In this document: positions 1 through 64,000 of the stretch, piece after piece
Layout: every line of letters starts with the position of its first letter
How positions within the stretch are numbered: the first letter of the stretch is position 1
From: Pohlia nutans
Lineage: Eukaryota; Streptophyta; Bryopsida; Bryales; Mniaceae
NCBI GenBank assembly: GCA_022496805.1
Contig: CM040088.1
Location: forward strand, 17,267,001 to 17,331,000
DNA length: 64,000 nucleotides
Direction of reading: 5' to 3'
Notes under the pieces: generated by a model
Databases searched by the model: none
The model's input: the letters and a program-made list of their open reading frames with translations, nothing else
What the model was told of the DNA's origin: nothing
Made by a program: the position numbers and the translations under genes

Positions 1-2810
1 TTGTTCCAAGTTTTGGTGCAAATAGAAGACTCCTTCCAAACCGTACGATCGGCATGCTTCAGATTCACCACCGCCATACGATATCTCACCCAAAAGTTTC
101 GGTCCGGATCTGATCCTACAGACTGGTCACTTTCTAGGTATATACAGAGAGTATCGAACGACTCATATACACCTGCAACGGAAGCAGCATAATAAAGTAG
201 ATCAGAAAGACGGCAGGAACATTCACCGTCCCTTGTCCCCCATTAAAAAAAGAGAGAATGACAACTGAGACATTACAAAAAATTGGAAAAGTAACATCAC
301 TGAACTACGTAGGACCAATGCTTCCTTTCACAGTGCGGGTCAAGACACACTACAATTGCGAGTCGGACCCAAAGTATATGATTCTATTAATGCCTCCAAG
401 TGACAAAGCAAATGAAAGTGAACAAGACAGCGTAGGCTAATCCCGATTGCTGATTCTATAAGCTGAAACCCAATTCAGAATAGAAATGGGGTGAAAAAAC
501 CATCGAAAATACTGATCGATCGCTTGGAAGTCTTAATAGCTTACCTATGCGTAACTCACATCCTCCTGCTTGAAAAAATTTGCTAAATATCTTCCGAGTT
601 TCCATGATCTCCTTGAAAGCCAGAAAATTTTCCACACGCCATGTAAAGGTTCCGCGATTTGGGATTTTACCCGAGTCAGAACCCCCAACTGCAGATGGTG
701 CCTCACCCTCATTCTCAGGAAGCTCAAGCATCGTTGAAGTCTCCTTTAGAATCAACACCTCTGCGGAGAAAACAACCATATCCTGTACGAGGAACCCGGA
801 ATCTTGATCAAAAAGGCTAGTTAGGGTGACGAATTCCCGCCACCCCCAATCCTTCGCAGCCTTTGAATACCGATTTTGCGATTCTTTAGTAACGGATCTT
901 TCGTCAGTGCGCTGATTGACAACCGAAAGACGATGACTCACAAAGCAGCTCCAATCGGCAGAAGTATTGCGAGGATCTGTCACTTCCAGAAACATCGACA
1001 AATGGCATGGAGGTTGTGACTGCCCTGAAAATCCAGCACCAAAAAACACACATAAGGTCACAAGAAAGGAAAAGAACCTTTGAATGAAGATCTTCTAGAG
1101 TCATCTCCAAGTGTCAAACAATTGGTCATGAACAAACGCCCTAAACGTGAGAAAAAGATTATAAGTAAGCCACAACCTAAAAGCCACAGAATTGAGTGTA
1201 CAAGCACAATCTCATTTGACTTCTGCATAATGCACTAAGTGCTTTGCTTTAATTTTACTTTGAATGTATTAACAAGTTATGGTTCACATACAACTAATTG
1301 AATTTGTAGTTCACATATGACTAATGTGACTAACCCCTACTTTTGAGGGTTAGTCACATTAGTCACACGTGAACTAACAAACTTTTATGATTCATTATTT
1401 TTTCACAACATATTCAAATAATACTCATGAACATACATTGGAATTGCCTTGTACACATACATAATAAAACTTTGACCACAAGCCCATGACTGATACGTTT
1501 CTGCATCCATGATCAGAGCCGCTAAAGAATGCACTCATCATACCTCGCGGGTACACGATGAGTCGACAATCCCGGTTCCCAACTTGAAATCTTCGGCTCT
1601 TAATACAGAGCCCGGTAATTTTCCTCTTCTTCAGAAGGTCCTTCAACCTTGTAAAATTCTCAATTCGCCACATAAACTTCCCCTGATACCCGTCACTCTT
1701 CTTAGAAGCACCTCTAGCACTCAGCGGTCCAATATTCTTCGAGAATGTGCTGGACTCCTTAATAACATGAAAGGAGGCACTAAACACAGCAGTATCCTCA
1801 ACAAGGTACCCCATCTCGGGCGCCACAAAATCAGCCATCTTCGTATAATCATTCCAGCCCAAACTCGTATTATCACCACTCTTATTATCCGCGGCAAATC
1901 GTCCATACGAATCCCTATGCATATGATTCATCCCTGCCCGCTGATTCAACACCGACATTCGAAACAAACACCAACAACTCCGCTCCGGAACAGTCGATTT
2001 CTCCGTGTCTTTACTCTCCAAGCACATGGACAAGTAATCCACGCCACTGACAGAACTCTGATAAACACTCAACCGCAAACTACAATCGCCAGCGGGGAAC
2101 ACAGGGCTCATAATTTTCTGCGTTTTAATCATCTCCTTAAACAACGATAAATTGTGCACTTTCCAAGTGAATTTGCCACTCAGAACCTCAGGGACAGGCA
2201 ACAGAAGCTCATTCTCGCGAGAAAACGACACGGATTCATGAAGAACCAAAATCTCGGCCGTAATCAAAACCGATTCGTTCACAAGAAACCGATTCGTCCC
2301 ATCCAAGACGGTAGAAGAGGGAGTAAAATCGCACCACCCGTGGGATTTTTTCTTCCCGGAGAATCGATGCCACGAGTCGCGCTGAATGGATTTCGAATCG
2401 GCGGCGTGATTCACGACGCAGAGCCGATAGCTGGCGAAGCAATCCCATTTCGACGAAGAGGAACCGCGCGGATCAGTCACTTGCAAATAAATGCTTAAAT
2501 ATCCGGGCAAGGCTTGGGAATCGCCCCGCGGGTAGACGAGCAATCGGCAATCGTAACCCCCTACCTCAAAATACCGGCTCCAAAGCGCCCGCGCTTTCAC
2601 TTTGGAGAATTGACTGATCGTCCACTTGCAAACGGCCGCGTGAGGTCCCCGATTCTCCACGATCACGGATTCTTGCCCGCCCTCCCGGGGCTCCCCATCC
2701 GCACTGCTTTCTCCGCCGCGCGCCCCACCGCGTTGCAAATTCAAATTCTCGACCGCATTTAAATCCTCCACCATCGTCGTTATCGCCGTCGTCGTCGTCG
2801 TCGTCGTCAT
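1..2810 (-). CDS. Multi-MATH-domain TRAF-like family protein (5' part)
   Basis: Model: exons 2810-1544, 1024-545 and 172-<1, with donor/acceptor phases that fit exactly (introns 1543-1025 and 544-173). Exon 1 encodes a Thr-rich start, a linker, and two complete MATH domains at about residues 58-190 and 215-350. A third MATH starts near 375 and continues in exon 2 (motif SQPPCHLSMFLEVTDPR), and a fourth spans exons 2-3. Residues such as YFEVGGYDCRLLVYPRGDSQ and SRYF are typical of plant TRAF-like proteins with four tandem MATH domains (Arabidopsis At2g25320 type, recalled from family knowledge). MATH domains bind partner proteins, often substrates or regulators of ubiquitination; no catalytic domain is visible in this part. 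The first ATG is followed by an ACG repeat, so Met13 (MVEDLNAVE) is a plausible alternative start. The C-terminal part lies outside the window. Confidence 0.85.
1309..1374. repeat. Hairpin inside MATH-gene intron 1
   Basis: A near-perfect inverted repeat: GTTCACATATGACTAATGTG is answered by CACATTAGTCACACGTGAAC, with CTAACCCCTA...GAGGGTTAG at the centre. It lies wholly in the 519-bp intron 1543-1025. Probably a very short fold-back MITE; no clear target duplication seen. Confidence 0.6.
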
Positions 2811-3230
2811 CGCGCCCGATTCTCTTGTTCACCATCTCCGCTGCTGGATTGCGTCAACCCCTAACCCTAATTTGCGAACCCTAACCCCTGGCAACATGCT
2901 CTGCCTCCAGGGCTTCGCCATATCCGGTGTTTTTCAGCTATGGCTGTGTATTGGCTGGTGAGCCAGTGCTCTGGTTTGCTTGTGGCGATGGCGATTCCAT
3001 CGTTGGGGTTGATTGCAATTCACGGTGTTGTTGTGGTGATGAGAAAACGAGGAAGAAGAAGAGGTGGATAAATTTGAACGGGGGGTTGGGAATCGGAAAA
3101 TTCTTTAGGCTGACCCGTACTGGACGGAGGAAGAAGGTGCGGAGTGCTTGCCAACATGAGTAGTTACGGACTTCGTAACGAACCCTCATTCGTCGTTGCA
3201 TTTCTCATTCATCCATTTTTGATACCCGTC
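2811..3230 (-). promoter_or_regulatory. Upstream region and 5' leader of the MATH gene with telo-box motifs
   Basis: Less AT-rich than the flanking DNA. Around 2856-2888 it carries three CCCTAA-type telo-box motifs (AACCCCTAACCCTAA, GAACCCTAACCCC). Such motifs are common just upstream of plant housekeeping genes. No convincing TATA box picked out. Confidence 0.5.
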
Positions 3231-3259
3231 GGGGTTTTGTTAGAAAGAGCTTGCAGTAA

Positions 3260-3527
3260 GGTAACTATACCTAAAAGCGTCTCCCTCACCAACTAGCCTA
3301 TTTTTGGTAGGTCTTAATAACAAGGTCAAGAGGATTCAAATGTACTCTAGCATGCATTATTTGGACACTATATGAATAAGTTATGAATTTCCAAAGTGTC
3401 GACTATAGATTGACCATAAAACGATCATAAACTCTGACATCAACAATAAGGTATCATAATCTATTTACTATGGAAGATTGAGCTAGGGACAATTTAAGGA
3501 AAACACCGCTTTTAGATATAGTTATCT
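3260..3527. mobile_element. Tourist-like MITE (TAA target duplication)
   Basis: Terminal inverted repeats GGTAACTATACCTAAAAGCG and (reverse complement of the right end) AGATAACTATATCTAAAAGCG. TAA flanks both ends, as for PIF/Harbinger elements. Internal sequence at 3330-3400 (TGCATTATTTGGACA...TATGAAT) recurs at 18170-18230, so a related copy or fragment is there too. Confidence 0.55.
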
Positions 3528-3667
3528 TAAGGCATTCAGGTACACCAATACCTTATTCCACACTCTATAAAATCACCTAATTTCATCCTTTCTTCATATT
3601 CATTTTCATCAGAGTGTGAATGAAATGTGAAAAGGTTAGGTGAGCTGAAGAAATGAATGGCAATTAA

Positions 3668-4057
3668 TCTCTAAAGGACTACAAAGCCCAAATTGGGCCT
3701 CATGTTTTTTTTAGCACTTTTGAGTAGGTTCTATGTGGACTTTCTTTTGTTCAAATTCATACTCCCTACGTTTCATGATAAGAGTCCACTTTTTATGGCA
3801 TGTTTCAACTTGACGTTTCTTTTGCCAAAAAAGTCATCTCAATACTCAAAAAATGGGCTATGTTTCACAGTAGTAACTATGTAGTTTTTGTGTCACTTTG
3901 ACTCATTGTTTGTCGTGTTTGAAATGGAGAGTGCTCACGTTTTGAAGTATAAAACATAGGACAAAAGCTAGGAAAAAAAATGCCAAAACTGGTGGACTCT
4001 TGTTACAAAACGAAGGGAGTATGTTTTACTATCAAAACACACAATGTTCTTCACAAT
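3668..4057. mobile_element. TTAA-B element, right end lost, split by a Stowaway
   Basis: Starts after TTAA at 3664-3667 with TCTCTAAAGGACTAC and shares the TTAA-B body (CCAAATTGGGCCTCATG, then TTGTTCAAATTCAT) with the complete copy at 58407-58639. The body is interrupted at 3762-4019 by a Stowaway and resumes as CACAATGTTCTTCAC. No right terminus is recognisable. Confidence 0.6.
3762..4019. mobile_element. Stowaway MITE nested in a TTAA-B element
   Basis: Ends CTCCCTACGTTTCATGATAA and ...TTACAAAACGAAGGGAG, flanked by TA on both sides (3760-3761, 4020-4021). CTCCCT-type termini with TA duplication are the Stowaway (Tc1/mariner-derived) hallmark. The TTAA-B sequence is continuous across it. 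Confidence 0.8.
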
Positions 4058-4198
4058 TTATATATATTTTTGTAAATCCGTACGGTCAAAATGTTGTTAG
4101 ATTAGTACATTAATTAAGAAAAAAACTTGAAGTAGTTAGAAACCATCTTTCCATTCATCATGCTCATTTGAGCCATTTTGACCTTTAGGCCGGGTTAA

Positions 4199-4496
4199 GT
4201 GTAGTGATTTTTGGAGATTTTTTGGTCGCTTAATTTTATGAGTTGATTTTTCAAGAGCACTTTTGATTCATTTTGAACTAAGATCTTAGAATTTTTTGTT
4301 GAATCACTACAACATGAAATGAGGCATAAAATTTTCACAAATCATCTCCTTTCTAATTGGTTCACACAAGCATCAAACAACTTCCCATGAAATATATAGT
4401 AAGAAAATCCACACTACCAAAAGTGCATGACGGATGAGAAAAGAGCTTGTCATTTTGTATATCGTCCAAAAAATGGATGTTTGGGCAGTTAAGGGT
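4199..4496. mobile_element. Truncated TTAA-A element (reverse orientation)
   Basis: Reverse complement of the left half of the TTAA-A family. It contains GATTTTTGGAGATTTTTTGG and ends CCAAAAAATGGATGTTTGGGCAGTTAAGGG followed by TTAA (4497-4500), read here as separate motifs. The other end is missing. Confidence 0.65.
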
Positions 4497-4500
4497 TAAG

Positions 4501-5862
4501 AGTTTGTTTGTCTAAAGTCCAATGTCATGGTCTACAAAGTGCATTAAAGTTAATCTAAAAGTCATAATGTGATTTTCTCTTTTTGATCTCTATTTTGAAC
4601 ATTTGATAAAAGATATCTAAATTATATTTATATTACATGCATTATTCAACAATTCATGATCACATGCAATCTATTAGCATTAACTTTATTGCTTTCCTAA
4701 TTTGGGTTTTTATCTCACTATTGCAACTCTTAACCAAAATACAAGATCAAATTGTTATTTCACTTCAATGGCTGCTAAAGTGTATTTGAATTCTTGTTGT
4801 TTTTTTGTCAAAAGTCAAATAATTGACTAATGTGACTTTGATTCCATTAAACACACGTGTTCAAAACAACCTTATTTTTCAAAAAATTGATCAACATGTC
4901 TATCTTTAAAAAACAATTCTACATGCACACTTAGACTTTATTTTATATATAGATATACCAATGGTTGGAAATGCCCTAATTTAAACTTTGTCAAAATTGT
5001 GTATCAACTTCCTCAATTGTTTGTGATTCATGCAATGAAATCTGAATTTTTTTCATTTTCTTGATTTAAAAATTCTTTACTATTACCATAACAATCTATC
5101 GCAATTGTAAGAGCTAACTTTTCTCTTGAGTTCTTGAATGTAGATGGCAACTAAAAAAAAATGTTTAAGAGTTTACCTTTACCATTGAGAGTATAGGAGA
5201 TATATTGCATTGTGGTTTGGGAAAACAAAAACAATAAATTGTCGTTTGGAATAAAGGGCTTATGTTGAGAATAAATGGGTAATTATAATTTCATTTAATA
5301 TCTTCTAACAATTACATGCACAAAATTGATTTTGTATTGTTCTATAGCTACTGCCCTATGTTTAAATGCGTCAATTATCTCAAACAAAAATAAAATTACT
5401 AAACTATTTCCAGTCAAATTCAAAAAATTGTAGTGCAATTTTTTTCAAACTAAAACGTGTCGATGTTGATTTGGTTCAAAAAGAATTAATTTATTGCTAT
5501 GTAATACAAACTCCAATGGACAAGGACAAATTTTTGATAGTGTAAAACAACCATTGATAACTATGACATCAACAATCAATTAAAGCACCATTGACTATCC
5601 CCCTAATCTATTTTTATTAAGTGAAAAGTCATATTCAATATTTAAAAACCACGTGAGATGAAGATGAATCACCAATGACCCAAACACATGAACCAAAGAT
5701 GATTGCTCAAGCACATGAAAAGCCAACCTCACTATTAATCCATCTGCTACATTTGGACATTCTTTTTTATTCTAAATTCTTGTCTCTTATGAATTCTCTT
5801 CTAAGTTCTCTTCACTTTATCTATGTCTCATGAATTGGCATTGTATAGAATCAATATACAAA
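4501..5862. other. AT-rich intergenic DNA without a recognisable gene
   Basis: Only short chance ORFs and no splice-linked coding pattern were seen on either strand. No complete inverted-repeat element was recognised here. Confidence 0.5.
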
Positions 5863-6021
5863 GTACACTACTTTTTGCTAATAGTGAGGGAGGGTAATTA
5901 GTGAAGGTGACACTAAAATGTAAAATCAGTGCGAAATGAAGATTTCACACACTCGCCAATTTCAAAAATAGAGCATGTCTTTTGAATTAGTACCACACAC
6001 TATTAGCAAAAAGTAGTGTAC
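5863..6021. mobile_element. Short MITE with perfect 24-bp inverted repeats
   Basis: GTACACTACTTTTTGCTAAT... at 5863-5886 is mirrored exactly at 5998-6021. If the element proper starts at CACTACTTTTTGC it is flanked by TA on both sides. The superfamily is uncertain (TA duplication, CACTA-like ends). Confidence 0.7.
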
Positions 6022-6053
6022 AATATACCCACCTTTGTATCGTTGTTCTACCT

Positions 6054-6242
6054 CACTAGTAGCAGACTTGTCGCTTTTCATTCCCCATTTCTTGGAAACA
6101 GTGATAGTGGCTGAATATTATGCTTATATTTTTGTCTTCTTGGGACCAAAACCACTGATCAACAGACACAACCCACTGCCTGGCACAGTTTCATTCCTTT
6201 TTTGTTTATAGTAAGTGAAAAACGACACATTTCCTACTAGTG
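6054..6242. mobile_element. CACTA-type MITE (CCT target duplication)
   Basis: Ends CACTAGTAGCAGACTTGTCG and (reverse complement) CACTAGTAGGAAATGTGTCG, flanked by CCT at 6051-6053 and 6243-6245. A 3-bp duplication and CACTA termini define the En/Spm superfamily. A sister copy lies at 47902-48094. Confidence 0.85.
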
Positions 6243-6297
6243 CCTAATTCCTAATTATTTAATGAGTGACACTTAACACTAAAAATTTGAAGTTTCA

Positions 6298-9200
6298 TCA
6301 ACACCATACTCGTCTTTTTTCCTTGGACAACAAGAAACTCATGCTCTTTTCAAGTCCCTTCAACAATCCAACAGTTTCTGCTTTCAAGCATTCACGTGAA
6401 GCTGGTGCATCATCCATGGCGTAGGGATTCCGTTCACTTGCTTTCCGAGACTTGTCCTCATGAGCATCCTCACTGCACATAAGTTACTCCACCTTGGTCA
6501 GATTACTACTGGAATGGGTGTGCGAGAGATTTTGGGGAGAGATCACAGGAGCGTCCAAGTGATTGCAATAATTGCGATCACTAGCACAACTTGGATGCTC
6601 CTACAATCCTTCCCCACGATCTCTCGCACACTCATTCTAGTCATGTACGTATTTGCTATGATTTGTGCCATCAAATCGTAGTTAGGAGATGACATCATGT
6701 AAGGTAGAAGATACTATTTAACATATGTAAGAGAATCTCCACCAACACTCTGGATAGCTCTTTGGCTCTGGAAAAATGGATGTGCATGGGTTGGTGAACG
6801 ACTGTGACGCTGGATAATGTAACCGGGGCTAGGTGCCCTCAAAACCCACACAATCCATGCGTGGTGACGTGTGAGTGGCTTACTTCGGAGTCTAATTGAG
6901 TGATGTTGGTGGGGAACTACATGGTATGCCCTGTAATTTTTGAGTGCAATTCTGAGTTGCTGGTGGAGATTCTGTAAATTCTAGTAGTGTATTGTATTTG
7001 TGCCATCAAACAGTAAGAGATGACATCATGTTTCTGTAACTCCATACCAAAATCAATTATGAGCAATAATAGGATTTAATACCCTCTTTGACTCTCATGC
7101 AAAAGGAGGCAATTTTAGATTCCATGTACTTGTAACAAGAACACCTTGTGGAAGAAAAGTAGAAGTTAACTTGATTTTTGCTGTTGTGATGAAATGTGAG
7201 ATACTTACAAGATGGAAGGGGAAGTAGCTGGTCTTTTGAGATCTTCGCCGTTGATTGCACCAGGATCTGAAGCATTATATTTCTGCCACTGCTTCCGCCT
7301 CCGCCTTGGAGATAGTTCTTCCCGGTCATTTCCCATGATATTACATGGTTTCATGGCACGGTCTCTTGAGACACAAGTTTCTATTGTTGTTGTGGTGGTG
7401 GTGGCATTGCAAGGCTCGCCAGCTGCTGCATTTCGCAATGGTGTGGTACGAGTTGTTGAGCTTCCATTGAGTCGGTGAACCTCTCCTTGCAAGGCCTCGT
7501 ACTGGAGCACACGGGGTAAGTCTCCTCCGTTGAACACACTGCTTCCACATTCCAGCTCCCGTTGCACTTTCCTCACCAACTTCATAATGCCAGCCCCACC
7601 CACTTTCGGGTCAATCCGCAAGTACAACTCTGCAATAAAACCCACAATGCACCCTATTTGCAAACATTTTATGAGTTATCAAACATCCTTATCTACACAC
7701 AGAACTCTTTTATATCACCACTTTGGTAATCACGCAAACTTGTCCAATCACACGTGTGCACAATAGCAACTATTCTCTGATTTGATACAGGACCACGTGA
7801 TAATAACGAGTTTAGAGTGTATATTTGAGGGGGAAGGTCAATGGCATCAAAAAGTTACATCAACAATGAAGTGAGAAAGTTAGAGGAGGTTACATATAGA
7901 AAGGGGTGTAAGAGCTGGCCTGCAAAAAAAAAAAGCAATCTTATGATCATGTTCCAAGGGAGCTAGTACTTTGAGTTGTAATTGGTAACAAACCTGAAAA
8001 TTGCTGAAAAAGAACTGCATGGTTTTGACACCCCTGAAGTTTCTTGCTACGTGAAAATTGAACCTTTGTACTTGGCGTTTCAACTCGGCTCGAGTTAAAC
8101 ACTACAGATTCTATGCGCATTGATTCCTATAGACAGTTAAAAGAATTCAACTCGAGTCGAGCTGAATGTATAATGAATACTCCCTTCTTCAAACAATGAA
8201 GAGATTGAAAGCAAGGGTCCGAGTTAAACCTTAGTCCCTACCATGAAATACACTACATTTGTAGTACAGCTACACTATGAAATAAGCTACAGAGCCTCTT
8301 GTAGCTTTGTAGCTGCACTACAAAAAGGACAGCCTCTCATAGTTGCTTGTTTTGTAACTATTTAATATGTGATCAAATATGAACCCATTCACTTTTTCAT
8401 CATCAATGACTACACTTCGCTACGATTCGCTATGTAACAATTATAAATTATCGCATATAATATACCTGACAGGCAACCCAGCATCCAACCAAGAGCAGCT
8501 TTGCGCCGCAGCTCTTGATTCTCCAGCTCCATTCGTTTCTTGGATTGCTCCATCCGTTTCTTCCGTTGTAGTGCAACCTCCTCGGCTCTTTGAAGCTCCA
8601 GCTGCAATTCATCTACAAACGCTTTCAACTCCTGGTTGAATATGAATCAGTTTAGTACATATTGTCAGCTATGCACTTGATAAGACATGAAAATGCTGGT
8701 TACCACATTATGAATCAATAATTACGATCCCGTCACCTATATTGGTTCCTGTTACCAACAACAACTCGACTATTCATACACTCCTAGGCTAAATGTCTAC
8801 GGGCACTGATCTTTGAATGGAAATGAAATTGTCTATTGTCGCTTGTAATGGCTCACTTTGAATTTGCACAAGAAACTCATATGTATTAATAAGAAATTGA
8901 TCTCAACAGATTTGAATATCTCTCCACAACTCCATACATCCATAACATTCAGTAGGGATTGCCGTAAGGACTGCTTTTTGGCTCCATCCATCAGGAATTT
9001 AGGACCTCACTGATTTTTAACGATTTCCGTGCAACATCCAATATTTCATGGGTTTGTACATTTTTTGCACAGGTTTCATGCTAATTCTGCACTGAATCCG
9101 CAAGGCTTCTACATTCACTCTTTTTGTTATCTAACAAAGTGCAGAATCCATGCGGAATTAGCGCGAAATCTGTGCAAAATCCGTGCAAAAAATGTACGAA

Positions 9201-11351
9201 CCCATGATATATCGGACGTCACACAGAAATCATTTAAAATCCGTGGGGTCCTAAATTCCTGATAAGAAGCTTCATCCAAGTTACAGATAAATGGGAAATT
9301 GTGGTAAACACAGGAATAGTATCTGTTGTAAACACAGGATGAGTGCTCAAATGGGCTAACCTCAGCTCTTTTATGCTCCATTCGGAAATTCCACTTGTGT
9401 TGCCTGGTCTCGTCCTTCATAACGTCCAGTGCAGTTTCGATATCCTGACCCTCGAATTGATACTTTCGGGTGGACTTTGACAATAAGACCCGTTTCGCCA
9501 CCTTCGAGCCACGGCTCAACTCATCCTTGAGAACCTTGTTTTCATGTCGCAAAATGGCTTCTCGCTCTTCGTACTCTCGCTGCTGATGTTTAAACTCCGT
9601 TTCCAATTTGAAGAGATAATCCAAAAGCTCCCTGCTCTTCTGTTCGTACTCGTCAATGATGTCTTGACGTAAGCATGCCACCTCAAACCTCTCTCTGTCA
9701 AGGGCTGTTGTCTTATTGCTCACATCCTTCTGCATTCAAATGAACATATCTCTGATCACCACTCAATTCTAAAATGTGGCTTGCCACGTAAAAACACTAG
9801 TTGTCGCATTGTTCTTGTGTGTATGGAGGATGCGCCGGCATTTTCGCACATGTTACATGCATTATAAGTGCGAAATCAATAACATACCATTTCTGTAACG
9901 TGGTTGTCGTGCATTTTGGATATCGTATTGGTATGATTACCATACTTTTTAGTAAATATTGTAACGACACTATTTTTGTGCATCAAACATGTGGTAATAT
10001 GTGCGAATATAACACGAACCTATGAAATAACATAAATCGTGTTGTATTCGCACAAAGCTATGAACCTTGTAATTAGAGATGCGCAATAAAGTCACTATGG
10101 AAAGGTACAAGGTCGAGTCATTTTGGATGTACCATGGTACTAAGGGTTGACGCTGTCTGAGCAACCGACTCCTTCGTGATATCCATACTAGGCATCGTTC
10201 ACATGGTGAGCCTCATAACCTGCAGTCCAGGCCATTGTCACCTACGTAACTCATCTTTGGACATTCAACCAGAACGAGGGTGGAATGACCAGCATTATTG
10301 CAGGACATGTGTTGTCTCTGGATGCATCACCCTCATCAAAATAAGGAAGACCATGCAATATGATAGAGAGATTTGATGGCAAGGCAAGCTAGGGCTGAAG
10401 AGTTCTGGTACCTCTGTGTGCTACCACCAGAGTTTGTTGATGGGATCCCTATCCTATACTTCCATGGGACCAGGTTTCTTGCGAGTTGCTTGATCAGGCA
10501 TAAAGATATTCGAACTCATTGAGGTACTCTTTCCTACAAAGAGACAATAATCCCACGACTGCATGTGAGCCATCAGAAATGCACAATCTAAGGGCACCTA
10601 CAGCCATGCAATATGCTCAAAAAGGTCACATGCAAGAAGAATCAAATACCAAGCCACAGAAGTATTTGATGCCCTGTGTACGAAATTACATTACCATCAA
10701 GAGTCATGGTAGACACACATGGAAGTTTTGAGCTCCAAACTTTCCCCGGTTTAGTAGAAATGTTCTCCGTCAGCTGAGAGAAGCTCTTAACTTGTAGAGC
10801 TCCAGCCTTCTCAAAAGTATACTTAGCTTGAGCATCTAGCCTGTTGACATTCACATCCAGAAACACAAATCAATCCTTTAAATAACTGTAAATTTGGAAT
10901 GAAGTCAAACACTTGAGATGTGCCTTTGGGACCAGGGCAGTGTTTAACTCACAGTAGCAGAAAATCACAGGTGAACTAAAGAACAGCGGCAATTCTATCA
11001 AACGTGAGATCTGAACAGACTTCTATACCGTACTCGTTCCCACTCCTTAGCAACCAAGATTCGTAAAAATCTCCTGCAAAAGCCAAAACCTACTGAAAAG
11101 AATGCAATGCTAAATATGATATGAAGTTCAGATAGGCTTCTACTTGATACCAAAAATCAATTACCTCCTCTTATTATGCCATGGAATTCCAGTGGTGTTG
11201 ATCACCTTGACAATTCAACACGTAACAATGTCTCAAGTCCTATGGTTTGTGGAATTCCGTACATTCCACAAGTCCAAAAGTCCCCAATCGAACACAATGG
11301 ATTCTGAATCTCACTCAAAGCGCAAACCAACTCCTTTCTAAGAAAAGCCAT
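6298..11351 (-). CDS. Coiled-coil protein of unknown function (multi-exon; one junction unresolved)
   Basis: Exons that join in phase: 11351-11206 (start ATG in AACATGGCT, protein MAFLRKELVCALSEIQNPLC...), 10840-10695, [junction unresolved], 9729-9361, 8631-8466, 7629-7209, 6472-6298 (stop). The donor at 7208 is a perfect GTAAGT. The phase-1 end of the second exon does not match the phase-0 start of the exon at 9729, so a small exon is missing or another donor is used. Residues encoded by 9729-8466 form a long heptad-rich coiled coil (FEVACLRQDIIDEYEQKSRE; ELQRAEEVALQRKKRMEQSK). A Gly/Leu-rich stretch ALGWMLGCLS follows. The last two exons are Arg/Ser/Pro rich (ELSPRRRRKQW) and look disordered. 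Total about 475 residues. I do not recognise the family; a structural or cytoskeletal role would be a guess. Several introns hold fold-back MITEs. Confidence 0.6.
6505..6648. mobile_element. Fold-back MITE in an intron
   Basis: Arms of about 58 bp (AATGGGTGTGCGAGAGAT... against ATCTCTCGCACACTCATT) pair around a short loop. It lies in the intron 7208-6473, about 30 bp before the acceptor of the last exon of the coiled-coil gene. Target duplication unclear. Confidence 0.65.
8079..8168. repeat. Short inverted repeat in an intron
   Basis: TTTCAACTCGGCTCGAGTT at the left is mirrored by AACTCGAGTCGAGCTGAA at the right, with about 50 bp between. It lies in the intron 8465-7630. Confidence 0.5.
8991..9262. 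mobile_element. 272-bp fold-back MITE in an intron
   Basis: TCAGGAATTTAGGACC at the left and GGTCCTAAATTCCTGA at the right are exact inverted repeats. The complementarity continues imperfectly inward (TGTACATTTTTTGCAC / GTGCAAAAAATGTAC). It lies in the intron 9360-8632 of the coiled-coil gene. Confidence 0.75.
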
Positions 11352-12124
11352 GTTCACCCACTCAAAGCTGAATCTCAAAATGCAAATGCTTGAGGGCAGT
11401 GAAGATCCATCTCTGAGCTCCAAGTTAAAGTACAACTGTTATCGTCATCCGCAAGCACAAGGGTCCAGATTCTTGTGAAGTAATACATGATGTCGCTTCC
11501 CATGCGAGAATATGACAGAATTTCTCAACAACAAACGAACAATATAAATTTGGGATAGTTGAACATTTCATTGAAGCTTGTTGAAACTCTTCTTCCTCCT
11601 GATCATGTCTTTTGGACCACACCTGCCCCATGGAGAATGTGAACCGTTGAGCTCCTCCAAATCTAGAATGAATGAAATAGTTCCTTCAAACACCTGTATA
11701 CGCTTGAGGTCGAGATCACCAACTATTCTGGTCACGCCACTATTGAAGTCTACCACCGGTAATCACCAATAAAAGAAATTAAAATGTACTATTTTGAAGT
11801 TGACGAAAAGGAGAAGAGAAACACAGACCCACAAATACCAAACCATGACCTAGCCCCAAGTTCGTCGAAGCATGCACACAAAGTAAGTAGATGGAAAGAA
11901 TAATTGCAATGGCAATATTACTCAAACTTCAGCATGCGAAACAACAATATCAACACTTGCATAACTAATAACCAATGACCGTAAAAAGGTGAGCAAGTCG
12001 GATGCAAATTTAGAGAGGAATAGAGAGTTCTATTAAGTGATGGTTTTCATACACTTCGTCTCATCTTTTTTACAAAATCTACACATCACGTAAGCTACCA
12101 AAAAATTCTCAATGACAAAGCCTA

Positions 12125-13960
12125 CTACATACGGTCCTGAGTTGCATATATTGGCACCGCCGCCTTCTGCTCTGCTTTGCCCTGAAAAGGACCCTTCCGT
12201 ACAAACTCTTCCAATCTGCTCAAGGTTTCCGTCGCCGGGATTTGTCCACGCTCAATTGCACCACTCAGAGCGGTGGTCATGGCCACACAGCACACATGCC
12301 GCCATTCCATTGCATCTTTGTTAGTTTCCAAGCGAGGATCTAAAAGATAATCGACCACTTCTCGGGATGCAACAAGCTCACGTACACACCAAAGTCGAGC
12401 CAGCATAGGCGAGGTGAAGCGATACATTGCGAGTCTTACCTCAGGAGACTGCTGGAAAAAAACCAGAAACATTCCAGCAAGCGTACGATTGGAAGATCTC
12501 TCTCCAGCAGCAGAGAACATCATCTCCTTCAGCTGCGCTTCAGCGCTTTCACTTAACAGCACACGACTAGGATCTCGTTCTGAACCGGCTATGGTAGCTA
12601 AGGCGTGTATACCTGCCAATTTGATCCCAAGAGCACGATGCACAAAGGCGGCATTCATCACGTATCGAGCAACCATTGTTCGATCAAAGAGAAGTTCGGC
12701 ACCTTTCACAGTCTTCCCCACGTAAGAAAGCGCATCGAGCGCGTTCTCATACTCAGTACCATCTACTCTCTCCTCCGTCTCTTCCAGATGCTTCAAAAGC
12801 TCGCCAAAAGCATTAACAATACTTGCTGCTTCTAATCCCGACATAGACTCGTCGTACAAAGAAGTAAGTCGAGCAGCTACAGTCATAGCACGAGACCGCA
12901 CCAATGAATCCAAAGTAAAATTAGAGATAGTCGAGGTTAATCTCCCAATCAGGTTACCTGCAAGAAGAAACTTAGCGCCATGAGGAGTCACAGCAAGTTC
13001 ACAAAGAAGCTCAAGAGCATTCAGCTGCGCAAGCATATCATCACCGTTATCAAGCTCCGCGGCCAAAACATTCAAAATCCCGGAGCCTTGAACGGCGGCA
13101 GCTGCGGTTTCTGCAACGCCAAAAATCGATGCCCGCCATAGCAAGGGCACGAATTCGAACAATGGATCCAACGTAAAATTAGAGATAGTGGAGGTTAAGA
13201 GGCCAATCAGGTTACCTGCAAGAAGAAACTTAGCGCCATGAGGAGTCACAGCGAGTTCACAAAGAAGCTCAAGAGCATTCAGCTGCGCAAGCATATCATC
13301 ACTGTTATCAAGCTCGGCTGCCAAAACATTAAAAATCCCGGAGCCTTGAACCGCGGCAGCTGCGGTTTCTGAAACGCCAAAAATCGATGCGGCCAAAGCG
13401 AGGGCACGAATTCGAACAATGGCAGAGGAATGGGAGGCCAAATCGCTCAACTCACCGCCCTTGAATAGAAGCTGCAAGCCGTTAGGGTTTCGGGCTAATT
13501 TTCCCAGGGCTTCCGCGGCCGCTTTGGCAACGGACGGATCGTCATCGCCGACGGCGAGCAGCAACGGCGAGGCCAAATTTGAATCGGCCAGGACGCGCAC
13601 CACTCCATCCGAGGCTCCGGGGGCCAAAAGGTCCCCTATTGCCGTGCACGTCAACTTGCGTACTAATGGCGATTCCGCTTTCAATCCGACTAGTGCATAC
13701 TGCAAAGTATGCGGCAATAACTGGCTGCCAAATGGTGTTCGAAAGATGCGTTCCAGAGATGAAACCACGGCCGATTCCAGGCCCGGAACTTCCCGGCCAT
13801 TCTCCAGAGCGCCCAAGAGAACGGGGAGCGGAAACTTGGACAGGAAGGTCTGCGCTGAGGCGTCGGAAATCTCCCCGGGGTAATTCGAAAACTGCGAAGC
13901 GGCCACGGCGAGCAGCGGCAAGTCCACTCCCGATTGATCGTCGATCTCCATGTCCGCCAT
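12125..13960 (-). CDS. PSMD5: 26S proteasome non-ATPase subunit 5-like (PSMD5/S5b) ARM/HEAT-repeat protein
   Basis: Single-exon ORF of 611 residues. The N terminus (FSNYPGEISD..AQTFLSKFPLP, PGLESAVVSSLERIFRT) matches the plant PSMD5-like family. PSMD5/S5b (yeast Hsm3) is a chaperone for assembly of the base of the 19S regulatory particle in nucleus and cytosol. The whole protein is helical ARM/HEAT-like repeats with no signal peptide or membrane segment. ATG at 13960 in the context GCCATTTTCTC/ATGGCGGAC (coding strand). Residues about 185-270 are repeated at about 271-356 (86 residues, 258 bp), so it is longer than the roughly 520 expected. The start of the second copy runs briefly in a shifted frame (FEFVPLLWR in place of VRIRALALA), restored by one extra base. 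It is downstream of nothing on the same strand except the coiled-coil gene, whose start lies about 0.8 kb away. Confidence 0.9.
   Translation of the reverse strand: MADMEIDDQSGVDLPLLAVAASQFSNYPGEISDASAQTFLSKFPLPVLLGALENGREVPGLESAVVSSLERIFRTPFGSQLLPHTLQYALVGLKAESPLVRKLTCTAIGDLLAPGASDGVVRVLADSNLASPLLLAVGDDDPSVAKAAAEALGKLARNPNGLQLLFKGGELSDLASHSSAIVRIRALALAASIFGVSETAAAAVQGSGIFNVLAAELDNSDDMLAQLNALELLCELAVTPHGAKFLLAGNLIGLLTSTISNFTLDPLFEFVPLLWRASIFGVAETAAAAVQGSGILNVLAAELDNGDDMLAQLNALELLCELAVTPHGAKFLLAGNLIGRLTSTISNFTLDSLVRSRAMTVAARLTSLYDESMSGLEAASIVNAFGELLKHLEETEERVDGTEYENALDALSYVGKTVKGAELLFDRTMVARYVMNAAFVHRALGIKLAGIHALATIAGSERDPSRVLLSESAEAQLKEMMFSAAGERSSNRTLAGMFLVFFQQSPEVRLAMYRFTSPMLARLWCVRELVASREVVDYLLDPRLETNKDAMEWRHVCCVAMTTALSGAIERGQIPATETLSRLEEFVRKGPFQGKAEQKAAVPIYATQDRM
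12906..13421 (-). repeat. 258-bp tandem duplication inside the PSMD5-like ORF
   Basis: Copy 1 (about 13421-13164) and copy 2 (about 13163-12906) encode nearly the same residues: ETAAAAVQGSG, NVLAAELDN, MLAQLNALELLCELAVTP. Spacing between equivalent bases is 257 bp at the left end and 258 bp further in, so copy 2 has one extra base just after its junction. Confidence 0.85.
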
Positions 13961-14289
13961 TTTCTCAAGGAATTCAGTGTCTGTTCAATGCAAGCTCTGT
14001 TTCTTGAACAATCCGTTGTTGCGTTTGATGAGCTCCTGCCCTAAAACTTCGACGACAAGCTGATGTGGCGTTTCACCGACAATAGTGCCACGTGTCGGAT
14101 TTGTATGTACCGTGCACACTTGTGAGAAATGGCTAGGGCATTGACCATTGATCATGAGCAGTTCTCAGGTCCAACTTCCATGGGTGAAGCTATTCACTAA
14201 AAGAAAAGTTTCTTCGGAATGCGGGGACCCAAATTTCACATTTCAAGTGGGCTTTTGAGAAAAAAATGGAGGAGTTGTCATACAATATA

Positions 14290-14492
14290 CTCCTCTATCC
14301 CAAAAAAAAGCTTCATGTTGAAAGAAAATTGAAAAATTAACTTTGTCATTGCAGTCCAATGGTGTGAACTCTGAACACAATGGTGTAGACTTTGAGCCAG
14401 TAGGAATACTGGTAGTTAGTTAGAGCAAACCAAAAGCTCATTTTGGGACAAAATGAACATGGGTACTGGAAGCTTTTTTGCGATGAAGGGAG
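14290..14492. mobile_element. Stowaway MITE
   Basis: Ends CTCCTCTATCCCAAAAAAAA and (reverse complement) CTCCCTTCATCGCAAAAAAG, flanked by TA at 14288-14289 and 14493-14494. Confidence 0.8.
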
Positions 14493-14590
14493 TAGAGGGT
14501 TCTCAATCCCTCGACTTTATGGCAACTTCTATTTAATCAATCAAATTTGTTCATGTTCAAGTCTATGGGAATGTGCACCACTTCATTTAA

Positions 14591-15146
14591 CCCCTAAATG
14601 AAAGAGGACGTAATGGGCAAAACCTAAATGTGTTATAAAATGTTACTTCTGCAACTTTGATGAAGTTTTGTCCAAAAGAGAAAATAAGAAATATGACATT
14701 TAGTGATTATCGATACAGATAATCTTTCAAAAAAAGTTTTAGATACTCATTTAATGAATATAGAAGTATTTATTGTTGAATATTCACCAAAATTACAATT
14801 TTTATTTTAGAATTTGAAATTTGGTATGATTGGTTAAAACTAGACATTCTATTCTAAAATGGTCGATGGCAAAGTTTTCAATAAAGAGCCCATCATTACT
14901 TTCCTAAAATAGTACATTTTATAACACTAGAACAATGTTGAGGTGTTTGTCTTAGAAAAATTCTCCTCGATGAAGTTTAACTCGGATTGACATGGTTCAA
15001 ATTGGGTTGGAAAGTAGACTTCATTTCCTATTTGAAAGTATTTTTTACTTTTTATAAAAATATTTCTTTCATCTCGAGCAATCTATAAAAAAATGGGCAG
15101 CAACCCGAGGCAACAACCATAAAATGGTCGTATGGTCACTTAGGGG
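14591..15146. mobile_element. TTAA-D element, complete
   Basis: Flanked by TTAA at 14587-14590 and 15147-15150. Left end CCCCTAAATGAAAGAGG; right end (reverse complement) CCCCTAAGTGACCATACGAC. It shares TAAAATGTTACTTCTGCAAC and TTTGATGAAGTTTTGTCC with copies at 17755, 26199, 35400 and 39268. No ORF of note. TTAA duplication plus CCC ends is the piggyBac-superfamily signature. Confidence 0.8.
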
Positions 15147-15150
15147 TTAA

Positions 15151-16129
15151 CCCTTAAGCATGCAAGGAGCCCTGTGGGACCATGTTTGATCATTTTTCTA
15201 ATCAAACGATGACTTTCACCTAGTTCCTAATTTCAAATGAAAATGGTCCCAAATAAAAAAGTGTGGGAGCTATCTTCTACTTTCTATTCCAATTCACTAT
15301 TCTTCAAAATTGTTAAAATTTCATTTTTTACAACACTTTATAGCTCAGAGCCCTAAAATTCCAATATACACTGCAGACTCGGGGAGTTCACTCAATGTAT
15401 TTTATGTGTATCACGTGCGAACAAATCTTTGACCCCCTATATTACATTGTAAATAATCAATCAAACAACTTGAAAAAAATTATAGAATGTTTCTTTATGT
15501 TGAAAGTTTATATTGTGAATTTTTGGGAATTTTCTTTATTCAAATGAATTTCTTACAAATTTTTGAAAAAAATAAATACACTATACAACTAGTTTTTGTA
15601 TTTTAGAGCTAGTTTCAATTGTGTTTTTAGAATTGGCTTTGAATTCAATTGAAATAAGAGTTTTCTAGTATAAAAGATACAATGATTATGTGACCACACT
15701 CAAAAATTTGGAGCTAAATCAAACTTTATAAAAAAGTATATAGGGGGTTGAAAATCACTTGTTCGCACGTTTTTACGTAATATTTGGAAGTGACCTCCCC
15801 GAGACTGCAGAATTATTTTTTCAATCGAATTTCTTTTTATGTAAGTTGGAGAAGCATGTCACTCACACCGTGTTGTTCATCACTATTAATTACTTTTGTC
15901 CTAAAAAATTCATACTATTTTAGACATTTTGTAATTACTAAAAATATTATAAGAGAAATGCTTTGAAAAATGTTGTAAAATTCATTTTAATTTAAATAAT
16001 AATGAGAAAATTAGTGTGAATTGGTTTAATAATAAATTATATGAGAAAATACCAGAAAATATAATATATTTTAAAATACAGGAAATTGATGAGGTTTGAC
16101 TAAGTAAATATAGTGTGGACGCTTAAGGG
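15151..16129. mobile_element. TTAA-flanked element of 979 bp adjoining the TTAA-D copy
   Basis: Starts CCCTTAAGCATGC directly after the TTAA at 15147-15150, which also ends the previous element. It finishes GTGGACGCTTAAGGG before TTAA at 16130-16133. CCCTTAAGC is shared by both ends. It carries a nested fold-back at 15371-15810. No transposase ORF. Confidence 0.65.
15371..15810. mobile_element. Fold-back MITE nested in the 15151-16129 element
   Basis: CTGCAGACTCGGGGAGTTCAC at the left is mirrored by GTGACCTCCCCGAGACTGCAG at the right. A second inner pair (CACGTGCGAACAA...GACCCCCTATA / TAGGGGGTTG...TTGTTCGCACG) continues the arms. Confidence 0.7.
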
Positions 16130-16133
16130 TTAA

Positions 16134-16998
16134 AACTACTTTTCCCCTCCTTGTTTACCTCCATAGGCAACTTCTCAAGTTCATGGAAGTTAGCTCTTAG
16201 AGCATTTTCACCAGTGGTTGGTAAGGTATGGTAGAAATACAAAAACCGTGAAGACCCCACGAACCAACTATAGACTTTTGTTGAACGGAGACATGCATCT
16301 TTCACTCATTTCCGAGGATACATGACAATAGTGACAATTCTAACTGCAAGTTGTGATATTTTTTAAACTGAGCTAATTTGAAAATTGATCGGGAATTGAA
16401 TAGGCATTGCTCGATCAATTTTGGATGATTCCCTGCAATAAATTGTCTATTAGAATACTTGGTTATTGATGAGTCTAGGAAATTGTTTCAGGGTTTGACA
16501 AACTTTTCACTTTGAAATTTTGTATAAAATTATATGTTGGGACCAAAAATATTGAATCAGATTGCCTCTTCATGATTTTTCCTTCTCTCTTTGTGAAAAA
16601 TAAGTCCTTGCCATAACCTCCATTTCTAATATACAAAACTTTTTATTTTCTTGGTTTATTGTATTTCTACCTTATGTGCACCACTATTAACCATGTATTA
16701 TTCTTACTAGTGTGGCATGTGCCGTTGCCCCAAATGTTCCCCGTGATTCAGTCATGCTTTTACTTTCTTTTTCTTTTCTAAAATAATTTATCCATACTTT
16801 AATTCAAAATCTATGGTGATGAAAGTCAATTAAAAATCCATACCTTTAACACCATAAGTCCAAACACCTTCGAAACAACTTTGGTGCACCTTTTCTCATT
16901 GGGAGCTTTTTAACTATATACCAAGTACGCAGGTAATAGGCGCATTGTCCAAGAAATCTCGTCGTAATATACAAAACAAAACAAACAAATTACCGTCC
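16134..16998. other. Intergenic DNA, no gene seen
   Basis: AT-rich sequence with only short chance ORFs; no complete repeat recognised. Confidence 0.4.
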
Positions 16999-17002
16999 TT
17001 AA

Positions 17003-17750
17003 CCCCTAACTTCCCAATCGACCATATTTGGTCGATCCAAAATTTCATAGTTTAAAAAAAGTTCAGCCCACTTTAAACATCCATAACTTTTGCAAAAATA
17101 ACAATTTTTGAGCCGCATTTTTTTTCCCTTGTAGATATTGAAATTGAGCAACTTTTCCAAAAATAAATTTTGAATTTTTTTTTACAGATTTTCCTCTAAA
17201 ACCCTCAAAGTGACAGCATCTCAAATTGTCACAATTTCAAAAATCTGCCCGGAATGGAATCTTTAGGTTTTCTACCAAATAAGATTAGTTCTAACATGAA
17301 CAAGGTAACTACCATATAAAACCAATGTTTTTGACCTATCATACTTGATTTCAAGTCAAAATGACTAAACATGTATTTTTTATGAATTTTCGAAGAAAAT
17401 TCTTATAAATTGATTATTAAATAATTCATAGCATTTTTCCAAAATTTAACCATATCACTACTAGAAAATCCAAATGTTCTGTTGATTCGGTCGCGTTGAT
17501 TAGGGACACTTTTCTGGTGATTTGGACAACAATTTGTTGATTTGGACAAAAACGCAACCAAATCAACAGAAAAATGTGTCCCTGATCAACACGACCGAAT
17601 CAACTGAACAGTTGAATTTTCTAGTAGTGTATGGATGTTGTCTTACTGTTGTGCTCTACATATGTTTAAAAATTGAAGTTCATAAAAGTTGAGTAAGATG
17701 GACATTATGACACATTTAGCATTTCAAGAAAACCCTTGGACACTTAGGGG
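17003..17750. mobile_element. TTAA-flanked element of 748 bp
   Basis: TTAA at 16999-17002 and 17751-17754. Ends CCCCTAACTTCCCAATCG and (reverse complement) CCCCTAAGTGTCCAAGGG. It holds a CACTA MITE at 17456-17629. The right-hand TTAA is shared with the next element. Confidence 0.7.
17456..17629. mobile_element. CACTA-type fold-back MITE (TAT target duplication)
   Basis: CACTACTAGAAAATCCAA...TTGAATTTTCTAGTAGTG with almost the whole 174 bp self-complementary (GTTGATTCGGTCG.../CGACCGAATCAAC). TAT on both flanks (17453-17455, 17630-17632). Confidence 0.85.
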
Positions 17751-17754
17751 TTAA

Positions 17755-18112
17755 CCTCTAAATGACAAAGGGGGTAAGGACAAAATCTAGATGTGTTATA
17801 AAATGTCACTTCTGCAACTTTGATGAAGTTTTGTCCAAAAGAGAAAATGAGAAGCATGATGTTTAGTAGTTATCCGTACGGTAAAACTTTCAAAAAATGT
17901 TTTAGACACTCATTTAATGATTCTAGAAGCATTTTCTATTTAATATTCACTAAAATTTAAAATTTTATTTTTAGAATTTGAAATTAGGTTGGAAAGTAGA
18001 CTTGCTTTCCTATTTGTATTGTTTTCTATTATTATAAAAATATAATTTTCATCTTGGGCAACTCGTAAAAAAAGAGCAACAATCATTAAATGGTTGTTTG
18101 ATCGCTTAGGTG
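17755..18112. mobile_element. TTAA-D element, internally deleted (358 bp)
   Basis: TTAA at 17751-17754 and 18113-18116. Left end CCTCTAAATGACAAAGG and body TGTCACTTCTGCAACTTTGA as in TTAA-D; right end GATCGCTTAGGTG. About 200 bp shorter than the 14591 copy because the middle is missing. Confidence 0.75.
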
Positions 18113-18116
18113 TTAA

Positions 18117-19850
18117 TGTATAGATTGAACATCAGCGCGCGATATCAACAAGAGAAAGGTTTCATTGTACTTTAATATGCATTATTTGGACATCTTATGA
18201 ATACATTATGAATTTTCAAAATATTACTTCTCAATATATCCAAAATTGATTTTAGCTGCTCTTATAGCTGTCATGTTCTAATTGTCTAGATTTTGTGTAA
18301 TCAATATCTTAAGTTTATTGTCGCTTTTGAGTTCAAATGTAGAGGTAGCATTTGAGATAGGATCTATTATGGATGTACGTACATTATCTTCAAATTTCTT
18401 GCTAAAAATTGAAGCCTTCATTTGATTTCAAAAGAGTTTTTGCCAACTGCAGCTCAAGGTTGGTATTTCTTTTGGTAGTCAAATTCTTCTCGGTTGACAA
18501 GATTTAAATTTAGATTAATATACAAGGTTTGAAAATAGAGATACCATCGATTGTTCTAATGATATTGTTTTGAGGCAATAACACATGCACTATTGGAGAG
18601 TAAAGTAGGACCTTGCTTCAACCTTATTTATTACCATCGATATTGATATAGTTATTGGTTGATTGATGTTCTTCTTTTTTTACAACATTACATAATTCCT
18701 TTGTTCTTTTTTCCAATTTCTCCACTCTTTGACTTTGTAGAGGGACCTATTTTCCTGTTCCTTCCCTAAATTTTAGATTAAAGGCCACGGATGGAGGCAT
18801 CAAGTGGGCTTCTAGTGGGTACCATAGTCTATGTGAATACCCACAATGATGAAGCCACTCAAAAGAGTTGCTTATTCCTACACTGAAAGTTCGCACATAG
18901 AAAAGTTCATCTATTGTGAAGTTCATCGCTCTTTTACACGAGGGTGTGTGGCCTAGTATGTTGGTAGCCCGCACACACTTGCACGCCTTTGTTAACCCAT
19001 TTTCATTTACAATTCTCAGTCTACTCTTTTTGCACACACATGTGTAACTAGAACGGTGCATGCGGACCCAAAGAAATGCGGTGCTTCAAAATTCATTTGT
19101 GAGAGTGTGTTGTACACCCTTCTTGCTACCCGTGAGCTGTCCAAACGGCTCATAAAATACGGTAAAGTATTTACCCTACTATTTTATATATTTTATGTTT
19201 TGCGGTATTTTATATTGATGTTTTTGCAATTATTGCTGAATCAATGCATTTGGTGTGAGTGATTAATTAGTATTTTAGAGATTTTGAGTGAAAGGTAATG
19301 CCGTGCACTATGATTTGTTTTGCAGGTTTTGTATGTGCAAAACTTATTAGTTAAAAACGCATAGAGTGTTTTGAATTTTACTTTGCTATGATTTATTTTG
19401 TGAAGCATGATTTTAGAATTTAGATGGCCAAGTAGTAGGATTTTTTAATAGTTAGTTTCTATGAGGTTTTGGTGGGCCTCAAAATACCATTTTAGTGTGG
19501 GATAGCACCAATTTGGGGTAGCTAGCACTACTGTACTGGATTTTGCGCTAAGATGGTGTAGATGGCCGCTAATTTAGAGTAGATAGAGTTTGGATGAAAG
19601 ATTGTGGATGAAGACTGAGGACATGTAGATTTTAGGAGAGAAGGTCGTTGTCGATTTCTCTCTGTCTCCCTGGGAGAGACTGTTTTTTCTTGGGATTAGC
19701 AGATAGTTTAGGAATTTGATGACCAGTACATCCATATCGTGATTGAGACTAGTGTATAGAGATAGTATTTTTTAGTTTGAAGTTTTTTGGCGAAAAACTT
19801 CATGATTTTTGGCCATTTTTTAACCAATTTTTTTTTCTAGTGCAATCTAA
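18117..19850. other. Intergenic DNA, no gene supported
   Basis: It contains a fragment related to the Tourist-like element at 3260-3527 (about 18150-18230). The short ORFs around 18747-19262 have no domain, splice pattern or coding bias that I can support. Confidence 0.4.
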
Positions 19851-20068
19851 GGTAGGAGCACCCAATCCTGAGCGTGTATACAATGCCCATAATTTTTACA
19901 CGAGGTAGTTTTTTTAGAACGCAAATCTAAGCACGTCATAGAGGGCTTATTGTTTGTTGACCTAACTAATAAGATATCTATGGTCTACCTAAATTTACAT
20001 TCTAGAATGACTACCATGTCAAGAAATTATTGGCATTGGGTACACTGTCGAAATTAGGTGCTCCTACC
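19851..20068. mobile_element. MITE with about 14-bp ends, abutting a TTAA-A element
   Basis: GGTAGGAGCACCCAATC...ACAATGCC at the left; the reverse complement of the right end reads GGTAGGAGCACCTAATTTC...CAATGCC. Its right end touches the left end of the TTAA-A copy at 20073. Confidence 0.6.
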
Positions 20069-20072
20069 TTGA

Positions 20073-20639
20073 CCCCTAACTGCCTGAGCGTCCATTTTTT
20101 GGACGATGTACAGATTTCATCCATAATTTCTCATCCATCATGCACTTTTTGTAGTGTGGAATTTTTATTGTAGATTCTATGGGAAGTTAGCTTCATGCAT
20201 ATGTGATCCAATTAGAAAGGGGATGATTTGTGAATTTTTTATGCCTCATTTCATGTTGTAGTGATTCACCCACAATTTTGAAGATTTCAGTGTAAAAGTG
20301 CTCTTAAAAAAGTCAACTCATAAAATTAAGCAACCAAAAAATCTCCAAAAATCACTACACTTAGAGTATTACATTTTAACCAATCACAATGAATTTCATC
20401 CGTTGATTGTCAATATCTTATTCGTAATTGAATTACAAAATAATTTTGAATTTCACGTTTCAAATTTTATACAAAATTATTGGTAATAGCAATCATAGAT
20501 CTGACCATATCGATAGAATCTAAAATTCATAATGTACAACTTTTATTCATATACCAAGTTCAAAATATCTCTAGGTTGCATTTTATAATGCATCTTTGCA
20601 AAACTGCTGAATTTGGAGAGGGCTCTAGGCATTTAGGGG
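20073..20639. mobile_element. TTAA-A element, complete (567 bp)
   Basis: Left CCCCTAACTGCCTGAGCGTCC, right (reverse complement) CCCCTAAATGCCTAGAGCCC, TTAA at 20640-20643 and a mutated TTGA at the left. Body landmarks: TCCATTTTTTGGACGATGTA, CACTTTTTGTAGTGTGGAAT, CATAATGTACAACTTTTATT. Sister copies are at 26598, 28713 and 39917, and a truncated one at 4199. Confidence 0.8.
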
Positions 20640-20719
20640 TTAACCCTATTTCGCCCCAAAAAAATGCCCTTGAACAAGCCATCGTGAAATAATTTTAGCA
20701 AAGTGCTAGAATCCAACAC

Positions 20720-21080
20720 GGCAATGAATTCAGGTTTTCCGGCTCTCCTCGAGACCCACGATGATTCTGCCAGGAGCCTGAGCCAGCCTTACTGGGTCAC
20801 CATACTGGACCCCACCCGGAATCCTCGTCAGCTCAGGATAGGATCCACGTGACGTCGCCATCACGGGAATAGGACCTCCTTCCTCGCCCTATATCATCCT
20901 CCCCCTTCCCCCCCGTCAAGCACTCCCTCGCCCCGCCTCCCCTGTCTTGCAAGTTCTCTTCTACTGTCCCGCCATGCTCGTGTGATTTCATGCTCGCATC
21001 AGACAGACGCGTGTAGTATCATTTTTACAAAAATTTCGAGCATTTTTGAGCTTGTTTCGAGCATTTTTGAGCACTTTTTT
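20720..21080 (+). promoter_or_regulatory. GC-richer promoter-like block
   Basis: A compositional island in AT-rich DNA. It has an ACGT-core element CCACGTGACGTCGCC at 20845-20859 (G-box/ABRE-like), a TATA-like CCTATATC near 20888-20895 and a C/T-rich stretch after it. It probably drives the short ORF starting at 21089, or is a gene remnant. Confidence 0.35.
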
Positions 21081-21088
21081 GGCTCACA

Positions 21089-21277
21089 ATGTGGACGCTT
21101 GTGCACCCGATCGTGTCCCAGTGCTACCAGGCCGCGGGTGTGGCGAGAATCAGGCTACTCGGAACAGGAGCCGTTCTTACGGCTTCGCATTGCTTGCTCC
21201 GAGCTGCCGTTGCCGTCCCTCTTGTGTACATGCCTCTCAAAGACTACGAGGTCGTCGGATTGCAACACTTGTCGTGA
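21089..21277 (+). CDS. Short unidentified ORF downstream of the promoter-like block
   Basis: 62 residues starting MWTLVHPIVSQCYQAAGVAR, with GC-rich codons unlike the surroundings. An alternative donor GAG/GTCGTC near 21250 could make it a first exon, but no second exon was found. I recognise no family. It could be the 5' remnant of a longer gene. Confidence 0.25.
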   Translation: MWTLVHPIVSQCYQAAGVARIRLLGTGAVLTASHCLLRAAVAVPLVYMPLKDYEVVGLQHLS

Positions 21278-21694
21278 GTTGATTGTACGCAAGCTGTAAA
21301 ATAGAACATAAAATATTTTTGGAGCGATGAGGCAATGACGACCAGATGCTGGAGATCGCGGTGACAGATTCTTGCCGTGTATACATCTTAGCTGAGCGTC
21401 AACGGGCTAAGAAATTGCGCCACATGTACAGATTTTTAAGCGCAGCAATAGCTAGAATGATCAATATGTGCACAGTCCATGATGCAGAGTTTTATGGCTT
21501 GGGGTGTACAAAATGAGTAGGCTTACCTTCAGAGCTTGTCATTGTGATCCGGTGAACTCTTTCATGTAAAGATGTTGTCACGGTAAATGAAGAGCCATTC
21601 TTGTGAATGTTTCGTGAATTTTGTGGGGAATGTCTCCAGTGTCGAGGAAAGTACGTGAGGGTGATCAATGCTTGTGAACACCAGATTCATTAGT

Positions 21695-21930
21695 ATTTAT
21701 TTATTTATTTTTGGACCACAAATGAAATTTAATTAAATGCGAAAGAAACCAGTACAACAAGTCAAGCGGCAAGCCGCTGAGCAAAAACACCTCATTGGTG
21801 TTTCTTGCTCTCGGATCTCCTTTCTCAGCTAAGGCAAGTAAGCATTGCATCCAGTTGTTCCATTGCATTATTTTTTGAAGTTTTGCAGATCTCGAGGTTA
21901 AAGAACTCTGTATGTTGTACTCATCCATGA
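21695..21930 (-). mobile_element. Possible 3' end of a LINE-like retroposon
   Basis: On the minus strand the sequence ends ...TTCATTTGTGGTCC followed by an AAATAAATAAATA tail. The upstream 75 codons are open (CLLALAEKGDPRARNTNE...). The arrangement (short ORF remnant, then A-rich tail) resembles a truncated LINE 3' end; the ORF has no diagnostic domain. Confidence 0.3.
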
Positions 21931-22136
21931 TCAGTCAATGACGATGCGAGCTGCAACTTTTTCACTCAAATGAAAAGGTGCTTTTGTAATCTTTAACATG
22001 CAACCCTTCATCTCCTTCAAAGAATCAAAGACTCTCATAGTCATAGCGTGCACAGAAAGACAAGCAAGTAGGAGGATCTAGTTTCAAGAGTATTCTAATT
22101 TTGACACCTTGCAATCTTGGACAGTTCATAACATTC

Positions 22137-22866
22137 TTAACCCCTAAATGCCTCGGCCTATGACCATGGAATCATGCTTCACATGTGACACTCAATTTTG
22201 TCACTGTAAATAATACAAGAATTCAACTTTATATTTTTAGTAGATGAAGCTATGTGTTTACTATAGATCATGATTTTTTCATAAATTTTGGTGAAAAATT
22301 GAAATTACTATGATTTTTGGAAGTGATTGTAAAAAAATTCATATCAATTACAAAATATACTCAAAAATTCCAATTTTATAACCAAAGGTGAATTTTAGAT
22401 TCTATCCATATGGTTAGATTCACCAATGCTATTACCAATATTTTATCAAAAAAAATTGAAAGCTAAAATAAATTATTCCTTCTAAATTTTATTACAAACA
22501 AAATACTAACATTTTTTGAGTAAAATTTGTTGAAATGGATTTAAAATGAGATATTCTTGATGTGGTGATTTTTTGAAATATTTGTGTTTCTTAAATCTAT
22601 GATCTCATTTTTACAAGGCCACTTTTGAACTGCAAAAAATGCAATTTTAGCTTGGTCAAATACATAATTATGCGTTTATAATTTTAGAGAAGTATTGGTA
22701 TATGCTTTAGTAACACTAAATCCAACTTTAGTGAGGGCTGAATTTTTGACTGAGTTGCTGAAATCTTCATATCACGGTAATTTTACATCATAATGGTATT
22801 TAGTATCACCGTCGCTAATTTCCCATACACACTATAAATCCCCTCCACAAGATGGGATAATCAATG
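22137..22866. other. Left end of a TTAA-type element and AT-rich filler
   Basis: TTAACCCCTAAATGCCTCGGCC at 22137 is a good left terminus, but no matching right end was found before the Tc1 element. No gene seen. Confidence 0.4.
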
Positions 22867-22868
22867 TA

Positions 22869-24443
22869 CAGTGACTCACAAAACCAAGTCAATGTGAATA
22901 TTTTTTTGGTAAATAAGCAATGCCAGCACATGGAGTGAATAATTAAACAAAAATAAAACCATTTTAAAGAATAGAAGTTTTATTGATTATTCACATGGGA
23001 ATTGAACACAAAATACACATCATATATGAAAGTACTCAAATTTTGAAATCAAGCCCCTCACTGACTCAGTTTTGGACTTGTGAGTCTATACACACTCAAA
23101 AATTAGTCCACTAGCCCTTTGCATAAATAACTCCCTGCATTCCTTGTGGCACGTTCTCATAGAGCTTCTCACACTCTATGGAAGTGATAGAATGGAAAGT
23201 CTCAAATACATGCTCCCATAATTCTAGAAGACCCTTTAGAGGTGTTGAATAATAATTGACCTTCCATTTTAGTATTGCCCATAGGTGCTCTATAGGGTTT
23301 AGATCAGGTGATTGAGCATGCCACTTTAAAACATTGAAAGGTTGTTTAGATAACTACTCTTTCATTGTTTTGGTTGTATGTTTAGGATCATTGTCATGTT
23401 GAAAAATGACTCTAAATGCATTTATGCCATACTTTGAAAAAGTGCCATAGAGATTGGCCTCCAATATCTCATGATAAACATATTGATTCAGTCTACCTTC
23501 TGTCTTGCAAATCAAACCAAGTCAATTGCACTCATGCAACCCCAAACCTTTATTGAACCTCCTCCGTGTTTTAGTGTTTTCCTCAGTGTTCGATCTCTAA
23601 GACCCTCTCCGTCTCGAGCCCAACACTAACAATGACCATCTGAGCAAAAACGATTGACTTTAGTCTCATATGAAAAAACTACTTGCTTCCAATCCGGAAC
23701 GGTCCAACTCTTGTGAGATTTGGCAAAATCTAAACGAGCTTGAATATTCTTCTGTGAAAGATAAGGCTTTTTCTTCTTCATACAAGCCTCCAAACATGTT
23801 GAATTTAATGCTCGTCGCACTGTTAGAACACTAATTTCATTGACAAATTCCTGCCTAACTAATTTGCATGCCTCTCTGGCAGTACTAAATCCTCCAATTG
23901 TCACCGCTCTCACACATGCCCTCCTCAAGTGGTCTAAAATCACTTTTGGTCTTCCTCCTACACATAGTTTAGCATTAGGAAAACGTTTCTTTTGGATTCT
24001 CTCAACAATAGATTGACCAATAGCAAGCCATTTGGCTACTTTCCGTGTGCTCCATCCCTTTTGTAGCCATGATACTACACTATTATGCTTTTCATAAGAC
24101 AATGGCCTTGCCATAGTATAGAACAACTAAAAATGCAATGTACTACTTGAGAACACTCTTGCTTACTTACAACACTCACTGCTGAATTGAAACTCTCTGA
24201 CTACTACATTGTCAATATATGGAAGAAATGAAGGTGTAGACATGCAAGACCAAAAGTGAGTTAGTGAGAGACTCTCTTTTAAAATTAAATATCTCAACCA
24301 CCTTTGTAGATTTTTCATTAACTTCCATGCATTTGTAGACAATTGGATACCTATCATCTACTTTTGATGATACCTCTAAATCCTCAGATATTTCATACTA
24401 TACTAAGCATGAGCAATCATTGACTCAGTTTTGTGAGTGATTG
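22869..24443. mobile_element. Tc1-like (DD34E) transposon, decayed
   Basis: Terminal inverted repeats CAGTGACTCACAAAACCAAG (left) and CAATCACTCACAAAACTGAG (reverse complement of right end) are flanked by TA at 22867-22868 and 24444-24445. Length about 1.58 kb, as for a full-length Tc1 element. It encodes the transposase pseudogene at 23111-24114. The element lies in the gene-poor stretch and ends a few bases from a fragment of the introner-like repeat (24446-24507). Confidence 0.85.
23111..24114 (-). pseudogene. Tc1-type transposase, inactivated
   Basis: Starts MARPLSYEKHNSVVSWLQKG. Paired helix-turn-helix region: WSTRKVAKWLAIGQSIVERI, then GRPKVI, then the second HTH up to KKKKPYLSQKN. The first catalytic block VVFSYETKVNRF has Tyr in place of the catalytic Asp of the usual FSDE. 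After a frame break near 23626 the frame resumes with KHGGGSIKVWGCMSA, then HDNDPKHTTK (second Asp) and SPDLNPIEHLW (Glu). I count 34 residues between these Asp and Glu, the DD34E spacing of Tc1. An in-frame stop (TAG) lies between them. It cannot make active transposase as it stands. Plant members of the superfamily are mostly DD39D, so this type is unexpected here. Confidence 0.85.
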
Positions 24444-24445
24444 TA

Positions 24446-24507
24446 CGTAGCTAGCCCGAAATTTATGTAGCAATTTCACTAAAATTGGCAACGAAAAACA
24501 ATCACTG
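24446..24507. mobile_element. Fragment of the introner-like repeat
   Basis: AAATTTATGTAGCAATTTCAC, then TAAAATTGGCAACGAAAAAC and the end AATCACTG match one end of the repeat that fills the introns at 32222-32740 and 59739-60628. Only this terminus remains; the Tc1 element begins where homology stops. Confidence 0.55.
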
Positions 24508-25083
24508 ATGGTAACCATGCAGCACAATGCAAACATAACATTCAGTAGCCTTCATGCTCACTGCCTTTCCTTCATGCACTCTAGTCATCACCTTGGGCCT
24601 CCACCTGCCCACTTAGCTACTAATGAAGCATTGTTGGGTGTGGAATATTCCAATATTCCACACCCTCTACTGTAGAGCCAAGGGCAGAAACAATGCATGC
24701 TACTGAATGTTATGAAATATCCATGGGAATACAGTAAACAGCCTCAGTTTGGTACAGCAAGACTTCATATCGATCTTCTTGTTGAGGTAAAATATCACTC
24801 ATCCCCTCAATCACTCAACCTGGCCGGGCTGGAACAATTACTCAACGAAGGTGCCATGTGCCATTTCAGTTGCAATTTCAGTTGATCCCCAAACCAAGCA
24901 ACTGAAATGGCATTGTCCCCCAACCAAGCAACTGAAATGGCACGTGGCACCTTCAAAATTCCCTGCTTGAGTGATTGAGGGGATGAGTGATATTTTACCT
25001 CAACAAGAAGATATGAAGTCATTTTCTGTACTGAACTGAGGCTGTTATTCGCATGGATATTTTGCAATCTGCATGGTTACCAT
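24508..25083. mobile_element. Large fold-back element with a nested MITE
   Basis: Arms of well over 100 bp. The outer part ATGGTAACCATGCAG / CTGCATGGTTACCAT, then CAGCCTCAGTT...GTACAG and TCATATC...CTTCTTGTTGAGG / CCTCAACAAGAAG, pair along their length. The left arm is split by the 181-bp element at 24534-24714; without it the two arms line up. Confidence 0.75.
24534..24714. mobile_element. MITE family C (AAA target duplication)
   Basis: Ends CATAACATTCAGTAGCC / GCATGCTACTGAATGTTATG and an internal GGAATATTCC palindrome. AAA flanks both ends, and the uninterrupted opposite arm of the host fold-back shows the empty site (GCAAAATATCC). Other copies: 47664-47820 and 56432-56747. Confidence 0.8.
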
Positions 25084-25165
25084 TACCGTAGTTGGTCATC
25101 AAGATCGGCAAAAAGTCCCAAATCATTGAGATTTCTTTTTTCAAATTAAAAAAAATAGGAACAAA

Positions 25166-26194
<1,029 letters not shown>

Positions 26195-26198
26195 TTAA

Positions 26199-27299
26199 CT
26201 CTTAAATGACAAGGGGGGTAAGGGCAAAACCTAGATGTGTTGCAAAATGTTATTTTTGCAACTTTGATGAAGTTTGGTCCAAAAGAGAAATTGAGACGCA
26301 TAATGTTTAGTAATTATTCATAGGGTCAAACTTCCAAAAATCGTTTTTGATACTCATATAATAAATATAGAAGCATTTAGTGTTAAAATTCACCAAAATT
26401 ACAAGTTTATTTTTAGAATTTGAAATTTGGTGTGATTGGTTAAAATTAGATGTTCTATTCCAAAATTTATAAGGCAAACTTTTCAAATGAGAGAACATCA
26501 TTATTTTTCCAAAATAGTAAGATTTCTAACACTAGGACAATATTGAGGTCTTTGTCTTTGAATAGTGAACCTCAATATTGCAAATGAAATGTATTAACCC
26601 TTAACTGCCCAACCATACATATTTTGCATGATGTACAGAAGTGAACTTCGTTTTCTCATCCATCATGCACTTTTTGCAATGTGAAATTCTTACTAAACTT
26701 TTTATGGGAAATTAGCTTCACGCACGTGTGATCCGATTAGAAAGTTGAAGATTTGTGAAACTTTATGTCTCATTTCATGTTGCAGTGTTTCACAAAAAAA
26801 TTTGAAGATTTTAGTCTAAATGTGCTCTTGAAAAAGTCAACTCATAAATTAAGCAACCAAAAAATCTCAAAAAATTACTACAATTAGAGTATTGCATTCC
26901 AACCTATCACACCAAATTTCATCCACAAGTTGTCAATATCTTATTTGTAATCAAATTACAAAATAATTTTGAATTTTAAGTTTCAAATTTTATAGAAAAA
27001 TATTGGTGATAACAATTGCACATCTAACTGTATGGATAGAATCTAAAATTCATAATGTACAACTTTTATTCATATATCAAGTTCAAAATATCCCTCTTAG
27101 TTGAAATTTAGAATGCATCTTTGCAAAACTACGCAATTTGGACAGGGGTGAGGACGTTTAGGGGTTAAACAACACTAGAACATGATCTCTACCTCCAATT
27201 TCGACAAAATATCAAAACTTGAAAAATGTCATTTCCTAACTATGGGTAGTCATTGTGTTTGGGCTGCAACCAGAAAATGGTCGATCGGTCACTTAGGAG
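26199..27299. mobile_element. TTAA-D element split by a TTAA-A element
   Basis: TTAA at 26195-26198 and 27300-27303. Left end CTCTTAAATGACAAGG and TTAA-D body; right end GAAAATGGTCG...GGTCACTTAGGAG. The TTAA-A copy at 26598-27164 sits inside with its own TTAA flanks. Confidence 0.75.
26598..27164. mobile_element. TTAA-A element nested in TTAA-D
   Basis: Left CCCTTAACTGCCCAACC, right GAGGACGTTTAGGGG, with intact TTAA at 26594-26597 and 27165-27168. Length 567 bp, the same as the copy at 20073. Confidence 0.8.
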
Positions 27300-27303
27300 T
27301 TAA

Positions 27304-28708
27304 TATCCAAAAAAGTGATATGGAGAACTATGAAGCTTTGTCCTTACCATTCTATAGTAGTTGTAGGACTTTATTCTTTGCTAGCTACATTGATGAGGAA
27401 ACCTCTTAGTATCTATGACCCCGTGTTTGATTAAAGTAGGAAATCTCATATCACCCACGAGTGCATGCATGATTGAAGCATAAAAATTCCTATCACCTAT
27501 GATTCCATGTTCAAAAAGCATTTTAGCCTTCCAATCTAACTATATCTTTGGAATGTTTTCAAAATGCCTAAAAGCAAGAATTGAAGGGCTATTGTCAATG
27601 TAGAACATGGATGATGTATAAGGCCTTGTAGAATATTATGTGAAGGAGTTTTACTAGAAAGTACGTAGATCCTTGAACAAAAATAAAAGAATATTTAGTA
27701 AATTGACTACAATTTACAAGTACCAAAATCATTAAACATGTGACTCAATTGTAAAGAAAGAAGTCATCAATGGTCATGTTTTGGTCATATCATGGATGTC
27801 CATCTTAGTAAAGAAAGCTTTATCAAATAATTTATTGATAGAAAATAAAACTCTTGGACCTCCCAAATTTTTAAATTTATCTCGATGTTGTATGGTTTAA
27901 ATTTCCCAACGCATAAAAATGAAGGGTTGTATGCCTTTCATAAAAATAATTTGGTTAAAAGATTCTCCGTTTTTCACCTTTATATTTCAAAGTTTTATGA
28001 AAAATGCCTATTTATAAAAAGTTGTTATAAATAAAAATTATATTTAGATAAAAATAAAATATACATTTTGAATCTTTTATCCTTAACATCTAATAGATGA
28101 TGGATTCTAAAATATCCCAAATTTTCTCATAACAAGACCATTTGAAGTAGGTTTCTATAAAACAATTGTAAGTGTGATTGATCCATTCGACATTATAAAT
28201 GAGTAATCGGACCTTCAAAAAAATATTTGAATGCAAAACTTTGTAATTATAGAAAGAATATATAACGGAAACTAAGGAGGTTGGTGGAAAAAGCAAAATA
28301 CTTATCATTCTACTACGGTATTGAAAACTTCAACTTTGCTCTGAAAAAACAATCTGACAAGATAAAACCTTTAGCTAAGATCTTTATCTCATCTCTCATT
28401 GAAACACTCACCAACGCTTCTATACATTTCCTAAAATTGATAATGTACTATTGTTGAATTTACTATTTATTGCAAATAGTTTCTCTTTTATTGGTTTAGC
28501 ATATGTAATGTCGATTATGATCAAAATGGAAAGTACCATGTTTCAATCTTTAAAAATTACAACTAATCTACCTTTGGCCTTGCATTCTTTATTTATGATA
28601 ACCATGTTTAGTTGGTGCCATAAAAAGCACCAGAGTAGGTACTTTTGAAAGCTTTACTAACCTAAAGGAAGAAGATAAATGAATTGCTACTGCAAAGAAA
28701 GGTACAAC
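27304..28708. other. Intergenic DNA, no gene seen
   Basis: AT-rich with only chance ORFs; no complete inverted-repeat element recognised. Confidence 0.4.
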
Positions 28709-28712
28709 TAAA

Positions 28713-29288
28713 CCCTCAACTGTCTAAGCGTCCATTTTTTGAACAACATAGAGATTTCATTCATGTTTTCTCAATCGTCATGCACTTTTTGCAGTGTGGA
28801 TTTTTTACTATAGATTTTATGGGAAGTTAGCTTCATGCATATATGAGCTGATTAGAAAGGGGATGATTTGTGAAAATTTTATGCCTCATTTCAAGTTGCA
28901 GTGATTCACCAAGAAATTCTAAAATCTTAGTTCAAAACGAATCAAGTGCTCTTGAAAAAGTCAACTCAATAAATTAAGAAACCAAAAATCTCCAAAAATC
29001 ACTACATTTAGACTATTACATTTCAACCAATCACAACAAATTGCATCCACAAATTGTTGATATATTATTTGTAATCGAATTACAAAAGAAATTTGAATTT
29101 TGAGTTTCAAATTTTACACAAAGATATCGGTGATAGCAATCATAGATCTTACCGTATGAATAGAATTTGAAATTCATAATGTACAACTTTTATTCATACA
29201 TCAAGTTCAAAATATCCTTCTTAATTGCATTTTATAATGCATCTTTGCAAAATTGTCGAATTTGGAGAGGATTGTAGGCATTTAGGGA
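28713..29288. mobile_element. TTAA-A element (left flank mutated)
   Basis: Left CCCTCAACTGTCTAAGCGTCC, right GTAGGCATTTAGGGA before TTAA at 29289-29292. Family body present throughout (CACTTTTTGCAGTGTGG, CATAATGTACAACTTTTATT). Confidence 0.7.
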
Positions 29289-29316
29289 TTAAGAATGCAA
29301 GAACAATCATGGTTAA

Positions 29317-31114
29317 TCCTTAAACACCCAAGTGGGCATAAAGTGGTAACGTAAATTCCCACATCCAAGATTACTTCATGTTTCTAAAGCTTAGTACCAA
29401 TGACACGAGTGGCAACAAGATTGTAATGTAGTTCAAAAAAATTTGCATTACATAAAAAAAATATATATATAGAAGCTACTTCTCCATGTATTTTAGTACT
29501 ACAAAGTGCATACAATACAAAAGAAACCATGGGTGGTAAAAGAATCGTATAGCTACACGAAATATTGTGGTACCTTGCATGTCTTTCAAGTGCGCAGAGA
29601 TGAAGTATGTGGAAGTATGTGGAATGTTGCCATATTCCGCATGTCGTTCCAAACGCGTCAGGAAATGAAGAATGTGAATTGTTGTGGGTACTTTGGATGT
29701 CGTTCGTGTTTAAAAACGACATCAGATTGGAATACATTATGGCATTCATTCGAAATATTGTGAATTGCTCAATTTTGGAGACTCTTGTATAAACATTTTT
29801 AAGAGATCATTGCATTTATTGAAGGTATTGTTATTAACCTTCTTTGCTTGCAAAAATGGACCATTTCTCGTCATTTGGAATCATGTGTTATGAGATATAA
29901 ACCAGAGTGGGGCGTGTATCTAATATAAATAAGTAATAATAAAGGAATGTTCATTTGGAAGTACAGTACATTGTAGAACATTGTTTAGGCTACTGATATA
30001 AACCTCATGGCTAGGTTAATTTTATGTAGAAGATGCCATACATGTCTACCACTGATATAAACCTCAAAATACATGATTTTTCAAGTTCGTTGTCTTGTAT
30101 TTTGATTTTTGATACGATTTCTATAGCAATCGAAAAAAATCAACAAAAAGTGGAGGGCACTTACAATATCCAACAACAATTGTGAAATTTCTCATATATC
30201 ATCAGACTTGGCTCATTATTCAATTTCTCATATGCATTAGACTTGGCTCATTGTTCCAAAAGGCCTCCATAGCTTACTCAAAAATTGTGTCCATATTGAA
30301 AGAAGACGATTGTGCCCAGGGTGGTCTCTGTTCAAACTAGGGATAATATTAATAGTATTTAACTGTATAAATGTAAACATAGTTTAATCAAACAAGTGCC
30401 AATTAAACCTTGGTAAGATCGGATTGTTGGAAGATAATAGTATGTCGTTGAACTGTATAATGCACACTCAAAAATGAGACTTTAGAGGGTGTGTGACTTC
30501 AAAGTTTTAAAAATGAAAGTGAAAAGGTTCAACAATGATGCACACTCAAAAATGAGACTTTAGAGGGTGTGTGACTTCAAAGTTTTAAAATGAAAGTGAA
30601 AAGGTTCAACAATGACCTATGTCAACACCTCTCCGTTGCAATCTTTCATGTCAAGAACGGACTCACATAATTATTGTGAATTTTACAAGGGAGAGTGACT
30701 TATCCATGTATTGTTTTGGATAAAAATTTATACGTTTAAAAATGAAAGGAGTTGGTACATAGATCAAGATTCGAATACATACACTAAGAGAACACAATCC
30801 AAAAGAATAAAATAACATAACCAACTTCCAAACACAAGAAATACCGCATAGTACATTTGCAATATTTTGTAAATATTTACTATATTTTGTAAGTATTTGC
30901 AATATTTTTACATTTTCACAGGTATTTTTACATGTTCACTGGTATTTTGATAGTTGCACAACTCCAAATCAAAATTTCCTTTTTCTAGAAGATGTAAATT
31001 ATAAATCTCCAACTCTGAACATCACAATTCAAAATCCAATTATTCACGGATTTTCCATTATTTGCGCTTTCGACACATCAGTGACCAAACTGTGGTCACC
31101 TGGGCACTAAAGGG
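29317..31114. mobile_element. Possible 1.8-kb TTAA-flanked element
   Basis: TTAA at 29313-29316 followed by TCCTTAAACACCCAAGTGGGC. The right end GTCACCTGGGCACTAAAGGG precedes TTAA at 31115-31118. The ends match only weakly (CCTTAAACACCCA / CCCTTTAGTGCCCA). No transposase ORF. It could be two unrelated ends. Confidence 0.35.
30461..30615. repeat. 78-bp tandem duplication
   Basis: TGCACACTCAAAAATGAGAC...GAAAAGGTTCAACAATGA occurs twice in direct succession with a one-base length difference in an A run. Confidence 0.9.
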
Positions 31115-31984
31115 TTAAAAGCAACACAGAAGCAAAGAAACAGAAACAGTACCATAAAAAGGGTTGTTTACAACACATTTTTCGACATTGTTTGAACACT
31201 TACCTGTCAAAAACAATGTAAAAAGAGTGTTGAAAACAACCCCACCTTTTTTTTTGCTGAGTCAAAAGACGAGTTTTAAAACCCTACTATGAAATCCAGA
31301 AGGAACCTTCTAAACTTGGATGCATAGCAAAGTACAAGGTCGATGAAAATTCTGATAACCATGTGTACCCTCTATGTAAAGGGACCAGCTCTTTAAACAT
31401 TACCTTTCAATTTGAAGGTTGGCCACAAATTTCGCCTTTCATGCAAGAAAGGTTCGTTTCAATTTTGAAAGGAAAATTAATGGTTGAGGCGAATACCCTG
31501 GCCCTTCCTTCCTGTATACTTCTATTATCACGTCCTACGTTTCAACATTTGCAATTTTGAATACCCTATTTATAAAAGGATGGCTACAAATATCATAGCA
31601 GCATGAGCTGGACTAGCTGCTTGGAAAGTGATCCTGCAGCCAAGAACAGATCTGTGAGACCTGTGATTTTTCCTCCAGTTCAATTCGCAGTGTAAGTCAA
31701 TCAAACTTGACGATATGCACCCAGGTCAACTCCAATGGCGCTTCAAGACCCATCCATCATCTGAAGTGAGCAGGTCTAAACTCTTGCAACTCAAAAACTA
31801 TCCTAGTCCAAATACATCAACCCTAATAGCAACTCATATCAATATGATCACGTGAATGTGAACCTGACTGCAAAGCATTAGAATCCATCGCTGACTCCGT
31901 CTTGAAACGAAAAGCTAGCTGACTGATGATGCTTCCGAGGAAAGGATAAGAAACTCTGAAGATTTGAAAGTCCACATGATCATG

Positions 31985-33087
31985 TCAATAAACGTCTGGA
32001 TGGTAACGTCCAGGCATAGAGCTGGCATCTTGAGCCATGCGCAAGTGCATCCGCAGCGTGTAATTGTTCAATTCCAATGACCGCACTTGCTCCTGGTACT
32101 GCCCAATCACTTGCTTGGCCTGTTGCAACTCCCGGGTCCGGCCCTCGTGTTCCTGCTGCCGTTCGTGTTGGATCGCCACTGCCCGTTTGAGAATATGCCC
32201 CTCGCGAAGCATCACCTGCATCAGTGATTCTTTTTGTTACAAAATTGCTACATAAAATTTTAACTGGCTAATTGATACAAAGGATTTTTGAGGAAAAAAA
32301 ACAGGAATAATAGCCAGATTTCTTAAGATGTGTCGCCTCTTTAGGTATCACCCAGGTATTTCCTAAGTAGCACCTACGTAGCACATGTGTATTACTCTGA
32401 TATTACCAATATAATAACCCCTGAAGGACCAAGGACTCATGATTTTAAAATGACAAATTCAATTGATCATAATGTGAAAAATATAATTCGCATGAGACCA
32501 AATTTTATATCACCAGAATCAGCGAAGAATATTGCATGTGTTGATAAAAAAAATGCAAAGAAATTTGAACATAGACACTTCACATGAAACCTACTCAAAA
32601 CTACCAAGAAAAACATGAGGCCCAATTTGGGCATAAGGGGTTAATATGAAAAGAGCATCCAAGGACGGAGCCTGGATTGCTCTTCAAGCCACGGAAAAGT
32701 AGCAAAAATGCTAAACCTTCTCCAGACAAAAAAAACACAGACCTGCATTTTCTCTTTCAAATCCGCATTCTCTTTCTGCAAGTCCTCCATGGCAATGGTG
32801 GATCGCGAGGCCACGGCGTTCTCAACAGCTTCCAACGCAAGCTTCCCACGCACATGCGCATCGTTCAAGTCCCTCGCATTCAGCATCTCCTTCACCAAAT
32901 GCTCCACCCATCCTTCCGTCTCCGAAGGCCCTGTACTTGTCCCCAGCGTTGCCGCGTCCGCTAAAACCCTCTCTACATGACTCGGGGACCGCACAGGGGA
33001 TCCACTTGGACGTAAACGCTTGCTCCGCGGGGGCGAACTCTGCTGCTCCTCGAAATGTGACCGCTTCCGAATCACCGCCGCAGACAT
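31985..33087 (-). CDS. CUE-family-like coiled-coil protein (ubiquitin-system related), two exons
   Basis: Exons 33087-32743 (115 codons) and 32215-31985 (76 residues plus stop); total 191 residues. N terminus MSAAVIRKRSHFEE with a basic SKRLRP stretch (possible nuclear signal). Then TEGWVEHLVKEMLNA, and a C-terminal coiled coil with HILKRAVAIQHERQ and the ending MPGRYHPDVY. These C-terminal motifs match plant proteins annotated as ubiquitin system component CUE (Arabidopsis At5g32440 type, from memory). The CUE domain expected between the N-terminal basic region and TEGWVE is not visible in this uninterrupted exon, so this may be a CUE-less member. Its only coding intron (32742-32216) is filled by an introner-like repeat carrying a nested TTAA-B element. 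The gene is moderately GC-rich with telo-box motifs just upstream. Confidence 0.65.
32222..32740. mobile_element. Introner-like hAT-type repeat filling the CUE-like gene's intron
   Basis: Ends (plus strand) CAGTGATTCTTTTTGTTAC and ...GACAAAAAAAACACAG. A perfect 8-bp direct repeat ACCTGCAT flanks it (32214-32221 and 32741-32748), i.e. ATGCAGGT on the coding strand. The donor GT is in the first copy and the acceptor AG in the second, so the intron is the element plus one copy of the duplication. About 290 bp remain after removing the nested TTAA-B at 32418-32640. The body is homologous, in inverted orientation, to 59739-60628 (shared GAAAAGTAGCAAAAATGCTA and CACATGTGTATTAC). Confidence 0.8.
32418..32640. 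mobile_element. TTAA-B element nested in the introner-like repeat
   Basis: Left CCCCTGAAGGACCAAGG, right GGCCCAATTTGGGCATAAGGGG, flanks ATAA (mutated) and TTAA at 32641-32644. The homologous repeat at about 59840 lacks it and reads ATATATTATTATGAAAAG, an empty site. Confidence 0.8.
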
Positions 33088-33480
33088 TGAACCCTAACTC
33101 CTCAACAATCAATCACCCTTAGGGTTTCGACCTTTCTAAAAACGGAAATAGTAGAAGATCAATTCCAGATCTAAAAAAATCGGAAAATGTCAGTCCACCA
33201 ATTGCGGCCCAAAGCTCCGTCCTACACATGAAAAATTCACGAAGATGAGCATCAAGAAACCCAAAAAAAACAACAAACCCTGTCCCCAGATACTCCACGA
33301 ATTCAACAAAGATCTCCACACCAGAAGTTCTGCCTCGAAATTCACGGACGTTCTCAAGAAGAAGATGCAAGAATCCACAAACCCCAAACCAAGCAAAATC
33401 ACAACGAGCGAACCCTAACCCTGGCCATAGCCAGAAAGAAAAACCTCCACAGAAACTACTCACCAGGGAAAATGGTTGCG
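33088..33480 (-). promoter_or_regulatory. 5' leader/upstream region of the CUE-like gene
   Basis: Telo-box-like motifs GAACCCTAACTCC, CCCTTAGGGTTT and GAACCCTAACCCTGG lie within 330 bp upstream of the ATG. The long minus-strand frame here has no protein features and is not called. Confidence 0.4.
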
Positions 33481-33915
33481 GAAACACCAGCGGCCTGCCG
33501 AATACAAGAGCAAAACCTTCAAGGCCGTGGAGTTTATAATCGAGAATTCGGCAATGGCTGGCGTGCGAGAGTGATGAACAATAATAAAGGAAGGCAAAGA
33601 GAAGCTTGGCAGGAAGGCAGAGAGTTGGCTCGTTGCGTTGGGATGGTGTATGTTCGTGGTAGGTAGATGTTGGGAATCGGCATCTAGGATTTTGGGATGA
33701 TTTTCGTAGATGAGATGGGGGGTTGGTCGGTACGTGGCTTGTGGCTGGCCATGTCAGAGGGCCTGGGCCACCCAACTTCCGGACTACTTTATAATTGGTC
33801 TTTTAATGTTCAAAATCCTGAGAAGGACGTTGGAAACGATTTTATTGGCTGTATTACCGTAATCTATTTGAGCTCTTTTCTACACCCAAATTTACCATAT
33901 ATTGTGGGTGGGTGA

Positions 33916-34851
33916 ATGGTGTGGGTACATTCATCCATTTGGACAAATTCTCATCCATTTAAACATTTTCATCCAATTTGGATGTATTTTTACTACAGCA
34001 TTTTGAAAAACTAATTATTAGTAAGGTTTGTCGTAAATACCTATGGTGATTTTGGTGTAGACACTTTTGTGGTGGGCTTTGTGATTTATTTTTATTTTTA
34101 CCTTATGTCATGGTCGGTTATTAATTAGTTTTTGTCCAAATGTGCCACTTGTCATCTTGTGATTGGTTAAGGGTGATTTGAACCTCTCATAATATGATGT
34201 GGAAATTCAATTTCGACAGCAGGTTGTCTGAATTCGCTCCTCACATATGGTAGATAACCGTCAAGACCATGACAGTCGTTGAGACGAACGATGGACAAGT
34301 ACCATGGAAATATGATTCTTAAATGTAGCCTCTTGTTGGATTTCAAATACATGTGGGATAAGAGTCAAGTAAATTTAACAATAACCTAAATTTGGAGATG
34401 TTGGAGTGCAAGTTTTGTCAACTTTTGCAACGAGCCTTTGGAGAGAAGACGTGGCCCCTGTCTTCTTGATAGGCGGTCACAAAACCCTGCGATTTCAATC
34501 TGTTTGTAGAAGGCAATAAATTTGATTAAAGTCTTGAATGGATTATGGAATGCCAATACATCTGAAACCGCTTCGTAAAGTTTTCCCTCAAAAACTTCAC
34601 ACTCCAATACCTCCTACTAAATTTAGAAATCTATGGTCAATACCTGCCCATGACATGTCGAGATTAGCTATAGGCTGTAATTAACAACTTCCGTGATATA
34701 AAATTCACGTAATATGTGAATTTATGAATCAATCTTTAAAGATATAGATAAAGAGTGTTTTTTGGTGGATGGAATGTTGACATGTACATGAATGCACAAA
34801 ATTGGGAGCTACACTTTTCATTCTATTTCATACAATCCACATTAACCCCTA
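33916..34851. other. Intergenic DNA with one dispersed-repeat copy
   Basis: No gene is supported. 34425-34540 (ACGAGCC...GACGTGGCCCC, TGTAGAAGGCAA) is similar to 49570-49680 (ACGAGCTTC...GATGTGGCCCC, AGTAGAAGGCAA). It is a dispersed repeat or a degraded gene piece of unknown origin. Confidence 0.5.
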
Positions 34852-34855
34852 AAGA

Positions 34856-35091
34856 ACCAAAATTTAATAGTTTTTAATTGATCAATTTGATTCATCATGT
34901 TTTGAAAATATAATACAAACATGACCAAAATTTATATCACTATGATTAATGAAGAGTTATGAATGTGTTGGTAAAAGAAAAGAAAAGAAAAGAAATTAAA
35001 ATAAATAAAATAAAGTTTCTATCCAATTCACTAAAAAAATGGTAAAAGAAAAAAACATGAAGTTCAATTTGAGCCTCTTAGTCCCATAGGA
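34856..35091. mobile_element. TTAA-B element
   Basis: TTAA at 34852-34855 and 35092-35095. Ends CCCCTAAAGAACC and TTGAGCCTCTTAGTCCCATAGGA; 236 bp, close to other TTAA-B copies. Confidence 0.7.
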
Positions 35092-35399
35092 TTAAATAAA
35101 AATTGTTATAGTACTATTTGAGATGATACATTCTAGTGGCGGTTAACAATTATTGCATATTAAGTACTCCATTAGAATAATAGTCACAAAAATCATTATG
35201 CTCTACTATAATAGTACATAATAATGCTAAAGTACCATGCGTAGTTGTTGAATTATTATTTTGTTGGTTGTCACATCAACTTTTTCATCAATAGTTGTGT
35301 GACATGTGTCAATTTAATAATAAATTATTTAATATTGAAGTTTTATAATATATCATTTGAGCAATTCTAAATTGGAATGTAAGTTTTAACACCTAAGCT

Positions 35400-35757
35400 C
35401 CCAAGAGACCATTTTTTGGTCGCTACTCGTTTTTAACGGGCTTCTCGGAACAAAAAAATAAGTTTTTGAAAAAATAAAAATATTTAAAAATACTAAATCA
35501 AGTCTACTTTTCAACGCAATTTGAATTATGTCAATCCAAGTTAAAAAATTTCAAAGTGGATTACCTCAACATTGTCTTAGTGTTATAAAATTTGCTAGTT
35601 GAAGAAAGTAATGATGTTCCCTCCATCATTTCTTTTGCTTTTTTGAAGTTTACAATAGATAAACCAATTTTAACCAACCATGCTAAATTTTAAACTCTAA
35701 AAGTGAAAATGAAAATTTATACAAATTTTCAAAGGTTAATGCTTTTAAATTCAATAA

Positions 35758-35805
<48 letters not shown>

Positions 35806-35941
35806 GAAGTTTGACTGTATGGATAATTTGTATAGATGATGCCCAACATTTTGACTATTGAACCAAACTTCATCAAACATATGGAAGGCACATATTATAG
35901 CACAACTATGTTTTGTCCAATACCCCTCGGGCTTTTAGGGA
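35400..35941. mobile_element. TTAA-D element (reverse orientation) with an (AT)n run
   Basis: TTAA at 35396-35399 and 35942-35945. Left CACCTAAGCTCCCAAGAGACC, and the reverse of the TTAA-D body (AACATTGTCTTAGTGTTATA). An AT microsatellite lies at 35762-35801. Confidence 0.7.
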
Positions 35942-36052
35942 TTAATCACTCAACCAAATCAACAAATTACCTACATTAAAATTATACCTTGGTATATCAA
36001 AATATTGCATAATAATGCTCTAGTAAAGTTAGTCACAAACACATATGCTTAA

Positions 36053-36591
36053 CCCTTCAACGTCCTAATTCAACATTGATTTCGAAAATGCGTTATAAAA
36101 TGTTTGATGAATAACAAAATTGGAATTGATGTACAAAGCTAAGTTGTAAATGTCAATGTAAAGATCACACCTGTATAGTTGGATTTATGATATTTTTAAT
36201 TAATAAATTGTAATTGAATTTTCAAGATGTTCTTTTGAGATTCAATTAAAATTCCAAAATTAACCAAAAAAATTAAAAATAGTTGTGATGAATTTAGAAT
36301 AACATGCACTATGAGTTCGTATGATTTTCATTATTTGATTCTATTTATTTTGGAAAATCATGTTTAAGGTCTCACTTTTTGAACTAAGAATGAAGCTTGA
36401 CACAAACCAATTCCGTTATTTAAAAAAAAATCACAATATCTTATTTTAAAGATCCATACTATACAAATGATAGTCAACTTGTACAAGAACCAAAGAAAAT
36501 TTGGATGGATGAAAAGTGCCCATGTATGTAGTCAACAAAATAATATGAATTCGTTCATTGTCTACTAAGTGGACGCATACGAGTCAAGGGG
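36053..36591. mobile_element. Probable TTAA-flanked element
   Basis: TTAA at 36049-36052 then CCCTTCAACGTCC; right end GGACGCATACGAGTCAAGGGG then TTGA. CCCTT..A.CGTCC is shared with the reverse complement of the right end allowing gaps. No ORF. Confidence 0.45.
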
Positions 36592-36599
36592 TTGACCTT

Positions 36600-39260
36600 T
36601 AACGTCTAAATGATTATGTTCATCCTTGAAATATTATCATTTCTCATGATGCTTTCAATAACATAGTTGTATATCTTAATATAGAACTTCACCATTGAAG
36701 CTCAAAGAAGACTTCGTCGAGAGACTATATATCAATTTTTAGGACAATCTACCGTATAGATTACAAAATAATAGGGTTTGGTCTTGATTTTTTTATTTTT
36801 TTTGAAATTTTAGAGCAAAATCAATAGGTCATTCGCTGCAAAAAATCTCGTAAATTCTAGAACCATGATTAGCATTTGAAATTTCAGAAGCATACAAAGA
36901 TGTATTGTATCTAAGTGCTCACAAAAAATGATGTTCTAAAACTAAACACAACAATAATGATTGATTCCAAAAGATTGATGTTCGAGTGTAGTTCTTGGAG
37001 ACGACCGGACCAACCGGTTACTTATACGAGCAATTGGCTTTGAGTATTGATTTGTTTCAACGTCACCAAGTGAAAATAATAGAAAGATACAACAATATAT
37101 TATTTTCAAGACATCTAAACCCTAAACATACAACATACATTGCATTAACTGAAAGAAACCGGACAACTTCATATGTATAATTTGTCGTTAAACTAGGTCT
37201 TGCGCTAACCAAAGAGGAAGACCTACCACCAATCTCCGTACCACCTGAAAACATATTCACACAACCCTAATTACCGCTATTCACCAATATGATGCACACA
37301 CCAATTCAATTTATTATTACAGTCTAGGCATCCAATATGCACATGATTATACAAAATTCTCTATGCCCACCTTCTCCACCTTATCATAGCTATCCATTCC
37401 AATGCAATGCCGACAACAAAATGGTTTCGGCAGAAAACAAGCACAAACATCTATAGCACCCATAAGTAAGATAGTGAAAATCGTTGATATCTGAAATAGA
37501 GCTCGTCTAACAAAACAAAACTAGAAGTTGGAGAATCATAAGACCTAGATAAAGGGAACAACAATATGCAAACGTGAGTTGGCTGCGCAAAGTTCACGTC
37601 ATCGTTTGGTGAAAATACGATATTGGGAGGCTAGAAGTTGTCAAGAGCCTGGAGGAGGAACATGTGGTGGCACAACAATTCCTAAAACATTAGCTTGAGC
37701 AGTGAACTTGAATTTTGGAATGGCGGTGCAATTGTGCGTTGGCCCTTTTCCCTCCGCATCCACTTCCAGAACACAACCCAAAAGCAATAACAAACTATTT
37801 CTCACTCTAATTTCTAAAGAAATTGTCGCATTTATGAGATTTTGCAAATCGCAAGGTGAAGCTCACGTATCTCTACGTACCTGCATGATAGAAAAGAGAG
37901 AAACAAAATGGTATCCTAACTTCTTCATAAAAACTCAAGGTTTTTATAAGGTATAGATTCCACAACGCTGTTGACAGTACACAAGAACCGGGAAGGGCCA
38001 ACATCCATGTCACCAACCCCCCTAACTACCATGTCCCAAGTTCACATGCGTTGAAGTTTTAATTTTTTTCTAGCAGATCCATCAACGTAATTGCACATCT
38101 TGAAGGATTTTTGTGTTCTCGTAACAGACATTTACAATTCTCTAGTTAATATTGAGTCAAAATTATGGGATCCAAATAAGTTACTAAAGTAATAAAATTA
38201 TTTTGGGATACAATGTGTCATTGTGGGCATTTAGGGGTTAAAGGACCTTTTCTAATTTAGAAAGAAAGGAGTATTTATGAATTTAACCCCAAAATATAGA
38301 GGTTATATTTCTTCATTATTAGCAATTCATGGTCAAAGTGGTTTGAAAACTGAGAAAACTAAGGCTTGGGGGCTTGCTATGTCCTTTTAAGGGTTAAATA
38401 CTAAATTCTTTATCCCTTGAAGGTACAAAGTTTCCAAATGGGTTTTTGTGGATTTTAGGTAGGTTCTCTTGATGTTAATTTGCAATGTTATTTTCAATGG
38501 ACTAACATAGCATAGTAGACTAGTGGTGGGGAGTACTCTTTTCCAAAGAGCATCCCAAGGGAAGATTTAGTTGGATTCTCTTTTCTAACTCATGAGGGAA
38601 TGCTAAGTGCATACTATGAATTGCGGGATACAAGAGGAAATGCCATACGATCTTCATTTCTATTTTGAAGGGAAGTGAGGACCACTCCCTCTCAATGCTC
38701 TAGTATGTTATGTAAAGAATGCACCTTTGAATATTGTATGCTAATATTGAATAATTAGAAAAAGAGTAAAATTGGTTTATAAAGTTTTAAATGTGAATAT
38801 TTTCTTGATAAAAGCTTATTTTTCCTTCAAACAATCAATATCTTCATTTTGTGAGTTTTCCAAGCATACAAAAAGATGATAGAATTTAGAACAATATGAA
38901 CATAATACGAGTCAATTCTTTTGGGTTGAACCTTTTTTGAGCCAATCTATATAAGACTCAAAATGAATCTCAGGGTCAAATGACTACCGTATCAAATATT
39001 TATAAAAATAAGTGCCTAAATTCTTGGTTTTTTTTTTTTTTTTTTTTTTTTTCTTCCAAAAACGTTCCTTACGGTGGAAAGGAAACCTGGTAGAGCACTT
39101 GAAAATATTCCATCTGCCTAACCTCATTTCTCCAAAAACAAACCAAAAATAGTTTCTTCTAATGACACGTGGGCAAAGTCCAAACTATGCAGTAGTTTTT
39201 TGGAGCCATTGCATGAAATCCATCTGGACATTCCAAGACTTCCCCACGGACTTCCCACAA
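36600..39260. other. Intergenic DNA, no gene supported
   Basis: A minus-strand frame at 37641-37847 ending KFKFTAQANVLGIVVPPHVP is open for 68 codons but has no recognisable family or splice partner. A TTAA-type right end (GGGCATTTAGGGG/TTAA) at 38237 has no certain left partner. A 25-base T run lies at 39028-39052. Confidence 0.4.
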
Positions 39261-39267
39261 AAATTAT

Positions 39268-39796
39268 CCCCTACAAGTCCAAGGGGTATTGAACAAAATA
39301 TAGATGTGTTATAATATGTGTCTTCCAATTGTTTGATGAAGTTCAATAAACAAAATGTAGGGCATCATCTCTACAAATTATCTGTACAGTCAAACTTCCA
39401 AAAATAACTTTAGATATTTTTTTAATGAATTTAAAAGCATTAACCTTTGAAAATTTGTATAAATTATAATTTTCACTTTTAGAGTTTAAAGTTTAGCATG
39501 ATTGGTTAAAGTTGGTTTACCTATTGTAAAAAGCAAAAGAAATGATGGAGGGAACATCATTACTTTCCCCAATAGCAAATTTTATAGCACTAGGACAATG
39601 TTGAGGTGATCCACTTTGAAAAATTCTCTTGGATGTAGTTTAACTCAAATGGACATAATTCAAATTGCGTTGGAAAGTAGACTTGATGCAGTATTTTAAA
39701 ATATAGATTTTATTTTTTAAAAACATACTTTTTTGTTTTAGGCAGCCTGTTTGATTCAGGCAGCGACCAAAAAATGGTCGTTTGAGTGTTCAGGGG
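39268..39796. mobile_element. TTAA-D element, degenerate flanks
   Basis: CCCCTACAAGTCCAAGGGG at the left, GCGACCAAAAAATGGTCG...TTCAGGGGG at the right; flanks TTAT and TAAG. Body landmarks ATAGATGTGTTATAATATG and AGCACTAGGACAATGTTGAG as in the family. Confidence 0.6.
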
Positions 39797-39916
39797 GTAA
39801 GGGTGACATAGTTTGCACAAAGCTTTTCCTAGTAACAATTGAAAATGGATGCAAAGACGTGCAAGAGTGGAAGATATGCAAGTTCCAGAGTAACAACTGC
39901 TCTTGCCAACACATAA

Positions 39917-40496
39917 CCCTTAACTACCTAAGCGTCCATTTTTTGGATGATGTACAAATTTCATCCACGTTTTCTCATCTATCATGCACTTTTTGCAATG
40001 TGAAATTTTTACTATAGATTTGATGGGAAATTAGCTTTATGCATGTATGAACCGATTAGAAAGGGGATGATTTGTGAAATTTTTATGCCTCATTTCACGT
40101 TACAATGATTCACCAAAAATTTCTAAGGTCTTAGGTCAAAACAAATCAGAAGTGCTCTTGAAAAAATCAACTCATAAAATTAAGCAACCAAAAAATCTCC
40201 AAAAATCACTACACTTAAAGTATTACATTTCAACCAATCACAACAAATTCCATCCACAGGTTGTCAATATCTTATTCGTAATCGAATTACAAAAGAATTT
40301 TGAATTTTGAGTTTCAAATTTTATACAAAAATATTGGGGATAGCAATCATAGATCTTAACCATATGGATAGAATCTAAAATTCATAATGTACAACTTTTA
40401 TTCATACATCAAGTTCAAAATATCCTTCTTAGTTGCATTTTATAATGCATCTTTGCAAAACTGCCGAATTTGAAGAGGACTGTAGGCATTTAGGGG
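39917..40496. mobile_element. TTAA-A element
   Basis: Left CCCTTAACTACCTAAGCGTCC (flank ATAA), right CTGTAGGCATTTAGGGG then TTAA at 40497-40500; 580 bp. Confidence 0.75.
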
Positions 40497-40698
40497 TTAA
40501 AGCCTGATTATTGTCAAATGCAATTCCCAGTACATAGCTTCTCTGTCCTTGAAATTGTATGAGCATAAGTGTTATCTCATGTGCCCCAAGCCAAATTCAA
40601 AAGAAAGCACGACATTCTAACCTTACAGTTACCTTGATGTGGGGTTAAGATCCTCTTATTTGGCTTGATGAAGAATGCAGTTTGCATAACAGGTATTT

Positions 40699-43600
40699 CT
40701 ATAACAGAGGTTTCTCAAAGCTGATCAGATATGTCTCCAATGTAAAGTATTTCAAGCCTGCGTGAATTGGCAGAGCCAGCTTTATAGAAGTAGCCTGCAC
40801 ATCCACTTCCAAAACCATGAGATATAAAGCCCAAAAACCTTGAGGTTTACACCTATTTTGAGTACCACAAAATTAAAATAATATTTGAAGTAGTAACAAA
40901 CAAATGGAATCTCCCACTGATAAAAAACTCTCCATGAAAAGTGATACTTATTATTGCTACTGGCTGAGTTAAAAGTTGCCAAAGAAGGTTTTAGAATCAA
41001 AGAATGGATGTAGTTGAGAGAGCTCGACCTCATGGCCATGTTACTAAAGCACCTCCTTGTCAAAGTCCAACTTGAACTACTAACCTGCACATACCACATG
41101 GAGCCTCCTGAGTAAAGAACCTGTAGTAAATTCAAAGAAAGGTAAGAGTCTACAGATTTAGAAGACTGTATCGTAATTACAAGTATGAATTCGGCCTCAA
41201 CATAAAGTTGGGATACGAAGTTTTGAACATGCAAAGTTTCAATACAAAACAAAAATAGGGAGGGAGAAACTAATTAAAATAATAAAGTGCCATGCAGGGC
41301 AAGAATAGTATACCTTAGGTCTTGCTACTAAAGCAAGGGCTCGTTTAGCCTTGTTAGGAGAGAAAATGTTGCGCAACCACTGGGCTCCAACTACAGGAGA
41401 AGGGCGAAAGCCCAAATAGTAGGACTTGCAGGCCAGCCGCAATTGCGAACTCTGCGCAAAATCAAAAGCTCCGTATGTTTTTTTCCTTTGTCGCCAGTTG
41501 GAGTCTCCCAAAATTATTGCAGCCTTGGTCTTCCCGGCTCTCGCGCTGGGAAATGAGCTCACAAACTTTGTCTCTGCAGTACAGGAAAAAAATGCAGTGA
41601 ATTGTTATCAATATGGGAACCTGCCTGGGTTGACTAAAAATAGAAGTTACCTCATGTTTTTTTAGCAGTTTCGTGTATGTCATATAGGGACTTTCTTTTG
41701 TCCAATTTTACTTATTTTTGGACCAAAACATGCAATGTTCTTCACTGATTCTGATTTGCCCCATCTGAATTAACTTTTTCACAATACGATTGTCATTTTA
41801 TAACCATGAATCCTTGCTCCTTCAGGGGTTTAGAAAATTTAATATGACTGACACCCTAGAGTGAATTAACAAGACGGGTAATTGTAATACCTGGTAGAGA
41901 AACTGCTTCATTTGCTAGCTGGTCAGCCGCTGAGTTGAACTCCTGCATAGAGTATAAGGTAATCAACATGTCAACTAATTGCTACTTTATTATTGACTGC
42001 CAAAATTTCAGAGCTTCATCTCTAACCATATCTCCACTTTAGCGACAACCCTATGACAATAAATCATATCGAGTCAAACCCCGTTAAATGTGTTACATCT
42101 TCCACTAATTTCATGATGCTAGAAATCAGGAATGAAGAGAACATACTCGGTCAACATGCAGTACAGAAAATTCTGAGAAATTCTCAATCAACCTTTGTGC
42201 CTCTTTACACAAAATGGCCAGCGTAGGCTGGTTCACCTTCCATCTACCTAAGACCTGCACCACAAACCCCAACACGAAACACGCTTCGATGAGAGTCTTT
42301 TATCACAAAGCAAGCATATTACACAATGCAGCAATATCAGTTGACTCATAAATGACCAAGGATTCATGGTTATAAAATGTCCAATTTGATTGTTCATAAT
42401 AGAATTCAAATGGGACCAAATTTTATATCATCATAATCAGTGAAGGACATTGCATGCGTTGGTCAATAAATAAACAAAATTAGACGAAAAAGAGTCTTTT
42501 TAAACTGCTTAAAAAGAACATGAGAAAACAAGTATACCTGTTCACAGACAAGTTTAGAATCCCCTTGAACCCTCACACGATAGATTCCTCTATCAAGCGC
42601 TCCCTTCAAACCTAATATGAATGCTCGATATTCTGCGACGTTGTTTGTTGCAGACCCAATTCCTTCTCTGAGCTCACACACCTATGATTCACAACAAGTC
42701 CATTCAACAATACTCTCAAATCAGGTGTTCATTATATCAAAAAAGGTGTAATCAAATGACATCTCTCAGCAACACTCGATGCAGATAGTTACAATAAAAA
42801 GTAGTGAAAAAACGAAGTAAGGAACATCGAGAATCATAGTGCACACACGTACCACAGACCCATCAGGACGCCGCACCAAAGCCCCAGCGCCAGCTGGACC
42901 TGGATTGCTTTTTGAAGCACCATCATATTCCACTTGGTATACATCATTCTGCAAGAAAGAACATAAAATTGTAACTTTAATTTTCTTAGTTCATTGAAGA
43001 TTTATAAGAGATAGGTGAAATAGTAAAGGTTTTGCTTTTAGTACATTGCTAAAAAAATTCCTGCAAGTTAAATACTCATACCACAGGTACAAATGGCATC
43101 CACACACTCCAAGAGCTCTTCATGATAAGTGTCCTCTCGTTAGAAGGTTTGGTTAGCAAGTTGCCAATGAAGTGACAAATGTGATGAATTTTCTTCTCGT
43201 GTACAATACCTTCTATAGCTAACAAAACTTCGACAAACTCTAGCTATTTCTGGGTACATTTTTGTCAAAGAAGGTAAGTGTAACCATATTAGGGGATGTC
43301 AGAGTTCAAGACTTTTGACTACTTTGAGACAAGATTCTGGATCTCAGATTCGCATGGGACAACAAATAAAAAATACACTCAAAATCGCGCAATACTCGTA
43401 TTCTAACAGCAAAGATTTTAGCCATTAACACACCGCCAGGCCTTGCGGAGCTCCTGTTGTATCTACAGCCTGCAAACAACCAAATAGAAACATTTAGAGA
43501 ACAAAATGCAGTCACACAACTCACACCTCTTCAGTATGACCTTCTCTAAAATGACATCCTCGCACCCTTGCCAGACTATCATTGACTATATCATTTAAAC

Positions 43601-44883
43601 TCTGCCATACTGAACCTGTTAGTATTACAATCAACCTTATACATTGACTGTATCATTCAAATATGTCATAGTGAACCTGTTAGTATTACAATCATCCCTA
43701 TACTATCTTACCTTGTTCAATTACAATCAACCCTAAAACAAGTATACGCTTGCCACACTATCATTGACTATATCATTTAAATTCTGCCATACTGAACCTG
43801 TAGTATTACAATCAACCCTATACTATCTTACCTTGTTCAATTACAATCAACCCTAAAAAAAGTACACTCATGCAAAGTACATGTACAAACATGAAAAAAA
43901 AATTCAAAAATGTGATTACACAAACCTCGGCAGTGGTGGACGGTCGTTGGCCTGGTCGAGGCGAGGTGGACCTCGTGCGCTTGACCTTCACCACTGTAGG
44001 AGACTTAACTTTTCTTGATGGTGTTTTAGGGTTTGCTGGTTTTATCAAGAGCATAGTTGAAGAAGAGCCCTCACTCATCATGTACCGCTCTGCTTCGGTT
44101 CGACAATCAAAGCCCTTGAACTGATTCCCTCTGTATCCATGCACCTGCACATGAGTACATATTGATTATGAGAATGCACACCACCTCAACATATCGGTTT
44201 TAGGTCCTTGAACCTTTGCATATGTTATCCAAATAATGCATTGGAACCCTAACCATTCTAATGATATTAATAACTGTGTGGTTTACCATAATCCAAAAAA
44301 ATGAACTCTAATTGTTCTACCCGCACTATCGGCTCTTCTCTTGCTCCAGAGCATTCAATTCTCTAATCTTAACGAAACTAACTCTAAGACCACACATTAT
44401 CTGAATCTCTTAAATAGTAGGTTTCAGACCTTGCGGAACGGATGCTGAAGAGAGTCAGGATGAGTCAACATTCACCAACAGAGAATTTTTGATTATGTAT
44501 ACAGTGATTAACAAACTGGCAACAATGAATTCAATATGGTGCTAATAGCAAAGTTTAAAGCTGAACACTGAGGTTTAAAGCTCCACATTCAAAAGAGTCA
44601 AAGAACAAAAACTACTCTAAAGAGTCAATTCGAGGTGTGGTTGCGAAAACCAACTCGAATTGTTCACGAAATCTGCAACTAAGACCGCAATTGTTTTGTT
44701 TGATTGGATTTGCCGCGGCAGAAACGAGATTGACGATTGAAGAAGTAGACTGACAGACAGAGAGAGTACCTGATGGTTGCAGTCGTTCCAGGTGGTGTAG
44801 ATGCCGGGCTTGTGGCCCTTCTTCACAGCGTAGAATTTGGGTTTCGACTCCACGGCATTGTCCTTCATCTTCGCTCTGGGCAT
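40699..44883 (-). CDS. RNH1: RNase H1 with N-terminal hybrid-binding domain, 10 exons
   Basis: Exons: 44883-44770, 44144-43926, 43469-43434, 42948-42853, 42681-42538, 42254-42147, 41942-41891, 41573-41314, 41120-41085, 40794-40699; all phases agree and give 386 residues. Residues about 15-60 (KFYAVKKGHKPGIYTTWNDC...GFDCRTEAERYM) are the hybrid-binding domain, which grips RNA/DNA duplexes. After a basic linker the catalytic domain shows all four acidic residues: Asp132 (YDGASKSNPGP), Glu172 (TNNVAEYRA), Asp196 (QGDSKL) and Asp246 (AADQLANEA). The enzyme cuts RNA in RNA/DNA hybrids (R-loops, replication primers). A roughly 130-residue C-terminal extension (exons 8-10) lies beyond the usual domain; the last two exons are the least certain. 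No transit peptide: an upstream in-frame stop precedes the ATG, so nucleus or cytosol is likely. Introns contain TTAA-B fragments and a tandem repeat. Confidence 0.85.
41653..41828. mobile_element. TTAA-B fragment in an RNH1 intron
   Basis: CCTCATGTTTTTTTAGCAG...CATGCAATGTTCTTCACTGA...GAATCCTTGCTCCTTCAGGGG, then TTTA. The left 30 or so bases are missing. Intron between exons 7 and 8. Confidence 0.6.
42342..42530. mobile_element. TTAA-B fragment in an RNH1 intron
   Basis: ATGACCAAGGATTCATGG...CAAATTTTATATCATCAT...AACATGAG, reverse orientation with the outer end lost. It stops a few bases before the donor of exon 5. Confidence 0.6.
43571..43862. repeat. Three-copy imperfect tandem repeat in RNH1 intron 2
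   Basis: The unit begins with CATTGACTATATCATT and contains TGAACCTGTTAGTATTACAA and CTATACTATCTTACCTTG. The copies differ in length by internal deletions. Confidence 0.85.
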
Positions 44884-45084
44884 TGTCACTCGTGGAAACA
44901 AACAATTCAGCAACGTGAGAGTGTGGGTTTCTGAGTGCGGGGCAACCCGGCGCACCGACCTCACCCGTGACGAAGCTCAATTGATGAGGTTTCTTGCCAT
45001 TCAATTGTTTCGACAACGTGAGGTTGCGCAAAACCTCACCCCGTCCCAGGCACGAGCAGAGTGACCCAGTGTTGCAGTACCCGG

Positions 45085-45195
45085 GGGCCCCAATATCCGG
45101 AAAGTAATACCCGGTTCCGTAATACCCAGTTTTACGTATGCAGTTTTGTAATACCTGGGGAAATAATACTCGGATTACATATCTGATTCGTGCTG
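45085..45195. repeat. Short degenerate repeats of a GTAATACC motif
   Basis: GTAATACCCGGTTCC, GTAATACCCAGTTTT, GTAATACCTGGGG and AATAATACTCGG recur in about 70 bp, just upstream of the RNH1 5' leader. Function unknown. Confidence 0.6.
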
Positions 45196-45298
45196 AGGGT
45201 ATACGGGACCTGGTACCCGCTGGGGCGCCGCTGTGATGACCTGGTCGGAATCAGTGTTGTACGTGTATTACACTGTTCTCAGTGAAATGAATGAATTA

Positions 45299-45644
45299 GG
45301 GCCTCTTCACACTATGGCCGTGGGATTGAGTGGCCAAACTTTGTTGAGAGTCCAAAGAAATGGGCTGAAAATACGCAATAAAATATAGTCTTGATTTTTT
45401 ATGAAAAAAATTTGACGGCCTCTCGACCATAGTTTTTGTTTCCATTCATGTCCGACCCAAACTTCCTTCGAGAGTTCGTCGCCTTGATCAAAAGTGCTGC
45501 CATGTAGGCATTTTGGAGGTTGACGGCCTTTGGACTTTGGCCTTTAATGTGAAGGGTTGAAACTGGTCAAATTCTTGATTTCTTGCAATCTCATTGATGG
45601 AAATCGACGGCCTCTCGAGCTTCAACCATAGTGTGAAGCGGCCC
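45299..45644. mobile_element. Tourist-like MITE (TTA target duplication)
   Basis: GGGCCTCTTCACACTATGG and (reverse complement of right end) GGGCCGCTTCACACTATGG, flanked by TTA at 45296-45298 and 45645-45647. Related ends occur at 54749-55560. Confidence 0.8.
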
Positions 45645-45843
45645 TTAGAGTCATTATGAGAAGTAGTGGAATTCAAACATGTATTTAGAATGAACGAATG
45701 TTCAAGGTTTCAATGTAGAAAGATGCCATACCAGTTCAACACTAAATAAGTTGGTTTACCATTCAAGAGAAACCAATACGACCCATAAGTGTATTAATTT
45801 GTCATCATCAAAATAAACTCATATACAGTCTTATTAGGAATCA

Positions 45844-46060
45844 TCAAAATCGGTAAATCTCATGAGACTCTGCGGCTGTAGCAAGAGCAAATTGAAGTTT
45901 CATTGCCTGAGCTTGATCAAGGGGGAAATCCAAAGTGTTCCCCAAATCGTCCAAATTCCATTGTCCAATTCCATAGATGAACCATGAATATAGGGTATAT
46001 TCTTCCCCTGTGGCTCCTCCCTTGCACATGCGGGCGACAAAGGTGTCACTGTAACGCTAG
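45844..46060 (-). CDS. Unidentified exon-like ORF (possible last exon)
   Basis: After an acceptor-like TTACAG the frame reads DTFVARMCKGGATGEEYTLY, then WFIYGIGQWNLDDLGNTLD and AQAMKLQFALATAAESHE to a stop at 45844. The composition looks protein-like (QWNLDDL, AQAMKLQFALATAAE). No upstream exon was found; the TTAA element at 46229 and other repeats follow. I do not recognise the family. Confidence 0.3.
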
Positions 46061-46228
46061 ATTCAAACCAGATATATTTTACATTAAAGGACCACCATAC
46101 CAAAGTGTCCCACCATTAAGCCTTGAAAACAACCTTACAATACAATTCATAGAATTCACATACACCAACGACAGATTCTCACAAGAAACAATAGAGAACA
46201 AAACCCAAAAATACTGACCACTAATTAA

Positions 46229-46795
46229 CCCCTAAAAGACCATAGCTATGTTCCTTTCCAAACACTTCAAAGTACCCCTTCTCATAAAATGACAAATATT
46301 TTTTGATCTATGACCTTTTTGACCAATCCAACTGTAGGATGTTTCAAGCAACTTGAATTTATTACAACCTACAAATTTTCAACTGTTCAGGGTTCTTCAA
46401 TAGTAAGATTATAAGCTTCAAAGTTGGTTGCACCTTTTTTTTTGGCATGCTACCCATATTTGAAACTTTCTGAAAATGCCGAAAATGCAAAGTTTAGTCT
46501 CAAATTTGGTAAAATGAATTCGGCAATTGTGTGCATGAGGGTGTTAGCTCATTGTGTGCAAAAATTCAGATGCATAGCTCATTGTATGAAAAATTTCAGG
46601 AGCTGCCCGCAATTAGGTTTTTCACCTTTGCATGATTGTATCTTTTGATCTATACATCACCTACGTACACAAATTACCATCCCATCTTCGTTACAAAGAG
46701 TAGAATCACCACAAAAAATCTCAAGAATTGAGGATCAATACTCATTCCACAGTGAGCTGACCAAATTTGAAAAATCAGCCTTGGTCCTTGAGGGG
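46229..46795. mobile_element. TTAA-flanked element, 567 bp
   Basis: TTAA at 46225-46228 and 46796-46799. Ends CCCCTAAAAGACCATAGC and (reverse complement) CCCCTCAAGGACCAAGGC. The ends resemble TTAA-B but the body is longer and different. No ORF. Confidence 0.75.
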
Positions 46796-47334
46796 TTAAC
46801 AACATCACTCAACAAGGCTGGAAAGTAAACCCACTCATAGTCATCACGGCCAGAACTAGAGGAACCACACACGCTCCCTCAATAAAAACAACTTGAAACA
46901 AAATTTAAACTACCTGAAAATTCTATTAAATACGCATTCACAGCAATAAACACCATAGCCATACACCATGCTGGGTCAATCCTACTACATAAAAGACCCA
47001 TAGAAAACAAATAGCCAGTACCAATTGAATAAATGAAACAAAGGAGCAAAGGTCACCTTCCAGCCTATACCTAACACTTATTTGCTCCACACTATAATTC
47101 TACTTATACCTAACACTTATGTCACCTTCCAGCCTATGGTTATTTTTAGTGATTCTCAGTTACTAAAGTGTCTATCCTCAAAAAGGAGGAGTAGTTTGCA
47201 ACAATGGCCCTTTGCTCAGTGGGCACTGGATCACTGTCATTACGAACACACTTTACTCACGCCGGCCTCGAAAGGAGTCCAGAGTTTTTATCTATCTATC
47301 TAGGGCAGATTCCATTGTGAACTATGGAATTTGG

Positions 47335-47415
47335 ACAAAATTGCATAATCTCAGTGTAGCCTCTTTTTGCCATTGTGTCAAGATACCATTGGACTAGAAG
47401 AGAGGGATTATAACT
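47335..47415. repeat. Dispersed repeat shared with 57330-57410
   Basis: CATAATCTCAGTG...TTGTGTCAAGATACCATTGG, ACTAGAAGAGAGGGAT here; CATAATCTCAATG...TTGTGTGAAGATACCATTGG, ACTAGAGGAGAGGGAT in the other copy. Origin unknown. Confidence 0.7.
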
Positions 47416-47663
47416 GATAATAAGTCTAGAAAGCATTAACTTCTTAATAGGTAGCATTAACTCTTCAATCACCTAGAAGCAATTGAAACCTGACTCATTG
47501 TTTGGACTCTACATGCATGCTCAACTTCACTTTTTCTTTGCTTTTTTATTCAACTACCACATTGATCTTGAATGAAATCCAATGGCTCGAAGTGGCTTGC
47601 ATTGAGATTATGTCCGGTAATTCAAAAACAAGCAAGGCTATGGGAGACAATCACAGGCCAATA

Positions 47664-47820
47664 CATAACATTCAGTAGCCTTCATGTTGACTCCCTTTCC
47701 TTCATGCACTCTGCTCATCACCTCGAGTCTCCACCTGTCCACTTAGCTACTGATAAAGGACTATTGGATGTAGAATATTCCGCACCAAGACAAAGATAGT
47801 GCATGCTACTAAATGTTATG
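47664..47820. mobile_element. MITE family C copy
   Basis: CATAACATTCAGTAGCCTTC / GTGCATGCTACTAAATGTTATG with internal GAATATTCC, like 24534-24714. Flanks do not match clearly. Confidence 0.7.
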
Positions 47821-47901
47821 TAACTACCTCCTTTGCCACTGCCGTGGTTCGGTAGGTCCTGACCTCGGTTAACCCAATAGTCTTGCCTGCCCTTGAATTA
47901 C

Positions 47902-48094
47902 CACTAGTAGCAGAACTGTCGTTTTTCATTCCCCACTTTGTGGAAACAGTGAATAGTGATGGAATATTGTGCCTAGATTTTTGTCTTCTTGTGACCAAAA
48001 CCACTCACCAACATCGACGCAACCCATGTGCCTGGTGCGGTTTCATTCTTTTTTCATTTATAGTAAGTGAAAAACGACACATTTCCTACTAGTG
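47902..48094. mobile_element. CACTA-type MITE (TAC target duplication)
   Basis: CACTAGTAGCAGAACTGTCG and (reverse complement) CACTAGTAGGAAATGTGTCG, TAC at 47899-47901 and 48095-48097. Sister of 6054-6242. Confidence 0.85.
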
Positions 48095-48097
48095 TAC

Positions 48098-48300
48098 CTA
48101 GTCCACTCTGGACATTTTGGATTTCCCCGGCGGTATCATGAATGCCATGGCGCAGTATGGGGATGACTTAACGACGTGGAAGAAGACGGCGTGCAGCTTT
48201 CTAGGCAATAATGTGCACATCCCTCCGATTCCCGGATTCGGCAACCGCAATGTTAATCTGCACAGATTTTTCTTTGTTTCCACAAGAAGTCGGTAACCCA
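48098..48300 (+). pseudogene. Unidentified gene fragment
   Basis: An open plus-strand stretch reads LDFPGGIMNAMAQYGDDLTT, then NNVHIPPIPGFGNRN, to a stop near 48298. It looks like protein but has no start, partner exon or family that I recognise. Its 3' part (48250-48410) is repeated at 53545-53695 (CTGCACAGATTTTTCTTTGT; TTTTGGATTCTTCAATAAT). Confidence 0.3.
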
Positions 48301-48644
48301 CGATTATGAATAAAGCAATGATGCTATTTTATTCTATTTTTCCAAAACGAGCCAAGTTACAACAGTCATCCAGATTTGAAAGTCATTTTTGGATTCTTCA
48401 ATAATTAGAGTTTTGCGCACACTGAACTGCACTTAGAGCCTGAGATACTTCTAAATCTTGAGAAACGTCAAGTGAACCAGGAAAACTAAGTAGCAAAGAA
48501 CTGCGGATGGGGATGAGCCCTCCCATCTACACATTGCATTGACTTAGAATTCACTGACCAACTTCCAACCTCATCTGATGATTGAGTTGATTAAAAAATT
48601 GAATCTGTAGAAATAGTCTGGAATGATGCAGTATAAATACTCCA

Positions 48645-49170
48645 TTGATTAAAGGAAACCAGTTTTCCTGACTCCGGATCGATGGTATTCACCTGTCAAC
48701 CAACCGCCACAATGCTCAGTTCATCAACAAAGAATTAAAGAAACCTCAGTCCATAAATATGGCTTGAGGACAAAAATCAAAAAATAAATAAAAAAGCTTC
48801 TCCTTACAGAAAACTTTTTAACTTAAAAAAAAGTTACAAACGAACGAAAAAGCACAAACTAAGGCATTACCCAAGAGGTGGCCTTAGCAAGAGGTGGTTC
48901 GCCAGCTCCAGTCGGCACAAGCTTAATTTCACCCTTCTCGAGTAAAAGCAATGGGAAGGGCTCCCCCCAGTATTGTTGTCTTGCACATAGCCAATCCCGA
49001 AACTTGGAGTTAACGTGTAATGTGCAGATCTAGTGGTTCTCAAATGGCAGGCGTCATTGCACCAAGAAGTTAAGTCCAGGAAGTTGTAGAAATCTTCGGA
49101 AATCTGAACAAGACCATTATGAATCCCTGGCATCACGCGCAGGAACGGCTATCATCGCACCTGTGCCATT
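48645..49170 (-). pseudogene. Leucyl-tRNA synthetase remnant (organellar type)
   Basis: Three blocks in the right order on the minus strand. (1) 49168-49120: GTGAMIAVPARDARDS then a stop, matching the CP1 editing-domain signature GTGA.MAVPAHD.RD, with the His changed to Arg. (2) about 49005-48871: [20 protein letters not shown], a following acidic stretch, and [15 protein letters not shown], matching the catalytic-domain region around DWLFARQRYWGEP. About 35 residues normally between these two motifs are missing. (3) After a GTAATG donor and TGACAG acceptor: VNTIDPESGKL (48692 down), then divergence. LeuRS charges tRNA-Leu. The rest of the 900-odd-residue protein is absent and the editing and catalytic blocks are out of frame with each other, so this is a relic. 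Confidence 0.75.
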
Positions 49171-49914
49171 CCGAACTATTTGCTGCCCTGGAATTCCCTG
49201 ACAGAACGTGTTCCAAAAGCAAAGGTTCAAGTGTCTGCAGAAGCAGATGGAAGCTCCTCCAACGAGGTGAAACTGGTGTTATAAATTCATGTTGTAGAGC
49301 CTTCACAAAACATATATAATTGATAATAGCCATCTTCAACAAAACATCATAGCCTCATGAAAACCTGCAACAATGCAAGTGTCATTCAATTACGTGATAT
49401 TGAAAAAATTCTAAATTCTATCACAATCAATGATGCTTCCATGTAGATGTGGGGTTCAAGCGTAGTTCTTGCTTATCATAATTGGGACCTTACATCTTCA
49501 ACCTTCAAATATTTGTACAGTATCGAAATATACATGGGGTGTCAGAGTGAGGAATTCTCCCAGCATTTACGTGTGCTTCTGTAACGAGCTTCGGAGCAAG
49601 GATGTGGCCCCTATCTCCTCGAAGGGCGGTGGCAAACCACCACAATCTCAACTTAAGAGTAGAAGGCAACAGTTTGGTGAAAATCTCGTGATTGTGAGCA
49701 TGGCTTCTCGAACCACGTCAAAGAGACTCCCCTCACAAGCTCGCATTCTCAAACCTCTACTGTAAATTTTAGTGCATTGGAATCCTCTCAGAATGAGCAA
49801 AGATACTCAAGGAAACAAGAAGAAATAGTCTCACAATGGAAACCACTCAAAACAGCTGCCTTACAAGAGACTGGGCAATGCATTTCGAAGAAGCGTGCTA
49901 CTCACAACGTCCAT

Positions 49915-50005
49915 ACCCAAGAGATTTGAGACTGCCGATCCAGTTGCAGATGGCAATTCTCACAACCACATGACTCAATCCGAATTACCACATCATTGAT
50001 TAGCA
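49915..50005 (-). pseudogene. Duplicated 5' fragment of the maturase-like gene
   Basis: About 85 bp (GATGTGGTAATTC...ATCTGCAACTGG, GGCAGTCTCAAATCTCTT) resembles the start of the maturase-like gene at 62445-62530. The frame there, MAIRNWIGSLKSL, is here read as IAICNWIGSLKSL. Homology stops on both sides. Confidence 0.65.
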
Positions 50006-50062
50006 CAAATGAAGCTTTATGTACAAGCAAGATAGAATACAGCTGGTTGACTTCTCGCCACT

Positions 50063-52850
50063 CTATAAAGTAGAACTGTTTATGGGTTCAAAGTCACAGT
50101 GAGGGCTAAAGTCAGCCTGCTTATATGCAAGACAATTGTGCACGATGCAGAAGCCAAACCGAAAGAGAAACCAATACTTAAACCACTCTCCATTCCCTAA
50201 AAAGTAAAGAAATAAGAGACGTGGGAACCAATGACCAGTTCCTCTACACACAATGTATCTCTGCACGAACAACCGAAATCCTATGGCTGGACTGAGATTC
50301 AAATACCAAAAGAGCTTGTAGTCCTTGCCCAAGAAACGAAGGAGGATCCTACCCAAGATCTGAGAGTCAAATCCAAAAAAAAACAAAGCCAGAATGAAAA
50401 GCCTTATTTCACATTCCAACCAACACAACATGCATAGCACATTCCGAAGAGCCCGAAGAGCCCACCTCTCGTCCAACTGTCGGATAACAATCTCCGACTC
50501 AACCAATACAATATGCATATCAACCCCTGCTGATAATAAAGACAACACAAAATCTAGTAAAATCAACATCTTCTCCTTGATAGGAAGCCTCTCCTGTGCA
50601 AGTCGACTCCGCTGCAAAATGGTTTTGTTTGTTGCTGCATGCACACTCTTCATCAATACCATCATCCTTAGGCACTTCGAGTTCAACATATTGTCACTCA
50701 ATTCACCTACTTCCCGAAAAAAACAGCACTTTCTCCAGTCTATCAAAGTGAGCAGCTTCCGTAGCTCCATATACTTCTCCAACGGAAATGACTGTTGTGG
50801 AAGCTGCGAAAATGCATGGAATTTGGGTATGAACTCGTGCACATGCTTCAAAAACTCCATGGCTGAGATTATGTACTCCGGATAAAGACCTGTGGGCTTC
50901 CACAACAAATCTTGCACATCCAACTCCAGCAAATCATTCAACTCCAGCAAATCATTCTCTAGGTTTCCACTTGTCCTTTCCACGAATGCCATCATCTTAA
51001 AATCATGAAACAATTTACTAGCCACTCCGTTGTTGTCAATCTTATTCAAAAGACTTATAATCTCATCCAGCTTCGGTCGACATTCTGGATCTTCGTGCCA
51101 ACATCTTTGTATGATGCTGCGCAAACCCTCGGGAACAACATCTGGAGGCAGTTCTGGCCTTTGCCCAGACAAAGCCTTGCTGTAGTCGTATGACATCTCG
51201 CCAATCATAGGAATGTTCCCAGTCAAGATCTCATAGCACACCATTCCAAAACTATATACATCTGCTGCTGCCCATTCATGGTCAGGAATGCGCACACGCC
51301 CACGCACACGACCTTGCATTCGATCTTGCACACGTCGTAGAACTTCCGGGGCTCGATAAAATCCGGTCCCTATCACATCCTCCGAGCATTCAAAGTCCGA
51401 AATGTAAATTACGTATGATGCCAGGTCCCCCATCGTCTTCTTCTTCACCAGAACGTTGCCAGCCTTGAGATCCCGGTGATAGATTCCAACCCCATGCAGA
51501 CCTTTCAAGCCCATAGCAAGCTGCATGATGATGTGCATTGCCACGGGTTCTGGAAACGGTGGAGCTTGATGCAACCTCATCTCCCTGTCAATGGCGGCGC
51601 GCAAATCGCCCTGCAACCGCGGCATGATCAAACACAACTGGCCCTTGTCAAAGTACACGCCCAAAGGTTCGCAAACATGCATGCACTTGAATGACCTCAA
51701 CCCCGGAGGGTTATGTCCTTGAGAAACGCCTTTAACTGACTTGAATTTCTTCACGGCTGCATCAAACGGCACAGTCGCAGAAGATCCGCAGGCAGGGTAG
51801 TCTACAGTTGCAGCATAAACCTCAGCTTGACCTCCTTCTCCGATTTTTTCCCCAAAACGTACCCATTCTCGTCTATACACATACCAGCCATCCTTGACCA
51901 CTCTCTCGCGCATTGTCTCCTTCATTTCCGTCATTCTCTCTCGCAGTGCAGTCCCTGAAAGTTCTTCAGTTGTTGAGTCTCCAATGGCATGCGCGGTCCA
52001 AAGCTCCTTGTTAGGTGAGCCTACACCCTCGTTCAGTTGTTCAGCTTTTGCCAAAACAGCTTCATCTTCAAAAGTCCTACTTCTTGTTGGCATGATAGGC
52101 ATCGATGGACCAACACTCATTTCCTGCAAACCAGAAACAAGCACAATACTGTAACTAAGTGTTACAATTTCGAGCTCGGCTGTTAAAATGTGGCCATTCT
52201 GATTACCAGGGAACCAATCACTTTAGGGTTTAGGAGAACTGATTGCCTAGAAAACCTCCTTAAGGACTGAGATTTCAAAATGACGAATGTGACTAAAACT
52301 ATTAGAACCCAGATAAGATCAAATTTTGTCAGTCTCCAGAATTAGACATGCGTTGGTAAAAAAATGAACAGAAATTATACAGAAGGAAGTCCCGGTACAA
52401 CCCACTACAGAATTATGAGGCTCAATTCGGGCCTTTAGTGAGAAGTTTACGGTTCACGGTTTCAAGGTTTAGGAACTAAGGAATTAACCAAAACTTTAAA
52501 AGAAAGTCCTCACACGACCCACTACAAAATCACGAGGCTTCACTGAATTAGGGTTTAGGGTTTTGAGAGGAGGGTACCTTTTGAATGTCGGAGTGTGCGG
52601 TAGGATCCTTTTGTTTCGAAACATCAGTGTAGGTTTCAGCAGCAATCTGCTCATGCTCCACTTCATCTTCGTTGTTGTTGGGATCCAATGATGCTTGTGC
52701 CTTCTTCTTCTTCTTCTTCTTTTGAATGGTGACAACCACCTGTCTGAGCAATAGAAGAGTCGCAACTCCCCCTCCCACAACAAGTGCTGGCCTCCATGGC
52801 ATCTCCATGCTTGAGCCCTTCCTTAATTCGCCACCCAAATTGGCACCCAT
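50063..52850 (-). CDS. Membrane-anchored TKL-like protein kinase with a DFE motif
   Basis: Exons 52850-52578 (91 codons, ends phase 0 at AAAG/GTACCC) and 52123-50063; 777 residues. Residues 22-42 (ALVVGGGVATLLLLRQVVV) form a membrane segment followed by a poly-Lys run, so a single-pass anchor with the kinase in the cytosol is likely. Kinase domain about 180-460: Gly loop GEGGQAEVY (about 186-194), Lys216 in AAVKKFK, catalytic loop HRDLKAGN (307-314), APE (349-351) and CWHEDPECRPKLDEII. The Mg-binding DFG is DFE here, which may alter or lower activity. Helical region to about 600, with a duplicated NDLLEL unit. The last 120 residues are very hydrophobic and aromatic (ILALFFFGFDS; LLFLYFLGNGEWFKYWF); either extra membrane segments or read-through into non-coding DNA. 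The subfamily is unknown to me by name. Confidence 0.8.
52249..52445. mobile_element. Degenerate TTAA-B fragment in the kinase intron
   Basis: TTAAGGACTGAGATTTCAAA, ATGACGAATGTGAC, GATCAAATTTTGTCA and ATTCGGGCCTTTAGTG follow the order of TTAA-B in reverse orientation. Heavily mutated, ends uncertain. Confidence 0.45.
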
Positions 52851-52958
52851 TTCTACGTCTGTATAAAACAACAATGAACTAATGAATCAATAGAGCAGTT
52901 CTTCAAAGTAATCAATCAAAACATTCAATGTTTGAGGACCACCACTGGGACTTTTATG

Positions 52959-53780
52959 TTAAACATAGATAGAAGATGGTTGTCGGTACAATGATTGTTG
53001 AAAAGAGTGCAACCCAATGCCAATACCTACCTTGGAGAGATAGGTAAAGGCCAATTCCGGCCAAACCCCAGCAGTGTATGGAGGTGCAATACAAGAGAAT
53101 GAGATGGACACGGTTAGAACGACATGGAGTTCTTTACACTGAGGATGCAATATGTAGAATTCAGTTAGTCGGCAGAATATTCGATGATGAATCAAATTTA
53201 AGGAGCGTTGACTATACAATTGGTGGCTGAAAACTAAGAGTCATAAGTTAGACTAACTTACGGGTGATCAGCCAATTGTTTTTGTTTTCGTTGCTAGAGC
53301 ACCCTAGAATGTAGAGGAAAATTGAATTGAGTCAACTATAAGTATATACCGGTTTATGTATACTATTATCTATTATAAGGCACTTTCTGATATCCTGGAT
53401 TCCTGGCGATTCTGCAGTAATATAGAAGTTTATTGTAAGGACTTTGGGGATATCATCACTTTTCTGTCCATTTGTTTCGCCAGAAATGATTTGGCTGCGT
53501 GTGATTATCAGTCATCTTCAATGAACTGGACTTTGGATCTGCAGTAATCTGCACAGATTTTTCTTTGTTTCCAGAGGGAGTGTAACCCACGTTCGTGAAT
53601 AATGCATTTGTTTTTTATTTTCTATTGAAAACAAATTAGCCATGTTGCTACAGCCATCCAGAATTGAAAATCAGTTTTGGATTCTTCAATAATCGTGTCG
53701 CAAGATTATAAATTTGGTGACATTTTACTAATTTGCGAGAGACAGAAACTCTTGCCCAGAGGGCAAGCTTGCTTTTCTTT
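52959..53780. other. Intergenic DNA upstream of the kinase
   Basis: No gene supported. 53545-53695 is a copy of the repeat at 48250-48410. Confidence 0.45.
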
Positions 53781-53875
53781 TCTTTTTTCTTTTTTCTTTT
53801 TTTTTGGCACAAATTGAAAGAATCAATTGCAAAGAGATAAAATACAGAGCCACCACGGCAGAGATCACCACGGGG
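53780..53875 (-). mobile_element. Possible LINE-like 3' end
   Basis: On the minus strand GGCTCTGTATTTTATCTCTT...CAATTTGTGCC is followed by an A/G-rich tail. The layout resembles 21695-21930. Short and unproven. Confidence 0.3.
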
Positions 53876-54003
53876 CAAGAGAACGAAACCTAACTAGTGA
53901 AATTATAGGGGTTGTAAGCAACCCAAGTAATGCGATCCCCTCTTCTACTACACAGAAGTTGTTGCTTGCCCCAGAAGAGAGGGCAAGCTTGAATAATGGG
54001 TAA

Positions 54004-54306
54004 GAGCATCTCCAACCATGCACGCTAAAAGCGACTCGCTAAAATTACTCATCTATATTTGAAGAGCCCTTCAACTTAAAGTTCCCCACCCTCAAACTCT
54101 CTTCAAACATCAAAAGTGTACATTAAATAGTCAATGAACCAATCACAAGTAGAATGTGGGATATAGTCAACTAAACTTAGATTTGAAGTGTCATCTTTCA
54201 CACACGCTAGGATAGAGGGTCACGAGGCTTTTTCAAAGGGGCCTTAGCATTTTTCATCCGCTTTTGGAGTGTGTCAGACCCTTGGCGAGCCCCATTGGAG
54301 ATGCTC
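54004..54306. mobile_element. Tourist-like MITE (GAGCATCTCCAA ends)
   Basis: GAGCATCTCCAACCATGC and (reverse complement) GAGCATCTCCAATGGGGC with TAA at 54001-54003 and 54307-54309. These ends are widespread in plant PIF/Harbinger MITEs. Confidence 0.85.
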
Positions 54307-54748
54307 TAAGGTAGCAGCATCTAAAATTGCCAACGATCCAATGTGGCCACCTACTTTTGAACCAGAAATGAACTACTTTTGAACTAGAAATGAACTCTTA
54401 TAAGTTTGAAAGCTACCAGCAGCTTCCCAATTGTTGCTTCACAGTTGGTCCTTTGTTTCTTTTGGGTAAGTCTACGGCTTAGAATAGGTGTCTACAACAC
54501 CCTTGCTTCAAAAATTCTTGTAAAATTGCTCATGCTTCCAAAAATATTGATTCCAAGGCCCAACACTTCCTCTCAGATTTGCTAAGACATTCATGATTTC
54601 ATTCCATGTTGCATGCACTCCCAAGATACTACATCTCTTATATTGTCATGATTAGGTGTCTCTACCTTATGTTGAGGGAGGGCTGCCAAGTGGTCACCAG
54701 GACCAAGGTGGTGAGTGTTGCCCGCGTTGTTGAGGTGTGGAAAGCTTA

Positions 54749-55560
54749 GGGCCGCTTTAAGGTGGTTACCCCATTCCCAACTGAGAAGAAATACAGATAT
54801 GAGACATTGATATTATTTAGTATTATTATTTTTTAGAGTTAGGCAAGAAGAAATAGATTTCAACACAAGTTGAAACATAATTTTTGGATGAAGAATGAAT
54901 TAGTTATAAATTTTCAAAGTTGAAGCATGACACGTCCCATTCACGTCACATAGGTAGAGTTGTTTCAATCTAAAGAAGATTTGTATTGCACACACTAAAG
55001 ATGCTTAAACCAACAACAAAGAATCCATAACCACACTTACATATACCAAAACCAACAAGAGAGAACCCATTTTCACATGTAACTCATGCTAAAACCAACA
55101 TCATTGCAGCATTGATTGTGGAAAATGCCCCTAGCTGTTGGTTTAAGGCGCCAATTGGTAATGGGGTAACCACCTTACAGTACGGGGGAGAAGTGCACTG
55201 GTTGGTCAAGAATTTCAGCCCAAGACATGGTTATTTGAAGCCAGGGATGGTATGCTAGAGAAGATGAAAAGACAATAAATAAATGCCTTGAAGTTGGAGT
55301 TCTCCGGAGGCCAAGTTTCTTGTCCAAGGCTTTGAGGTTGCGCAAGAAACTTGACCTCCGAAGAACTCCCCTTCAAAAAAGTGTCGCCACGTTGGCAACC
55401 ATGTCATTTTTTCATTCATGTACAAAGTTCTCCACCGGAGGACTCTTGGCCGTAGTGTAAACCACCACCAGACAAGAGTGTCACTCTCGGCCAATCATAT
55501 TTCATAATTCCCCTAGAATTCATGACCGTTGGACTTCTCCACCGTAGTGTAAAGTGGCCC
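54749..55560. mobile_element. Tourist-like composite element (TTA target duplication)
   Basis: GGGCCGCTTTAAGG at the left and (reverse complement) GGGCCACTTTACACTACGG at the right, TTA at 54746-54748 and 55561-55563. Two nested inverted repeats: GGTGGTTACCCCATT (54761) / AATGGGGTAACCACC (55160), and a hairpin GAAACTTGACCTCCG with CGGAGGCCAAGTTTC near 55300-55370. Confidence 0.6.
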
Positions 55561-55794
55561 TTAGTCGCCGGCAGCAGCAATCTCGGCCCTCCGATTGAAG
55601 GTGCAGATCCAATGGTCATGGAAATCCGTCATGGCGAGGGGGTCGGGCAAGGACTGTCCAAGCTGGCGGGTTTGGGCGACACGCCGTTTTATGGGCGGGC
55701 TGGGAAAGTGGTGGTCACACTGGTGAACATATTGTGTGTGGGCCTAAGGAAGTTGTTGGTGAACAGTGCACTCACAACACGATTAAACCTCTAA
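55522..55794 (+). CDS. Unidentified GC-rich ORF, possibly a gene fragment
   Basis: 90 codons; from about residue 16 the sequence looks protein-like (AGSSNLGPPIEGADPMVMEI; YGRAGKVVVTLVNILCVGL, a possible membrane segment) and is much GC-richer than its surroundings. The first 13 codons overlap the Tourist-like element, so the true start is probably elsewhere. Not recognised. Confidence 0.3.
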   Translation: MTVGLLHRSVKWPLVAGSSNLGPPIEGADPMVMEIRHGEGVGQGLSKLAGLGDTPFYGRAGKVVVTLVNILCVGLRKLLVNSALTTRLNL

Positions 55795-55799
55795 ACGTC

Positions 55800-56430
55800 C
55801 GAAGGGGTCTTCCTCATGGCCCATTCACACCAGCCTAGTGCCACTGTTGCATTTGCGTTCCTAAAAGGATGGGAGGTAAAATGAAGAAACAAAAAAATAT
55901 TCAAGACTTTGTCTTTTCCTGCTGCAACTACTGTTGAGCACTGTGCAACTGCAATACACTACCGCAAGTATAGTCATATTCGTTTTTTGGTCATGCGATA
56001 GTGTAATTCTCTCTTGCCTATTTTAGATTTTTCTATTCACCTCATATTCCTTCAAAGTTATCTGACGCACACATGCGTGCAGCAGAAATGGTGTACGTGA
56101 ACGGGCCTTCATAAAACTGCCTCATAATCACAGTTTTCAAAAAATGGCCAAAAAGAAAAGCAAACTGAAAATTGGAAAATCCAACCATAAGATCTCGTCA
56201 CCACACGGATCTTTAGATATTTACAAAAGAAGTCTGAAATTTTCAAAAACAGGCTCTGAAAACATTTGACATGTCAATTTCGGTGGGCCATAACTTTCTC
56301 CTCAAATTCTCTTTTGTTTGCCTTTTTTATTCTAGAGGACGGTGTGGTAGTTGGGAGTGAACATACAAAATTTCAGAAGAAAACTCCACGATTTGATATT
56401 TTTTGGACACCTTGTTATGGAATGAGGTCC
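55800..56430. other. Intergenic DNA, no gene seen
   Basis: Begins TTAAACCTCTAAACGTCC (about 55785), a possible TTAA-type left end without a right partner. No ORF of interest. Confidence 0.4.
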
Positions 56431-56431
56431 A

Positions 56432-56747
56432 CATAACATTCAATAGCCTTCCAAGAGGTTGTCTTTTAGTTTCATCCACCTTTATATATGGAGTGACCAG
56501 TGTTTTGTAATTGAATGGACTATTGAATCAAATAAACAATTACAAAACACTGTTGAATTGTGATTGAGAGCTTTTGATTACTGCTCACCATGGTTGATTG
56601 CTCTTGCTTAATGCCACGTGCCCCCATAGCTACTGATGTGATGTGGAATATCCCACATCATTTTATTGGGGGGATGAAATGATGTGGGATATTCCACATC
56701 ATTCTGTTGGGAGAAGGCAACACTCACAAAAGCTACTGAATGTTATG
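56432..56747. mobile_element. MITE family C copy with a large internal palindrome
   Basis: CATAACATTCAATAGCC / GCTACTGAATGTTATG. Inside, GATGTGGAATATCCCACATC and GATGTGGGATATTCCACATC face each other. Confidence 0.7.
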
Positions 56748-57245
56748 CATATGACAAGCACGGTTCTATTGTCTCTGCCCCACCAGGGGAGAGACTACAA
56801 AAACGCTTCGTTTTCAAGGAGTTACATGGCTGAACAGTACAAACAAGGTATAAAAATAAATCTAGGGTAAATACTAAGGCAGAGACTACACAATCTAGGG
56901 TAAATACTAAAGCAAAGACTACGCGACTAGCTGCTTGTTAAAAATGAATTACTCTTTCAATGGGCCGGCAGTGAATACGTCAACCAAGCTACAAAATGGA
57001 CCCAATGTTCCCGTTCAATAGTCAGCCACGTGGGGAGGCGTAATTGGTTGTGGGCCTAATCTCACCTGAGGTAGTCGGCGGCTTGGGCAGTCAGGTTGTA
57101 GGTATCATGAGGCGGGCTACTACTTGCCGAAGTAATTAATCTTTGGAAAAAATCATTTCAAATATACTAAAAATAATTTTCAAGTATTTCGTTTTTTACT
57201 GGATGGAATTTCATGAAGTGTAAAGTAGGGAGGACTCTGTTCCTA

Positions 57246-57323
57246 CCCCGTTGTCCCATAAAAAGACCATGTAAACTACTCTAGAGCATAGTAGTTTTCA
57301 GTCTTTTTATGGGACAGAGGGAG
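57246..57323. mobile_element. 78-bp Stowaway MITE
   Basis: CCCCGTTGTCCCATAAAAAG and (reverse complement) CTCCCTCTGTCCCATAAAAA with TA at 57244-57245 and 57324-57325. Confidence 0.8.
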
Positions 57324-57329
57324 TAGTCC

Positions 57330-58400
57330 ATAATCTCAATGCAACTTCTTCTCGACATTGTGTGAAGATACCATTGGACTAGAGGAGAGGGATGAGAATT
57401 GATAATGCTAGGAGCCAGAGAAACTGATGCAACATTTCGACAGGAGCAAGGATCGCCATACAATTCGCTCCCAGTTGAGTCCTAAAAAAGTGATAATACA
57501 TCAAAGGTTTGCATAACTGTCCAACAAACTTAAACGTGGACAAACAGAAACTCACAACAAATTCCATAATGCACTCTCCGCTGACGAGAGAGCCATTCTG
57601 TGATTGAAGGGAATCGATTTAATAAGGGAGAAATCCTTTACTAATGCTCTAACATTCATGACCTGAAAGTAGACAAATGTACTCAGCCTGAGATACTATC
57701 AAGTACTCTAATTAAGAAACCACAATCAGACCACAAAAAGCTTGAAGTTCATATCACAATGCAGGCGCCTCTTCGCATCATTCTGTTCAGTGTTCCTCTC
57801 AATGTAATGAGGATCAAGGTAATCACTAAAGAATAGGTTATTACACATTGCACTCATGTACTATTTGATCTAGAAACAGCGTCTTCAATGGAATACCGAA
57901 TAAAAATGCGGTTAAAGAGGTAAGTGACAGCTTACAAGAAGCATTTTTCAGTCGCCAAATATGCGTCCCTTAAGGATAAACAGCTTCTGGAGTATAACAG
58001 AAATCAGGCTTGGGACTTGGAGCATGTTTCCTGCTCCAACTTCTTATTACCACCCTTATGAGGCCTCTCCATCGCTCCTGTTCCTTTACCTTCAAGCTAT
58101 ATGCAAGAAATTGACAAATGGTTAGTACAAAGTTCAGCTCCAAAATCCCAATCACCACTATCTGCTGGAACTTGCTGTTAGTACGTGTCCCAAACCAAAG
58201 TTACATGAGGTTGCAAGATTAATGTTCGAAATTGGTACTATCCATAATGTACAAATTTCGTGCAAATACCTACCTTCAGCAGAAAATTGTAGCCTCATGT
58301 AACTTCGTTCTGAAACACACTAATAGAAAATCTCAGGGTAGTTGAAACTGTTACAAAAGAAGGTCAAACTTATACAGTGCTATCATCCTTGAATGACACT
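57330..58400. other. Region downstream of the maturase-like gene
   Basis: 57330-57410 is the dispersed repeat also at 47335. A minus-strand frame at 58110-57970 (KVKEQERWRGLIRVVIRSWS...YTPEAVYP, stop) could be a last exon of the maturase-like gene, but no splice chain to it could be proved. Confidence 0.35.
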
Positions 58401-58406
58401 GGTTAA

Positions 58407-58639
58407 CCCTTAAAGGACCAAGAAGTCCAAATTGGGCCTCATGTTTTTTATAGCAGTGTTGAATAGGTCTTATGTAGACTTCATTTTATTCAAACTTATT
58501 TGTCTTTTGATCAACAAATGCAATGTTCTTCACTGATTCCAGTGATATAAAATCCGGTCCTATCTGAATTATTGATTTTTCACAATATGATCAATTGAAT
58601 CTGTCATTTTAAAACTATGAATCCTTGGTCCTGTAAGGG
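58407..58639. mobile_element. TTAA-B element, complete (233 bp)
   Basis: TTAA at 58403-58406 and 58640-58643. Ends CCCTTAAAGGACCAAGAAG and (reverse complement) CCCTTACAGGACCAAGGATT. Reference copy for TTAA-B. Confidence 0.85.
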
Positions 58640-58754
58640 TTAATAATCAGTGGCCTTGCATAGAACCCATGTAACCTGCACCATAGATTGACTGTAGTGA
58701 TAACAGATCAATAAACAAGGTTGAGTAGATCTTTCCGAATTTCCACATACCTTG

Positions 58755-61700
58755 CGAATCACCTTGAACTGGTCAAGGAAACTGTCGAGTTGAGCAGAGC
58801 AGGAAGCGCAGGATAAGCTCGTTTCTAACTCCAGGTTCTCGACATCACAACTGGAATTCACTACAAGGAAACTGGTCGCTTCTCACTGCTATTTTGAGCC
58901 ATTCCAGAGTTGGTGACTGCTTTTGGTCACATGGGACAAGGAAAAGTTACCTTTTCCGCAATTTCAGTCAGTGAAAAGCGACGGATTTGCTTGTAGTGGA
59001 ATGAGTCTCTATCAAGGCCCATGCAGCTTCAACTCACGTCGTAGAAACGTGTGCACCCGCTCTAAAACCTCCAACGCCATGGCCTTGCTACCCGTGATGC
59101 CGAACAAGAACTCCTCCGCATATCTGACATACCTCACCCTGGCATACGGAGTCTCGATTTCCCCATCATATTGAATAGCATTCCGCTTGTTGGAGCCGGT
59201 ATTCAACTCGGCTTGAATGCGGGTGACCTCCATGTCCAGCTGGTGGTAATAGATGTTGCACAACAGGGCACTCAATCGGCTTCCCTGGTCACTCATGCTA
59301 ATCACATTCATCTTGAACATTCGCTGAAGCAGAGACAAAAACTCCTTGTCCTTGATCCGCACCGACAAAATACGCAGCAGATGCTCATGTTGCAGTTTCC
59401 CAAATGCAATGGGGGACTTGTAGTGGAGAAACCAAGTTGTTCCCTTCCACGTACTCTTGACCAATTTCAAGGCCATGTGGCAGGACCTGGCCAATTTGTA
59501 GAACACAGGCTCATACATCCTCTCCAACTCTGCCCTCACAGCCTCGGCAACAATCTGGTCCCTGGGATTCACAACCAGAATCGTTCTCGGAGCTCCCGCC
59601 TTCCCAGGCCTTTTCACATGGATTTGTGAAACGGGTGAAAATTGATACGTCCCGGATCGTAATTTCTCTCCTATGTGGTCGAAGAAACTCATACTGAGAT
59701 CGTTCCAGGCTTCATCGCTCTTCCCACTCAGTACCTGCCAGTGATTTATTTTGGTCAGAAGACAGTTTAGCATTTTTGCTACTTTTCCATGGCTCCTTGA
59801 AGAGCAATCCAGGCTCCTGGGATGCTCTTTTCATAATAATATATAGGTAATATCAGGGTAATACACATGTGTTACCTAGGTGCTACCTAGGTGCTACTTA
59901 GGCAATACCTGGGTGATATCTAGGTTTAAAGAGGCTACACATTTTGACTCCATGTAGGAAACTTGGCTATTATTCCTTCTTTCCTTTTCAAAAATCCTTT
60001 ACATCAATTAGCCAACCCAAATTTTATGTACTCCCTTCGTTTTGAAATAAGTGTCCTAGTTTTTGGCAATTTTGTTTTTGTCCTATATTTTATACTTCAA
60101 ATGTGAGCCCTATCCACTTCAAATGGGGTGGACAATAGAGTTAACCGAAAAGAGTGTCTCAAAGTGGAAAGAAACCTTAAACTCACCTTAGACTTGTTTT
60201 GAGTTCAAAAAGACTGCAAAACTAGTCTATGGTGAGTTGGAGAATAATCTAAAGCAAGGCCCTGCACCACCATGAGGTATGGAACTCGTGACCTCCCCAG
60301 TGCTAGAGGAGAGTTCCCACATGCTCCCCCAAGCCAAGAGCCCCGACCATGGAAACTATTCATGAACAATGATCGTCAGAAAATATAATTATAGGAAGAG
60401 AACTCCACTTGAACTAGGCTTGAAAAGTAGTTTTTTTTTTTCAGATAACTCTAATGAGAGTGACAAAAACTACATATTACTATTAAAGATAGACTATTTT
60501 TCGAGTACTGAGACGCAATTTTGACAATAAACGTGTTAAGGAAAAAAAATGCCAAAAACTAGGACACTTATTTCGAAACAGGGGGAGCAGCAATTTGGCT
60601 AAAATTAGCAACAAAAAACAAATTACTGGTACCTGAAGCTTCGACTTGATTCGGTCATAAGCTGCTGAAAGAGTCTCTGGATCAGCTAGTCGTTCCATAA
60701 CATCCTCACAAGAGTGATTCAAATCCTCAGTGGCCAATTCAAACTCTGGTTGCTCATGATCTGAAATGCTTGGCAAATGGTGGTGAAATGCTGGCGGCCG
60801 GGACTCAGCAATTTGCGTGCCTTTGAGGTCTTCACACGCCTCTTCGATGGAGAGCATGAGATTCTCGTAGGCTGTCTTTACAGAGACGGGAAGATACTCC
60901 CAGCCAAGTCTACCGAAGTGATCCTCCTCCTGTTCCAGCAGCTTCTTCAGATCGTCGCTGGTCATGAGAGGGTGCTGGTCAGTTAAGGTTAATGCAGCTT
61001 TGGTGCCGAGTTCCGTGGCTTTGTCAAAAATGGCCTGCTTCGCCTTCGAGCCTGAATGAGTGAATTCATCAACCACGTGATTACGACCAAATCCTAACAC
61101 TCTCCCCCTACGTCATTTCCATTAATTAGATGGAAGGAACAAGAGTTTCACAAAAAAAATTAAAAATGGGATTGGCTCTCACTGCCTCTTATTTACATTA
61201 TCATCATATGCTACTTAACTAAAGAGTTTCCTACTAAACACATATCATGTGAATACAAGAAGTGAAGTGGAATTAACTTGTAGATTTTCTCCTCTTTTCA
61301 CCTTTTAAGCATTGGAATTTCCTCCCACCTGGAGGGTATAAGAAGCATGGAAGAAGTTTGTTTCATTAAGATAGGAGCACCAATAACTGAGAGGACCAGT
61401 TACCACGAGCTTTAGTAGCACCAATAACTGGGAAGCATGGGACTAAATCCTAGTAGCAGGAATCAACAGAACTCCTTGTTGTTTTGTTTTTTTCTGGTTC
61501 ATTCAATACTATTTTTGGTTCTCTTGCACATGGTTTTGGTAACCTTCTAGTTTTGCTTACTAGTTCCTATCGATCCAAACCTTCAAAAATTCATATACAA
61601 TTGGATATAAGTTAGAATATTGTGATTTTTTTCTTTGAACTCTCTGATTTGGGGATGTTTGTATAGCTTTTCCCACTCAACTGCACCAAATCATTAGTGA

Positions 61701-62493
61701 GGGGGCTGTGAAAGTGACAGTTGTTGGTGCTGCTACCTTAGTTCACTTGCTTGAGGCTTCAAGGCAAGGTGGTAGATAGAAGGGATGCATGCTAACGATG
61801 CTGAACTGTACTTTTGGATCAAGTACCACATTGATTAATTAATGCATCGCGCATCACATAGCATAATAGAGCAATGAGAGCCAACACCTTTTGCAATGGG
61901 GCCACAATGTTGTTACAATTAAAAACTAAGTTTACGTGGCAATGACACAGTAGTCCCAAAATTCAAGGAATACAAATGGCATTCCTTCATTACTTAGAAA
62001 AGTGGATTTAAGTGAAGATTCTCTTTCGATCCAGATTTCAAAAGGGGGCTCCATTGCACTGCTCTATTATGTTATGCACACTCTCGGGAAGGGAGAAATG
62101 CTTCGAACCTGATCGGAGGGTGTTGAGAGTCTTGCGATAAGCTCGGGTGAAGGCATTGAAAGCCAACTTCTCGACGTGCTTCTCCCAGGACTCCTGGCGC
62201 TGCTTCTGCAGCTGACGCAGTCGGTGAATGACGCGGCGTCGCTTCTCCAGCCCCTTGTCGTACTGGCGCCTCCGCTTGGACTCGTCCACGAAGCCCACGA
62301 ACACGCCCAGGAAGTGCACCTTGCCGGAATGCGCGTGAGTCAATACCCCTTGCTCAGAGTTCTTCGCCAATGCCGATGATGCGTTAGGCAGAACCGTGAC
62401 CGTGCTCATGGAACGGTTCAAGTAGTATTCCCATTGCCAACGCCCAACGTGGTGAAGAGATTTGAGACTGCCAATCCAATTGCGGATGGCCAT
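58755..62493 (-). CDS. Nuclear group II intron maturase-like protein (eroded RT domain); 3' exons uncertain
   Basis: Exons in phase: 62493-62109 (ATG, MAIRNWIGSLKSLHHVGR...), 61051-60633, 59734-59038, then probably a short exon 58830-58755. The basic, Ser-rich start (LNRSMSTVTVLPNASSA) could be a mitochondrial presequence. Exon 1 also holds a stretch like the RT7/X region of maturases (LTHAHSGKVHFLGVFVG; KRRRVIHRLRQL). Exons 2-3 give RT domain 0 to RT5: LADPETLSAAYDRIKSK, FFDHIGEKLRSGTYQF, NPRDQIVAEAVRAELERMYE, KSTWKGTTWF, then SDQGSRLSALLCNIYYHQLD and VRYAEEFLFGITGSK. The YADD active site is YAEE and the first catalytic Asp block (GDI.G.FD) is lost (HYKSPIAFGKL), so it should not reverse-transcribe. 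Plant nMAT proteins splice mitochondrial group II introns; nMAT-2-type proteins also have mutated RT centres. Intron 2 is an introner-like repeat. Confidence 0.65.
58859..58998. mobile_element. CACTA-type MITE inside or next to the maturase-like gene
   Basis: CACTACAAGGAAACTGGTCGC and (reverse complement) CACTACAAGCAAATCCGTCGC. The GAAT near both ends suggests a slightly shifted duplication. It lies just downstream of exon 3. Confidence 0.75.
59739..60628. mobile_element. Introner-like hAT-type repeat filling a maturase-gene intron
   Basis: Ends (plus strand) CAGTGATTTATTTTGG and ...CAAATTACTG (reverse complement CAGTAATTTGTTTTTTG). The 8-bp flanks are GTACCTGC (59731-59738) and GTACCTGA (60629-60636), 7/8 identical. 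On the coding strand these read GCAGGTAC and TCAGGTAC, and the splice sites CAG/GT lie inside them. After removing the Stowaway at 60031-60587 it is about 330 bp, close to its relative at 32222-32740, and inverted relative to it. Confidence 0.8.
60031..60587. mobile_element. Stowaway MITE nested in the introner-like repeat
   Basis: CTCCCTTCGTTTTGAAATAAG and (reverse complement) CTCCCCCTGTTTCGAAATAAG; flanks TA (60029-60030) and CA. The homologous repeat at 32249 reads AAATTGCTACATAAAATTT without it, an exact empty site. Confidence 0.85.
61101..62030. other. Intron 1 of the maturase-like gene
   Basis: Intron 62108-61052. No repeat with clear ends, no ORF. The alternative reading is that 62493-62038 is a separate short gene ending at the in-frame TGA at 62038. 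Confidence 0.4.
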
Positions 62494-62561
62494 CTCTAAC
62501 CTAATCGGAATCACCACATCGAGAATTTCAATCGCACTCAAACACCCTTCTGTAGTTGCTA

Positions 62562-62930
62562 CCAATCTGCTTGCAGCACTAAACCCTAAACCCTAATCCA
62601 AGAACGGTCCGATCAAGAGAACGCAAACCTAAGTTCTGAGAAATTGCAAATAAAACCGCCCCGCCGATGTGACCGACTCGAAATCACCACTAATTTCCTT
62701 CAACCGAGGATATTCACACTAAGCCTGCTACCATTCTGCTTGCCACACTAAACCCTAAACCCTAATCCAAAAACGGTCCGATCAACCTGCACGAAGAGAA
62801 CGCAAACCGAAGCTCTGAGCAATTGACCCGATATGACCGACTCGAAATCACCACTAATTTCCGGATATCCACACTAACTAAGCCTGCTATAGCACTAAAC
62901 CCTAAACCCTAATCCGAAACAAGACTTCAC
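62562..62930 (-). promoter_or_regulatory. Tandem about 169-bp repeats with telo-boxes upstream of the maturase-like gene
   Basis: Two full units (from about 62562 and 62731) and a partial third (about 62886), each containing CACTAAACCCTAAACCCTAA. Also repeated: AACGGTCCGATCAA, GAGAACGCAAACC and GACTCGAAATCACCACTAAT. Telo-boxes bind TRB-type factors and are common in promoters of translation and organelle genes. The block sits between two divergent genes. Confidence 0.8.
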
Positions 62931-63303
62931 GCTCCCATCGATCGACTCAAAACTAATAAGAAGTTCCGGTGAATTCAAACAACCCACGATCGGATGCGCG
63001 CAGGCAACAATCACCTCGCATTCGTTCATTCAAACCGGAATGATTCAAAAAGTGGCGGGGTTTTTTTGTTTTTTCAGGGGCAGGGGTTGCTGCCCGCCCG
63101 AAACCTTTGTGGATAGCCTGAATGCGGCTCTCTCGACCTCTGAATTGATTGAATTTTCATGTGCTTTCCAATCGCTTGCTGCAGGGCGTCATCATCTACC
63201 TACTTTTGGGCTGCCTGGGTAGGGATTAATAAGTTAGTAGGGATTCATCGGTTTCTTCGCTCTGATGCGCCGCTCTATGAGGGCGCTGCCAGCTTGTGGA
63301 GCT

Positions 63304-64000
63304 ATGGCGTCCACTTCCGGCACTCGCACCGTTTGCGCCACCAATGCGTCGCATGCGGTGAGCTTGTACAAAAATTTGGGTTGCAATAGTGGGAGTGGTG
63401 ACCTTGTAAAGTAGGGATGAATTGAATGAGCAATGCCTTGAAAAGCTCTTGACGAGTTGTGGTTTGGTAATTGATGAACTTAACCCCTAAGCGTCTACTG
63501 TGTATTTTCTGAAAATTGGACACCCTGCTGGAAAGCATCTGTTTGTGTGAGAATGAATTCAGTTTGACACGATCGAACGCTCTTGATCTTGTAGTATAGA
63601 ACAAGAGCTTTGAAATGATGTTGATTGCAATCAGAAAACCGAGGTAAAATGAGAAAATGCCACCGCTGCAAAGTTCAGTGATGCCGATGGCCATATTGGG
63701 CGTTTTAGACGCTTAGGGGTTAAAGGAGAACTCCAACAATTTGGGGTTGAACTAATTAGTGGGTTTCTGTTGACAGTGCGCGAGCTCAGCTGCGATCACC
63801 TCGTCCAGCTACCGGAGAGCCTCGTTTCTGCCGACGAGTCAGAGATCTGTCTCTGCTTTGAGGTCTTTGCGCGCAAACGGATTCAACCTTCTGCGTAGCA
63901 ACCCAAGACTTGCCACCAGTTGCAATACTAAATTCCTCAATGTCAGAAGCGACGCTACCTTGGCTGGGAAGGAAACCCTATTGACAACCGAGTCCGAAAC
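63304..64000 (+). CDS. 5' part of a gene with an organelle-targeting-like N terminus
   Basis: Exon 1 63304-63357 (MASTSGTRTVCATNASHA, donor GCG/GTGAGC) joins in phase to exon 2 from 63777 (acceptor TTGACAG), open to the window edge. The joined start is rich in Ser, Ala, Thr and Arg with almost no acidic residues (SSYRRASFLPTSQRSVSALR; LRSNPRLATSCN), typical of a chloroplast or mitochondrial transit peptide. Acidic residues only begin near residue 80 (RSDATLAGKETLLTTESE), where the mature protein may start. The functional domain is outside the window. The intron contains a complete TTAA element. Divergent from the maturase-like gene. Confidence 0.55.
63484..63719. mobile_element. TTAA-flanked MITE with perfect 14-bp ends, in an intron
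   Basis: CCCCTAAGCGTCTA at both ends (inverted), TTAA at 63480-63483 and 63720-63723; 236 bp. The cleanest example of the TTAA class in the window. Confidence 0.85.

Follow-up and report, generated by a model that had tools for sequence, protein, structure and literature searches.

An intron within a 64,000-nt stretch of contig CM040088.1 of the moss Pohlia nutans (in the following: the window) was very probably created by the insertion of a hAT-like MITE into a coding exon, with the target-site duplication providing both splice sites. Copies of the same element were found as putative introns in further genes, and from these DNA data we conclude that the moss genome apparently harbors a hAT-like introner family. 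On balance, and with less assurance, we favor the broader reading of a genome-wide hAT-type introner in a land plant: at each of its ends the inverted repeat would serve as one half of a 5' splice site, any copy entering an exon at AGGT would represent a ready intron whatever its orientation, and about a hundred or more introns would have arisen in this way, earlier than the last genome duplication and possibly also after it.

The host gene is encoded on the minus strand of the window. Coding exon 1 (32743..33087, ATG at 33087) and coding exon 2 (31985..32215, including the stop codon at 31985) are separated by a GT...AG intron of 527 nt (32216..32742), the splicing of which was deduced from the reading frame. 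This intron consists of exactly the inserted element (32222..32740) and eight bases; in the coding strand the order is ATGCAGGT, CTGTG...AATCACTG, ATGCAGGT. The original prediction had described a repeat with inverted ends, a perfect 8-bp direct repeat around it and a GT and an AG derived from the first and the second copy of the duplication, respectively. All of this was borne out: self-BLAST of the window detected a second copy of the element at 59739-60030, ATGCAGGT is present without mismatch at 32748-32741 (containing the GT donor) and at 32221-32214 (containing the AG acceptor), and removal of the 527 nt at both AG/GT points would rebuild an uninterrupted frame of 191 amino acids. The element ends with CTGTG and CACTG, and the two ends agree at 12 of their first 20 bases only. 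CTGTG, a weakened end, is probably a later change from an ancestral CAGTG, since the homeolog on C3 carries CAGTG at this position. Nested within the outer MITE lies repeat B (minus strand, approximate borders 32415..32644), which is a high-copy repeat in its own right and has TTAACCCC/GGGGTTAA-like ends. The best named homolog of the 191-aa product derives from Ceratodon purpureus (81%), followed by liverwort, Sphagnum and seed-plant proteins. Its designation as CUE-like held in part: the product contains no CUE domain itself, but matches part of longer homologs with PF02845, and the gene is termed CUE-family-related here.

A second intron of the same family (898 nt, 59735..60632, minus strand) was found in a reverse-transcriptase/maturase-like gene, a label based on weak similarity to bacterial group II intron maturases. 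Here the element copy (59739..60628, plus strand) is antisense to its host gene and carries an inverted-repeat insert. It is flanked by GTACCTGC (59731..59738, plus strand) at the putative acceptor (minus strand GCAG/GTAC) and by GTACCTGA (60629..60636, plus strand), which differs from the other copy by one mismatch, at the putative donor (minus strand TCAG/GTAC). Excision of 898 nt at these two points results in an open frame of 360 amino acids, for which Pfam named no family. None of the 11 aligned homologs has an insertion at the junction; P0131 shows a gap of one residue slightly downstream. Among the homologs are P0132 and P0125, ORFs located on contigs of 40.6 kb and 26.6 kb, respectively. 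The insert within this element copy (approximately 60031-60587) has CTCCCTTCG... inverted ends following TA, and we take it to resemble Stowaway elements.

Several other features of the window were recorded. A repeat of about 580 bp occurs in four copies which are 80-88% alike (20072-20643, 26594-27169, 28711-29292, and 39915-40500) and in a partial copy (4195-4504). Long imperfect palindromes matching their own reverse complement are located at 24715-25062, 8990-9263, and 17450-17634, and two adjoining direct copies of about 263 bp each, 93% alike, at 12902-13422. ARAGORN in its bacterial setting predicted a tRNA-Leu (CAA) on the minus strand (13520-13615).

For the characterization of the element family the window was compared with itself and with the genome. 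The second element copy starts with CAGTGATT immediately 3' of GTACCTGC, and repeat B has five other matches in the window with E-values of 2e-16 or better. With up to one mismatch, CAGTGATT occurs 81 times in the window vs. a shuffle mean of 78.5; the motif is not enriched and is thus by itself no evidence. In the whole genome (698 Mb) the window intron matches nine other places over at least 430 of 535 bases with 73-77% identity. Of the 44 matches, about 33 are confined wholly or nearly to the B part. B was ruled out as a part of the original insertion, as it is a separate repeat and B-less copies are frequent. Most of seven aligned genomic places begin near CAGTG and finish near CACTG. The B-less element comprises about 290-320 bp, and 14 copies were used to create a consensus of 303 bp. 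A search with this consensus returned 3506 first-look candidates, a figure which does not represent a confirmed copy count; 40 of them were scored and showed 92-97% identity. The element is short and present in high copy, has CAGTGATTTTT/AAAAATCACTG inverted ends and a target duplication, and is non-coding as judged from its short length, which are the attributes of a MITE. An 8-bp duplication (up to two mismatches) was detected in 36 of 51 copies, and 15 are without a recognizable duplication. The 8-bp duplications together with the CAGTG-type ends suggest that the element is hAT-like.

Relatives of the window gene within the same genome enabled a comparison of occupied and empty sites. With the window product as protein query, 15 matches were obtained in the genome: two are the window exons, two belong to the C3 homeolog and 11 are other paralogous places. 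The C3 homeolog (C3:16554918-16556860) is 98-99% identical and contains the intron with a length of 1361 nt; here, too, the ATGCAGGT repeat is perfect, and the start reads CAGTG. All of the 11 other places align unsplit across residue 115, the position of the intron, so that the gene is split exclusively in the C4 gene and its C3 homeolog. The paralogs C5:15204635-15205231 and C6:15392948-15393526 (80-81%) possess no intron and carry a single ATGCAGGT at the intron codon; the remaining nine places are more distant (35-59%) and were compared at protein level. The original prediction that relatives without the repeat would lack the intron thus agrees with these same-genome paralogs, and no intron at the same codon without the repeat was seen among the relatives read. 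For the maturase-like gene the empty site was found at protein level. Homologs of the window product from elsewhere are likewise ungapped through the intron site, for example the P0004 ORF (a cluster of 18 contigs, the longest 21.9 kb); the long contigs suggest that ORFs of the P0004 type represent unspliced DNA.

Distances at fourfold-degenerate positions (44-52 sites) are 0.125 for C4-C3 and 0.105 for C5-C6; comparison of one pair with the other gives 0.82-0.90. Provided that it was never lost, the window intron would have been gained between the two duplications. No gain after the recent genome duplication was found among the three host genes with located homeologs (window gene, 2-isopropylmalate synthase, riboflavin synthase), all of which are split in both homeologs; they retain the element in both at 91-99% protein identity. 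A peculiarity is the isopropylmalate synthase gene on C1 (L027, G000:C1:28965096-28966157), the intron of which has no in-frame stop, leaving a frame of 743 amino acids open through the element; the C2 homeolog is split.

Further genes carrying the element as a putative intron were identified on the basis of restored reading frames. The frame was restored by script in nine further copies (L004, L005, L006, L008, L007, L027, L044, L054, and L055), and in a Rab-like exon (L039) the element intron was read by eye. L008 is compatible only with a GC-AG intron. A Pfam domain spans the junction in one of five products submitted (P450 in L006) and in two of four others (HMGL-like in L027, HIRAN in L055). 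The products of L004, L005, and L054 each contain a domain that ends short of the junction, and no domain was detected by Pfam in the products of WIN2, L007, and L008. The L027 product shows no gap at the junction when aligned with the 2-isopropylmalate synthase 6e1j, and the L006 product aligns across the junction to plant P450 structures. AGGT directly abuts the element in eight of the 11 AGGT introns of this first set, according to a count by eye, and wherever a locus was read, the acceptor AG falls within the second duplication or its remnant.

The 51-copy sample, from which the homeolog of the window intron (L012) was kept apart, allowed a comparison of intronic and other copies. AGGT with a matching AG occurs in 10 of the 36 copies with a duplication, a fraction that is no family-wide estimate, as the copies were picked by similarity to the window intron. 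In these 10 copies the empty-site frame on the same strand is open for 48-176 codons on the shorter side; in the other 26 the better strand reaches 8-45 codons, with the exception of L061 (62) and L008 (112). The difference is pronounced (Mann-Whitney p = 5e-6; Fisher at 40 codons p = 4e-6), with the restriction that some copies are homeologous pairs and hence not fully independent. Among near-consensus copies, of which 20 of the 40 scored were sampled, none is an AGGT intron, and AGGT is absent from all 13 that have a duplication. That the family is mainly intronic was accordingly rejected, as the near-consensus copies are not introns. B-carrying copies were introns more often (five of the seven first fetched) than near-consensus copies (0/20).

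The original prediction had proposed a test for an excess of such repeats at intron boundaries, and element ends indeed show an excess of AGGT. The exact string AGGTCAGTGATTTTT, which places AGGT immediately next to the element end, was counted at 100 genome sites (reversed control: 4), whereas ACCTCAGTGATTTTT, with ACCT and therefore the wrong splicing sense at that end, occurs at 11 sites (own reversed control: 5), a difference with a binomial p of 4e-19. These exact-string counts omit copies in other registers or with altered ends, e.g., both copies of the window. From the 100 AGGT sites, seven of which had been read before, a sample of 20 was drawn by taking every fifth site from the third, with two known sites swapped for a neighbor. 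An open frame is restored in 17 of them (95% interval 62-97%), and no frame restoration was obtained for L096, L099, and L103. The second duplication was found by script in 12 of the 17; in the other five (L084, L085, L089, L090, and L101), for which the script returned no duplication or an incorrect one, the acceptor was chosen by hand among candidate AGs using a duplication remnant and protein continuity. One of the open sides is short in L087, L094, L097, and L101 (32-44 codons). Pfam was run on ten of the 17 products, and in nine a domain extends over the junction, namely P450, a phytochrome GAF domain, the PCRF domain of a release factor, SBF, ammonium transporter, GH17, MFS_1, GRAS, and GT92. 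For the riboflavin synthase product the displayed Pfam stretch, one of two, does not cross the junction.

Altogether, similar introns are located at unrelated positions in 29 loci (28 by script and L039 by eye), including L089, which has no match to the element model. Nine elements are in sense and 19 in antisense orientation, with one left unassigned; p = 0.09 (the first 12 entered by hand) indicates no firm bias. L089 (G000:C3:30655223-30656637) contains an intron of 569 nt with a duplication remnant and, at its donor, AGGT directly followed by CAGTGATTTTT; it perhaps belongs to a second introner family that shares these ends.

In the postulated mechanism, a non-autonomous cut-and-paste hAT-like MITE with CAGTG ends would enter a coding exon at ATGCAGGT and duplicate eight bases. 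The first copy of the duplication would close the upstream exon (ATGCAG) and provide the GT, the second would provide the AG and open the downstream exon (GT), and excision of the element plus 8 nt would restore the original codons exactly. The consensus of the donor site is GTRAGT. With AGGT flush with either end, the junction would read AG/GTCAGTG, the element contributing A, G, and T at donor positions +4 to +6. As both ends read CAGTG from outside in, insertions could function in either orientation. Selection may have retained insertions into exons chiefly at those sites where AGGT rendered splicing possible. The origin of the window intron by MITE insertion, as originally predicted, gained support from the intronless paralogs with a single ATGCAGGT and from the AGGT excess at element ends.

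Other explanations have to be weighed against this insertion model. An older intron could have existed at the window codon and received the element, the 8-bp repeat being a by-product of the splice consensus (CAG/GT at both borders). About half of ATGCAGGT is presumably expected from this consensus, so that the repeat alone is weaker evidence than 4^-8. However, there is no intron sequence outside the element and its duplication, the element ends are independently fixed by other copies, the 11 other paralogous places are unsplit, and the same geometry is repeated in unrelated genes, all of which makes an older intron highly improbable. Least probable of all is an ancestral intron that was precisely lost in C5, C6 and other relatives, e.g., by cDNA recombination. 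One ATGCAGGT would likewise remain after such an event, but the C5/C6 pair, the more distant paralogs and also P0004 and other homologs would all have had to lose the intron, and the transposon structure of the intron would stay unexplained.

A preference of the element for AGGT targets or for genes, with unspliced copies that disrupt genes or reside in pseudogenes, was also considered. We infer the splicing of element introns from DNA alone, target preference and selection are not told apart by the counts, and L027 is open through the element. Against this stand the excess for AGGT in the splicing sense and not for ACCT, the lack of AGGT in the near-consensus copies with a duplication (0/13), the intact frames and domains on both sides of the element and its retention in both homeologs of three host genes at 91-99% protein identity; unspliced copies are thus a very unlikely account. 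Less remote, though still rather doubtful, is an introner from another superfamily with 8-bp duplications. The hAT class was assigned from the ends and the duplication length, and no autonomous partner or transposase with these ends was found. The hAT dimerisation domains, which could not be tied to this element, are nevertheless abundant in the genome (150 scored of 663 candidates), and CAGTG ends with 8-bp duplications are, as we assume, best in accordance with hAT. The insertion of a hAT-like MITE into the exon remains the preferred reading.

The origin of introns is a long-standing question. Clean duplications, empty paralogous sites and the presence of intronic and non-intronic copies in one genome would make insertion, splicing competence and selection separable, and mosses are a plant group with tractable laboratory species. 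Among the matches listed from the open-access literature, judged by titles and the beginnings of abstracts, no report of an introner in a moss or another land plant was found.

The nearest plant precedents are insertions of maize Ds, which are said to be spliced as introns; titles by Dennis (1988), Wessler (1991), and Giroux (1994), listed among the references of PMC3260210, concern such insertions. Like the moss element, Ds is reportedly a plant hAT element that is located in an exon and spliced out. Unlike Ds, which is reported from single mutant alleles, the moss element apparently forms fixed introns at many loci, with the frame restored exactly at the duplication. Introners were reported, in the survey by Gozashti et al. 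(2022; PMC9860276), in 175 of 3,325 genomes, mostly of aquatic life and none of land plants, and some families, as in Florenciella, draw both splice sites from the insertion site. The moss introner resembles those of Florenciella in that the repeated element makes up the entire intron, the target gives both splice sites and the length of the mRNA is unchanged. It differs in its moss host, in the 8-bp duplication which would give GT and AG, in the terminal inverted repeat completing the donor, in the occurrence of both orientations and in the many sampled copies that are not introns. With the introners of Aureococcus, as described in the same survey (PMC9860276), it shares 8-bp duplications and features of DNA transposons; unlike these, which bring both splice sites with them and lengthen the transcript by 12 bp, the moss element would add nothing.
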